In this document: piece after piece, positions 1 through 64,000 of the stretch | Numbering within the stretch: the stretch's first letter is position 1 | Layout of the letters: every line of letters begins with the position of its first letter | Source of the DNA: Arenicola marina | Lineage: Eukaryota > Annelida > Polychaeta > Arenicolidae | Direction of reading: 5' to 3' | DNA: 64,000 bases | Assembly: GCA_964019135.1 (NCBI GenBank) | Contig: OZ025255.1 | Span: 9,796,001 to 9,860,000, forward strand | The notes under the pieces: model-generated | Databases searched by the model: none | Told to the model about the DNA's origin: nothing | Seen by the model: the letters and a program-made list of their open reading frames with translations, nothing else | Translations under genes and position numbers: made by a program

Positions 1-215
1 CAGTTAATGATGTAAAGATATGATTTCAGATATCAGTAAATGATTTAAAGATATGATTTGCATATATCAGTAAATACTTTGTACATATCTACAAATCGGA
101 CTCCTTTGCAGATATCGACAAATATTTGCAAATATCTGTAAATATTTACAGATATTCATAATTGATTTGCAGGTGTCTATAAATGATTTGCAGATATCTC
201 TAAATGGAGGGTTTC
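1..215. repeat. Degenerate AT-rich short tandem repeat
   Basis: A loose repeat of roughly 20-25 bp built on the core tgcagatatc followed by a gtaaat-like stretch, about eight diverged copies. From 216 to about 335 the sequence is unique and I see nothing in it. Confidence 0.6.
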
Positions 216-335
216 TGCAGCTTTCGCCTGCCATAGTGGAGGTGCTGTTATATAATCACGGTCCACTTAGCAGACTTTGCACCTCAGAGGTCATACGCAG
301 GACGTCGCGGTAGATGATAAGTGGGCACCAGACAA

Positions 336-2265
336 GGTAACTAGGTCAGCGGCAAGATCACGGGGAATCTAGGTCAGCGGCGATATCACAGGGAATCGAG
401 GTCAGAGGCGATATCACAAGGAATCTAGGTCAGCGGCGATATCACAGGGAATCTACGTCAGAGGCGATATCACAGGGAATCTAGGTCAGCGGGGGTATCA
501 CAGGGAATCTAGGTCAGCGGCGGTATCACAGGGAATCTACGTCAGAGGCGATATCACAGCGATTATATGTCCACGGCGATACCACAGAAAATCGATGTCA
601 GAGGCGATATCACAGGGAATCTACGTCAGAGGCGATATCACAGGGAATCGAGGTCAGAGGCGATATCACAGGGAATCGAGGTCAGAGGCGATATCACAGG
701 GAATCTAGGTCAGCCGCGATATCACAGGGAATCTAGGTCAGCGGCGATGTCACAGGGAATCGAGGTCAGAGGCGATATCACGGGGAATCTAGGTCAGCGG
801 CGATATCACAGGGAATCGAGGTCAGAGGCGATATCACGGGGAATATAGATCAGAGGCGATATCACAGGAAATCTACGTCAGAGGCGATATCACAGGGAAT
901 CGAGGTCAGAGGCGATATCACAGGGATTATAGGTCAACGGCGATAAAACAGAAAATCGAGGTCAGAGGCGATATCACAGGGAATCTACGTCAGAGGCGAC
1001 ATCACGGGGACTCGAGGTCAGAGACGATATCACAGGGATTATAGGTCAACGGCGATACCACAGAAAATCGAGGTCAGAGGTGATATCACAGGGAATCTAC
1101 GTCAGAGGCGATATCACAGGGAATCGAGGAGGCGATATCACAGGGAATCGAGGTCAGAGGCGATATCACAGGGATTATAGGTCAACGGCGATACCACAGA
1201 AAATCGAGGTCAGAGGCGATATCACAGGGATTATAGGTCAACGGTGATATCACAGGGAATCGAGGTCAGAGGCGATATCACAGGGAATCGAGGTCAGAGG
1301 CGATATCACAAGGAATCTAGGTCAGCCGCGATATCACAGGGAATCTAGGTCAGCGGCGATGTCACAGGGAATCGAGGTCAGAGGCGATATCACGGGGAAT
1401 CTAGGTCAGCGGCGATATCACAGGGAATCGAGGTCAGAGGCGATATCACGGGGAATATAGATCAGAGGCGATATCACAGGAAATCTACGTCAGAGGCGAT
1501 ATCACAGGGAATCGAGGTCAGAGGCGATATCACAGGGAATCGAGGTCAGAGGCGATACCACAGGAATTATAGGTCAACGGCGATAAAACAGAAAATCGAG
1601 GTCAGAGGCGATATCACAGGGAATCTACGTCAGAGGCGACATCACGGGGACTCGAGGTCAGAGGCGATATCACAGGGATTATAGGTCAACGGCGATACCA
1701 CAGAAAATCGAGGTCAGAGGCGATATTACAGGGAATCTACTTCAGAGGCGATATCACAGGGAATCGAGGAGGCGATATCACAGGGAATCGAGGTCAGAGG
1801 CGATATCACAGGGATTATAGGTCAACGGCGATACCACAGAAAATCGAGGTCAGAGGCGATATCACAACAAATCGAGGTCAGAAGCGATATCACGGGGAAT
1901 ATTGGTCAGAGGCGATACCACAGCGAATCGAGGTCAGAGTCGATACCACAGTGAATATAGATCAGAGGCGATATCACAGGGAATGGAGGTCAGAGGCGAT
2001 ATCACGGAATATAGGTCAGAGGCGATATTATAGGGAAAATAGGTCAACAGCGATATCACAGGGAATAAAGGTCAGAGACGATATCACAGGGAATATAGGT
2101 CAGAGGCGATCTATTAGGGAAAATAGGTCAACAGCGATATGACAGGGAATATAGGTCAGAGACGATATCGCAGGAAATCTAGGTCAACAGCGATTTCATA
2201 GAGAATATAGGTCAGAGGCGCTATGACAGGGAATATAGGTCAGAAGTAACAGCACGGTCAAATGT
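336..2265. repeat. 28 bp minisatellite with about 612 bp higher-order period
   Basis: Tandem array of about 68 units of 28 bp with core gtcagaggcgatatcacagg. Variant units recur in the same order 612 bp apart: a cagccgc variant begins at 701 and again at 1313, and a gaatatagatcag variant at 841 and 1453. The array therefore grew partly by duplication of multi-unit blocks. Short open frames inside it follow the repeat and are not genes. Confidence 0.95.
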
Positions 2266-2310
2266 ATTATAACCATAAAGTCTAGGTGAAAGAAGATAAT
2301 AGTCGGGAAC

Positions 2311-2740
2311 TCTAGATCAAAGGGAATGTCACTTGGGAAGTCTAGATCAAAGGGAACGTCACTTGGGAAGTCTACATCAAAGGGGATGTCACTTGGGAAG
2401 TCTAGATCAAAGGGAACGTCACTTGGGAAGTCTACATCAAAGGGGATGTCACTTGGGAAGTATACATCAAAGGAGATGTCACTTGGGAAGTCTAGATCAA
2501 AGGGAACGTCACTTGGGAAGTCTACATCAAAGGGGACGTCACTTGGGAAGTCTAGATCAAAGGGAACGTCACTTGGGAAGTCTAGATCAAAGGGAATGTC
2601 ACTTGGGAAGTCTAGATCAAAGGAAATGTCACCCGGGAAGTATAAGTCAAAGGAAATGTCACCCGGGAAGTCTAGATCAACGATAATGTCACTTGGGAAG
2701 TCTAAATCAACGAGAATGTCACTTGGGAATGTCAAAGAAA
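2311..2740. repeat. 30 bp minisatellite, about 14 units
   Basis: Tandem units of exactly 30 bp with core atgtcacttgggaagtctag. Because the unit is a multiple of three, one plus frame (179 codons from 2326) and one minus frame (227 codons, 2196-2879) stay open right through it. The minus frame reads as a PSDIPFDLDF decapeptide repeat. I treat both as by-products of the repeat. Confidence 0.95.
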
Positions 2741-2839
2741 ATATGTCTATCCGGAAATTTAAACCAAGAATCAAAATCAGAAAAATGTATTCGATCGTTA
2801 AAGGTGTAATGACCTCTGAAAGTGTTCGTTGGGATCCGT

Positions 2840-3115
2840 CCAACAGATTTGTAGATGAAAGATAAACGATGTAGGTCACAGATGGACGATGGATGTGTAG
2901 GTTACAGATAGACGGTGGATTTGTAGGTTACATATAGACGATGTAGGTTACAGATATACGATGTAGGTTACAGGTAGACGATGTAGGTTACAGATAGACG
3001 ATGTAGGTTACAGATAGACGATGGATTTGTAGGTTACAGATAGACGATGAAGGTTACAGGTAGACGATGTAGGTTACAGATATATGATGTAGGTTACAGG
3101 TAGACGGTTACAGGT
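2840..3115. repeat. 20 bp minisatellite, about 12 units
   Basis: Units of about 20 bp with core gtaggttacagatagacgat, some interrupted by a ggattt insertion. This array is distinct from the 30 bp array before it. The stretch 3116-3374 after it is unique and no feature was recognised. Confidence 0.9.
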
Positions 3116-3374
3116 GGACTTGTAAGAGGAAGACTGCCTATCTCCCAACATAGTGACAACTGTTTTACACAATCATGCTAAAAAAACACTGATCGATGCC
3201 TGGATCAGTGGGTTCACACCTTTCAGGAAGCAGTGTCTATATATCGACCAATGAAAACGCGGAAATCCTGTTGACTTCATTCTATGAAAAGCGCACGATG
3301 GTGAAGTGTAGTGTTAACGTGTGGTTATGGGTTTGTACATACCCGGTGTTGCACAAACTCTCGTTTACACACTC

Positions 3375-3765
3375 TCTGCCTTCGACTCACTCCGCTACGG
3401 CTCTATTATATCTCTGTTGTCGACTACTTCCTCAATGCATATATTCATGCGCCAACTGATAGGAACAATCCTCCGCGCATTTCTACAAAACAGTGCCGGG
3501 GACCAGCCTAAACCTAATAACACACGGTATCAGGTGATGAAAAGAAAGAGTTCAGTCACAATTATTACTTTTTTGAAAGGGTACAAGATGTTTTTTGCTG
3601 TATTAAATACACAGAGCTAGTTATTTTAATTTTTTTATTCTTAAAAATTATAATGTTGCAAGAAATTACAGCTGATTTGACCGTTTCTCAAGAATCTTGA
3701 AATTTGCCTCCGGCCGACAGCAGCGGTAAAAGCGGAGTTTGCGTAGCGCCACCGTGCGGGGAGCT
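3375..3765 (+). mobile_element. Dispersed repeat family A, copy 1
   Basis: About 390 bp that recurs in inverted orientation at 31784-32200. Conserved stretches include gcatttctacaaa, cctaataacacacggtatca and gccgacagcagcggtaaaag. Similarity by eye is around 80 percent with small indels. It encodes no recognisable protein and has no clear terminal repeats. Having two copies in one window marks it as an interspersed repeat, probably a non-autonomous transposon. Confidence 0.75.
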
Positions 3766-4614
3766 TGTTGTGTACATTGTGATCGATGTAGTCCCCTTGA
3801 TAGTCGTTACGACACTGTGAAACACCGGATTTTCATAGCCCAGAAGATGTATCATGTCGGCTATGTAAAGAAATAACTTTGTTGAAATCATGAATGCAAG
3901 TGATAATAATACACAAGAGATCGAGGCCAATCACCCCCCCCCCCCTCCTCCCGTATGGCCTATGAGTTCCCCCCTCTCCTCATCCTCACCCCCACCCCAA
4001 GCCACGGCGATAAATCTTGAGAAGGAACAAATTGTCTCAGTGACGCCCAATCAATCGTCTGTCCATAGCTTATCTATATACATATTGGATATCACGCAGC
4101 GACAAAAACGCCACTATCATGTTAACCGCAGGTGGGCGCCCAATACAGGTGGTCGTATTTCTATATCCAGGCATCTGGCAGTGACGGCCGGGGGCGCTCT
4201 CGGTATGCCAGGTGAGGGTGAGCTTTGGGAGGGTCACAGAACATCAGTGGTGGATCCGGGCCAGAGGGGAGTACAGTGGACACCTGCTCCCATTTTTTAA
4301 ATTTCAGGTGTAGACGTAATTTCCCCACCTCCCCACCCACCCACCAACCCTGTAGCTCCGAACATTCCTTCCGACATACTGGGGTAAGGTATTGCAGGTT
4401 ATTTCCTCTTTCCTCATCCGGCCTCCCCACCCCCCCAACCGCCCCCACTCCCTCCCCTTCCCTTGTTTTTTTTTTGTCTTTTCATTTATTGCGACAAGAG
4501 GGCATGATATGCGCTAAAAAAGTCGCTTACTTTTTAATGCATGTTTTGATTACCAGCCCCACCACTGTCAGCCAGCTAAGGAATACGGCCCCTAAGGGGG
4601 GGTAGCCATGTCGC
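3766..4614. other. Intergenic, C-rich patches, no gene seen
   Basis: Contains homopolymeric C runs near 3935 and 4320-4460 and otherwise unique sequence. Open frames here are short, Pro/Ser-rich, and match nothing I know. No further exon of the SLC22-type gene could be found. Confidence 0.5.
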
Positions 4615-4768
4615 GTGTCGATTTTAAGAAAAGGTCCATGTCGCGTGTCGATTTTAAGAAAAGTTCCATGTCGCGTGTCGCTAAGTCTTACGTCGCATGT
4701 CGATTCTAAGACAACCCCAATGTCGCGTTGTCGATTTTAAAAATCGCCGTGTCGCCGTGTCGAAAAAG
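4615..4768. repeat. 30 bp tandem repeat, about 4-5 degenerate units
   Basis: Units built on catgtcgcgtgtcgatttta followed by an aaga-rich stretch. It lies just downstream of the SLC22 exon, in the first intron of that gene if its remaining exons lie to the left. Confidence 0.85.
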
Positions 4769-4815
4769 CCCCTCTGGGGCCCTAGGAATGTCCACGGCCA
4801 GCCACAATTACTTAC

Positions 4816-4942
4816 CTAGGAAGACGATGGCCAGCATGTGCCATGAGGCCGGGAATGTGGTGGAGATGCTGAGAACGAGGTAGAAGATGATCTGCCACTT
4901 GCCGTACTTGCCCAGACGGCCGAGTGCTTGCTCCAGATCCAT
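4816..4942 (-). CDS. First coding exon of an SLC22-type organic ion transporter (partial gene)
   Basis: Reading leftward from ATG at 4942, the exon encodes 42 residues plus one base of the next codon. It begins MDLEQALGRLGKYGKWQI and ends HMLAIVFL before a GTAAG donor at 4811-4815. The acidic start, the GxxGKxQ stretch before TM1, the hydrophobic segment IIFYLVLSIS and the ending MLAIVFL with a phase-1 splice are the hallmarks of exon 1 in SLC22 (organic cation/anion/carnitine) transporters. These are 12-TM plasma membrane carriers of the major facilitator superfamily. The start has a strong Kozak context (ggcaccATGG). No second exon is visible in the 4.8 kb to the left, so the rest of the gene is off the window or lost. 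The substrate cannot be told from this exon. Confidence 0.8.
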
Positions 4943-4970
4943 GGTGCCGGTCTCCTCCTATACCACCGCC

Positions 4971-4991
4971 AGGCACACACACACACCCACC
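4971..4991. repeat. Short (CA)n microsatellite upstream of the SLC22 exon
   Basis: A cacacacacacac run with flanking ccaccc just 5' of the transporter start codon (minus sense). It would lie in the 5' UTR or in an acceptor region. Confidence 0.6.
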
Positions 4992-5395
4992 CGCAACAAG
5001 CACACCCCCAACACACTCGTTCTCAGCGACGTGGGAAGAACGTTGAAATCACGCGACGACAGAAGTCTACTTTATCCGTGTCTTTTGTCTTTTTTTTGTG
5101 GCAGCGATATAAATTCAGAAATTAAGGGGGGGTTCTGTGAGTGCCAGCCTACACTTCTGTCTGTCCGTTTTTGTCTGTCTATCCTACGCGATCTCCCAGC
5201 AGCCAGGTGGTGTTATTGCCAGAGCCTGTACGGTGACTGTTGGCGTCGCGATGGCAGGGGCAGGGGGGCAGACAGGCCTGCCTGGTGACGGCGGTATCAA
5301 GGCACCCACCTATATACCCACAAGCTGACTCTGGGCAGATCTGGGCAATCGACGAGTGGCGCTGACTGGGTAGCAGCCCCAGGGATAAGTGAGGG

Positions 5396-5409
5396 GTATA
5401 TATATATAC
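5396..5409 (-). promoter_or_regulatory. Possible TATA element upstream of the SLC22 exon
   Basis: A gtatatatatatac tract about 455 bp upstream of the transporter ATG, on the minus strand, with ordinary sequence on each side. A possible 5' non-coding exon donor (ATGAG followed by GTGAGTG at 5531-5537) lies further upstream, which would conflict with this tract being the promoter. Both are speculative. Confidence 0.15.
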
Positions 5410-6185
5410 GCTTCACCAGGTGGTGACGGACCACGCTGGGACCAAAGATAACAAGTGACAGGTGACGATGAATGATCGCCTGATGACGGCCGTTGTCTTG
5501 CAGTGTCTTGAAGCTTGGGCAAGATGCACACACTCACCTCATAGTTGGGAGGAGCAATGCAATGGCCATGTATAATAGCCAGGTAACTAAATCCGACAAG
5601 GGTTGAAGGCTAATACAGCGAACACCAAAAAAAAAGAGAACAAATTCAATTGATGACTTTCTATGTCACTTTTCAGTTTGCGGACATTTCACGCCCAACA
5701 ACAAGATTCTTAAGCCAGATTCACATCCAATGCGTTCATTTCTCACTGAGCTTGCGCTTCATACTGCAGTATAAGTAGATCAAATACCAGGCCATATCAA
5801 GTTAATAGAGCCTATAATGTTGTCACACATACACGCCCGCCGTACGTTCAAAATAGACGTGCATATCCCTCCAGGACTAATTCGCAGAAAAAAAAACACC
5901 CGGCGGTTGTCTCCCAACAAGTGTCGCTGTTTAACTATGTAAACGTAGCGCGAAGTAAAATCCTCTTGTCCTTCTGTCTTATATCTGCACTATTATAGGC
6001 GGAGTGGTATCTATGGTTGTATGCTCCCGGTTATTGGGCGAGAGAGAGTAGCAGCGGGGAAAAGTTCTCCCTGTCAGGAGGCGATATATATTCGTGGAGG
6101 CCGGCGCTGCCCGAGGCCGTGAAGTGAGTGAGCGAGTGAAGCGAGAGAGGTGCAACCAGCCCACCGCTGCCACTGTAGTCCCCGT

Positions 6186-6222
6186 CGCCGCCGCCGCCGC
6201 CGCCGCTGCTGCTGCTGCTGCC
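6186..6222. repeat. (GCC)n/(GCT)n trinucleotide repeat
   Basis: About six GCC followed by five GCT triplets. It reads as poly-Ala on both strands, and there is no evidence that it is translated. Confidence 0.85.
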
Positions 6223-6417
6223 ACTGCGCCCGTCACTCAGCTGCCAGAGACCAGCCTCCGCCCAACTACTACAGCACCGACCCGTTGACTCCCCCTCTCC
6301 CCCACTACCCTCAGGGCTGTGGGTGAGGTGTGGGGGGTGGTGGGGTGGGTGGTAATGACAGAGCCGGCGCCGTACGATGAGCGCCGATGGGCTGGTAGAA
6401 AGAGGGAGAAGGGGACT

Positions 6418-6423
6418 AGAGAA

Positions 6424-6456
<33 letters not shown>
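6418..6456. repeat. (GA)n microsatellite
   Basis: Near-perfect gagaga run with one gac interruption. Confidence 0.9.
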
Positions 6457-6457
<1 letters not shown>

Positions 6458-6835
6458 GGGGAAGGAAGGGGCAACCGTATTTATATACCACTTACTTTCA
6501 CACAGTCTCTCTTCGGCCCCCCAAGCATCTTGCCTACTGCGTGTCCCCCATCTAAAGGTGCCGGTAGCGCTTTACGCGTCAGTGGGGAAGGATTTTAGTT
6601 TTGGGGCTATGCTGGACTTGCAACCCGTGGATGTGATACGGGTTTAGGAGGGTGTAACCGGGGCTGTCCCTCCCTCCCTCCCTCCCTCCCTGCCTGGCCA
6701 CCGACCGCACTGACCGGGGCTGTCCCTACCTCCCTGCCTCCCTCCCTGCCTGGCCACCGGCCGCCCTGACAGGGGCTGTCCCTACCTCCCTGCCTCCCTC
6801 CCTACCTGGCCACCGACCGCCCTGACCGGGGCTGT

Positions 6836-8407
6836 CCCTCCCTCCCTCCCTCCCAGCCTGGCCACCGGCCTGACAGGGGCTGTCCCTGCCTCCCTGCCTC
6901 CCTCCCTGCCTGGCCACCGGCCGCCTTGACCGGGGCTGTCCCTCCCTCCCTCCCTCCCTCCCTGCCTGGCCACCGGCCGCCCTGACCGGGGCTGTCCCTA
7001 CCTCCCTCCCTCCCTCCCTGCCTGGCCACCGGCCTGACAGGGGCTGTCCCTACCTCCCTCCCTCCCTCCCTGCCTGGCCACCGGCCGCCCTGACCGGGGC
7101 TGTCCCTTCCTACCTCCCTCCCTGCCTGGCCACCGGCCTCCCTGACTGTGGCTGTCCCTACCTCCCTCCCTGCCTGGCCACCGGCCTCCCTGACCGTGGC
7201 TGTCCCTATCTCCCTCCCTCCCTCCAGGCCTGGCCACCGACCGCCCTGACCGGGGCTGTCCCTCCCTCCCTCCCTCCCTCCCTGCCTGGCCACCGGCCAC
7301 CCTGACCGGGGCTGTCCCTACCTCCCTACCTCCCTCCCTGCCTAGCCACCGGCCTGACAGGGGCTGTCCCTACCTCCCGGCCTCCCTCCCTGCCTGGCCA
7401 CCGGCCTGACAGAGGCTGTCCCTACCTCCCTGCCTCCCTCCCTGCCTGGCCACCGCCCGCCCTGACCGGGGCTGTCCCTACCTCCCTCCCTCCCTCCCTG
7501 CCTGGCCACCGGCCTGACAGGGGCTGTCCCTACCTCCCGGCCTCCCTCCCTACCTGGCCACCGACCGCCCTGACCTTGGCTGTCCCTACCTCCCTGCCTC
7601 CCTCCCTGCCTGGCCACCGGCCGCCCTGACCTTGGCTGTCCCTACCTCCCTGCCTCCCTCCCTGCCTGGCCACCGGCCGCCCTGACCGGGGCTGTCCCTC
7701 CCTACCTCCCTCCCTGCCTGGCCACCGGCCGCCCTGACAGGGGCTGTCCCTATCTCCCTCCCTCCCTCCCTGCCTGGCCACCGCCCTGACAGGGGCTGTC
7801 CCTACCTCCCTGCCTCCCTCCCTGCCTGGCCACCGACCGCCCTGACCGGGGCTGTGCCTACCTCCCTGCCTCCCTCCCTACCTGGCCACCGGCCGCCCTG
7901 ACCGGGGCTGTGCTAACCTCCCTGCCTCCCTCCCTACCTGGCCACCGGCGGCCCTGACCGGGGCTGTCCCTACCTCCCTGCCTCCCTCCCTACCTGGCCA
8001 CCGGCGGCCCTGACAGGGGCTGTCCCTACCTCCCTGCCTCCCTCCCTACCTGGCCACCGCCCGCCCTGACAGGGGCTGTGCCTACCTTCCTGCCTCCCTC
8101 CCTACCTGGCCACCGGCGGCCCTGACAGGGGCTGTGCCTACCTCCCTGCCTCCCTCCCTACCTGGCCACCGGCCGCCCTGACAGGGGCTGTCCCTACCTC
8201 CCTGCCTCCCTCCCTACCTGGCCACCGCCCGCCCTGACCGGGGCTGTCCCTACCTCCCTCCCTCCCTCCCTGCCTGGCCATTGCCCGCCCTGACAGGGGC
8301 TGTCCCTACCTCCCTCCCTCCCTTCCTCCCTGGCCACCGCCCTGACAGGGGCTGTCCCTACCTCCCTGCCTCCCTCCCTGCCTGGCCACCGGCCTGACCG
8401 GGGCTGT
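6836..8407. repeat. 1572 bp higher-order block, copy 1
   Basis: The order of unit variants here is repeated 1572 bp downstream. For example tcccagcctg occurs at 6851 and 8423, and the cctagccacc variant recurs at the same offset. I noticed one difference (a C to T inside a gcctgg motif near 7279/8851). Confidence 0.85.
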
Positions 8408-9979
8408 CCCTCCCTCCCTCCCTCCCAGCCTGGCCACCGGCCTGACAGGGGCTGTCCCTGCCTCCCTGCCTCCCTCCCTGCCTGGCCACCGGCCGCCTTG
8501 ACCGGGGCTGTCCCTCCCTCCCTCCCTCCCTCCCTGCCTGGCCACCGGCCGCCCTGACCGGGGCTGTCCCTACCTCCCTCCCTCCCTCCCTGCCTGGCCA
8601 CCGGCCTGACAGGGGCTGTCCCTACCTCCCTCCCTCCCTCCCTGCCTGGCCACCGGCCGCCCTGACCGGGGCTGTCCCTTCCTACCTCCCTCCCTGCCTG
8701 GCCACCGGCCTCCCTGACTGTGGCTGTCCCTACCTCCCTCCCTGCCTGGCCACCGGCCTCCCTGACCGTGGCTGTCCCTATCTCCCTCCCTCCCTCCAGG
8801 CCTGGCCACCGACCGCCCTGACCGGGGCTGTCCCTCCCTCCCTCCCTCCCTCCTTGCCTGGCCACCGGCCACCCTGACCGGGGCTGTCCCTACCTCCCTA
8901 CCTCCCTCCCTGCCTAGCCACCGGCCTGACAGGGGCTGTCCCTACCTCCCGGCCTCCCTCCCTGCCTGGCCACCGGCCTGACAGAGGCTGTCCCTACCTC
9001 CCTGCCTCCCTCCCTGCCTGGCCACCGCCCGCCCTGACCGGGGCTGTCCCTACCTCCCTCCCTCCCTCCCTGCCTGGCCACCGGCCTGACAGGGGCTGTC
9101 CCTACCTCCCGGCCTCCCTCCCTACCTGGCCACCGACCGCCCTGACCTTGGCTGTCCCTACCTCCCTGCCTCCCTCCCTGCCTGGCCACCGGCCGCCCTG
9201 ACCTTGGCTGTCCCTACCTCCCTGCCTCCCTCCCTGCCTGGCCACCGGCCGCCCTGACCGGGGCTGTCCCTCCCTACCTCCCTCCCTGCCTGGCCACCGG
9301 CCGCCCTGACAGGGGCTGTCCCTATCTCCCTCCCTCCCTCCCTGCCTGGCCACCGCCCTGACAGGGGCTGTCCCTACCTCCCTGCCTCCCTCCCTGCCTG
9401 GCCACCGACCGCCCTGACCGGGGCTGTGCCTACCTCCCTGCCTCCCTCCCTACCTGGCCACCGGCCGCCCTGACCGGGGCTGTGCTAACCTCCCTGCCTC
9501 CCTCCCTACCTGGCCACCGGCGGCCCTGACCGGGGCTGTCCCTACCTCCCTGCCTCCCTCCCTACCTGGCCACCGGCGGCCCTGACAGGGGCTGTCCCTA
9601 CCTCCCTGCCTCCCTCCCTACCTGGCCACCGCCCGCCCTGACAGGGGCTGTGCCTACCTTCCTGCCTCCCTCCCTACCTGGCCACCGGCGGCCCTGACAG
9701 GGGCTGTGCCTACCTCCCTGCCTCCCTCCCTACCTGGCCACCGGCCGCCCTGACAGGGGCTGTCCCTACCTCCCTGCCTCCCTCCCTACCTGGCCACCGC
9801 CCGCCCTGACCGGGGCTGTCCCTACCTCCCTCCCTCCCTCCCTGCCTGGCCATTGCCCGCCCTGACAGGGGCTGTCCCTACCTCCCTCCCTCCCTTCCTC
9901 CCTGGCCACCGCCCTGACAGGGGCTGTCCCTACCTCCCTGCCTCCCTCCCTGCCTGGCCACCGGCCTGACCGGGGCTGT
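8408..9979. repeat. 1572 bp higher-order block, copy 2
   Basis: Near-identical tandem copy of the preceding block. Similarity ends near 9980, where the next unit reads cccttcctcgct. This is either a recent expansion or an assembly duplication. Confidence 0.85.
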
Positions 9980-10919
9980 CCCTTCCTCGCTCCCTCCCTC
10001 CCTGCCTGGCCACCGACCACCCTGACCGGGGCTGTCCCTCCCTACCTCCCTCCCTGCCTGGCCACCGACCGCCCTGACCGGGGCTGTCCCTCCCTGCCTC
10101 CCTGCCTGGCCACCGACCGCCCTGACCGGGGCTATCCCGCCCTCACTCCCTCCCTGCCTGGCCACCGACCGCCCTGACCCGGGGCTGTTCCTACCTCCCT
10201 CCCTGCCTGGCCACCGGCCTGACAGGGGCTGTCCCTACCTCCCTGCCTCCCTCCCTGCCTGGCCACCGGCCGCCCTGACAGGGGCTGTCCCTACCTCCCT
10301 ACCTCCCTCCCTACCTGGCCACCGGCCTGACAGGGGCTGTCCCTCCCTCCCTCCCTCCCTCAATCACTCCCTGCCTGGCCACCGGCCTGACCGGGGCTGT
10401 CCCTACCTCCCTCCCTCTCTCCCTGCCTGGCCACCGGCCGCCCTGACCGGGGCTGTCCCTACCTCCCTGCCTCCCTCCCTGCCTGGTCACCGACCGCCCT
10501 GACCGGGGCTGTCCCTACCTCCCTCCCTCCCTCCCTGCCTGGCCACCGGCCGCCCTGACCGGGGCTGTCCCTACCTCCTTCCCTCCCTCTCTGCCTGGCC
10601 ACCGGCCGCCCTGACCGGGGCTGTCCCTACCTCCCTGCCTCCCTTCCTACCTGGCCACCGGCCGCCCTGACCGGGGCTGTCCCTCCCTCCCTCCCTCCCT
10701 GCCTGGACACCGGCCTCCCTGACAGGGGCTGTCCCTACCTCCCTGCCTCCCTCCCTGCCTGGCCACCGGCCTCCCTGACCGGGGCTGTCCCTCCCTCCCT
10801 CCCTCCCCCCCTGCCTGGCCACCGACCGCCCTGACCGGGGCTGTCCCTCCCTCCCTCCATCCCCCCCTGCCTGGCCATCGGCCACCCTGACCGGGGCTGT
10901 CCCTCCCTCCCTCCCTCCC

Positions 10920-12290
10920 CCCCCTGCCTGGCCACCGACCGCCCTGACCGGGGCTGTCCCTCCTTCCCTCCCTCCCTCCCTGCCTGGCCACCGACCGCCC
11001 TGACCGAGGCTGTCCCTCCCTCCCTCCTTCCCTGCCAGGCCACCGCCCGCCCTGACCGGGGCTGTCCCTCCCTCCCTCCCTCCCTGCCTGGACACCGGCC
11101 TCCCTGACCGTGGCTGTCCCTACCTCCCTCCCTCCCACCCTACCTGGCCACCGGCCGCCCTAACCGGGGCTGTCCCTATCTCCCTCCCTCCTTGCCTGGC
11201 CACCGCCCGCCCTGACAGGCGCTGTCCCTACCTCCCTGTCTCCCTCCCTACCTGGCCACCGCCCTGACAGGGGCTGTCCCTACCTCCCTGCCTCCCTCCC
11301 TACCTGGCCACCGGCCGCCCTGACAGGGGCTGTCCCTACCTCCCTGCCTCCTCCCTACCTGGCCACCGGCCGCCTTGACAGGGGCTGTCCCTACCACCCT
11401 GCCTCCCTCCCTGCCTGGCCACCGCCCGCCCTGACCGGGGCTGTCCTTACCTCCCTCCCTGCCTAGCCACCGCCCGCCCTGACCGGGGCTGTCCCTCCCT
11501 CCCTACCTCCTTCCCTGCCTGGCCACCGACCGCCCTGACCGGGGCTGTCTCTCCCTCCCTCCCTGCCTGCCTGGCCACCGACCGCCCTGACCGGGGCTGT
11601 CCCTACCTCCCTCCCTGCCTGGCCACCGCCCGCCCTGACCGGAGCTGTCCCTCCCTCCCTACCTCCTTCCCTGCCTGGCCACCGACCGCCCTGACCGGGG
11701 CTGTCCCTCCCTCCCTCCCTCCCCCCCCTGCCTGGCCACCGACCGCCCTGACCGGGGCTGTCCCTCCCTCCCTCCCTCCCTCCCTGCCTGGCCACCGACC
11801 GCCCTGACCGAGGCTGTCCCTCCCTCCCTCCTTCCCTGCCAGGCCACCGCCCGCCCTGACCGTGGCTGTCCCTCCCTCCCTCCCTCCCTGCCTGGACACC
11901 GGCCTCCCTGACCGGGGCTGTCCCTACCTCCCTCCCTCCCTCCCTACCTGGTCACCGGCCGCCATAACCGGGGCTGTCCCTACCTCCCTCCCTCCCTGCC
12001 TGGCCACCGCCCGCCCTGACAGGGGCTGTCCCTACCTCCCTGTCTCCCTCCCTACCTGGCCACCGCCCTGACAGGGGCTGTCCCTACCTCCCTGCCTCCC
12101 TCCCTACCTGGCCACCGGCCGCCCTGACAGGGGCTGTCCCTACCTCCCTGCCTCCCTCCCTACCTGGCCACCGGCCGCCTTGACAGGGGCTGTCCCTACC
12201 ACCCTGCCTCCCTCCCTGCCTGGCCACCGCCCGCCCTGACCGGGGCTGTCCTTACCTCCCTCCCTGCCTGGCCACCGCCCGCCCTGACCG
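10920..12290. repeat. 804 bp higher-order duplication inside the CCCT minisatellite
   Basis: Rare variants recur 804 bp apart: gaccgaggct at 11002 and 11806, and ctccctgtct at 11232 and 12036. The two copies have several differences (for example gacaggcgct against gacaggggct), so this duplication is older than the 1572 bp one. Confidence 0.75.
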
Positions 12291-13894
12291 GGGCTGTCCC
12301 TCCCTCCCTACCTCCTTCCCTGCCTGGCCACCGACCGCCCTGACCGGGGCTGTCCCTACCTCCCTCCCTGCCTGGCCACCGACCGCCCTGACCGGGGCTG
12401 TCCCTCCCTCCCTACCTCCTTCCCTGCCTGGCCACCGACCGCCCTGAACGGGGCTGTCCCTACCTCCCTCCCTGCCTGGCCACCGACCGCCCTGACCGGG
12501 GCTGTCTCTCCCTCCCTCCCTGCCTGCCTGGCCACCGACCGCCCTGACCGGGGCTGTCCCTACCTCCCTCCCTACCTGGCCACCGCCCTGACCGGGGCTG
12601 TCCCTACCTCCCGGCCTCCCTCCCTACCTGGCCACCGCCCTGACCGGGGCTGTCCCTACCTCCCGGCCTCCCTCCCTACCTGGCCACCGCCCTGACAGGG
12701 GCTGTCCCTACCTCCCTGCCTCCCTCCCTACCTGGCCACCGGCCGCCCTGACCGGGGCTGTCCCTACCTCCCTCCCTCCCTCCCTACCTGGCCACCGACC
12801 GCCCTGACCGGGGCTGTCCCTACCTCCCTGCCTCCCTCCCTACCTGGCCACCGACCACCCTGACCGGGGCTGTCCCTCCCTCACTCCCTCCCTGCCTGGC
12901 CACCGACCGCCCTGACCGGGGCTGTCCCTACCTCCCTGCCTCCCTCCCTACCTGGCCACCGGCCGCCCTGACCGGGGCTGTCCCTACCTCCTTGCCTCCC
13001 TGCCTGGCCACCGACCGCCCTGACCGGGGCTGTCCCTACCTCCCTGCCTCCCTCCCTGCCTGGCCACCGACCACCCTGACCGGGGCTGTCCCTCCCTCCC
13101 TCCCTACCTGGCCACCGGCCGCCCTGACCGGGGCTGTCCCTCCCTCGCTCCCGCCCTCCCTGCCTGGCCACCGACCACCCTGACCGGGGCTGTCCCTCCC
13201 TACCTCCCTCCCTGCCTGGCCACCGACCGCCCTGACCGGGGCTATCCCTCCCTCCCTCCCTCCCTCCCTGCCTTGCCACCGACCGCGCTGACCGCGTCTG
13301 TCCCTCCCTCCCTCCCTCCCTCCCTGCCTGGCCACTGACCGCCCTGACCGGGGCTGTCCCTCCCTCCCTCCCTCCCTCCCTGCCTGGCCACCGGCCGCCC
13401 TGACCGGGGCTCTTCCTTCCTCCCTCCCTCCCTGCCTGGCCACCGACCGCCCTGACCGGGGCTGTCCCTCCCTCCCTCCCTCCCTGCCTGGCCACCGACC
13501 GCCCTGACCGGGGCTGTCCCTCCCTCCCTCCCTGCCTGGCCACCGGCCGCCCTAACCGGGGCTGTCCCTCCCTCCCTCCCTCCCCCCCCCCTGCCTGGCC
13601 ACCGACCGCCCTGACCGGGGCTGTCCCTCCCTCCCTCCCTCCCCCCCTGCTTGGCCACCGACCGCCCTGACCGGGGCTTTTTTAGTCGTCTTCTTTCAAT
13701 AAATGCGATGAACAGCGAACTATTGTGCGGGTGTGAAGTGCACTAGGTGAGGAGGGACATCGCCTGATCCCCCCGCATGCCCTCTGTGTCTCTGTCAGGA
13801 CGGCTGGGTGCAGTATTTACACCAAGGACGAGAAAAAAGAATATTGATGACACCAGGTGCTGAGCTTCTCGGTGAGGGGGGAGGGGGGTAGCGA

Positions 13895-13985
13895 ATGGGG
13901 GAAGGAGTGGGGGAGGTTTAAGGGGCGAGGGAGGTTTAAGGGGTGGGGGAGGTTTAAGGGGCGAGGGAGGTTTAAGGGGCGGGGG
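13895..13985. repeat. 18 bp G-rich tandem repeat, 5 units
   Basis: Units of gaggtttaaggggcgagg. The surrounding 13860-14280 is G-rich on the plus strand. The Pro-rich open frame opposite it (163 codons) is compositional. Confidence 0.85.
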
Positions 13986-14483
13986 AGGGGACGCAGGATC
14001 GAGACGGAGGGGTGGTGGGCGGGGGGAGTGTGTGCGGGGTGAGGGGGATGTACGGTGTGGGATGGCACGAATCGGTGGGAGGGGGTGGGTCGAGGGAGGG
14101 GAGGGGTAAGGGGGGCAGTGGGATCTACGCCGTGGGACGGGGCGAGCGTCGGGGGTAGGGGTTTGAGGTGGTAGTGGTGGGGGGGGGGCTGATGGTCGTA
14201 GTCAGAGTTAATGGCGGGGATGGTGGTGGGGTGGGGTGGTAGGGTGTGGTAGGCCGCGGGGCGGGGGGGCGGGGGCACTGTACCTCCTACATTGCAATAA
14301 AGAGCCAAGATGCTGGTCCCCCCCCACTTTCAGCGCCCCTCTCCCTGTTTCACACAGGTCACTGATCCCACCTGCTGACGACATGATGCATGGTGTAGTT
14401 AGTTCAGATATATATATGTTGAACAAGAGTTGTTCTGGTGAGTACTGCTCCTGAGTGCTTCATGGGGAGTGATTTATTCTAAG

Positions 14484-14625
14484 AACTTCATGGTCAGTGC
14501 TTCATGGTCAGTGCTTCATGGTCAGCACTTCATGGTCAGCACTTCATGGTCAGTGCTTCATAGTGAGTGCTTCTTGGTCAGCACTTCATGGTCAGTGCTT
14601 CATTGTGAGTGCTCCCTCTCCCTTG
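14484..14625. repeat. 14-15 bp tandem repeat, about 10 units
   Basis: Units of cttcatggtcagtg with agcact variants. No coding potential beyond the repeat frame. Confidence 0.85.
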
Positions 14626-14721
14626 TTACTCACAGTAAAGGCCGAAATGAAGGCCGCGGACCATCATTGAAACAGTGAATGTCTTACACATTTGTAATTG
14701 TAGTCAAATATGTATTGATGC

Positions 14722-16190
14722 ACAGGTGCCTCAATCGTGGGTCGGTAGGGCGGGAGGGAGGGGCGGGTGGGGGGGGGGGGGGGCGGCCGGCTTCACACAT
14801 ATGTCATATAAAGAGAGAAGGTAGGCAAGCCATTTTGCAGCCAGAAAACTCAGCCCGAACAACATCGGTCGATTTCGTCAACAAAATGCCCCGACTGCGC
14901 GGTTTCCTCGCTTCACTCAATGCCTCAACACTTTGCTCACGAAAATATCACGTAATCTCATTCAAACACACCTTCAAATTGCTGCATCAAGACATTTTTC
15001 CGCCAACTTTACGCGATTTTCACTGATGCCTCTCACCATGGCCGTTGACTGCCGCAGCGCATTTCTTAGAGCCTTCTGATTGGTTGTAACCTCTCGTGTG
15101 CCGTTTTCTCGCAAGCTCCTTCGTCCATATGCAAATTACATTGCAGGCTGTTCCATCACTGGTACTCCCGCCTTAAGTACTCGTATCGATTAACATGTAG
15201 TAATAGTTTTCGCAGGGGGTGATACGGCGTTAGAATAAGTAGCGCTGATCGAGTCGTGCCTTTGGCATTAAAGTTTATAGGGGTCTGCACGGGTAAATGG
15301 CGACACACGACACAGAGATATTTGAAAATTCAACATTCGACATAGAGGATCGTACTGTTTTTTATTTCTTTGATCCAGCCGCCCATGAGCTCACTGACTT
15401 TCATTGTCATTGCTATGACATAAATTTACAAATGCACTGAAAATGGTTCGTGAACTAGGCCACACGACCCCTCCCCCCCCCCTTGCCCTCCTGGTGGGGG
15501 GGGTGGGTACTGAATATATTCCTGAGTTTAGGGGGGGTCCGCGGTAAAGCCCTCCCCCTTTTTTTTCACTGCCAAAATCCGCTCGGTCTTTTTATTATCG
15601 CCAAATTCCGCCAATTTGAAAATCTGCTCGAAAGGGGAACGTCCCCCCTTTTTTGAGGACCAATGCCGTTTTTTCAATGCAAAATGTAGGCCATCTGAGC
15701 CGTGACTCCCCCCCCCCCACTTTTTTTTGGCGTGGACCCGCCCCCCGGTAAGAAGTATTCAGTGGAGCCCCCGCCCCCCACTTCCCCGGTCATCAAAAAC
15801 TTCATAGTCCCTCGGCCCAGAGCAGTTACAACCAATGAGAACGCTCCAAAATACTCGCTGCGCTACTGACAAACCTCAACGGCCATGGTGAGCGGCATCA
15901 GTGAAAATCGCGTATAGTTGGCGGAAAAATGTCTTGATGCAGCGATTTGAAGGTGTGTTTGAATGGGATTACGTGATATTTTCGTGAGTAAAGTGTTGAG
16001 GCATTGAGTGAAGCGAGGAAACCGCGCAGTCGTGGCATTTTGTTGACGAAACCGACCGATGTTGTTCGGGCTGAGTTTTCTGGCTGCAAAATGGCTTGCC
16101 TACCTTCTCTCTTTATATGACATATGTGTGAAGCCGGCCGCACCCCCCCCCCCCCTCCCGCCCTACCGACCCACGATTGAGGCACCTGTG
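14722..16190. mobile_element. Foldback element with long inverted arms
   Basis: The left arm (14722-15092) and right arm (15826-16190) are inverted copies starting with acaggtgcctcaatcgtggg, then a G/C homopolymer, then a conserved stretch with ccattttgcagccagaaaac. The inner ends include ccatggccgttga and attggttgtaa. Arms are about 365 bp and well over 85 percent alike by eye. The 730 bp between them carries C-rich repeats but no transposase. The transcript of one strand would form a long hairpin. Confidence 0.85.
15490..15660 (-). repeat. Dispersed repeat family B, copy 1
   Basis: Carries inverted copies of the gagcggattttggc motif next to ccgcggtaaag and G/C homopolymers, as at 24840-25035 and 26785-26925. 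It lies in the spacer of the foldback element. Confidence 0.6.
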
Positions 16191-16332
16191 ATTGATGCAT
16201 GACCATGCGTAGTATGTGTGTATTACATACACTTGTGATCACAAGAAAGGGAAGCACGGTGATTAGGTCCAATTAGAAAGTCTAGCCCCTTGCCCAATCG
16301 CGACGCACATTATATGCCATTTTTCAAAAAAG

Positions 16333-16451
16333 TTTGCCCACCTAGGACACCCGTATCTAGACGTTTGCCTCCATAGGACACCCGTATCTAGACGTTTGCC
16401 TCCCTAGGACACCCGTATCTAGACGTTTGCCTCCCTAGGACACCCGTGTCT
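16333..16451. repeat. 31 bp tandem repeat, about 4 units
   Basis: Units built on gacgtttgcctccctaggac followed by acccgtatcta. From 16452 to 16879 the sequence is unique with no recognised gene. Confidence 0.9.
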
Positions 16452-16879
16452 GAAAGCGTGCTTGTGGGAAAATCATCGGAGTCAAAGTTTTCTTATTTAC
16501 ACAACTACGCAATAAATATAAATACGGAATCGACAAAAGGAACTGACTGCATGCCGCAAGGAGGTCCTTAAAATGTCCGTTTTGCCCTGTCCCGGTGTGT
16601 ATCACCAGCTGTCCGTACGGTGCCAGTTACAAGGTGGGCCCAAGTTGACTGTTGGAGGTTCACAGAATGAAAGTTGCAAGCTGAAGAATGACACCGTTGA
16701 GTGGCTGGCTGGCGGCGGGAGGGTGTGGAGGGCTGCTAGGCACACGAGTGGGTGGTGGCACTCAGTGGTTGCTGCAATTTGGAGCGGAGAGTAGGTACAA
16801 GTATTCACGTGTTATAGTGCGTATCGTTGATATCATTGGATTACACTTTCCCTAATAAATGGTGATAAGATTGACACCT

Positions 16880-17040
16880 GGCCTCTACTCTTTGCGTAGG
16901 AAAACATGGGATTTTTATCCTGCGAACACACAGACAAGGCCACAGCGGGGCGCGAACCACCGATCCACGTACAGTTAGGCTCTCAGGTGGTCAGAACACT
17001 CAAGACGACCGCTCGAACCACTGAGCTACCGGGTCGGCCC
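16880..17040 (-). mobile_element. tRNA-derived SINE, head half
   Basis: In minus orientation it begins ggccgacccggtagctcagtgg-like (A box TAGCTCAGTGG) and has the B box GGTTCGCGCC, followed by the family body (catgtttgtgtgg, then a cctac/cgcaaagagtag motif). The tail half is missing. It is one of five related SINE copies in the window. Confidence 0.8.
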
Positions 17041-17304
17041 CACAGCCATGATAGAACCAGATTGTTGCCGACAAGTTGGACAAAAAGACACATTCAAATA
17101 CATGTTGCAAGAAGATGTTTTTTGAAAGAAGATAATAACACAGTTTGGTTTCGCTTTCATCATCTGTATCTGTAGATGTAAGGACATTTAGTTTTCTAAA
17201 TTTATCAGTCACCCCCTCGTTGTAAACTACTTGAAATCCGTTTTCGCCTCTCGGTGATTTAGAATGCGGTGTTTTTGTACGTAAGAAGGATGAAAGAGAA
17301 GTTG

Positions 17305-18749
17305 GTTGTATATTCAGGACCCTTTAACCACTTTTGCTCATTTCACGTCACGTCAATGGGAGAAGGAAGGGACAGTAGAATGTTCCCGGGGGGAACGGAC
17401 AAAACCCCAGGCGGACATAACCCCCGGTCGCGAAAACCCCGTAGGACAAAAGCCCCGGCGGACATAACCCCCTGGTGCCGATATTAACCAGTGCTTCTGC
17501 AACTCATGGAGACTGAATCAAAATATTTATGTGTTGTATACGATTAGTTTGTAACTTTTACCATGGTTTGCCGTAGTTTAGGAAAAAATTTGTGGCATTA
17601 TAAACCATTAGACACCATATTGGCAATCTAGTGAAGTTTTGTTGTCGCCTTTGACCTGTCGATTGCATTGAAGGCTGTCATGTGTTGACGTGAAACATCA
17701 ATGAACCATTTGAACACTTTAATCCGCTGTAGGTGAATACCGTTGCGCATCGTATCAGTTATCACTCAAACTGACCTTTTTTTTGTCGCTGACACTTCAT
17801 CTGTTACTGTTTCCATGTTATCCATACATCAGAGAAACAAATAAAATGCAATTAGGGATTAACGGGAACGTTTTGATGAAATGAAGACCTTCAGAAATAA
17901 TACCCGGAAATTGAGGAATATGATACAGAATACAGGCAATGTTGAAGTATTGAAATATTGAAGTTTTACCTTGGCGAACACTGACCCTGAAGTTTCAAGT
18001 CGGTGGCTAACCTAAAGGTGGTCAACCTAAACATGGACAACCTAAAGGTGGAAAACCTAAAATGTAAGAAACGTGGTAGGATGCCAAAGGTACCCTTCTC
18101 GCTAAGCCACAAGAAAGAGTAGTTCATGGAAGGAGATGGTAAGCAGGGTTTAAAATAAGGATTTGCTATAGGTTTCCATCAGTAGCTGTCAGTAGCTGTC
18201 AGTAGCAGTAGGTCATGCGCGACTGTATTTAGACACCTGTATCGGACAGTCAAAAGAATCACATAACACCATAAACAACACCCGCATGGTTGAAGGTAAC
18301 AAGCGGCCTCAGAGGTCGGATTAGATTGCCAATAAATCGGGCAGCGTAACTGGTGACTAATGGTTCATAATGCCACAAATGTCTTCACAAACAATGGCAA
18401 ACTATGACAAAAGTTACCTACTAATCATTTTCAACACATAATTTTGTTCATTCAGTCTCTACGAGTTGCAGAAGCACTGTTAAAAATCGGCACCGGGGGT
18501 TATGTCAACCGGGGGGTTTGTCCTACAGTGTTTTCGCGATCGGGGGTTTTGACCGCCGGGAGTTTTCGCCGACATTCGTCCCGGGGGTAACCCCCTACTC
18601 TTTGCGAAGGAAGACATGGCATCTGTATCCTGCGACAACACATACATGGCCACAGGGGGGCGCGAACCACCGATCCCCCGCGTTAGGCTCCCAGGTGGCC
18701 AGAGCCCTCAAGGCGAGCGCTCTAACCCACTGAGCTATCGAGGCGGTCC
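17305..18749 (-). mobile_element. tRNA-derived SINE split by a foldback element
   Basis: The SINE tail is at 17305-17392 and its head, with A and B boxes, at 18576-18749. The two halves join cleanly when compared with the uninterrupted copies at 29554-29784 and 31210-31410. The break falls inside the cccgggggtaac motif. Confidence 0.85.
17393..18575. mobile_element. Foldback/MITE-like element inserted in a SINE
   Basis: Both ends carry inverted repeats of about 240 bp. The outermost part is a GC-rich series of ggacataacccc and cgaaaacccc motifs. It is followed by a shared stretch containing cagtgcttctgcaactc, gtaacttttrycat and tgtggcattat. The short sequence aatgttcccggggg on the left and cattcgtcccggggg on the right look like a target-site duplication. 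The middle contains four copies of an acctaaaggtgg motif (about 18005-18062). No transposase frame is present, so it is non-autonomous. Confidence 0.8.
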
Positions 18750-19040
18750 TGGAACGAATAGCAGTGCTGACCTGGTGAGGTTGTGCACAACAACACTCTG
18801 GAGAGTAGAGAGGAACAAACGGGGCAAGAAACAAACGAGTCGCCAGCTGGTTTTGTCATCTCCCCACCGCGACCTCTTCCCCTCGGGAAGGAATTCGAGC
18901 AATTGCTTGGGCGACCCATTTCTGTATGTAGGCCGCTAGGGGGCGGTGTGAACCCGTCAGGACAGCTACCGGACGACGGCCCAACAGGTATGGCGTACCA
19001 TCAATCAACTGATACAACATATGTATACATTGGGAGTAAG

Positions 19041-19160
19041 TGAGAGAGAGAGAGAGATAGAGAGTGTGTGTGTGTGTGTGTGTGTGAGGGAGAGAGATAG
19101 AGGGGAGGGGCGAGAGGGGCGGGCGAGAGATAGAGAGCGAGAGAGAGAGAGAGAGAGATA
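19041..19160. repeat. (GA)n / (GT)n microsatellite
   Basis: A compound gagaga, gtgtgt and gagaga tract. Minus-strand SLSLS-type open frames across it are artefacts. Confidence 0.95.
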
Positions 19161-20414
19161 CTGTGAGGGGTTGGAATGAACGGGGGGTGATGGGGTGGGG
19201 GTGAACCTCCAATCCGGCATATAATACAAATACAGAACGTCCTTGACTCGCCTACATGGCGGTCACGTGATAGGATTAAATGATAAGTGCCAGTATTTGC
19301 TGTTTTTATCTTCTTCGCTATACTTTCATACTTTGTCATGGATACTGTTCATAATTCAATAATTTCACATGTATATACCTCCGAACAAAAGTATCAGAGA
19401 AAGGTGTAATTTAATCACAATTAGGTTGGGCAAGCTTAAAACAGAAAATATTATCATTAAATGTTATCACTAAATGTGTCATTAAGGCTATCAATAAGCT
19501 GAACCTTGAATGTTAAAGGACTGAAGCAATTTAGATATAGTATAAAAAACTGTTGTCATAATAATAATAATAAAAAAATGGCGTTGATGTTTGGCTGCTC
19601 ATACTTGTCCTAAGTTATCTGCAGATCAGTGTAAGCATTGGGGAATCACCCGAAGTGTGTCATCTACCAATACGTTGTCACTAAAACGTTAACTGTTCTT
19701 TATTTAAGCTGCACGAAATACGAATTGCGACCAACCCCTTCCCGTAACTAGACACTGACAGCCTCTGCGCGCGGTATCCATTGTTACGCAGCGAAAACAA
19801 CGCATTGTAGTAAATAAATAGCTACATTTCGAGGTACAGATGAATACTCTCAGTAGTCCAATGACTTTGTTTGCGATTGATACATATAATTATATGGTCC
19901 TAAAAATTGCATTTTCTGTGTGATTATAGTGATAGGCAATTCTTGAGGTGGTAAGACATAACTGAAGGATGTCAGATTCCTGTTTACATGTCCTCTTACG
20001 GCTACTCATGAAACTTTGCTGATGCCATGGAGATAGCATAAGACGATATAAACTTCTCTAATTAATCTAATGATCACTTCGGAATCTGAAAGGCAGTACA
20101 TTGCAAAACCTTACAAACTGTACTAACTCCCTCTAATGAGCACTTTCGTAATAAACTGGTACATGTTCAGAGTCATTTGGTGGCCATGGTGCAACCGGAA
20201 GAACACGGGATGGATACATTTTCATTAAAAAACACGAGAGACATTTTCCTTGATAATCATTTGCTTTATGTCTTGCCCCATCCATTGGATCGGAATCGGG
20301 TGTACTTCATACACTGTTATATCCGTTTTTTTTTACTAACATGTATGATCAATTGATCGCTAAACAAATAGTAGGGCCCAGAGAGGCTTATTCAGTGATA
20401 GGCGCACATGTCGC
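19161..20414. other. Intergenic, no gene recognised
   Basis: AT-rich unique sequence with a short (ATA)n run near 19562. A 27-base stretch at 19507-19533 recurs perfectly inverted at 24554-24580. No splice-bounded coding segment seen. Confidence 0.5.
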
Positions 20415-20455
20415 CCTATACACGACTTCGCAATTGTACGCCATCTTGGAAAAAG
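20415..20455 (+). repeat. Short dispersed repeat (also at 29129)
   Basis: About 40 bp with tacacgacttcgca and acgccatcttgga, present in the same orientation at 29129-29169. Confidence 0.55.
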
Positions 20456-20497
20456 CTTGACGATTGGCGAGTTCTGGGATATTGATTTTTACTACGT

Positions 20498-20748
20498 CCA
20501 GCATGAACTCAAGTCCAGCATGAACTCAAGTCCAGCATGAATTCAAGTCCAGCATGAACTCAAGTCCAGCATGAACTCAAGTCCAGCATGAACTCAAGTC
20601 CAGCATGAACTCAAGTCCAGCATGAACTCAAATCCAGCATGAACTCAAATCCAGCATGAACTCAAGTCCAGCATGAACTCACTTCCAGCATGAACTCAAG
20701 TCCAGCATGAACTCAAGTGTAGCATAAACTCAAGTTCAACATGAACCA
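20498..20748. repeat. 17 bp minisatellite flanking the GPCR, about 14 units
   Basis: Units of gtccagcatgaactcaa. The inverted GPCR copy has the same repeat at its outer end (22275-22320) with only two to three units. Confidence 0.95.
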
Positions 20749-20787
20749 CGTTTATGGCATTTGATAAGCTACTAGAAGTCATCATGC

Positions 20788-21735
20788 TTAGACAGACAGT
20801 GACGTCGATTGGGAATATTGTTGGGCAGATCCTGTTGGTGGGAGCGGTGACCGTGCACATGGCACCGCGACCGTTCTGCGGAGTGGCTTCCGGAAAGTTT
20901 TGTTGCCGTAAATGAGCACTAGGGGCGTCACAGCGGCGTTGATGGAGTTGACCGCTAGGGCGAGTGCCGACACACTGGGCGCGAGTTCGGTGGAGATTGA
21001 GTCCCTCCAGACCGCCGGCAAGAAGGGTGACAAGAAGGACAGAAACAAGGTCAAGGTCATGATCACCAATGTTCGGAAGGTCACGAGTTTCGCCGAGCTC
21101 TGTGGGACTCCCTGGTGCACGTTTCTCCCGATGTTCGGGATCACGCCATTGAAGGCGTTGCTTTGCGCCCTATTTCGGATGATCCGAATCCAGATGAGAA
21201 AGTGACACAGGAAGTTGACGAAGAAGGTTAAGACCGAAGCGCCCAAGTACAAAAAGAAATACAATTAATGGAAGTTATAACTATTGAGGATGCTGTACGT
21301 GCAAAGGGTTAACAACTTCTGCGGCGGCATCGCCGTCAAGGACACGAGGAGAAAGGATAGCGCGAAAACGGCTGCGACCAAGACGTGTGAGCATCTGGCA
21401 GACATCGGTTGCCATCGCCATGACATCGCAGCCCGACAGCGCAGGACGGAAATGACGCACAGACCGTTGAGGGTGACGTAGTTGGCGATGTTGCGCGTGG
21501 CTTTCTTGATGAGACACCACGCCGGTGGCGACTCTGGGAAGTTCTGAATAAGATCGCTCAGTTCCATGGACTGGACAATGTAACAGATGCAGATCTGAGC
21601 AACCGTAAGGCACATGACCAGTCTGTTGACGGGCGTCCGTAAATGGCGCTGCTTCACGAAGATGAAGAAAATGAGCAGATTGCTGAGTCCCCCAACCATG
21701 ACTAATATACAGATTGTGCAAGAGAGGATATCCAT
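20788..21735 (-). pseudogene. Class A rhodopsin-like GPCR with one in-frame stop
   Basis: A single-exon seven-transmembrane receptor of about 315 codons. It shows N19 in GLSN (TM1), TM2 with CLTVAQ, Cys74 at the top of TM3, LRC near residues 98-100 in place of DRY, Cys145 in the second extracellular loop, a TM6 ending in SPFLPAVW, and TM7 with NSINAAVTP, so TPLVLIY stands in place of NPxxY. The frame is broken only by TAA at 21262-21264 between loop 2 and TM5; the inverted copy has TCA (Ser) at that position. The DRY and NPxxY departures recall divergent lineage-specific invertebrate receptors. The ligand is unknown. It may be a recent pseudogene, a polymorphic null allele or a sequencing error. 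Confidence 0.85.
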
Positions 21736-21746
21736 GAAACCTACGT

Positions 21747-22325
21747 CATTTCCGTCCTGCGCTGTCGGGCTGCGATGTCATGGCGATGGCAATCGATGTC
21801 TGCCAGATGCTCACACGTCTTGGTCGCAGCCGTTTACGCGCTTTCCTTTCTCCTCGTGTCCTTGACGGCGATGCCGCCACAGAAATTGTTAACCCTTTGC
21901 ACGTACAGTATCCTCAAAGGTTATAAGTTCCATTCATTTTATTTATTTTTAGACTCGGGCGCTTCGGTCTTAACCTTCTTCGTCAACTTCCTGTGTCACT
22001 TTCTCTTCTGGATTCGGATCAATCTCCACCGAACTCGCGCCCAGTGTGTCGGCACTCGCCCTAGCGGTCAACTCCATCAACGCCGCTGTGACGCCCCTAG
22101 TGATCATTTACGGCAACAAAACTTTCCGGAAGCAACTCCGCAGAATGATCGCGGTGCCATGTGCACGGTCACCGCTCCCACCAACAGGATCTGCCCATCA
22201 ATATTCCCAATCGACGTCACTGTCTGTCTAAGCATGAAGACTTATAGCAGCTTATCAAATGCCATAAACGTGGTTCATGTTGGACTTGAGTTCATGCTGG
22301 ACTTGAGTTCATGCTGGACTGGTCT
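21747..22325 (+). pseudogene. Truncated inverted copy of the GPCR
   Basis: It starts abruptly at the codons for VISVLRCRAAM (end of TM3), so TM1-TM3 are absent. It runs through TM4-TM5, then lacks 182 bp relative to the first copy (cytoplasmic loop 3 and TM6). The deletion junction shares a TCA microhomology and shifts the frame. TM7 and the C-terminus (NSINAAVTPLVIIYG to the stop at 22231) continue in another frame. The 3' flank and a few 17 bp minisatellite units are also copied. It cannot make a receptor. Confidence 0.9.
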
Positions 22326-22904
22326 GCGTGCATTAATGACTTCAATAAATGAAAGATGTAAAAGGATTATCATGTGAAAATTGCTGTATGAGCAGCTTTT
22401 AATTAATTAATGTCACAATGGACATTCTGGATTCGCACGCCAGGGTGGAGAGACACAGTGTGGAGTTCCATGTGCGTAACACGATCGTTAACTATTATTG
22501 TCAGTTAACTATGTCGATTTACGCAAAAGGCGATTTATGGCTGCATAACTTTCAACCGTTTATCATAAGGTAACAGACTGTTTTCGCAAAACAAAACCTC
22601 ATTTTGTACAGATAGATATCTTAACTCTCAAACGATACAATTTTTAGATTGAGATAGATGCACATAAGCCGAGAGAACAGCTGATATAAATGCCACGCGG
22701 CGAATGTAAAGATTGTCACTACGCTATGTGGAACAGGAAAACGGTCACATTCCCGTTTTGCCTATGTTATTCAGTGGGAATATAAATAAGGATCTTTCTG
22801 GTATCTATTTTGTTTAGAGATATTTGCACTCTAATTCATGAATATATATTGTACTGTATATATGTATTGTTGCGTAGCGACAAGGCATGCCGAACGGCGT
22901 TGAT
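22326..22904. other. Intergenic, no gene recognised
   Basis: Unique AT-rich sequence. I see no coding exon or repeat beyond short AT runs. Confidence 0.5.
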
Positions 22905-23127
22905 TGGTTGTATATTCAGGACGCTTTAACTACTTTTGGTCATATCGCGTGAATGGGAGAAGGAAGGGAGAGGGGGGCCATGTCCAAGGGGATAACCCCC
23001 TACTCTTTGCGAAGAAGGACATGGGATCTTTTTTTTTGTATAAACTTAATTTATTTTGCGAGGTTTTCAACAGCGAATACACATGTGAATGATCACCTCG
23101 ACATGGGATCTGTATCCTGCGACCACA
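22905..23127 (-). mobile_element. tRNA-derived SINE fragment (tail side) with a 70 bp insertion
   Basis: Matches the tail and middle of the SINE family (gtatattcaggacgctttaa, tgggagaaggaaggga, ccctactctttgcgaag). The tRNA head is missing beyond about 23127. The body is interrupted at 23030-23099. Confidence 0.8.
23030..23099 (-). mobile_element. 70 bp poly(A)-ended retroposed insertion
   Basis: Flanked by a perfect 12 bp direct repeat gacatgggatct (23018-23029 and 23100-23111) that is single in other SINE copies. In the minus sense it ends in a run of about eight A, with AATAAA upstream. This is the signature of reverse transcription of a short or 5'-truncated polyadenylated RNA. The source RNA is not recognised. 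Confidence 0.7.
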
Positions 23128-23415
23128 ATAGATAGGACTGCTAAAGGGGAAGCCAATTCTGGTCGTAAGGGCGGTGCCAATGAACAAATATAATCTAAAG
23201 ATACGTTTCATAAACGAAAAAACATATGGTTACGAATTCGCAGAGAGGCTTTTAGGCTTAAAGACCCCTATTATCGCCCAGATGTCACTGGAACGAGCAA
23301 ATATGTTGTTTTGTAAACGAACTCTCAAAAAGAAAAGGAAACGTCCCTGATCAAATAATATATGTGGCAGCCGAGAACTGTTTAACATGTGTAATGTCTT
23401 CATTATTCACTGTAA

Positions 23416-23888
23416 GCAAACGACGTCCCGTAACTGTAGATACGGTCAACTAAAGATGGCGGAAGGTGGTGTAAGTTGAATATTGTATTCGTCATTTGTT
23501 TGAAACTGAATATGCATCGGCCGTGACAAATGTTCTACATCGTCCAACAAAGTTATGAGGCTGCCAGTGTGAAAACAGGATAACAACCATTGCTTTAATT
23601 ACATCGTAGTAACGTCATGTAAAAATGATGTTGCCCGTAACTGAAATTGGGGGTTGATCGTAACTCTGGTTGTTGACACTGCAAAAACGCTCAAATGCTC
23701 TAAAAATGCAACTGACAGTACTAAAAATTGAAGGAGAACAAACTTGAAGGACAGTTATATCGAAAGGACATCACAGATGACTACCTAATGACATACTTCT
23801 CATGGTTTTACCACGGATTGGCAGTTCATCTGACATAACTTCCGCCATCCTTAATTTTAGCGTATCTGCAGTTACAGGGCGCCGTCTA
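23416..23888. mobile_element. Short inverted-repeat (MITE-like) element
   Basis: Ends are inverted copies of about 45 bp sharing cgtaactgtagatacg and gatggcgga (left 23424-23463, right about 23843-23880). The internal 370 bp is AT-rich with no open frame. The target-site duplication is unclear. Confidence 0.55.
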
Positions 23889-24839
23889 CGTAAAGTAGTC
23901 ATTTACCGCACTGGGTAAAGAATGTTTTGGAGTGTCGACTGACTAACCATCTAAATTTACGTTATGGACATTGAACTAATGACTGGGTTGCGTTAAGTTG
24001 AGGATGGTGTGTTTGTGGGGGCTGGGTAGGTGCCGAGCCGGGGTAGTCACCGGTTGAGAGGTCACAACATTTGTGATATATCGGCCTATAGGTAAATGGT
24101 AGCGCCACGAAGACCTTTGTTCTCACGTTACACAATCCAGCACATACGCTTAATTGTGATAACATAAATATCCATATTTCCTAAAGCCTTGGCAGCTAAT
24201 AAGATTGACTCTCGGTGAGTTGTTGTTGAACTCCGAAGTAAAATAATTGAGGCCTGGTGACGGGCTGTAACAGCTGGCGGGCGAGGTGGGAAATATCGGA
24301 CCGCTACCGTGACGTCATAATCTGCTGCAATGCGTTACCTCTATGAAATGACTGGGGCAGTGGTTAGCGTTTAATCGATGATTACTCTGTTATCGGATTC
24401 ATAAAAAATATGTCCTGCTGAGAATGAATGCCTTTAGGTTACAACAAAAAGTCATTAATCGCTGGCCTTGGTTTTTTCTTTATACTGTATGGGCAGCCCA
24501 AAATCACCGCCAATTTCTCTTTTATTTATTTTAACAATTTCTTTATACACAGCCTAAATTGCTTCAGTCCTTTAACATTCATAGCGTTTATAGGGATTTT
24601 GACCGAGAGTTTCATAAGAACAAAATAGACCAGTACTGCCATGTTTGTCATTGGCACGGTGTTAGTTTATATATTTATAATACTTGGGATGACAATGTGT
24701 CGGAATTTCCAAGTTAAACTATTGGATTATGTCACATATGCTAGCATAAATAATAGAAATATAATAGATAATCTAGGGAGCGGACATTTATGATGAATAA
24801 GATACCCGCATAGATCGGATATTTGAAAACTTGCGACCG
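23889..24839. other. Intergenic, no gene recognised
   Basis: Unique sequence apart from the inverted partner (24554-24580) of the 19507 stretch. No coding segment found. Confidence 0.5.
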
Positions 24840-25035
24840 AGGGGGGGCTCTCTGGGAATGTGCGTTTATACCTTCCAAGCGGATTTTGGCAGAAAAATGC
24901 CCCGACCGAGCGGATTTTGGCGGCACACGCCCCGACCGAGCGGATTTAGGCGGAAATACCCCCCGATTGAGCGGATTATGACGGTAAAAATGGGGGGCGG
25001 GGGGCTTTACCGCGGAACACCCCCGCGAACAGCAA
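24840..25035 (+). repeat. Dispersed repeat family B, copy 2
   Basis: Three to four direct units of about 32 bp built on ccgaccgagcggattttggc, then a G run, then ctttaccgcggaacaccccc and a tattaagtacc end. Confidence 0.75.
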
Positions 25036-26784
25036 TGTATTAAGTACCGTCCGGGACCTCCTCCCTCCTTGTCATCAGGACATCCTTGATCCGTGTGTTG
25101 GCCAGCGCGTTCCGGAATGCCAATTAACGCGGTTTCGCATATCACCGCGGACTGTAGTCGACCGGACACGCCTGAATTCTTGGTTTCGATGGCGGAAGGT
25201 CGGAATACTTTGGGTGTGACCGCAACGACACTGTTTGTGTACGTGTAACTGTGGATCTAACAGTGTCGGATGATTGCTAAATCGCGACTAAAGTGGGATC
25301 TATAGTGTCAGTCGGGAGAAAGGACACCATTCCTGCATTCCCACCCGGCTGATGAAACTGGTTATCGAAGCGATGCGATAATTGGGTTTCTCACCTGTTC
25401 CACCCACTGATGTGGGAGGGTGGGAGGGGTGGGGGGGGGATCTTCAGGATGCCATTCCACGTAGTGGTAGGAGTCTCGCAGACTGAAGAGGGAGGATCCC
25501 GGATCGGCTCCGGATGAGGCATGGGATAATCTGTTGACGCGCCGCAAGATTGTAGTCGGAAGGAGATCGCAAATTAAGTGGAGAAGAGTGCGGGCTGTTT
25601 CTGTCCATTGATACGAGTTTAGTAAAGCCTAATACTATTGCCTGGTAATACAACTGGGAGAATGTGCAGCCAATACGGTGGACATTAAGTACATGCAATG
25701 TCTGTCAACTTATAGGAGTTGATTAAGCCCAAGACGATCCTTTTAGGTTGACTGATTATCAATTTATGAATGCTTAAGTCAATATCTTAGGATTGTAAAT
25801 AAGTATATATATGTAACAGTGAGGGCTGCTTGATATTGTGCCTTAACCTGGAAGAACAACCTGTATCGTTAAACGATCTGCGGCAAATGCCATTTATGCA
25901 TTAAGGATAAAATGGCAAAATAAACAACAATAACATGTTTAGTATTACAAGTATTAAGGCAATATGTAGGTATAGAATTTGGTACATATGGTTGCAGTGC
26001 AGGCATCTTCGATCATGAATAACAAATAACAACAGGCTGCTTTATCTAAGTTAATAACTATCATTATGTGTACAACAATAAAAGGGCTTACCTGGAAGAA
26101 CAACTTGTGCCGTTATACGATCGGCGGCAAATGCGCTGATAAAGGTTTAAACATTTGCCTCTTACACTATTGGCGCCGTTAGGTTTAACCAATCAGAGTT
26201 AATCATTTTGTTTGTTGTTCAAGTTGGGTGAGGATTCGTATGGAAGCACATTGCTGTATTGGTTTATGAAATGAATTATGGAAGGCCAATTATTTCATGC
26301 GGTAACATATTTCTATCTGACAAACTCTGCATCGGTCGAGCCGTGACGTCATCGTTCGGAGTCGGCAGGGCAAGGAGGCGGGGGGGGGGGGGGAGGGGCG
26401 CCGGTAAGGGGGGGTGGGGGGTACAGGAGTACAGGTCTACATGGTGATCCCGCCGTTAGGGCAGACTGTAGGGTTAAAGGGCCCCAATAGTATGGGTAGT
26501 TACTTTGGGGAAAACTCCCAAGCAGTGTCAGTGGTATAGCCGCATGCTAATGACATTGAGAGTATACCTTATATAACACACATTCTTGCACTCACTTGGC
26601 TGCTTCCCATTGTGACACCAGATCTGGGATAAACCCAAAACGCACTCTGTGATTGGGTGCTTTCGAAAACTTTCGATTTATCACATATCTGGGTAAAATT
26701 CGACGTGCGAGAAAACGGCGTAAGAAATGACTTCTCGTGCTACATTGGTTTATCTTTTAGCCCATTTCTCCTATCCTGCACTCG
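25036..26784. other. Intergenic, one pair of short direct repeats
   Basis: About 45 bp starting ttacctggaagaacaac recurs at 25846-25893 and 26088-26135, 242 bp apart, with the same orientation. A G-run lies at 26380-26400. No coding exon recognised. Confidence 0.5.
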
Positions 26785-26925
26785 CTTAAAGGCTTAAATA
26801 CCCCTTCCGAGCGGATTTTGGCCGTAAAACGCCCTGACCGAGCGCATTTTGGTGCTGAAAAGGGGGGGGGCGCTTTACTGCCCACATCAACGTATTATGT
26901 ACCTCCCCCCCCCCCCCGGGAACCC
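26785..26925 (+). repeat. Dispersed repeat family B, copy 3
   Basis: Two units of the gagcggattttggc motif, then a G run, gctttactgccca, tattatgtacc and a C run: the same order of parts as copy 2, more diverged. Confidence 0.7.
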
Positions 26926-27167
26926 ATCACACACTCGAAATCAATGCCATATACATATCATCATCACAAAAGAATACCCCGAGAGGACCCTACCAGACGG
27001 CAATCCCTTTCAGGGTTAAATATATGAGAAAAAAAAGAGGAAACCGATATTCATCTATCATGACCTTAAATTTATAATATTGTTTTTTCTTAGGGTTACC
27101 GGTGAATTGTATTATTCTTGGCAGAACCATGAATAATGTTCATTTCTGCTTTTCTGGCGAAATCTGG

Positions 27168-27366
27168 CAATAGACCGATCCAGGCTGTCAATCATCCACT
27201 GACGTCACTGTTGCTTTTATCCAATCAGGTGGTGAAAATAGGTCTTCCACGTGCGTGATGTCCGACAAAGAAGTCGGTCAAACAAAGAAGATCTTTTTCG
27301 CCACATGATTGGATAAAAGCCACAGTGACGTCAAGGAATGATTGATGCCGGCCTATTGATCTGTAA
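27168..27366. mobile_element. Palindromic MITE-like element, about 200 bp
   Basis: Arms of about 70 bp in inverted orientation, sharing caatcat, tgacgtcactgt and cttttatccaatca. The spacer is about 55 bp. Outer ends read caatagaccgatc and gatcaataggc. No coding capacity. Confidence 0.75.
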
Positions 27367-27424
27367 ATTACAACATGATACTCTTTATCCGGCTAAAAAA
27401 AGTTTTTATGGTATGTTCGGAGGT

Positions 27425-27676
27425 TCAACCACGTGATGAACTGTTGTCAGGTTCTCTGCCATTGTAATCGAATGGACTATTCAGGGCATGATGACAAGAA
27501 TTCTGTGTAACACATTTGGTGATGCAAAACATATCTTCAGCATTGCTTGGTCTCATTAAAAAGTTGAAATGAATAGATTTAATAAAAATATCTGCGTCTT
27601 GATTTTCAATGAAACAGTTCTCCCCGTGAACGTTTGTGACCAATGTCTGGTTTACACAGTTAATATCGAAGTACAC
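27425..27676 (-). CDS. Hypothetical Cys-rich 83-codon frame
   Basis: Not recognised with confidence. The product has a CITKCVTQNSCHHAL stretch and six cysteines. Two Cys pairs before an Asn/Tyr-rich segment loosely resemble the core of a PAN/apple domain. No convincing splice acceptor precedes it, and the first codons overlap a local gttaatat duplication. It could be an exon remnant or a chance frame. Confidence 0.15.
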   Translation of the reverse strand: MYFDINCVNQTLVTNVHGENCFIENQDADIFIKSIHFNFLMRPSNAEDMFCITKCVTQNSCHHALNSPFDYNGREPDNSSSRG

Positions 27677-29542
27677 AGTTAATATTGCTGATATCTACTT
27701 TATCTCATTTAACAATTCATACGCTGGCAGATTACATATGTAGCGAGAGAGAAAACAAGAGCACGTCAATTTTGTGACCAGAAACTTGTCACGTGGTCTC
27801 GCGCGAGATGAGAATCAAACGCGGTGGTCATTTAAAACCGGAAGTTGTTCGACCTCGGCCGATAATCACCCGAAGTGATACATCTATTTTGAGAAGGCTC
27901 CATGTACCCGTCCCCTGCCCCCTGTCACCCTCGACCGTGGAGGACGTGCGTGCACTCACCCCCACCATGAAATAAGTCCTACCCCCGGCTAGCAGTCCTC
28001 ACCCGCCCCGTGTACAGAGCTAGGGGCTAAGGGTGAGAATATTGCAAACCCACGCCCCCCTACACCCGACACCCTCGTGGTAGTCCTGGGTACCACCCAC
28101 CCCTCCCAGTCTGACCCCCCCACCACGCCAGCGAGTACTCACCATTTGGCTACCATTCATGGTGGTTTTCTCGGTTCAGGTCCTCTCTCACGACTTCAAC
28201 AAAATGACTCCCATTATCTGATTGCTCTCAATTATATTCTCAACCGAGGACGGCGGGTAATGGCGGAAAATTAAAGGAAGCACATATTTTATGAGCCCTG
28301 CTGCTAGTCGCTGAGCCCGTCGACTGTGGGTGAGAGTGGCTAAGGGGAGGAGGCGGATGAAGGGTGGGGCTGGGAGCAGGAGGCAGGGGGCAGGGGGGAG
28401 GGGGGGGGGCCTTTTGGAGGTAGGCCTGCTACCGGCCCGGTGGGACTTTAGCGTCGGGCGCTTAGCGGCGTACTGCACTGGTATTACGCTAACGCGATGA
28501 GTTCAGTCACCCACGTTGCATACCGCAGTGGTTGTCACTGGTTGCCGGCGAAGGATGGATGTATCAGTTAGTGGCAGGAGGGATCGCGTGGGGAGGGTGG
28601 GGGCATACGTGATTATATGAATATATATATGTAAATATAAATATAGAGATATGTATGTAGCTTAGGAAAGGGAGAGAGGGGAGGCAGGGTGGCGAGGGAG
28701 GGTGGGGGGGGGAGGGGGAAACAGATAGATAGAGAGAGAGAGAGGCGAGGGGGGGGGGGGGGCAAAGGAAGGGGACCGGCAATATATTTTTGCTTTGCAA
28801 ATTATGGATAAACTATACCCGATTATATTTAAAGAAGGACATGTGGTACATATTCCATTGTCGGACAGGACACCATGCAGTGTAGTGTTGGCTTCCACTC
28901 CCGGCGCAATGTGTTGGCTCACGCACCGAACCCCTATTTATAACGTTTCGTAGGCCAAGATACGTACTGACGACTGCACAAATCACGATCAAACACTCAA
29001 AATAAACTCCACATGCACATCACAACAGTCGTGAAGTGATTCCAGAAAGCGTTTCATCTCGCCCCGCCAGACCGGATGTGACGCGTAATGTGCCGCTCTA
29101 CTTGTATCCGGTCTAACGCTGACCGGATTCCCAATACACGACTTCGCACTTATACGCCATCTTGGAAACATAGTGACTGGCACAAAGAGTTCTGTGAAAT
29201 ATTTCGGTGTTATCTTGATGTTTTCTATTGAGATAAATACCATATTTCCACATTGTTGGCAAGGCATGTATAAAATTATTGAGCATATCTAACTGACATC
29301 CAAGTTACGTAACTTTTCCGTTACATAGATGACACTATTGCATATTTCAGTGTCTACAAAATACGTTGTCATGTGATGACGCCATCTTGACATCTTGCAA
29401 AGACCAAAATAAAAATAATACCCAAAATGCATTGCACATACAGTGGCGCCTTACAGTGGAATAATCTGAACTATGATTTGCGAAAGTCGTCTATCACTGA
29501 GTTACAACGTGAGACTGACACCTGCCATTCTTTCCATGTCTT
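27677..29542. other. Intergenic, low-complexity patches
   Basis: G/C-rich stretches (27900-28140 and 28330-28440), an AT-rich stretch and a GA run at 28640-28770. It also holds the 29129-29169 copy of a short dispersed repeat. No gene recognised. Confidence 0.5.
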
Positions 29543-29553
29543 CCAAATAAACG

Positions 29554-29784
29554 GGGGGCCGGCTCGATAGCTCAGTGGGTCAAGTTAGAGCGCTCGCCTT
29601 GAGTGCTCTGGCCACCTGAGAGCCTAAGGGCACATGGATCGGTGGTTCGAGCCTCGCTATGGCCATGTCTGTGCGGTTGATCGCAGAATAAAGATCCCAT
29701 GTTCTTCTTCGCAAAGAGTAGGGGGTTACCCCCGGGGACATAGCTCCACCCTACCTGGTTAAAGCGTCCGGAATATACAAAGAA
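29554..29784 (+). mobile_element. Full-length tRNA-derived SINE with target-site duplication
   Basis: The head is tRNA-like: A box gatagctcagtggg and B box ggttcgagcc. The body of about 150 bp ends in ggttaaagcgtccggaata-like sequence. A perfect 11 bp target-site duplication CCAAATAAACG flanks it (29543-29553 and 29785-29795). This is the best reference copy of the family in the window. No poly(A) is present; the tail ends in acaaagaa. Confidence 0.9.
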
Positions 29785-29795
29785 CCAAATAAACG

Positions 29796-30280
29796 TTATC
29801 TTTGAATTTTCTCGTCTGATTATCAGTACTCCGATCTCCTCAACCATATGTTTCATTAGATCGGAGCAAGTATTGACTAATGAGGTGGGAAAAAGTAGTT
29901 ACGTCCCCTTCATATGGTTCTTACTTAGCGCAGAAGGCGGGAAAATGTTGCATCACATGCATTTATAAGCTTATCCAGAATTTTGGTTGTGTTTGGGAAA
30001 ACATTGATCAGCAGTGAGTGAACGGAATGTGCATTCGTGCTATTTCTTATAATTTCGCCTAAATATACGTGTAGGTATTTGTTTCGGGCCTATCAACTAA
30101 ATAATGATCCCTAATTTGGAAATAGCAACACAATCTAAATAGTGTAAAATGTTGATGCATAAAAGATAATTATTACGCATCGACACATACGGGTTATCCC
30201 CACTTATGTGAGAAGAATCGTCGTCTAGCGTTTGATATTATAGTGCGGGACTGCTTTCGATCGCGGCGGGGAAACCATAT
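29796..30280. other. Intergenic, no gene recognised
   Basis: Unique AT-rich sequence, nothing recognised. Confidence 0.5.
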
Positions 30281-30284
30281 CCCA

Positions 30285-30475
30285 CTTCTGGGGTGCGCTC
30301 CGTATGGGCGTCGACCGCGGGCGCACTCCTTGCGGAACTGAAAAATAAGGATTTGAATTGGTCAAGGACGCGTACAATTTTAAACCGGAAGTGAGCTATG
30401 ACTAGGGACGACGATTGTCGTACCGCAAGGCGTGTGACCGCGATCGACGGCCATACAGAACGCACCCCAGCACGA
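30285..30475. repeat. Hairpin-forming inverted repeat
   Basis: Arms of about 48 bp sharing ctggggtgcg, gtatgg, cgtcga and ccttgcgg (30287-30337 and about 30425-30472), spacer about 87 bp. Possibly the core of a small foldback element. Confidence 0.6.
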
Positions 30476-30992
30476 ACGACGCTATTACAGGGAACTCTCC
30501 CGGTAGAGGTCGCTCATTCCTCCGATCACCGCTGCCTCGCGTAACGGGTCATCCGCTAGGCTTCTATGGTCGCGAACGGTGCCCGATGGACTGTTTAGTT
30601 TGAGCCGTATCATTGTGAAGGCGAGGGACAACACATAGCAAAACACGACGACGCTTAAAGAGCGGATCCAGATTTTTTAAGGAGGAGTGGTGGCGGTTGG
30701 GCATTGGGGGTTAACGTCGGGTGGAGTGAGTTTTCGGCAAAGCTTACGACAGACGGGGTTTGGGGGGGGGGGGGAGGGGGGAGATCCTGGCATATAATTA
30801 ATTAGAGGGGTTCACCAAAAAGGACTGAGGGGGGGGGGGGGGGAGATCCACGATTGATATACAACTTACACACGGTATTAATAGAAAGGTGAAAGTTATT
30901 ATTTAGAGACATTTGATACCAAATTAATGAATGATACTTTCGCGTTTGAAGGATAATTGTGATGGATTACCATAGCGACTGACCCTCGCTCC

Positions 30993-31410
30993 TCCGGCCG
31001 ACCCGATAGCTCAGTGGGCTAGAGCGCAAAAAGGCAAAAAGGTGGGACTTCCTGTCTGAATACTGGCGGTGTTCCATGTGACGTCGTACCGGAATTTAAA
31101 CCGTGGTTTAGTTCGGTTAATGCAGCGATGATGTTATGCGATAACGCATAGTTTTTATTGATAAGAGTAGCCTGTGAGATACCCTGGGAACTAGTATAAA
31201 AGCTCCACTCTAGCCTTTGAGAGCCTAACGGCACGTGGATCGGTGGTTCGAGCCCCGCTGTGGCCATGTTTGTGTGGTCGCAGGATAAAGATTCCATGTC
31301 CTTCTTCGCAAAGAGTAGGGGGTTACCCCCGGGGACATGGCTCCACTCTCCCTTCCTTCTCCCATTGACGCGATATGACCACAAGTGGTTAAACCGTCCT
31401 GAGTGTACAA
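30993..31410 (+). mobile_element. tRNA-derived SINE with an internal 185 bp insert
   Basis: Head at 30993-31027 (ccgatagctcagtgggctagagcgc) and B box plus body from about 31213 (ggatcggtggttcgagcccc) to the family tail (ttaaaccgtcctgagtgtac). The segment 31028-31212 between them is foreign to the family and begins with an A-rich aaaaaggcaaaaagg. It replaces about 20 bp of the head. Confidence 0.8.
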
Positions 31411-31414
31411 ACTC

Positions 31415-31783
31415 GCCGTCTGGATGTGGCATCTGCAGCCATATCCACCGGAATGGGGCGTTTTGACGGCACCAAGGAGACGTTATGATCGCTTCCTCTT
31501 AGCGGTGTTGAACGATTTAGCAGTTTCCACCGGGAGGTGGGCGCCGTAAATCCTACCAGACAATGCTTGGCTGTTCCCCTGGTAATATTTAAGCTGGTGC
31601 CACCGCGCAAACTGAATATGTAGGCAGAGTGCGCCAAGCAGCAGCCCAGGAACCAGGCTCGCTTTACATTTTAACCACGACTACGAAATACGCGGATTTA
31701 CGCCTTATTTACCGTCAGTAGATCACAGTAATCCATCGGGGAATCTCTCTACAAATCAGAAACATTGAACTCAGATACGACGC
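31415..31783. other. Intergenic, no gene recognised
   Basis: Unique sequence between the SINE and repeat family A, nothing recognised. Confidence 0.5.
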
Positions 31784-32200
31784 AAGCTCCCCGCACGGTA
31801 GCGCTACACAAGCTCCGCTTTTACCGCTGCTGTCGGCCAGGGGCAAATTTTAAGATTCTTGAAACGGTCAAATCAACTGTAATTGCTTGCATCATTATCA
31901 TTTTCAAGAATAAAACATGAAAATAACGAGCTTTGTGTATTTAATACAGCAAAACAAGTAGTGTGCCCTTTCGAAAAAGTTATAATTGTGATTACACGCT
32001 TTTCTTTTTATCGCCTGATACCGTGTGTTATTAGGCTTAGGCTGGGTCCCCGGCACTAATTTGTAGAAATGCGCGGCACATTTTTCCTATCAAGCTGCAC
32101 AGCGCCGCCCTGGCGAGTGAGTGTGAAAATGCATTGAGGAAGTAGGCGACAAACGAGATATAATGAACCCCTAGCGGAGTGTGTCGAAGGCTGAAAGTGG
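31784..32200 (-). mobile_element. Dispersed repeat family A, copy 2
   Basis: Inverted relative to the copy at 3375-3765 and alike over its whole length, with a longer segment around the cgccagggcggcgctgtg part. No open frame of note. Confidence 0.75.
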
Positions 32201-34135
32201 ATCCGACGCTCAGTTTTTAGATGGCCTGGCCTGGCCCGTCTTCTCACTGACTGAAATGGCACGTAGTCCTGACAACATATACATCATCCCAAGCCGCAGC
32301 TGCGTTTTCCAGCCGACCTGTTAGACCCTGTGTCAGATATGATCGTTGCTTTTCGTGGTTTCTCTTTGCGTTCTGCCGTTCGTTCTCAGCGTCATATTTT
32401 GATATTTGCTTTACGGTATCACCCAGTAATTCATCAGTAGTTCATCATGTTGGGTCACATGTTGGGTGACTCTTGGATCTGTGTTCATCAGGCGTGAGTA
32501 TTACGAGAGCCATGCGGTCGACGCCATGGTCATTACACGAAACTTTGGTTACGCCTAGCCACATGGTTTCATAAAATACGGCATCAAATTACCAAATATG
32601 TCGATGTCATGGGTTGATTATGCATCATCATAGAATGCGAACACCTCCGGTTTAAAATAGAACTGATGCAGTTGAGAATGAACGCAGCTATTTGTTCATC
32701 GTGGTATATATTTGTATACCGCAATAAATTTAAGATGCTTAGTTAGGCTCAATAAGCAGTGGATGCCACTAATTCTTCCGCAAAAGGTTTAAGTTTGCTT
32801 TATTTAAGTAGTACATGGAAACAGATAATACCCATCAAAGGAATATCGTAATATTTGCATTATGGGGTTTGGGGTTTTTCTTAGAAATGTGTCGCGCGGG
32901 AGGTTGTTTGCCCGGAGTTCGAAGAGGGGGGGGGGGGGGTGTTGAGCGAGCGGGGACATTGTCCGCTGGTTGTTTGCGTTCCGAGGTTCTGTCCAATAAG
33001 GTTTGGTTCCGTGTGGGTTTTTTCCTTCGGAGGGTGCCCCCCACCCGCCGGCCGTTTTGTCCGTGGGTGTTGGTGTTTAGGGGCTTTATAAACACCTGGG
33101 GATTCTGCCTGCTGGTTGCGTTGCCCGCTAGAAAGCCACCCCTGTCTTTCCTGCCAGTCCCCCAGCCTCCCCTCTACTCACCAGCGCACATGGTGGTCGT
33201 CGTATTGGTGGGACTGTATTTATTTTGGTAATACCATTTTTTTGTCATCACTCATATCATCAATGTATATACGCGATTGGCTTCATCAATTGCATAAAGA
33301 AAATTCTGGGTGAATTAATTGATACAATTATCATAATACACCGGCAGGTGAGTAAGATATTAATTCAAGTTGGGTGGTTGTACAAATTTTGCGGCTATGT
33401 ACAAACTCTGGCACAAACTCTGAACGACTAAAGCCGTAATTTTCGCGCCAAGGCCGCAGATACAAGTTCCGGCTTAATTACTAAATACATATATAAGAAG
33501 ATGAAGGATGCAATAAAATGTTCGTGTCAATCCATATTTCTGAAAAAAGAGGTAACCAGTAGGTGTTGATGCGTTAAATGCATAATATCTGGAAGCGCTT
33601 TTTGCGAATGGAATACATGTAGTAGGACTGTACATCGCACGAGTTCTTCAAAGGGGAATCTACATTTACGTCACGAAATAATCGCCTCTGACTATTTCTC
33701 GATGTTTTAACGCGTCATATCGGATGACTTATATACTGCTCCCGAGTAACATTAATTAACGCGCATTGTATTTGGATGGCGTAATATATTGGGGTTAATA
33801 TATTGAACGTCCCTTTGGTCCTCAGGGCTGGACTTTAAACCTTGCATGTTTATATATACATGTACCGAGTCAATTCAAGAATTACATCTCCTTGCAGTAC
33901 CTCTTATCACGCTTTTCAAATTGGTCTGTCATTTATCGGTATATATGATTTGCGTATGAAGAAACAAACAACAGAAATTATTAATTTTCAGATTTACTTA
34001 TGAATTCTCAATTTTATCTGGCGTTACCTTGCCTCCAACCATGTCAGATACCGTATTCCAGATATAGGCGTTTATATTTGATTAATGGTACTAACAAGCT
34101 TTATGTGCACATAACCATGCTTTTTAATTCGATGA
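32201..34135. other. Intergenic, no gene recognised
   Basis: Mostly unique AT-rich sequence with a G/C-rich patch at 32890-33190. The 138-codon plus frame there (32815-33231) has no recognisable domain and lies in biased sequence. Confidence 0.45.
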
Positions 34136-35460
34136 TTTAGCTCTACTGGTCAGTTTACATTTGCACTGTTAGAAACTGTTAGTTATTTTGTGAAAAACGA
34201 TTCCCCTCTGGATGTGCTACTGCTTGACGCATCCAAGGCCTTCGATAAGCTAAATTATATAAAATTATTCGACCTGTTGATAAAAAGAAACGTCAACCCG
34301 CTTCACATCAGATGTCTATTGAATATGTATACAAGGCAGCAGTTGAACGTGGGGTGGAATTTTAATACCAGTCCGTATTTCCACACCACAAATGGAGTAA
34401 AGCAAGGGGAAGTATTGTCGCCTATCTTGTTCGGTGTTTATATAGACGAGTTGCTGCAACGGTTAAAGAAATCTGGATACGGCTGCACTATTGGTCATAT
34501 GTACTGCGGTGCGTTTGGTTATGCAGACGACGTAAGTCTCCTCGCGCCTACACTGTATGCTCTTAAACAAATGTCTAACGTGTGTACAGAGTTTGCAAAA
34601 GAATTTTATCTTACGTTTAACCCTTTGAAATGCAAACTTTAAAAAAAAAAAATTTTTAGTGTCAATAACGTAGAATTTTACTTCAACAATGAGCTTGTCA
34701 AAACGGTGAAAAACGATATACATCTCGGTCACACTATTGGTCCGAATGCCCCACGGTGACGTCATACGTCAGGCGTCTTACGACCTAACGCGCCGTACGA
34801 ATTATGTATTAGCTAATTACGGTGTGTGCAACTCATTTGTGGTTTATCAACTTTTTAAGTCATATTGTAATACTTTCTACGGATGCCACTTATGGAACCT
34901 AGATGCCAGAGACATATCTTATTTTTTTTACCACATGGAGGGTATGCATGAAGAAAATCTTGAAGTTACCAGCACGCACTCACGGTAAACTAATTCCTGT
35001 CATAGCCGAGTGTCTCCCAATCGCAGACCAGATTGCCATCCGCACGGTAAAATTCCCTCACGGAGCACACAACAGCGATAATAGCACCCTACGATTTCTT
35101 TTCAAAATGGCTGCTAGTGGTGGCGTGTCAATTTTTTCATCTAACATAAGGCATATTTTAGCAACTTATAAGTTGTCTCTTAATCATATCGGGTCTGACG
35201 CGAACCATATGAAGAGAACATGTTATAGGCGTTTTAGGGCCTCTCTTAGCCACGACGACATGTCTTATGGGGTTTTTGCCCAAACTATTTTATACAAGCG
35301 AGACTTTTGCCACGGTGCTATGTCAACTGACGACTTAAACTGTATAATTAATTTTATTTGTACTACTTGAATACGTCACTTTTTGACACTTAAACGTATC
35401 AACTCACTGTGTATATGCTTTTATGCTGCGTACGAATAAAGATAATAATAATAATAATAA
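34136..35460 (+). pseudogene. 5'-truncated LINE (non-LTR retrotransposon), reverse transcriptase remnant
   Basis: Translation from 34136 gives a reverse transcriptase with LLLDASKAFDKLNY (motif A), TNGVKQGEVLSPILF (motif B) and GYADDVSLLA (catalytic YADD, motif C). A conserved FNPLKCKL ends the first frame at TAA 34640-34642, next to an A run. The frame then changes at least three times: VNNVEFYFNNELV (34660s), DVIRQASYDLTRRTNYV with HLWNLDARD (34737-34988), and a C-terminal stretch with LPARTHGKLIPVI (34903-35370). The 3' end is AATAAAG followed by (ATA)n at 35437-35460, typical of CR1/L2-like LINEs. No endonuclease domain is present. It cannot be active. Confidence 0.9.
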
Positions 35461-36556
35461 GATTGACGCACATACAAGATGAGATATTATATGTGCTTTG
35501 GTGTGTTGTGTACGTATCTGGATAGCCGTGCGTTTCGCAGTCCCCCAACGGAGTTGAAACTGGACCCAATCGAAAGTGCCATATAAGGATATTACTCGGC
35601 GAAATGAGATTAAGGGCTATTTGATTTTCTTTTGCCGTTTTCACGCGGCCCAAACGTTGTTTGAAATCAATCTGTTCGCCAGTCTAATCACTTTTTCTGT
35701 ACGGCAGCCGCGGCCCCGGGTATTATGAATGCGATTGGAGGGTGGAAAGGTGAATGGACGGGCTGGGGAGGAGAGTGGAGCGGGGTGGGGAGGGGGGGGG
35801 GGGAGTTAGGGACGCTAGGACTACCACCTCACCATATTAGAGTCGCGTCTCTCTGATAATAAAGTCAATGCATGTAGACGGGTGGTTGGCGTACTTTATA
35901 GCAATCCAATATCTGTCCTCAGCGACAATGCTGTTATAATGAAAATAGAGGAAGAGGGGTGGGGTGAGGGGGGGGGGGCGGGCTTGGGGGGGGCGTACTT
36001 ATCTCTCCAGCCACCCACCCCCGCACATCTCTCCAGCCACACGCCCCGCGCGTGGTAGTAGCATGTATGCGAGGGCCTTTGTTAGTCCTTCGTGTCGGAA
36101 TTTTTTTCACACATCATCGATGTCATTTTATGCAACTCCGGTTAATGTAGAGACGATAACACCACTCAGCTATTCATAATGCATGATGTCGGGCTGCAAC
36201 GAATTTTTCTGAATTATTGTGTTTAGCGTGTAACGACATTTCAATGCTGTCACTGTAGCCACTAAGCGAAAATAAGCGAATGACAGAGGGACCCACATCA
36301 GATTTAAAAAAACGGGGCAATCGTTTTTCTATTAATACCTCGCGCAGAAGAGCGGAATGTGATGAAAAAAGGATGATGGCGCAGTAATTCTACTAATCGA
36401 TCTCCCGCTAGAGGGCATTCCGGGACACGACAAACGAGCGACCATTGCTGGGCCCACTAATATTACGCTTCATCCTGTGCCGTGTTCTCTCCACTGGCCG
36501 ATAACGCATTGCCACAATGTAGAGCAAAAATTGCAATATAGCAAGAAAGCTCATAC
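35461..36556. other. Intergenic, no gene recognised
   Basis: Contains G runs (35775-35810 and 35960-35995) and unique sequence. No coding exon recognised. Confidence 0.5.
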
Positions 36557-36728
36557 GATTATAATTAGGAACAATTACTGAATATGCAGCTCGAGGATGT
36601 ATAACGAGAAACGTCGATTTATGACACATTCTTTATTACTGTGATTATAATTAGGAACAATTACTGAATATGCCGCTCGAGGATGTATAACGAGAAACGT
36701 TGATTTATGACACATTCTTTATTTACTG
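36557..36728. repeat. 86 bp tandem duplication, two copies
   Basis: Copies at 36557-36642 and 36643-36728, starting gattataattaggaacaat, differ at only a few bases (gcagctcg against gccgctcg, gtcgattt against gttgattt). This is a recent duplication. Confidence 0.9.
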
Positions 36729-39196
36729 TTTTCGAAGGCAGGTGTACAAGCATGAAGTTGGCGTTAGCCAGTTTCTTGTCTTAGGATATATTGCCGAAGA
36801 TTGAGGAAAAGTAAAAAAACACTAAATGACAGAATTTGGATCCCGACCGACTTCGGACGCAGTTAACTACAGTGACCATGACCATGACCACCCTAGTGAC
36901 ACCTCAACTCAGCCAGTGACGCGTTTCCGGTTTCGTGATTGCGGACATTTTGGGGGATAGAAGTGGACCACGACATTCCCAATTTGCATTATAGAAAGTT
37001 CGATTTAACGTCCGAAGTCTAATACAGTAATAAAACGTAGGAGAGCTTTTAGTCGGGTATAAAATAAACCTGGGCGGTAATAGCGAGATTAATTAATCAG
37101 GGGAAGGGTGGTTGTGATCGGCGGGGGGTTGCCATATTCAGAGATAATTTGATAACTGTACTAGCACAGTAATTATCTATTAGTTTAGTGTCTAACACAC
37201 TTCAGTTAAGGGTCAAAGCTACAACATCCACACGCAAGTAGTCGTGTATTCATGGCAATGTAGGGGTAAACAACATGTCGAATAAATGGTACAACTATGT
37301 AAAGCAGCGGTTGATTTTAATTATATTCGGCTGTTGGACACGTGACCAGAATAAAGTGGGTATAACCCAGGCGTCCTAGTCACTCATAGTTCAGTCCAAT
37401 CATCAACAATGTGTCTGCACGAGGCTGTATTAAGAGTGAAAAAAGATACTTATAAGAAAACTGCCTTGCTGATACACTATAACGCTTGTTAGCATGTGTA
37501 GGCTAAATTACCAAGTCATCATCTATTCGTTTTCTTTGATATCCGTTTGGTTGTATATAAAATCCGCATGCTATTGATACACAATACCAGTAATACTTGT
37601 CTAGAGAATAGCAGTACGCTCTTTAACGATGCTCTAACAAGTAGGAAAATGACATTGCTCACAACATCGGCTATACTCAATTTCCATAGTAATTATCTAT
37701 TCACTTGTATGTAAGCATGTTCTTCGTCTCGTTCTGTGTTATCACGTGACCGCGTCTCGCGTGATTGTCTGACTGGATCGTTCTGTGGCTGATCTAGTTT
37801 CATATTGAACGTTATATCACGTGAATCTCCCGCGATAAGTCTTGCGAGACTGCGTACGTATATTGGGCACGCCAAGTGGTCACAATATTAATGATTAACA
37901 TGGTAGCCATATTACTGATTAGTGGGCTATCGCTGCACAGTTGTCGCAGGCCAGGATGATACAACAGCAACATTGGGTATGGGTATAATACCCATACGAC
38001 TTTGAGCGATAATTAAGATATATTAAGGTAAGCCGCACATCTGGTTTACCTGCTTGGTGCCATTCGTAATAACATGTTTCGCCTTTATGACTTATGAGTT
38101 ATCATACGCGTAGCACTTTTGAATACCAGCAAACACTAAAGTGAAGAACAGAAGAAGAGACGACAGTCAAATGATTCACAAAAGACCCCTGCATCACAGT
38201 CTGGCATAGGATATCATGCAAATCATACCTCATTATAAATAGTATCCCTATCCGGTGAAGTTAATCCTTGGTGTGATCTCTGACCACCTGGCGTCGCTGC
38301 ACTCCAGCGCTATTGTTTACCCCTGGAGCTCGGGCAGGTGAATTACATTGGCGATGAATGTATATATATATATATATATATAAACCTCATTATTCACTGC
38401 AGCTACAACATAATGCAGCATAACTCACGCACTGTACAAGAGTTCCTGTTTGAAACAAGTTTTTCTACGCGGCTTGATGAACAATATTTAACTATACACC
38501 TGTATAAGTTCTGTACAAAAAACACCAATAGAGGGTCAAATACCATAATTACAACGTTTGATCACAGATATAAAGACATGCGTTTTATATTTTTCAGCCC
38601 GTCGAATATGTTTATTCACCGACTTCCATTAGTATAATAACCGTTGCTTCTGTCTTTTCGCTTCAATCCTGAATCACAGATTCCTTTTGATTGGACTGGT
38701 TGTGTTTTGCAAGCTCACGCTCCGCGACCTTCAGGGTCACCTTCGTCATTACATGACATGTCTCCGTCTCTCACCAGCTCGAAGCGATGCGCGGCGCTAT
38801 TCGCCAGAGGGCGTCTCCTGTCGTTTCCGTTCCCTGCTTGTGATCACTCTTCTCTCGTCTGGGGCTGGGACATGCGCTGAGACTCACATGCGATGTCAGT
38901 ATACCACCCCATAACTGGGGTATATAACAAATTCTTTCTTTTTTTTTCTTAAGAAGAAAACCTAGCATGCGCAAGTTTATTCCAGGGGACTTATTTAATA
39001 TTTAGATCTGGTGTCTTTCTAATTGCCGAAAGCAAGAGAAATAACCGATCATTACTAAGTCCCACCGTGGAATAATCCCAACGGGGCCCGCAGACCAATA
39101 ACTTGTGTATCTACTTTAACGGTCAGAGTAGATACGAGAAGCCTTTCGTTCACTGTAGTTTCGATTTCCATCCCTTCCGCTAGGGGGCGTCCCAGT
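36729..39196. other. 3' flank of the SK channel gene, no other gene recognised
   Basis: AT-rich, with a (TA)n run at 38357-38381. The SK 3' UTR must lie at its right end. An AATAAA on the minus strand at 38611-38616 is a possible polyadenylation signal for a 580 bp UTR. An open segment ending in a CAG/GTGAAT donor-like site near 38337 (plus strand) could not be assigned. Confidence 0.4.
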
Positions 39197-39337
39197 TCAG
39201 ACGTCCGGGTGAGACGAGGGTAGAGAGCCCAGTCGTCTCTGGGCCCCGCGGGGGTCTCGTGCCCGCCGGTGTTGTTCCGTTGAGGCTTGCACGGCCATCC
39301 GATGAGCTATGAGGCTTGGTAAAGCATCTAATTGAGT
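39197..39337 (-). CDS. KCNN: SK channel, last coding exon (C-terminus and stop)
   Basis: Acceptor ttactcgtttcag precedes a phase-0 exon of 47 codons including TGA at 39197-39199. It begins TQLDALPSLIAHRMAVQ, matching the IHALPGLISQTI stretch that ends the coiled coil in KCNN channels. It continues with a short basic and Ser/Pro tail ending SSHPDV. The tail is shorter than the Ser/Arg-rich end of the vertebrate proteins. It joins in frame to the exon at 39761-39862. Confidence 0.9.
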   Translation of the reverse strand, partial: TQLDALPSLIAHRMAVQASTEQHRRARDPRGAQRRLGSLPSSHPDV

Positions 39338-39760
39338 CTGAAACGAGTAAATACACACAAGGTTCATATCTTCGGCCAATATTTAAGTCACAGCTAACCG
39401 GATGAAATATATTTCATGTGTTATCTTTTAACATTAATGAAGTCGTCACAGCCTCTTGGATGAACATTACTTCATTGATGTAGCTTACTTGATCGTCAGT
39501 CCTAACATGAATCACTCACGCCTGCTCTAAGTTTTGAGGATATAGCGAATGACATCGATCCAAGTTTTCCGCCATTGTTCTAACCGACTTGCAACTGATA
39601 ATGTTATGTCACAGTTATGCTGGCGACATAGCGGTATACCACGTCAAGGCATAATGATATTTTATGGTAACATGCTGGAGAAGAGTGGCTGTTGGGTATT
39701 GTAGTAAGTGTGCCAACTTCTTTAGGCTGTAGGCTGTAGGCCGAAGATTGTACACGTTAC

Positions 39761-39862
39761 CTGGAGGTGCCTGAGACTATCCTCAATACTGTCCACTCGT
39801 TGCTCCACGGCTAACTGACGTGTGTTCATCTCCATAACCAACTCAAACATATTGGTCTGGGT
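39761..39862 (-). CDS. KCNN: SK channel, coiled-coil exon
   Basis: Exactly 34 codons, phase 0 at both ends, between acceptor gattttacccag and donor GTAACG. It encodes TQTNMFELVMEMNTRQ, then a heptad-like stretch (VEQRVDSIEDSLRHLQ), corresponding to [23 protein letters not shown] in vertebrate KCNN2. This segment assembles as a coiled coil after the calmodulin-binding domain. The acceptor has a tandem acccagacccag, so a NAGNAG-like choice could remove TQ. Confidence 0.92.
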
Positions 39863-42800
39863 CTGGGTAAAATCAAAGGCAGAAGGAATAAAAAGCCGGT
39901 GAAGCATAGCTTGTGATGAATATGTCTATATAGCCGCGGCTTCACGTCTCCAACATATTGAATCAGTACTTAAATAAACTTTGGTTTTTATCGTCTTTGT
40001 GTTTTCGCACATGTATTATCTCAGCCACACGTGGATGGTGAGGGATGGGTGGGGTCATAAGCAATATACATCTTGATGCCACGACACATATAAACAGTGA
40101 CCAGCAGCACCCTCCGTGACTATGGGATAGGCATACAGACTATAGTCTGCATTATACCAGCCAAGAAGCGGCAGCCGGTGTGTTGAAAACATTGTTTTAC
40201 AGAATAAATACTATTGTAATGTAGATAAATAAAGAAAAGTAACTTAATTCAGAAGAACTACTAAAAGAATAATACCTGAACCGGTTAATCAAAAGAACAT
40301 ATATCGTTGACAAAGGTGCAAACATAAAAAAAACACCCATAACATCTAATAATAAGTTGCCCCCACCGGGTTGATGAAATAAATCAATATAATGTTATTA
40401 ATACAAACATGTCAAACCGATAATCAGTAACGGATCCAAAGAGGTTTTTGTTAACGACGTTTATCAGAACTCGAATTTAATAAGTCACTTTATATGATCA
40501 CAATTTTCCCTTTGTGTTTATCTCAATACAGCTTTCAGTGCAAACCTCGACTACCCTACTTGCCAGGGCCCCATTTTATTTGTAAGTGCTATATATACCC
40601 CTTGGATCCGCCACGGAAATGTAGCGGCATCAGTTGGAGCGACATTACTTAGAGAGAACCAGCAACTGGCACAAATGTACAGAGTCGTCACACTGACGAC
40701 AGAAATAACGTTGAATAAATAACATAGAAAAGTCATCAGCTCACCCAAACAATATGCAATTGAGTAAGAGAAACAAAAAGTAAAATAAAATAATGACCAA
40801 ATGAATACATTAAAACTGAAATGATAAAACACAGCTTGCAACGACAAGTGCAAGCATCAGTTATACCGGAAACATATTAGTCTCGTACACATATGAATAC
40901 ATGTATTTAATATGTATCTAACATATTTTACCATAATTGGAGAAATGAAAATTTGGGGTCTATTACGTGCAACCGCGTGACATTTGATTGTATTAATGCG
41001 TAATGCCTATCGTGCAACAGAATTGTAAAAAAAGAGTCATCTTAATTGATGCGTAATCTTAACGAACGGAACTTTTCTTTGCTTAAACCAGGAAAAATAA
41101 GACATAGGAGCTCATTACGCGATGCGCAGGCAACAAGAGAAGAGGTACACACAGAAATAGAAAGCTCAGGTTATGTAATGTGTATTGCCAACTGCAACAA
41201 GGAACGGAGCATATGCAATGGAAAATAAGACAAGGGCGAACCCGACGAAGGTTGTGGTCGGCTATTAGTAGGCTATATGTCATGTTAAGGCTCATATCTG
41301 CTGTCGGTGCTCAGACCATCTCAACTACATGGCAAGTGAATGAACAGAGAATCAGTGACACAATCCGTCTTACTTTCTGAAAGATAAATGCGGCAGAGGA
41401 GGGTGGGCGGGGTGGGGGGGGGGGGGGGGTGGAGGGGGAAGGGGAGGGGGGAGGGGGAAGGGGGTTTGGGTGGGTGCAGGGAAATTTTATTAATCGGGAC
41501 GGGGCGGAGGTCTATGGTGGGGGTGACGTTAAAGGAAAATGACGTAATAACATATTGTATTCACTGCTCTGTCCAATCAAAAACCAGAAACTTGGTGGTA
41601 ATTTATTATTGTCGAAATCGCACGCGAACAAACGGCTCAAAGTTTGAATACTTATGAGGTTGAATGGGGATTGTGTATGAATTGGGGGCAGACATGCCTT
41701 CTTCAAAGTAAAGGTTGACACAGCAAAAACTAAATTGATTGAAATATTGATTATAACCATTATTCTTGTCTCACCCCTGACAGATTACCAACACGGTTTG
41801 GTTTCCAGTATGCCACTATTTATCGTAGAGTGCAATCGATTCGCAATGTTATTTGGGCGAAGGTAATGTCCTCCTCGTGTCAACTGTTGTCTTATTTTCC
41901 ATTGGCATTTGTTCGGACAGCGAAAAATTGCATGACGTCACCCAGAACAGGGGAAAATATTGATTTGTCATACGCATGCGCGGTACGTGCACGCTAGCGG
42001 TGGAATATATTACAACTATTTTGTTACCAGCGCCATCTAGCGGTCAATACGAATATTTGTAAGGAGACATCTGGGAAGCCTCTCATCATGCTAACACAAC
42101 TACTTATATTCTTCTTTTATAGTTGGTGGGTAAATGGGACGAAATAAAATACAAAAAAAGAATTATGGGGAATTATTTTTACTGTAATCTATAAACAACA
42201 TTGTTTCTAATGAAAGAAACACGTATTATATGGTCTAGGGGAAGGGACGCACGCACAGCACTTGGCCGTGAGCGACAAGCCACGCGTTACTAAGGCTTTG
42301 AACATATGGAGGAGATTTACAAGGCAGAGAGTCGCCACCGGACTACTTAGTCTCTCAGCAGGGGGCGCAACAAGCAGCACTTGGCCGAATGACGCAATAG
42401 GGCAGATTATGCCAATGACCGTAATTATAGAAGTATTTATACATAAATGTGGTTATTCGTTATAAGTGGTGTGAAAACCAAACCTGTCGGTAAACTGCAG
42501 TAGGCTCAGAGCAAAAGACACTTTGCCCATGGTCCAGGGCGGAGTGGGTTAGGTGCTACAAGTGAAAAACGGGGGTCAAGAGACTGGGTTATTAGATTGA
42601 GATATAACGGACAAAATATCGTTTGTCAGGGGTGGTAGATATAGCCAGGGGACTGATGGCTTTATCTTGTCTAGTTGGAGTGGTAAACTCGCTACTGACA
42701 CACCATCATGCCAACCACTCAAAGTTAGTTAGTAGCAGTGAGATGTGAAAGAACTACCGCTGGTCATCGGTGTCAAAGTGAAGAAAATAGCTTATCCACC

Positions 42801-43454
42801 CACACTGCGTGATCTGGTTACTAGGGTTTGGCATATATACGGCCGTACCATTCGTGAAGAGCAATTGCGAACACATGTGCACACGGTGACTATGTTATCA
42901 ACTAATAGCTTTATGGCAGATTCGAAGAAGGAATTTCACTATCTTTAAATTAACCAGAAAATTAAATTAAATTTCAGCAGAGACTGGGTAAATATATGAC
43001 ACATAAAAAATATTATTGTATTATTGATGTTATAAGCGAATTGGAATACAACTGTTCCTATGGAATATAGGAAAAGTAACATCAATCGAGTTCACTTTGA
43101 CCTTATACACCATTGATATTATTCTAACGTCGAATAAAGAATACTGCCACAGTGTTCAGTTCCCAGCGTATGTAACATGATCTACACACACACACACAAT
43201 ACTCAAGGCATCTAGTGGTTAGAATATGGCTTATTTATATCCTTAATTTTCATTCCTTATCTTATAAATAGTTGTCGATATTGCCGCCAAGGTTTCTACC
43301 AATAGACACTAGATAGCGTGGTATTGTTTCCAGTGGCGTGGCGGCCAGTTGTGTTCGCACATCCACCGCACGCCAAACGAAACCACTCTCCTAGAGAACG
43401 CTACTGCAATCCGAGAGTGCAATAGGGGACTTATTGCATGCGTTACGGACCTAC
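39863..43454. other. SK channel intron (coiled coil to calmodulin-binding domain)
   Basis: About 3.6 kb with G-rich tracts (41400-41480) and a short (CA)n at 43182-43197. A minus frame of 100 codons (40551-40853) is hydrophobic but AT-driven, and no family is recognised. No nested gene could be supported. Confidence 0.6.
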
Positions 43455-43524
43455 CTTAGCCATGTCCACTAAAGTGTTTGCATTGTCGTTGAGTTTGCGC
43501 TGGTCCATCTTCACCTTCCGCAAA
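43455..43524 (-). CDS. KCNN: SK channel, calmodulin-binding domain exon 2
   Basis: A 70 nt exon: one base completes a split codon, then 23 codons read LRKVKMDQRKLNDNANTLV followed by DMAK, up to a GTAGGT donor. The vertebrate equivalent is [20 protein letters not shown]. This is the second helix of the constitutive calmodulin-binding domain through which Ca2+ gates the channel. The Lys/Arg pattern is retained. The acceptor is ctgctacag. Confidence 0.95.
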
Positions 43525-43992
43525 CTGTAGCAGATTTTATGTAGTCAGATGTATGAATAACCGGCACATCACCAATTGTATCATAAATGAAATCGTAATT
43601 TGCAAATATGTATATATAAACGAATCCGGTCATCACGCTATATGCAATGGTCACGTGACTAAACAATGACGTCCATGAGCTGTCCAAAAGAAGAACATTT
43701 CTGATGGCAGGAGCAAATCTGGGACAAAGAACATCAACGGGGGAAAAATATATTTCGGTCGATAAACGTGAAACACCATCACTTTGATTAACAGCATGGA
43801 TACAGCATTACCGACGGTAACACCGCTGAACACAACACTTTCAAATCAATCATGTATAAACCAACTGTCGTATATGATGCATTTCTACTTCCTGACTTGT
43901 TCTCCGGTGTATTCCCAACGAGAAGCTAAGAGACGAGTGGGTGGGTTGGGGTGGGGAGAAAGACATGCCCATATATGCATATGCATGCTTAC

Positions 43993-44120
43993 CTGTGAAT
44001 TGCCTGAAGAAACTTGCGCTGGTGCGCCCGCACTTTGCTAGCGTTAACCTTTTTAACCAATCGCGTGTACTTATAGATGAGCCATGTTTCCCGGAGTACG
44101 TTGGCCGCCGCGTTTTTTAA
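43993..44120 (-). CDS. KCNN: SK channel, calmodulin-binding domain exon 1
   Basis: A 128 nt exon, phase 0 at its start and ending in two bases (AG) of a split codon before GTAAG. It encodes [20 protein letters not shown], then a stretch ending [14 protein letters not shown], matching the first helix of the KCNN calmodulin-binding domain. Conserved RETWLIYK and [10 protein letters not shown] identify the family without doubt. The split codon reads Ser where vertebrates have Gln. Confidence 0.96.
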
Positions 44121-44422
44121 CTAAAAGAAGAAAAACAGCATATGTGTAATGAAAACATAGTACTATTTGTAATGTCTGTATGCTCTTAATTGTAGTATTT
44201 AATATTATTTCACATTTATGTCATATATATGTCATATGTACTGTGCTATATTTAAGATAGCAACAGTTTTACACAGCCAAAAGCTCTACAACATATGTCG
44301 TCATTATAGGGTAGACACACAGCTTGTTTTTATCAATAAAGTTAATTGTGAAGAACATAATTATATACGTTAAACAGGATGATATTATAATGGAGGGGGT
44401 TGGATTACTATGACGTACTTAC

Positions 44423-44533
44423 CCGCTTTGTGAGTTGTGTATCCATCATGAAGTTATGAACGTGTTTTTCGGCCCTGCTGAGTTCCAGCTTCCGTGCGAG
44501 CACTGCTACCACTAGAGCGGTACAGCCCGCCCC
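44423..44533 (-). CDS. KCNN: SK channel, S6 and proximal C-terminus exon
   Basis: Exactly 37 codons, phase 0 at both ends. It runs from [18 protein letters not shown] (S6, the pore-lining inner helix) to [17 protein letters not shown], then a GTAAGT donor. Both halves are nearly identical to KCNN channels of flies and vertebrates. It must accept either pore exon, and both join to it in frame at the GVM/GAGC boundary. The acceptor is tctccctccgattcgctag. Confidence 0.96.
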
Positions 44534-46554
44534 CTAGCGAATCGGAGGGAGACTACATGAGAACGGCGGGGGCACAAGACTACAACTACAACACAACCTC
44601 ACTTGACATTCAAGAGGACACATCACTGTCGCTGTCTATCACTTGCATTCATTTCGCGATGCAACTTTGAATATAGATTTCCAGAACATATCGAAGCAAA
44701 TTTAAGTGAATATTCAAGCTGTCAAGATTGTCAAGAGTTGCAAAATTGGAATTTCGTCAAGGGAATAGATCAAGGGGCAGGATTATACAATAGTTTTTAC
44801 CACACCCATCTTGTGCGCATGTAGTGGAATGGAGGAATGTGGAGGGGTGGGGGGGGGGGGCGCATAATTTTCGTTGTTGGAAAGAAGTGAGCACAGCGTC
44901 AGTTTGAGAGGGGAAGAAGAACTAACAGTGTGTAACCCCGGTCTCGGCCAGGGATATCTAGCACACTTGATGACAAAGTATAGAGATATAGAACACTCTA
45001 CTGGTAGGTCAAGGGAAGAATACTATTGTTACCATGTTACTTCGCTTTTCACAAACACTCCACTTGTAGATCACGGGAAGACAGCTATGATTCACAAATT
45101 ACTCAGTTATCCACAACTTACCTTTGTCACACAAACACGACTATGTGATATACTACGAAGGACTACAACATAGCTACCAGATGAGAAGAAACAAAGTCCA
45201 GAGCATTGCATATAGGCCTAACTTCGGGATGAGATGGAACCTGTGTCTATCACCAGCTTGTGTTACAAGTTGTGCGCTTTGTCAACACTTTTCGGTCGTT
45301 GGAAGGCAGACCCCGCACGCTCTAGGCATGCAGACAATTACGTCCACATCCTTATACGTCTGAATACCGCAAAACTAACCGAGTACTCGGCAAATTACGA
45401 CCACCCAAGGTGAACGAACACAGCCTGACTTGTATGATTAAAGATGGTTGGGCGTTGTCACTAGGTCGGTTATGCTGCTCGGCACTACAGACACCGACTA
45501 TAGGACGCCGATCCAACTGAATTACCGTTTCGAGATCGTGATTGTGAAGCCGGACTACATAACAACAACCAATAGTAGAGAGACATCTAGGATTTACACA
45601 GACCACATTCACACAACATTTACAACCGATACAACAAAATGACCTGCATACATCATACGCGTTCGCAGCTAGTAATTAATTTTGTACTTTGCTAATTCTA
45701 ATTCTGCATCCAGGTTTTAAAGGGGAACAATACAACAGCTAAAAAAAGTTTTGTATTTTCGGTATTTAGTAATGCTAAGTTAATGAAGTTACAATCCTTA
45801 TATAACTTCCCCTTGTAATCTAATGTGTCTATCGATTAGCCCACATGAGGTATCAAGCTCCAGCTTTGTTGCTTTGGGACCAACTGAGGCCAGAACAAAT
45901 TTCCCGAAAGGAATGCAGTATAATATACAAGAATGCAATGTCGAACATTGAGTTTAACAAACGTAGCAAGTAATTCATTCCTATAGATCCAGATTCGGCA
46001 GTGTATTTTCTTCATCTACTTTATATTGACTTCCTATGCGCTAACCTTTTCTTTCTTGGTAATAGTTTAGTATATCTCCCTTGATCGTGTGGTTTCTGAG
46101 CGTGACGTAAATTGCCATATCTGGGGGTTTAAATAAATCCGATTTGAACCTATTTTATTTTTAAGTGTACACGGCGAACCATTATAGAGGCATCCTTTGC
46201 GTAATGTAACAGTCTGTTTTAATAGCGTTTCCGTTGGTACATTTATAATTGAATCGAGACCAGAATGCTATGGAAGACGTCCCCAGTGTCCAGGCACGAC
46301 GTTAGTCGGCAGTGGCGACAGCCTCACAAAGGGACCGAAGAGGACAAGTTAAATGTAATTGTGCAGTTGGGATTTTATCGCATTCACGAATTGGTAAAAC
46401 TCTAAATTCACTTTGGTTTGGTCCTAATGGAATCGGATGTATCTTGTGCGACTTTCAGGCCCAGTTCAAGGAAGGTATCGTTGGCAGAACAAGAAGCCAT
46501 ACAAAGTTACAAGAGTTCAAATGACTTTTTGTACCGTATGTATCTGTCATTAAT

Positions 46555-49330
46555 GATGTGTGTATGTCAAATAGCAAGAAGAGCACGCAACAGTCATTGA
46601 GAGCTTGGGGTAGCAAGAAGAACATATATCTGTCATTGAGAGCTTGGGGTAGCAAGAAGCACATATATCAGTCATTGAGAGCTTGGGGTAGCCATAAGAA
46701 CATATATCAGTCATTGGGAGCTTGAGTATGGCAAGTAGTGAAGAGAGCGTGTATCTATCATTGAGAACTAGGGTATGTCAATTAATGAGGGCAACATGTA
46801 TCTGTCATTGAGAAAAGCATGTATCTTTCATTGAGAGCTTGGGTATGACAAAAATTAAGGAGAGCATGTATCTTTCATTGAGAGCTTGGGTATGACAAGT
46901 ACTAAGGAGAGCATGTATCTGTCATTGAGAGCTTGAGTATGACAAGTACTAAGGAAAGCATGTATCTTTCATTGAAAGCTTAGGTATGACAAGTACTAAG
47001 GAGAGCATGTATCTGTCATTGAGAGCTTGAGTATGACAAGTACTAAGGAAAGCATGTATCTGTCATTGAGAGCTTGGGTATGACAACTAATAAGGAAAGC
47101 ATGTATCTTTCATTGAAAGCTTAGGTATGACAAGTATTAAGGAGAGCACGTATCTGTCATTGAGAGCTTGGGTATGACAAGTAATAAGGAGAGCATGCAT
47201 CTGCTGTTGAGATCTTGAGCATGACAAGTGTTAAGGAGAGGACGTATCTTTCATTGAAAGCTTGGGTATGACAAGTATTTAGGAGAGCATGTATCTGTCA
47301 TTGAGAAAAGCATGTATCTTTCATTGAGAGCTTGGGTATGACAAAAATTAAGGAGAGCATGTATCTTTCATTGAGAGCTTGGGTATGACAAGTACTAAGG
47401 AAAGCATGTATCTTTCATTGAGAGCTTGGGTATGACAAGTACTAAGGAGAGCATGTATCTGTCATTGAGAGCTTGAGTATGACAAGTACTAAGGAAAGCA
47501 TGTATCTTTCATTGAAAGCCTAGGTATGACAAATATTAAGGAGAGCATGTATCTGTCATTGAGAGCTTGAGTATGACAAGTACTAAGGAAAGCATGTATC
47601 TTTCATTGAGAGCTTGGGCATGACAAGTACTAAGGAGAGCATGTATCTCTCATTGAGAGCTTGGGTATGACAATTACTAAGGAAAGCATGTATCTTTCAT
47701 TGAGAGCTTGGGCATGACAAGTACTAAGGAGAGCATGTATCTGTCATTGAGAGCTTGGGTATGGCAAGTACTAAGGAAAGCATGTATCTTTCATTGAAAG
47801 CTTAGGTATGACAAATATTAAGGAGAGCATGTATCTGTCATTGAGAGCTTGAGTATGACAAGTACTAAGGAAAGCACGTATCTTTCATTGAGAGCTTGGG
47901 CATGACAAGTACTAAGGAGAGCATGTATCTGTCATTGAGAGCTTGGGTATGACAAGTACTAAGGAAAGCATGTATCTTTCATTGAGAGCTTGGGCATGAC
48001 ACGTACTAAGGAGAGCATGTATCTGTCATTGAGAGCTTGAGTATGACAAGTACTAAGGAAAGCATGTATCTTTCATTGAAAGCTTAGGTATGACAAATAT
48101 TAAGGAGAGCATGTATCTGTCATTGAGAGCTTGAGTATGACAAGTACTAAGGAAAGCATGTATCTTTCATTGAGAGCTTGGGCATGACAAGTACTAAGGA
48201 GAGCATGTATCTGTCATTGAGAGCTTGGGTATGACAAGTACTAAGGAAAGCATGTATCTTTCATTGAGAGCTTGGGCATGACACGTACTAAGGAGAGCAT
48301 GTATCTGTCATTGAGAGCTTGGGTATGACAAGTACTAAGGAAAGCATGTATCTTTCATTGAAAGCTTAGGTATGACAAATATTAAGGAGAGCACGTATCT
48401 GTCATTGAGAGCTTGGGTATGACAAGTAATAAGGAGAGCATGCATCTGCTATTGAGATCTTGAGCATGACAAGTGTTAAGGAGAGGACGTATCTTTCATT
48501 GAAAGCTTGGGTATGGCAAGTATTTAGGAGAGCATGTAACTGTCATTGAGAGCTTGAGTATGACAAGTATCAACAAGAGCATGCATCTGTCATTGAGAGC
48601 TTGAGCATAACAAGTACTAAGGAAAGTACGTATCTTTCATTGAGAGCTTCGATATGACAAGTACTAAGGAGAGCATGTGTCTTTCAGAGAGCTTGGGTAT
48701 GACAAGTATTAAGGAGAGCATGTATTCTTCATTGAAAGCTTGAGTATGACAAGTATTAAGGAGAGCATTTATCTTTCATTGAGAGCTTGGGTATAACAAG
48801 TACTAAGGAAAGCATTATCTTTCATTGAGAGCTTGGGTATGGCAAGTATTAAGGAGAGCATGTATCTGTCAGAGCTTGGGTATAACAATTACTAAGGAAA
48901 GCTTGTATCTTTCATTGAGAGCTTGGGTATGACAACTATTAAGGAGAGCATGTATGTTTCATTGAGAGTTTGGGTATAACAAGTACGAAGGAAAGCATGT
49001 ATCTTTCATTGAGAGCTTGGGCATGACAAGTACTAAGGAGAGCATGTATCTGTCATTGAGAGCTTGGGTATGACAAGTACTAAGGAAAGCATGTATCTTT
49101 CATTGAAAGCTTAGGTATGACAAATATTAAGGAGAGCATGTATCTGTCATTGAGAGCTTGAGTATGACAAGTACTAAGGAAAGCATGTATCGGTCATTGA
49201 GAGCTTGGGTATGACAACTATAAGGAGAGCATGTATCTGTCATTGAGAGCTTGGATATAGCAAGTAGCAATGAGAGCATGTATCTGCTATCGAGATCTTG
49301 AGTATGGCAAGTGGCGAGAAGAGCATGTAT
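46555..49330. repeat. 47 bp minisatellite in an SK intron, about 58 units
   Basis: Units with cores gagcatgtatctgtcattga and gagcttgggtatgacaagta. Two alternating forms (tctgtcattgagag and tctttcattgaaag) give a dimeric 94 bp period over much of the array, and longer blocks also repeat (the gaggacgtatc and tgcatctgc variants at 47205-47240 recur at 48440-48490). Confidence 0.93.
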
Positions 49331-50590
49331 CTGTCATTCAAAACTTGGGTCTGAGAAGTTGCAACGTCAGGGTGTGATATTGGAGATATGGATACAAATA
49401 AACAAAGAGCAATGCGTCCTTGATTGTTGAGACTCCGCAATTTGTTATTGAAGATGGTGTGACATGGTTTTTTATGCCATTTTAACACTGGTGTGACAGG
49501 TTACTGAGCAAAACGAACACTGTTGTAATAGGTTGGGTATTAGAACACTGGTGCCACAGGGTGATGGGCAAAAGGAACATCGTAGTCGCAGGTTAGTGGG
49601 CAAAAAGAACACTGTTGTAATAGTTTGGGCTTGTAGAAGACGTTATTGAGCACGTAGAGCATTGCTGTAAAAGGATAATAGTCATTGACAAAGAGAACAC
49701 TGTTGTCACAGGTTAATTGGCAAATAGAAGACTGTTGTGACAGGATATTGAACATGTATAAAATTCCATGTGTAATTTGCATATGGATAGTGCGGTGTGG
49801 TCAGGTAAAAGACCCAATCCAAGACGGTGGATAACAATGGAGACAGTTATATCGCTGGCACAGATGAAGTACATATGCACCGATACAATATGATATAATT
49901 GAGGACAAGTCACAGGGTACGGATGGAGTCTCACAGAGAACAATGCATTCGAGTAGTGATACATAGATATGTGCGATATGTGAATCCAATTGTCTCGAAG
50001 ACTTGAATTATAAAGAACAAAACGATTCGAAACACCGAAAAAAAAACACAAGGACATCTTGATTCCAAGGAATCATGCGCCGGGGACCAAAGGGACTGCG
50101 ATCACCATGTAGAATTATCTTTGAAAATGGGATACAAGTTGAGGGTAAATTGTTGGATTGATCAAAGAAGATTATTTGCCGCAAACTCTGCACAAAAATG
50201 TCATATTTGGATATCTCTGTCTTTGTTAGTTTTTTTGTCCATGCTACCACATATTGCGTTAGTAGCTGATATGATATCGGCGTTTCAATTTGGCATTGGC
50301 CTTGAAAGCTCATTCTGTTATGACACTTAATCTACGGTATAGCTTCATGCTCCAGGATAACTGGTTGTCAGTCAATCTAAATGTAGTGGATTAGGAAAGC
50401 TGAAAGCATTTAAATTGAATGCTGAAGGTATTAATATAAAATAGCCGCAAACACTAAGATACATTTTCCGATTGAATATGCCGACACTACGGGAACACAT
50501 CGTAAGACTAACAATCACACACGCACCCAAACAGACACAATAAGAAACAGGCACCGCAATTAGTCAGTATACAGCGCAATATAATAATAA
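49331..50590. other. Intronic sequence between two minisatellites
   Basis: 49480-49760 has a loose repeat built on acactgttgt and aggttaatgggcaaa. The rest is unique. No coding exon recognised. Confidence 0.5.
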
Positions 50591-50599
50591 ATCATATAT

Positions 50600-51470
50600 T
50601 ATATATATAGCTGTAAATACATATCTTAAGATGTATGATATAGATGCATGACATGAGATGTAGGATATAAGATGTATGACATGATATGTAAGATATAAGA
50701 TGTATGACATACAATGTATGATATAAGATGTATGATATGGGATGCATGACATACAATGTATGATATAAGATGTATGATATGGGATGCATGAAATACAATG
50801 TATAATATAAGATGCATGATATAAGATGAAGGATATACAATGTATGATATAAGATGTATGATGTGGGATGCATGACATACAATGTATGATATAAGATGAA
50901 GGACATACGATGTATGATATAAGATGTATGATATGGGATGCATGAAATACAATGTATAATATAAGATGTATGATATAAGATGAAGGATATACAATGTATG
51001 ATATAAGATGTATGATATGGGATGCATGACATACAATGTATGATATAAGATGAAGGACATACGATGTATGATATAAGATGTATGATATGGGATGCATGAA
51101 ATACAATGTATAATATAAGATGTATGATATAAGATGAAGGATATACAATGTATGATATGGGATGCATGACATACAATGTATGATATAAGATGAAGGACAT
51201 ACGATGTATGATATAAGATGTATGATATGGGATGCATGAAATACAATGTATAATATAAGATGTATGATATAAGATGAAGGATATACAATGTATGATATAA
51301 GATGTATGATATGGGATGCATGATATAAGATGTATGATATAAGATGAAGGACATACGATGTATGATATAAGATGTTTGATATAAGATGAAGGACATACAA
51401 TGTATGATATTCGATGCATAATATCCGATGTAGAATATAACATTTGTGTTATGAGATGTATGACATGGAA
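50600..51470. repeat. 13-14 bp AT-rich minisatellite with about 150 bp higher-order units
   Basis: Basic motif gatgtatgatataa. A block containing aaatacaatgtataatataa recurs at about 50789, 50945, 51097 and 51239. Three minus frames of 256-283 codons (SYIVCPSSYIIH type) stay open only because TA-rich units lack stops in that register. Confidence 0.93.
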
Positions 51471-51489
51471 TGTATAATATAAAATATCT

Positions 51490-52430
51490 GATATATGATA
51501 TCAGATGTATGATATCAGATGTATGACATAAAGATGTATGATATCAGATGTAAGACATAAAGATGTATGATATCAGATGTATGACATAAAGATCTATGAT
51601 ATCAGATGTATGACATAAAGATGTATGATATCAGATGTATGACATAAAGATGTATGATATCAGATGTATGACATAAAAATGTATGATATCAGATTATGAC
51701 ATAAAGATGTATGATATCAGATGTAAGACATAAAGATGTATGATATCAGATGTATGACATAAAGATGTATGATATCAGATATATGACATAAAGATGTATG
51801 ATATCAGATGTATGACATAAAGATGTATGATATCAGATATATGACATAAAGATGTATGATATCAGATGTATGACATAAAGAAGTATGATATCAGATGTAA
51901 GACATAAAATGTATGATATCAGATGTATGACATAAAGATCTATGATATCAGATGTATGACATAAAGATGTATGATATCAGATGTATGACATAAAGATGTA
52001 TGATATCAGATGTATGACATAAAGATGTATGATATCAGATGTAAGACATAAAGATGTATGATATCAGATATATGACATAAAGATGTATGATATCAGATGT
52101 ATGACATAAAGATCTATGATATCAGATGTATGACATAAAGATGTATGATATCAGATGTATGACATAAAGATGTATGATATCAGATGTATGACATAAAGAT
52201 GTATGATATCAGATGTATGACATAAAGATGTATGATATCAGATGTATGACATAAAGATGTATATCAGATGTATGACATAAAGATGTATGATATCAGATGT
52301 ATGACATAAAGATCTATGATATCAGATGTATGACATAAAGATGTATGATATCAGATGTAAGACATAAAGATGTATGATATCAGATGTATGACATAAAGAT
52401 GTATGATATGACATGTACGCTATGAGCAGT
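51490..52430. repeat. 29 bp minisatellite in an SK intron, about 32 units
   Basis: Units with core gatatcagatgtatgacata followed by aagatgtat. Very homogeneous, with single-base variants (gatctat, gtaagac). Confidence 0.95.
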
Positions 52431-52569
52431 AGGGTCTAAATGTATGCATAAGATGTATGGTCTAAAATGCATGTATAAGATGTATGGTCTAAAATGTATA
52501 ATATAAGTTGTATGATATAAAATGTATGAGATAAGATGCACGATGTATATCTTCTATATATATTACATC

Positions 52570-52700
52570 TTGCAATGATGTGTTATTGGGGTGTAGGTAT
52601 TATAATGATGTGTTACTGGGGTGTAGGTATTATAATGATGTGTTATTGGGGTGTAGGTATTATAATGATGTGTTATTGGGGTGTAGATATTATAATGATG
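52570..52700. repeat. 30 bp minisatellite, about 4.5 units
   Basis: Units of tataatgatgtgttattggg followed by gtgtaggtat. A (TA)n stretch follows at 52799-52832. This lies within 300 bp of the pore exon donor. Confidence 0.93.
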
Positions 52701-52960
52701 TAATAAATTATATGCTATATGATACGGTTTTCATTGTTATGACATGAAGTGAAATGAAAATGGAATAAAGGTCAAATATAGCATTAGTATATCGTTTTAT
52801 ATTATATATATATATATATATATGCATATATATATACTACTTGAAGACTGTATACCGAACATTTGCCGAATGCCGTTGGCCAAGGGAAGGATGTACTGTT
52901 ATGACAGTCGACCAGGCAGGAAGTGGCACACTAAGAGCCAGGAGACACCCATGTACTTAC

Positions 52961-53096
52961 CATGACGCCGGTAGACACCGCAAGACTTCTGCCGCAGTAT
53001 GTGTTTGGTGTAATATCCCCATAGCCAATAGCCAGGAACGTTATTGAGACCAGCCACATAGAATTAAGCAAATTCCTATGCCTTTCGTCGTGGTAA
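52961..53096 (-). CDS. KCNN: SK channel, alternative pore exon B (3' copy)
   Basis: A 136 nt exon between acceptor tgtccgtttgtttcag and donor GTAAGTACATG. After one base of a split codon it encodes 45 residues: YHDERHRNLLNSMWLVSI, the pore helix and filter TFLAIGYGD, then ITPNTYCGRSLAVSTGVM. It differs from exon A at four residues: Val for Ile in the pore helix, Ala for Ser just before the IGYGD filter, and Ser-Leu for Gly-Ile after CGR. Ten of 15 base differences are silent, which argues that both copies are under selection as coding sequence. It is the more divergent copy, since other animals have GRG or GKG. Confidence 0.93.
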
Positions 53097-53127
53097 CTGA
53101 AACAAACGGACATGAAGAAAGACTTAC

Positions 53128-53263
53128 CATAACACCAGTGGAGACTGCTATACCCCTGCCGCAGTATGTGTTTGGTGTAATATCCCCATAGCCAATAGAC
53201 AGGAAGGTAATTGAGATCAGCCACATAGAATTAAGCAAATTCCTATGCCTTTCGTCATGGTAA
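53128..53263 (-). CDS. KCNN: SK channel, alternative pore exon A (5' copy)
   Basis: A 136 nt exon with the same phase as exon B, between acceptor tgtccgtttgtttcag and donor GTAAGTCTTTC. It encodes YHDERHRNLLNSMWLISI, TFLSIGYGD, then ITPNTYCGRGIAVSTGVM. This is the pore helix, K+ selectivity filter (GYGD) and outer vestibule of an SK channel. The residues match the usual KCNN form (SITFLSIGYGD), so this is the canonical copy. The upstream exon ends GAGAG, giving Glu-Ser before YHD, where vertebrates have Glu-Arg. Confidence 0.95.
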
Positions 53264-54129
53264 CTGAAACAAACGGACAAGAAACAGGCTATTTTAAATC
53301 GGATGGAGGCACGCGGACCGTTTATCCGGAGGGGGCGATGAAAGTTATGTTTGAAAGGTCAGAAGGAATACCGATTTTGACGTCTGAACTAGTTTTCTAC
53401 AGTGATCAAAATGGTGAGATTTATAAAAGGCCAACGCACAGTATGGTAACACATTCTAAACGACAATTTTTTGTCATTAGAACGATTTATTTCCGTTGCC
53501 GTTATTGCACCGACAAACCGTGGGAATATGTTTCCGATATTGAGTCACGTGACTGGAAACTGTTACTGTGGGTGGGGTGGGGGGGGGGGGAGACGAAACG
53601 ATAACGCTGCCATTTCACCTAGTTAAGTATGAATTCAATCTCCGCTTAAGGATGATAATTTCGTCCAATTACTATCATCGACTAGCTCCGCAGTGAATGC
53701 CTTGCCCTCATTGGGCTGCATGCACACTGCGGGCCAATGGTGAGGTGCTGAGGGAAAACTCTCGTAGCCTTGGTCATGTACCACGAGAATTAATGCTGTG
53801 CACATGCCAACAACAAAGCAGTGTTCTATTAGTGTTCAGGTTGTAACAGCCAGTGGCAGCAGCCTCGTAAAGTAGAAAAGAAATACAGAATACAAAAAAA
53901 AAAAAAAAAAAAAACGTGCTGGTAATTTGAAAGGGCGGTGCCGAAATCTTTTCATTATTTAAATCAATAGAGACACCGGCACATTCAGATCGGACGATTG
54001 GGTCCGTGCTAGAGTTTTCCGTCTGGGTCGGCCTACGTAGGTTTGTAACTTAGTACAGCACAGCTCCGGGGGGAAGGCAGCGACGTGACGCTGGTATCGC
54101 TGACTGGAAGGGACGGTTCATGTTGTTTA

Positions 54130-54990
54130 CTGCACATACATCTACTATATGTTGGGGGGGAGGGGGGGGGGGGGACCACGGTGGGAGGGCACGGCGCCAA
54201 ACCGACCCTGATTTGTGGGGTAGGCAAGGTACCGCAAATAAACCCTGTGTGAGCTTATGGGAAGGACGACTCCAGAATAGCCAGCTGGGGGAAGGGGAAT
54301 AGGGGGGGGGGGGGTGCAAAAGGGATATATTGTAAGCGGAATGCAAGAGGATAGAGGGAGATTGGTAGAGAAAAAAAGAGGGCAAGGGCGGAGGGAGACA
54401 ACTAAAAGGGAAACCGAGGGAAACGCCGAGCGAAAGAGAAACGGGACAGGAGAAAGAGGGAGGAGAGAGGGGGACATGGGGAGCAGGAGAGGATGAAATA
54501 CGGAAAAGAAGATGGAGAAAGAAGGGAGATAAAAATAAGGAAAAGGAGAGACAGCAAGGGGAAAGGCAAAGGGAGGTACAGAAAAATGAGAAAGGAGACA
54601 GGCATGGGGAAAGCAAGGGGAGGGGGGGCATGATATAGAGGGGAACGTAGCGAAATGAGAAAGAGGAAATGGAGAGGAAAAGAACGGAATGGAACGGAGA
54701 AGGGCATAGAGGAGAAACTAGCGAAATAAGAGGGAAAGGAAGAGGGGAAAAGAGGGAAGAAGAGGCAAAGCGGAGGGAGATGGAGAAAGAGGAAGGGACA
54801 GGTGAATGGGACAACGACGATCCAGGAGATCGCGAAAGGGAGAGAGACAGAAATTGTGAAACGAACATGGCCAGACGACCAGAGAATTGAACATCACAAC
54901 AAAGAAAGAGAGAGAGAGAGAGGGGGTGGGGGGGGGGGGGGTAGAGAGATGGAGAGAAAATAAACCAAGGGCGGGGTGGAGGGAGGGGGA
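54130..54990 (+). repeat. Polypurine tract of about 860 bp
   Basis: Plus strand is overwhelmingly G and A with G runs near 54155-54175 and 54302-54313 and a (GA)n run near 54905. Minus frames of up to 320 codons are Pro/Ser/Leu/Phe-rich and purely compositional. Confidence 0.85.
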
Positions 54991-56088
54991 GGGGGTTTCG
55001 GAGTAGGAGCATACGTGAGACATACGAGTAGCATGGCTGAGGCCGGCAATACGACGAGGCCGGATGCTCTGGTGGAGGGGGAGACAGGGCCTGACAAGCA
55101 AGTCCAAGTACAGCCAGCAGAGTTATGCCGGGCGCTCCTCACTTGTGACGTACTATATTTTGCTCTTTGCCGCGAACTGCGATCTTGTGTGATTTAAAGG
55201 CATGGAAATAAACAGCTGAGAGGAAAGGGAACCCCACTACAACATCACCACGAATACAGTTCGACTCTCTATTCTATCTCAGTGTGTACATAATGGTCCT
55301 TTCCTCGGCCCTGTTCTATTTATTGTTCGCATGACACCGCTTTATTGTCCACGAGAGATAATGATAATGAATGGCGTGGGTCTACATAGGAACTCCCTTT
55401 AGATTGCCGGTGTAAACATTGATTTGTGTAGTAACTATAGCAATAAGATAAAGTATCAATCACATCTTATACATATCGGTTGCCATGGCCATACCATAAT
55501 GGTAAGAGTAATGACCATGGTTATACGGCGATGTTCAACCAAAAGCCTCCATCACCCTCCCAGTTTGTTTGTCACGACGAACTATGGCAGAATTCTCTAG
55601 CTGTTCCATATCCCGAGATATGCGTCTCCATTACTCGTGTTTGCACTAGCCATCAGGGGCTGTCCTGTTGCCGTGGTAACACGTTGGCTGGGGCGGCCCG
55701 ACAACTAAGCCAGCCTGCCACATTAATTATAGCCTACCGGGGTCCTTGTTTGCATTGCCATCGACGAATGGGCAAAGAAGCCAGAGGTTTTAGTAATCGT
55801 TCCTGCAGTCGTGTTTTGATGTTGTGGCCGGCCGCTGATATAATGACCTGTATTTATACTAGGACAGGTCAGACTCCCCCCCACCCTCCATCCCCACCCG
55901 CAGGCTACTTACACCACTAGTGTCACGATCCCATATGGCGTGTCAATAATACGATGCACGATGTCATAAATCGGCAAATCAGTTTATTTATTTTATCACC
56001 TAAATCATATATTATAAATGATTATAGCTTATGATTATAATGATACAGCCAAAAAGAACTGTAAACAAAGATTCAATTGTAAGGATTT

Positions 56089-56170
56089 GTGAACCAAGAC
56101 ATAGAACAATTGGGAAGATTTGTGAACCAAAATATAGAACAATTGGGAAGATTTGTAAACCAAGATATAG
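56089..56170. repeat. 33 bp tandem repeat, 2.5 units
   Basis: Units with core gatttgtgaaccaagacata followed by gaacaattgggaa. Confidence 0.85.
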
Positions 56171-57531
56171 GACAATCGGGCATAAAGATTAAGAACAATA
56201 ATGAACACTTATTGAGAACACTTAATAGTCTGTTGCCTTTACATGTTTTTTTGTTTTTTTTCTTTTTTTTTTACTGTGGCTAGCTGTGCTAGACGTTAAT
56301 CAACATTCAATGGCTCCTATACTTTTATGTTTATTTATTTAATTATTTACTTTTGACTGTTCTCTTCTCGCTTTCTTTCTTTGTTAGCTTGCTGGCAAAT
56401 CAATTTCAACTCTAACCACGTTCACCATATACGAGCGAATAAGCCTTTGGCTTCTGCTCTTGCCACTATAAATGTATTGTAAAGATGTACTCAATGAATG
56501 TAATTTGTGTGTTCTTTTGGCAATAAACTGATTATTATTGAGAACAATCGGGAACAATTATTTACAGAGGTTAATTTTGCAGCTGTTCATTTTGTTATTT
56601 TATTACTATTTTTTTTTTATGGCTGGGAGTCCGGATTTAAAGCCAGGTACTACTTATGAAGTCGTATTTAGTGTAATGACACTTACGCTCACGACACGTT
56701 CATTAGACAGTAGTTGGATGACGTCAGCAATGACGTCATACCATTAGGATGTTATCCATCACGGCTTTCTGAGGCGGTTGTGGAAATAAGATGCAAATAG
56801 CAGACGTTTGCCGCAACCCGGATGGACAACGTATTACTGACGAGTAGGTGAGAACAAGTGTCAGGGGTCAGGGGGTCAGGGGGTCAGCGGTCAGGGGTCA
56901 GGGGTTGACGGCCCAGCAGTATAAGCGACACCACGCCTGAGGCTGAGTCACATTTGGTTAGCATAAGACCATACAGACGCATCGAGCAAAGCCTTGGGCC
57001 ACCATCTACCAGTGAGTGTCTGCACCCTGGGGCCATGGAGTCCAGCACATCGGGAAGCGTGTCCGACAGGATATCACAAGTGCTCGCACATCACAAACTA
57101 CATCGTGTATTCATTGCTAGAGATCCAAGTGCGTATTGCGATTGCGATGCACAACAATGCTGTATTAAGCTTGGTGAAGTAAGTATCCATTCTCTTCCGT
57201 TTAACACAAACAGTGACAAATATACTATTACCATTTCCAAACGCTTATAACCTACTGTTCAAACACCACTTGAAGCCACGTGTATGTAAAACATTAGACA
57301 CTATTATTAACATGCGGTACACCTCACGTGATTTAGGTCACGTGACAATGGGTGATGATACTCATAAATTGCGATTACGATTTAAAAAAAGTGATGTCTG
57401 GGTTTTAGAAATTAAAAACAAACTATAAACAGGAGAAAAAAAAATAGCCCCCATACTCATTATAACGGGAAAGCCTCCACCCCGGTTAGTTGAAGTCGCC
57501 CATCATTATCACGTGACCTTGCCATACTTAC

Positions 57532-57947
57532 CTCTCGCATGCCCTGAGCGTCCAACTGGCAATGATCCAGAGGGACAGCATGAAGACCAGCAGCACGGTT
57601 CCGGGACAGATAGTCATGAGCGTCTTTAAGACAAAGCGCGTGTTGAAGTTGATGCGGTTGAGCGCCCCGATGCTGCGCGAGGAGGCGTCCGTGAAGAGCT
57701 TGCTGTGGAGCAGCATCACTCGGCAGATGAGATAGAGGCGGAGGAACATTGGGAGCGAGAGGAGCAGGTCGATGGGCACCACGGCCGTGTGGGGGTTCCC
57801 GTCGGCCTTCACCGTCGTCCAGACGAAGGAGAAGCTGCCCGGGATCGGGTGGACGGCGCAGACACACAGCTCCACGGTGATCTGGATCACCCGCTGCCAT
57901 GACATGGCTATCCGCCAGTCCTCCACGCAGTTGTCGATGGCGAAGAG
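57532..57947 (-). CDS. KCNN: SK channel, S3 to S5 exon
   Basis: A 416 nt exon between acceptor tttcttctcgctgcag and donor GTAAG. It encodes 138 residues plus two bases. It starts [16 protein letters not shown]3 spans residues 17-34 (ending CAVHPIPG), S4 about 58-80 ([17 protein letters not shown], few positive charges as in SK channels), the S4-S5 linker has [17 protein letters not shown], and S5 spans 111-133 ([11 protein letters not shown]). The S4-S5 linker is nearly identical to vertebrate KCNN and is where calmodulin acts on the gate. The exon start corresponds to a known boundary after the S2 region (EIQ/LF). The preceding S1-S2 exon was not found up to 61141 or in 61342-64000. Confidence 0.96.
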
Positions 57948-57984
57948 CTGCAGCGAGAAGAAAAAAACAGCAGTGTGAACAAAT

Positions 57985-58290
57985 GACGGAGCAATAAGGG
58001 TCGTTCTCGTCTTATGGACATTTGATGGATGGAGCAATGGAGGTCGTTCTCGTCTTATGGACTCTTGATGGGCGGAGTAATGAAGGGATTTCTCGGGTTA
58101 AGAACAATTGCGGTGTCAGTGAAGGTCATTGTTATATGAACAATTGATGGAGCAATGGTGGTAATTTAGTTATTATGAACAATTGATGGAGCAATGGCGG
58201 CCGTTCTCGGGTTAAGAATATTTGATGCAACAATGAGGTATGTGGTGCAGCAATGAAGCTCATTGTTATGATCACCATTTAGAGCAGCAA
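57985..58290. repeat. Degenerate tandem repeat of about 40 bp upstream of the S3-S5 exon
   Basis: About seven diverged units built on gatggagcaatgg and gtcgttctcg with gaacatttgatg. Lies in the SK intron immediately upstream. Confidence 0.7.
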
Positions 58291-58299
58291 TGAATGAAT

Positions 58300-61141
58300 G
58301 AATGTGCTTTATTCCTCCTTTTGCTGGAGAGTCAGGAACGTGGGACATTACAATATTTACAAAGTACAAAACCAAAAGAATGTTATTATGAACATCTAGT
58401 GAAGCTATGAAGGGAGCTTTCATATTTCTTTGGCGCGAACCATTGTTTCAACGCAGCTCTCGCGTTTCTTCCTCGTGCATATTATCTACTTCAACACTCG
58501 ACTATGTTCCTGGCCCCGGCATGGCAAATGAACCATTAATACGCAATAGCTAGCCATGGCGGTAAGGACTCTAGCGGCTTGACGAGAGAGAAGCCATGCT
58601 TGTGGCTTGCCCAAAGGTATGACAACTCGTGTATGGCGTGCGGGGGATATCTGAAAAAAAAGCTGCGCAAAAAAATAGGCAAAATTGCTTAGCCTGGAAT
58701 CTATGGAAGACGAAGCTGCAGAAATGACGTTTACATTTGCCAAGCAGGAAATGACTTTAAAAAAGAAAATAATAGGGTTACTGATAATCCAGCACAATGG
58801 ATCACGGACGGACCACCCCATGTTGATCAATAGGCGTGTTAGTACGGACCAAAAAAACCCCGTTAAGTAAGGATGACGTAAAACAGACCTATCAGAAGGA
58901 GGGGGGGGGGGCTGCTTTCTCCGCGCCCCGCATTGTATGCAGGGGTATCGTGGTGATACATAAAGGCAGGGGAAATGCTACACACGATATGCGATGTCTG
59001 ATCTCCTTGCACGTAATCCAACCCAACCCGGACCCGCCGAAAGGGGACAAAACGCAGACACGGCCTCCACGTAGACTGATGATCACGTGATCCCATCTCC
59101 ATGACACCAGACAGCCGCGCGTGCATGAACATGAAATATCAGCCATTTTGTAATGCAACATATATATATGTCTGTCGTATGTTGTACGTTTAGATGCGGA
59201 TCGTGAATACAAGGCAGATACTGAGAATAATATCAACACATCGTCGCAGTGGTGATGAGATCTGTAGTATTCTCTTGGCAAAAATGTGAAGGAGGATTAC
59301 GTTGTCATTATATTTGTGTAGCAACTGTTACTTTGACATCAATTGACTTGAATTAGGCTTATATTTGATAACCATATTACCTTTTTCTGCTGTTTTTAGT
59401 TTTCATGTATCAGCTTCAAGTAAAGTGTTCGGCATTACACGTGAATATGGAGAATACACTTTGATAAGTAGCGAACTATTAAATTGATTCGTCATAGTTA
59501 TATCTATCTGTCACATAGCGTTCAAAGAAACTCACTTTATTTTTGCAATTATTTGCACTCATCATTGTTTATTATTGCAATTCCTATGTTGCTTCAATGC
59601 TGACGACGTTGACGGTCACTTTAAACAATCGTGGTTATTGTTTATATTGCTTAAAGAGTCAAACGTAATTAGTGACAAATCGTAGACATATATCTGCTTG
59701 GATCCTTTCTCCCCGCGAGACAACATATGCTGTCTCCGGCAACAATTCATTGGTTGTTAAATACCGAGTTTAGCAGGATTGTGCCGATAGCGGCTAAGAG
59801 CAACGACATAGATCTGAGAGACGATTCACATCACCGACATTACACATTACACCCTCACCAGTGGGGGGGGGGGGAGGGCTGATGAGGAGAGGAGGGGAGG
59901 GGGATGAGGGAGAGAGAGTGGGGTGGGGGGGGGGGGCAGGGCTCGACTGGCTTCGCTCGGTAAATATCTGAATGGTTCTGTTATAAGTGTGGCGCCGATG
60001 CATCTACAAATCACGAAGAGTGTCTTTTTCTCAAGTTTTTGCCGCTAAGCTCGTGACAAGGTTTTCATAGTTTGTTTTTCCAAAGACTGGCCATACCCTG
60101 GAGATTAATATGATCATCTTGTGGCTGTCATGGCGGCTGGTACGCAATGCGTATGTCAGACCACGTGGCCACGGGGAGTGCCGCTCGGCGCCGCGGCTGA
60201 GCGGTGATTTAGAACGGCCCGTGATAGATGTTATCTATCATTAAAAAGAACAAGTCCTTTTTTTCTCGTTTTTGCTAAGCTGTAGCCCTATCCCCAAGCC
60301 GCCCCCCTTATGCCCTCCCCACCCCTCCACCCCTCCTTTCCCTTCCCCTGCTCCAATCCCCAGCCGACCACCCGCGGAGAGACCGATGGTTTTCACGGGC
60401 ACACGTAATATGGAAATGCGACAACGGTTTCCAGAGTGAAGGGCAGCGGATTGCACGTACGACGGACGACGACGCCATATTAATCATAACTAAAAGCAGA
60501 AATAACAAAAACGCAGGCCCTCGGGAAATGGTAAAACCTGTGGAATGACCGACGAGATGAAATCTCGTCGCGGTGCTGCGCACGGTGCGAGATAGCACGA
60601 GAGTGGGAAATGGGGGTTGTGCTCCTGCGTGCTAGGAAAATGAGCGCCCATGCAAGCGCTGTATTAACTTGCAACCCGGGATACACCACAATTAATCTTA
60701 CTCATCGTCGGGAGAAAGAAACTCTGACAAATGAAAATAGTGAGATGAGAAACACCAAGAGGGAATACATACGGGAGCGGCCTAGTTATCTGCATGATGA
60801 ACAAAATAGACAGATATAGATGATATATTGAGACAAATAGAGAGAGAGAGAGAGAGAGAGAGATGAGAGAGAGGGCAGGGAGAGATAGGGACGGAGTAAG
60901 ACCGGGAGAGAGACAAGAAGAGAGGAATACTCAGAGCAAACATCTAGGTGATGAACTGGTAGGCGAGTAACTAGGACACCGGGAGGCGAAAATAGAAGGA
61001 CGAAGGTGGTAGATCGAGCTACATACATATATATGGCGTATGGCGAGCAAGCCGCCGGGAGGTCAGCGAGAAGGGAAAAGGGAGATATTCGCGCTGCGTG
61101 GATCGGATGAAAATTAGTGGGTGGAGGGTACGAGTACAGAG
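58300..61141. other. Presumed SK intron, no exon recognised
   Basis: Contains G runs (58905-58913 and 59864-59940), GA microsatellites (60839-60862) and unique sequence. I searched the minus strand for the S1-S2 region (ETELSWG or YHxREIQ motifs) without success. Confidence 0.45.
60839..60862. repeat. (GA)n microsatellite
   Basis: A gagaga run of about 24 bases. Confidence 0.9.
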
Positions 61142-61341
61142 NNNNNNNNNNNNNNNNNNNNNNNNNNNNNNNNNNNNNNNNNNNNNNNNNNNNNNNNNNN
61201 NNNNNNNNNNNNNNNNNNNNNNNNNNNNNNNNNNNNNNNNNNNNNNNNNNNNNNNNNNNNNNNNNNNNNNNNNNNNNNNNNNNNNNNNNNNNNNNNNNNN
61301 NNNNNNNNNNNNNNNNNNNNNNNNNNNNNNNNNNNNNNNNN
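61142..61341. other. Assembly gap, 200 N
   Basis: A run of exactly 200 N, a conventional scaffold-gap size, so its true length is unknown. Open frames reported across it are meaningless. Confidence 0.99.
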
Positions 61342-61631
61342 CAAATTCGCTTCACGGTTGCATCGCGAGGAGCGGAAAAGAAGAAGAGAAAATGAGAGAG
61401 GAGGAAGGGGTGTGTGTGTTGGTGAGTGTGTGTTTGTATGCAGGGTGCATTACGCCGTTTGTGTACTGCGCGAGAACGTTTTAATTGAGGCAGAGAGAAA
61501 AAAGGGGAAAGTAGCACGTCCCGCAGTAGACAGATGGGGAGTTGTAGCCAAACAGTGTTTAGTTCACATTCCAGGCCACAGGAAATTTTGATCTTTTAAT
61601 TCTTCATTCGTCAGTAAAAACGAAAAAAAAA

Positions 61632-64000
61632 TGCGCCTGTCCATCGTCTCACGGACTGCCCGCCTGCTCATCGTCTCACGGACTGCCCGCCTGCCCATCG
61701 TCTCACGGACTGCCCGCCTGCTCATCGTCTCACGGACTGCCCGCCTGTCCATCGTCTCACGGACTGCCCGCCTGCTCATCGTCTCACGGACTGCCCGCCT
61801 GCCCATCGTCTCACGGACTGCCCGCCTGCTCATCGTCTCACGGACTGCCCGCCTGCCCATCGTCTCACGGACTGCCCGCCTGCTCATCGTCTCACGGACT
61901 GCCCGCCTGCTCATCGTCTCACGGACTGCCCGCCTGCCCATCGTCTCACGGACTGCCCGCCTGCTCATCGTCTCACGGACTGCCCGCCTGCTCATCGTCT
62001 CACGGACTGCCCGCCTGCCCATCGTCTCACGGACTGCCCGCCTGTCCATCGCCTCACGGACTGCCCGCCTGCCCATCGTCTCACGGACTGCCCGCCTGCC
62101 CATCGTCTCACGGACTGCCCGCCTGCCCATCGTCTCACGGACTGCCCGCCTGCCCATCGTCTCACGGACTGCCCGCCTGCCCATCGTCTCACGGACTGCC
62201 CGCCTGTCCATCGTCTCACGGACTGCCCGCCTGCCCATCGTCTCACGGACTGCCCGCCTGCCCATCGTCTCACGGACTGCCCGCCTGCCCATCGTCTCAC
62301 GGACTGCCCGCATGCCCATCGTCTCACGGACTGCCCGCTTGCCCATCGTCTCACGGACTGCCCGCCTGCCCATCGTCTCACGGACTGCCCGCCTGCCCAT
62401 CGTCTCACGGACTGCCCGCCTGCCCATCGTCTCACGGACTGCCCGCCTGCCCATCGTCTCACGGACTGCCCGCCTGTCCATCGTCTCACGGACTGCCCGC
62501 CTGCCCATCGTCTCACGGACTGCCCGCCTGTCCATCGTCTCACGGACAGCCCGCCTGCCCATCGTCTCACGGACTGCCCGCCTGCCCATCGTCTCACGGA
62601 CTGCCCGCCTGCCCATCGTCTCACGGACTGCCCGCCTGCCCTTCGTCTCACGAACTACCCGCCTGCCCATCGCCTCACGGACTGCCCGCCTGCCCATCGT
62701 CTCACGGACTGCCCGCCTGCCCATCGTCTCACGGACTGCCCGCCTCTCCATCGTCTCACGGACTGCCCGCCTCTCCAACGTCTCACGGACTGCTCGCCTG
62801 CCCATCGTCTCACGGACTGCCCGCATGCCCATCGTCTCACGGACTGCCCGCCTGCCCATCGTCTCACGGACTGCCCGCCTGCTCATCGTCTCACGGACTG
62901 CCCGCCTGCCCATCGTCTCACGGACTGCCCGCATCCCCATCGTCTCACGGACTGCCTGCCTGTCTATCGTCTCACGGACTGCCCGCTTGCCCATTGTCTC
63001 ACGGACTGCCCGCCTGCCCATCGTCTCACGGACTACCCATCGTCTCACTGCCCGCCTGCCCATCGTCTCACGGACTGCCCGCCTGCCCTTCGTCTCACGG
63101 ACTACCCGCCTGCCCATCGCCTCACGGACTGCCCGCCTGCCCATCGTCTCACGGACTGCCCGCCTGCCCATCGTCTCACGGACTGCCCGCCTCTCCATCG
63201 TCTCACGGACTGCCCGCCTCTCCATCGTCTCACGGACTGCTCGCCTGCCCATCGTCTCACGGACTGCCCGCATGCCCATCGTCTCACGGACTGCCCGCCT
63301 GCCCATCGTCTCACGGACTGCCCGCCTGCTCATCGTCTCACGGACTGCCCGCCTGCCCATCGTCTCACGGACTGCCCGCCTGCCCATCGTCTCACGGACT
63401 GCCCGCCTGCCCATCGTCTCACGGACTGCCCGCATCCCCATCGTCTCACGGACTGCCTGCCTGTCCATCGTCTCACGGACTGCCCGCTTGCCCATTGTCT
63501 CACGGACTGCCCGCCTGCCCATCGTCTCACGGACTGCCCGCATGCCCATCGTCTCACGGACTGCCCGCCTGCCCATCGTCTCACGGACTGCCCATCGTCT
63601 CACTGCCCGCCTGCCCATCGTGTCACGGACTACCCATCGTCTCACGGACTGCCCGCCTGCCCATCGTCTCACGGACTACCCATCGTCTCACGGACTGCCC
63701 GCCTGCCCATCGTCTCACGGACTGCCCGCCTGCCCATCGTCTCACGGACTGCCCGCATGCCCATCGTCTCACGGACTGCCTGCCTGTCCATCGACTCACG
63801 GACTGCCCGCCTGCCCATCGTCTCACGGACTGTCCGCATGCCCATCGTCTCACGGACTGCCCGCCTGCCCATCGTCTCACGGACTGCCCACCTGCCCATC
63901 GTCTCACGGACTGCCCATCGTCTCACGGACTGCCCGCCTGCCCATCGTCTCACGGACTACCCATCGTCTCACTGCCCGCCTGCCCATCGTCTCACGGACT
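61632..64000. repeat. 27 bp minisatellite, about 87 units, runs off the window
   Basis: Units with core cccatcgtctcacggactgc followed by ccgcctg. Because 27 is a multiple of three, the minus strand keeps a 702-codon frame with a nonapeptide MGRRAVRET. Larger blocks recur 447 bp apart (for example the acctctccatcg group at 62741 and 63188). Truncated units such as gactacccatcgtctcactg disturb the register near 63030, 63590 and 63960. I regard it as non-coding. Confidence 0.93.

Follow-up and report, generated by a model that had tools for sequence, protein, structure and literature searches.

Two pore exons in tandem within one SK gene

Can a single SK (KCNN) channel gene supply two channels that differ in their pores? 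The question is raised by the minus strand of the 64,000-nt stretch of DNA analyzed here (the window), in which we followed an SK gene from the S3 region to the stop codon. The part of the gene in the window has eight exons, of which any one productive mRNA takes seven. Its features, in the order of transcription, are as follows (percentages are tblastn identities to the Capitella teleta SK protein P0002):

57532..57947, minus strand: S3-S5 exon, 416 nt (P0002 residues 125-265, 86%, E 4.7e-72; splice sites read)
53128..53263, minus strand: pore exon A, 136 nt, with the canonical filter SIGYGD (Pfam Ion_trans_2, 56.1 bits in the spliced isoform)
53097..53127, minus strand: spacer from A to B, 31 nt, with the A donor gtaagt, a yTnAy branch-point candidate, a pyrimidine tract, and the B acceptor
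52961..53096, minus strand: pore exon B, 136 nt, with the filter AIGYGD (Pfam Ion_trans_2, 56.6 bits in the spliced isoform)
44423..44533, minus strand: S6 exon, 111 nt, phase 0 (85%, E 1.2e-15)
43993..44120, minus strand: calmodulin-binding domain exon 1, 128 nt (90%, E 2.1e-18; domain at 121 bits when spliced)
43455..43524, minus strand: calmodulin-binding domain exon 2, 70 nt (90%, E 1.5e-9)
39761..39862, minus strand: C-terminal exon, 102 nt, which we take to encode a coiled coil (61%, E 6e-9)
39197..39337, minus strand: last coding exon with the stop codon, 141 nt (45%, E 4.9e-5)

Each of the six non-pore exons is matched once by P0002 (tblastn, E < 0.001), and the single pore of that protein is matched by both A and B. 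The spliced protein covers the full calmodulin-binding domain profile (PF02888, positions 1-75; 121.3 bits for isoform A and 121.2 bits for isoform B). It also matches the profile of a two-transmembrane potassium pore (PF07885), with a GYGD filter in both isoforms, and among PDB entries, SK2 chains resemble it most in sequence. The SK-type S1-S3 profile (PF03530) is covered at positions 77-117 of 118, with 54 bits, which is above the cut-off. Searches of the window with six SK proteins as queries (tblastn, E up to 1) found neither an S1-S2 exon nor a third pore copy, and a search of the same 64,000 nt found no second S6 exon. Either the 5′ part of the gene, which would include S1-S2, is beyond the window, or the searches failed to detect it. 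Large minisatellite arrays occupy 46572-49359 and 50627-52538, in the intron that separates pore exon B from the S6 exon; the array at 47309-49359 has about 44 copies of a 47-bp unit, and the second has an AT-rich 14/29-bp unit.

An earlier note on this DNA had proposed two 136-nt minus-strand pore segments that join in frame to the same neighboring exons. Its positions are confirmed (A, 53263..53128; B, 53096..52961), and so are the splice sites, which are intact in both copies; in each case the acceptor is the pyrimidine-rich tttgtttcag and the donor is gtaagt. The S3-S5 exon ends in phase 2 (...TGC GAG AG|gtaagt), and either copy fits in frame between that exon (57947..57532) and the S6 exon (44533..44423). 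The join to the S3-S5 exon reads as an open frame, ...ACES-YHDE..., with A and B alike, in agreement with the Capitella protein (CESYHD). In the joined frame, the translations are YHDERHRNLLNSMWLISITFLSIGYGDITPNTYCGRGIAVSTGVM (A) and YHDERHRNLLNSMWLVSITFLAIGYGDITPNTYCGRSLAVSTGVM (B). The two exons have equal length and the same phase, and 121 of their 136 bases are identical (89%), a likeness far beyond chance.

When A and B are included together, or when neither is included, the frame is shifted and an early stop follows. With a 31-nt spacer and this loss of frame, the anatomy is that of mutually exclusive exons. The claim of one SK gene with two alternative pore exons is thus backed by an arrangement in which the two appear not to be usable together. 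A length of 31 nt is below the usual sizes of animal introns; some eukaryotes have very short introns, and the steric argument is therefore not proof. A scan for the branch-point motif yTnAy covered the 91 nt upstream of B, made up of the spacer and the final 60 nt of A, and gave a single match, which lies 17 nt before B, with the donor of A about 14 nt away. The motif is a weak guide, as upstream of A the single match within 80 nt is 76 nt away. In a survey of human exclusive exons, a distance from donor to branch point of less than 50 bp is taken as a sign of steric interference (PMC5740500). The candidate distance of about 14 nt falls below that criterion, and exclusion of A-to-B splicing would therefore fit.

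Divergence and constraint between the two exons

A and B differ at 15 of the 136 sites, with 11 synonymous and 4 nonsynonymous differences in a tally made by hand that splits the two-step change in codon 38 (10 and 5 before the split). The dN/dS ratio is about 0.08, and the 4 nonsynonymous differences of 15 compare with about 77% expected without constraint (P = 5e-5 for 4 or fewer). A and B are real duplicates under constraint. From A to B, the amino acid differences are I16V, presumably in the pore helix, S22A, and G37S and I38L, which we take to lie at the start of S6.

The earlier note had also allowed for an assembly duplication. The 15 differing sites, 11 of them synonymous and 4 nonsynonymous, imply that this is not one exon assembled twice. 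An artefact of this kind, in which unmerged haplotypes or misjoined reads would make one exon appear twice, has nothing specific in its favor other than a short tandem unit (167 nt). It would have to account for differences that are mostly synonymous and near saturation at the 3′ end, for flanks that differ, and for a 31-nt spacer that holds both a donor and an acceptor, and we regard it as extremely improbable.

The differences are unevenly spread. Ten of the 15 fall within the last 28 nt (scan P = 0.0013), and two tracts, 43 and 39 nt long, show no difference, so that codons 3-15 and 23-35 do not differ at all. Codons 37-45 are near saturation, with 6 synonymous codon changes over 7.5 synonymous sites. 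We read this pattern as an old duplication whose copies were probably homogenized in part by gene conversion; selection acting on the RNA sequence could also account for it.

To place the four replacements within the family, we used a homologue set made up of the best 120 of 1757 matches, 34 of 34, and the best 120 of 538, which together gave 218 different proteins with 236 pore copies; comparisons over 45 residues used 235 copies (one end-cut copy was left out). At all four differing positions, A carries the commonest residue of the family (235 copies, among the matches listed), which leads us to place the changes on B. All four residues of B nevertheless occur in the family, with V in 13, A in 4, S in 7, and L in 1 of the 235 copies among the matches listed. 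Were nonsynonymous changes random, one third would be to residues seen in the family (P about 0.012 for four of four). For B alone, 4 nonsynonymous changes of an assumed 9-10 give P = 0.035-0.013, if an even split of the synonymous changes is assumed. By itself, B thus shows a moderate degree of constraint.

These data also bear on the possibility that A is constitutive and B an unused duplicate, its likeness to A kept by gene conversion. Such a history would fit the pairing of a commonest residue in A with a rare one in B at every differing site (among the matches listed), the clustering of differences beside long identical tracts, which is what gene conversion leaves, and the occurrence of AIGYGD in no identified annelid protein among the matches listed. 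It is harder to reconcile with an exon B that has no stop or frameshift and has kept its splice sites, with the low dN/dS and the presence of B's four residues elsewhere in the family, and with a profile score for B that is not below that of A. On balance, we consider an unused exon B unlikely.

A serine-to-alanine exchange beside the selectivity filter

One of the four replacements affects the residue that precedes IGYGD, which is Ser in A (SIGYGD) and Ala in B (AIGYGD); this is the most telling of the four, and the earlier note had not singled it out. The filter Ser (S22) aligns with residue 358 of a human SK2 chain. What is probably the same residue carries the same substitution in S359A, a laboratory mutant of rat SK2 whose original study is reportedly that of Soh and Park in 2002. 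The mutant was engineered in one channel, whereas the exchange in the window lies in an alternative exon and comes with three other changes. In the numbering used in PMC12484442, the next residue is I359. The alignment suggests that S22 corresponds to rat SK2 S359 and that exon B is the equivalent of S359A.

According to a review, which reports the experiments second-hand, internal Mg2+ produces the inward rectification of SK2, and divalent ions block the S359A mutant less readily; the Mg2+ affinity of the mutant goes up at lower positive voltages (PMC12733198). PMC12484442 states that altering the SK filter Ser leads to higher K+ conductance at positive potentials and that SIGYG is absent from other mammalian K+ channels. 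The tandem exons thus differ at a residue that is reported to set divalent block (PMC12733198).

Across the 236 pore copies among the matches listed, the residue before the filter is Ser in 201, Cys in 27, Ala in 4, and Thr in 4; Ser is thus typical of SK channels without defining them. AIGYGD is found in 3 of the 218 homologues (P0125, P0126, and P0216) and AVGYGD in one more (P0130), among the matches listed. The former three have a single pore copy and form one clade (support 99/95); P0130 is on a long branch, and its placement is unsure. Since three SK proteins carry AIGYGD, such a pore is tolerated, and Ala may have become fixed at the filter-adjacent site in the lineage of P0125, P0126, and P0216. 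The records from Capitella, Dimorphilus, Helobdella, Owenia, and Paralvinella among the matches listed have one Ser copy each (5 of 5), an unannotated exon being invisible in protein records. Both window exons read GDIT, which occurs in none of the 236 copies among the matches listed.

Tandem pore copies in insect SK gene models

The earlier note had described KCNN channels as normally having one pore exon, with no alternative known. This was too broad, as we found tandem copies in 15 insect gene models. More than one pore copy is present in 16 of the 218 records among the matches listed, namely these 15 models and one bat model. The bat model repeats an identical stretch, which may be an annotation or assembly error. 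The insect models, with two or three tandem SK pore copies each, come from Spodoptera, Papilio, Colias, Danaus, Brenthis, and Choristoneura (Lepidoptera), and from Diaphorina, Timema, Gryllus, and Frankliniella (among the matches listed), genera that we take to represent five insect orders.

CVGYGD in the first copy is paired with SVGFGD in the last in 11 of the 15 models; the remaining 4 (Diaphorina and Frankliniella) begin with a SIGYGD copy and end with an SVGFGD copy, Ser being kept in both (all among the matches listed). The gene family and the tandem order are the same as in the window, and the exon span is similar at the protein level. The switch differs: it runs from CVGYG (SIGYG in Diaphorina and Frankliniella) to SVGFG in the insects and from SIGYG to AIGYG in the window. 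The insect models fuse the copies in one protein; on our reading, the fusions are probably mispredictions of exclusive exons. Single-copy records show similar alternatives. Two species of Bactrocera have SVGFGD (P0038, B. oleae isoform X8) and CVGYGD (P0070, B. tryoni isoform X9), and Cacopsylla melanoneura has SVGFGD in P0088 and P0114 versus SIGYGD in P0109.

Three tandem copies are found in P0003 (Timema) and P0141 (Gryllus, one of its two models). Their middle copies group together (97/86), which suggests an older third exon. Two lepidopteran models, P0001 and P0005, also have a tandem second S6 segment, GAGCTALLVAVVSRK... followed by GAGCTALLVTVASRK..., hinting at alternative S6 exons as well.

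The copies differ at the filter-adjacent site (Ser/Cys) in three of the five insect orders, and this matters for another explanation of the window pair, in which both exons are used, the two proteins are alike, and the second exon serves regulation through frameshifted mRNA that is decayed. The early stops that arise when both or neither of the exons are included are what such regulation would need. Against it, the change beside the filter falls on the residue reported to set divalent block (PMC12733198), and in those three insect orders the copies also differ there. We therefore judge a regulatory role by itself to be quite unlikely.

Descent of the window and insect pairs

In a tree of the channel core (35 rows, including 34 of the 218 homologues, chosen for spread of taxa), the window gene falls, weakly supported (83/70), in a group with Capitella, Owenia, Dimorphilus, Helobdella, and five further rows. 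The row closest to it is that of Capitella (86% identity), and the Paralvinella record belongs to a separate, divergent SK group. The gene is thus probably that of an annelid. The pore tree was built from 31 rows, with 22 homologues picked for taxon spread, over 45 columns, and its bootstrap had not settled. A and B pair with each other (99/89), and the insect upstream copies form a clade of their own (98/91); no grouping of A or B with one insect copy type was seen in this 45-column tree. Forcing B together with the insect upstream copies (p-AU = 0.037) or downstream copies (p-AU = 0.013) is rejected at 0.05, and forcing A together with the insect upstream copies is not (p-AU = 0.062).

From these groupings, the window pair looks to have arisen independently of the insect pair, which itself seems to predate the divergence of the sampled orders. 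Descent of both window copies from the insect pair is disfavored by the 45-column tree, but gene conversion could erase such a history. Two of the four variable positions are shared with those of the lepidopteran copies, and taking this as convergence would be over-reading (P = 0.25). The recurrence of changes at the filter-adjacent site is no more than suggestive; Diaphorina and Frankliniella leave that site unchanged. As a wider reading, some insects and the annelid-like animal of the window may have independently evolved alternative SK pore exons that swap the inner-filter residue and place inward rectification and block by internal divalents under splice control; we put this forward tentatively, as a possibility short of even odds.

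A model for the use of the two exons

We propose that A and B are mutually exclusive SK pore exons and that B is a natural equivalent of S359A, with less divalent block and less rectification; we give this reading a probability of roughly 0.7. With A spliced in, its donor would be joined to the acceptor of the S6 exon, which lies 8.6 kb downstream; with B in its place, the S3-S5 donor would skip A. Joining of A to B would be prevented by steric exclusion, with U1 competing against U2/U2AF, since the donor of A lies so close to the sole yTnAy match before B. Exon A would give the ordinary SIGYGD pore, and exon B an AIGYGD pore in which the inner end of the filter lacks a hydroxyl. Channels of B, or mixed A/B tetramers, would be blocked more weakly by internal Mg2+ and Ca2+ and would rectify less, passing more outward K+ current under depolarization. 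A choice of exon by cell type would then tune the after-hyperpolarization and leave calcium gating unchanged.

SK rectification is usually viewed as fixed and tied to one filter serine. If our reading is true, natural isoforms only four residues apart would allow a test of how filter chemistry relates to divalent block and after-hyperpolarization. Should insects hold a second and apparently separate case, the solution would be a recurrent one, and the question would be open to genetics in insect models.

Precedents

An isoform of hSK3 includes an additional exon, exon 4, in the loop between S5 and the pore. It likewise represents alternative splicing near an SK pore, but it is an insertion, whereas the window pair replaces the pore exon. 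Among the papers listed in searches of an open-licence library, none dealt with alternative SK pore exons. In the text available from PMC9741552, PMC5740500, and PMC6025963, the term KCNN had no match.

The sodium leak channel gene NALCN offers a published parallel: its exons 15a/15b and 31a/31b are tandem, mutually exclusive, and encode alternative selectivity filters in taxa that include annelids and molluscs (PMC3557258). As in the window, pore-loop exons in tandem are exclusive, and one filter residue is changed. NALCN belongs to another channel family, and its switch leads from a Ca2+-channel-like to a Na+-channel-like filter, whereas the window pair would tune a K+ filter. More generally, ion channels are enriched in tandem duplicated exons, as stated in PMC9741552, where Copley 2004 is cited for duplicated exons in a human and fly calcium-activated potassium channel, which may be Slo or SK.

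Other features of the window

Elsewhere in the window, positions 20688-22331 hold a near-palindromic inverted duplication with arms of 313 nt (95% identity) and 278 nt (94%). Within it, open reading frames contain fragments that resemble a rhodopsin-type receptor. Long minisatellites, with repetitive open frames on both strands, occupy 6700-13700 and 61600-64000.
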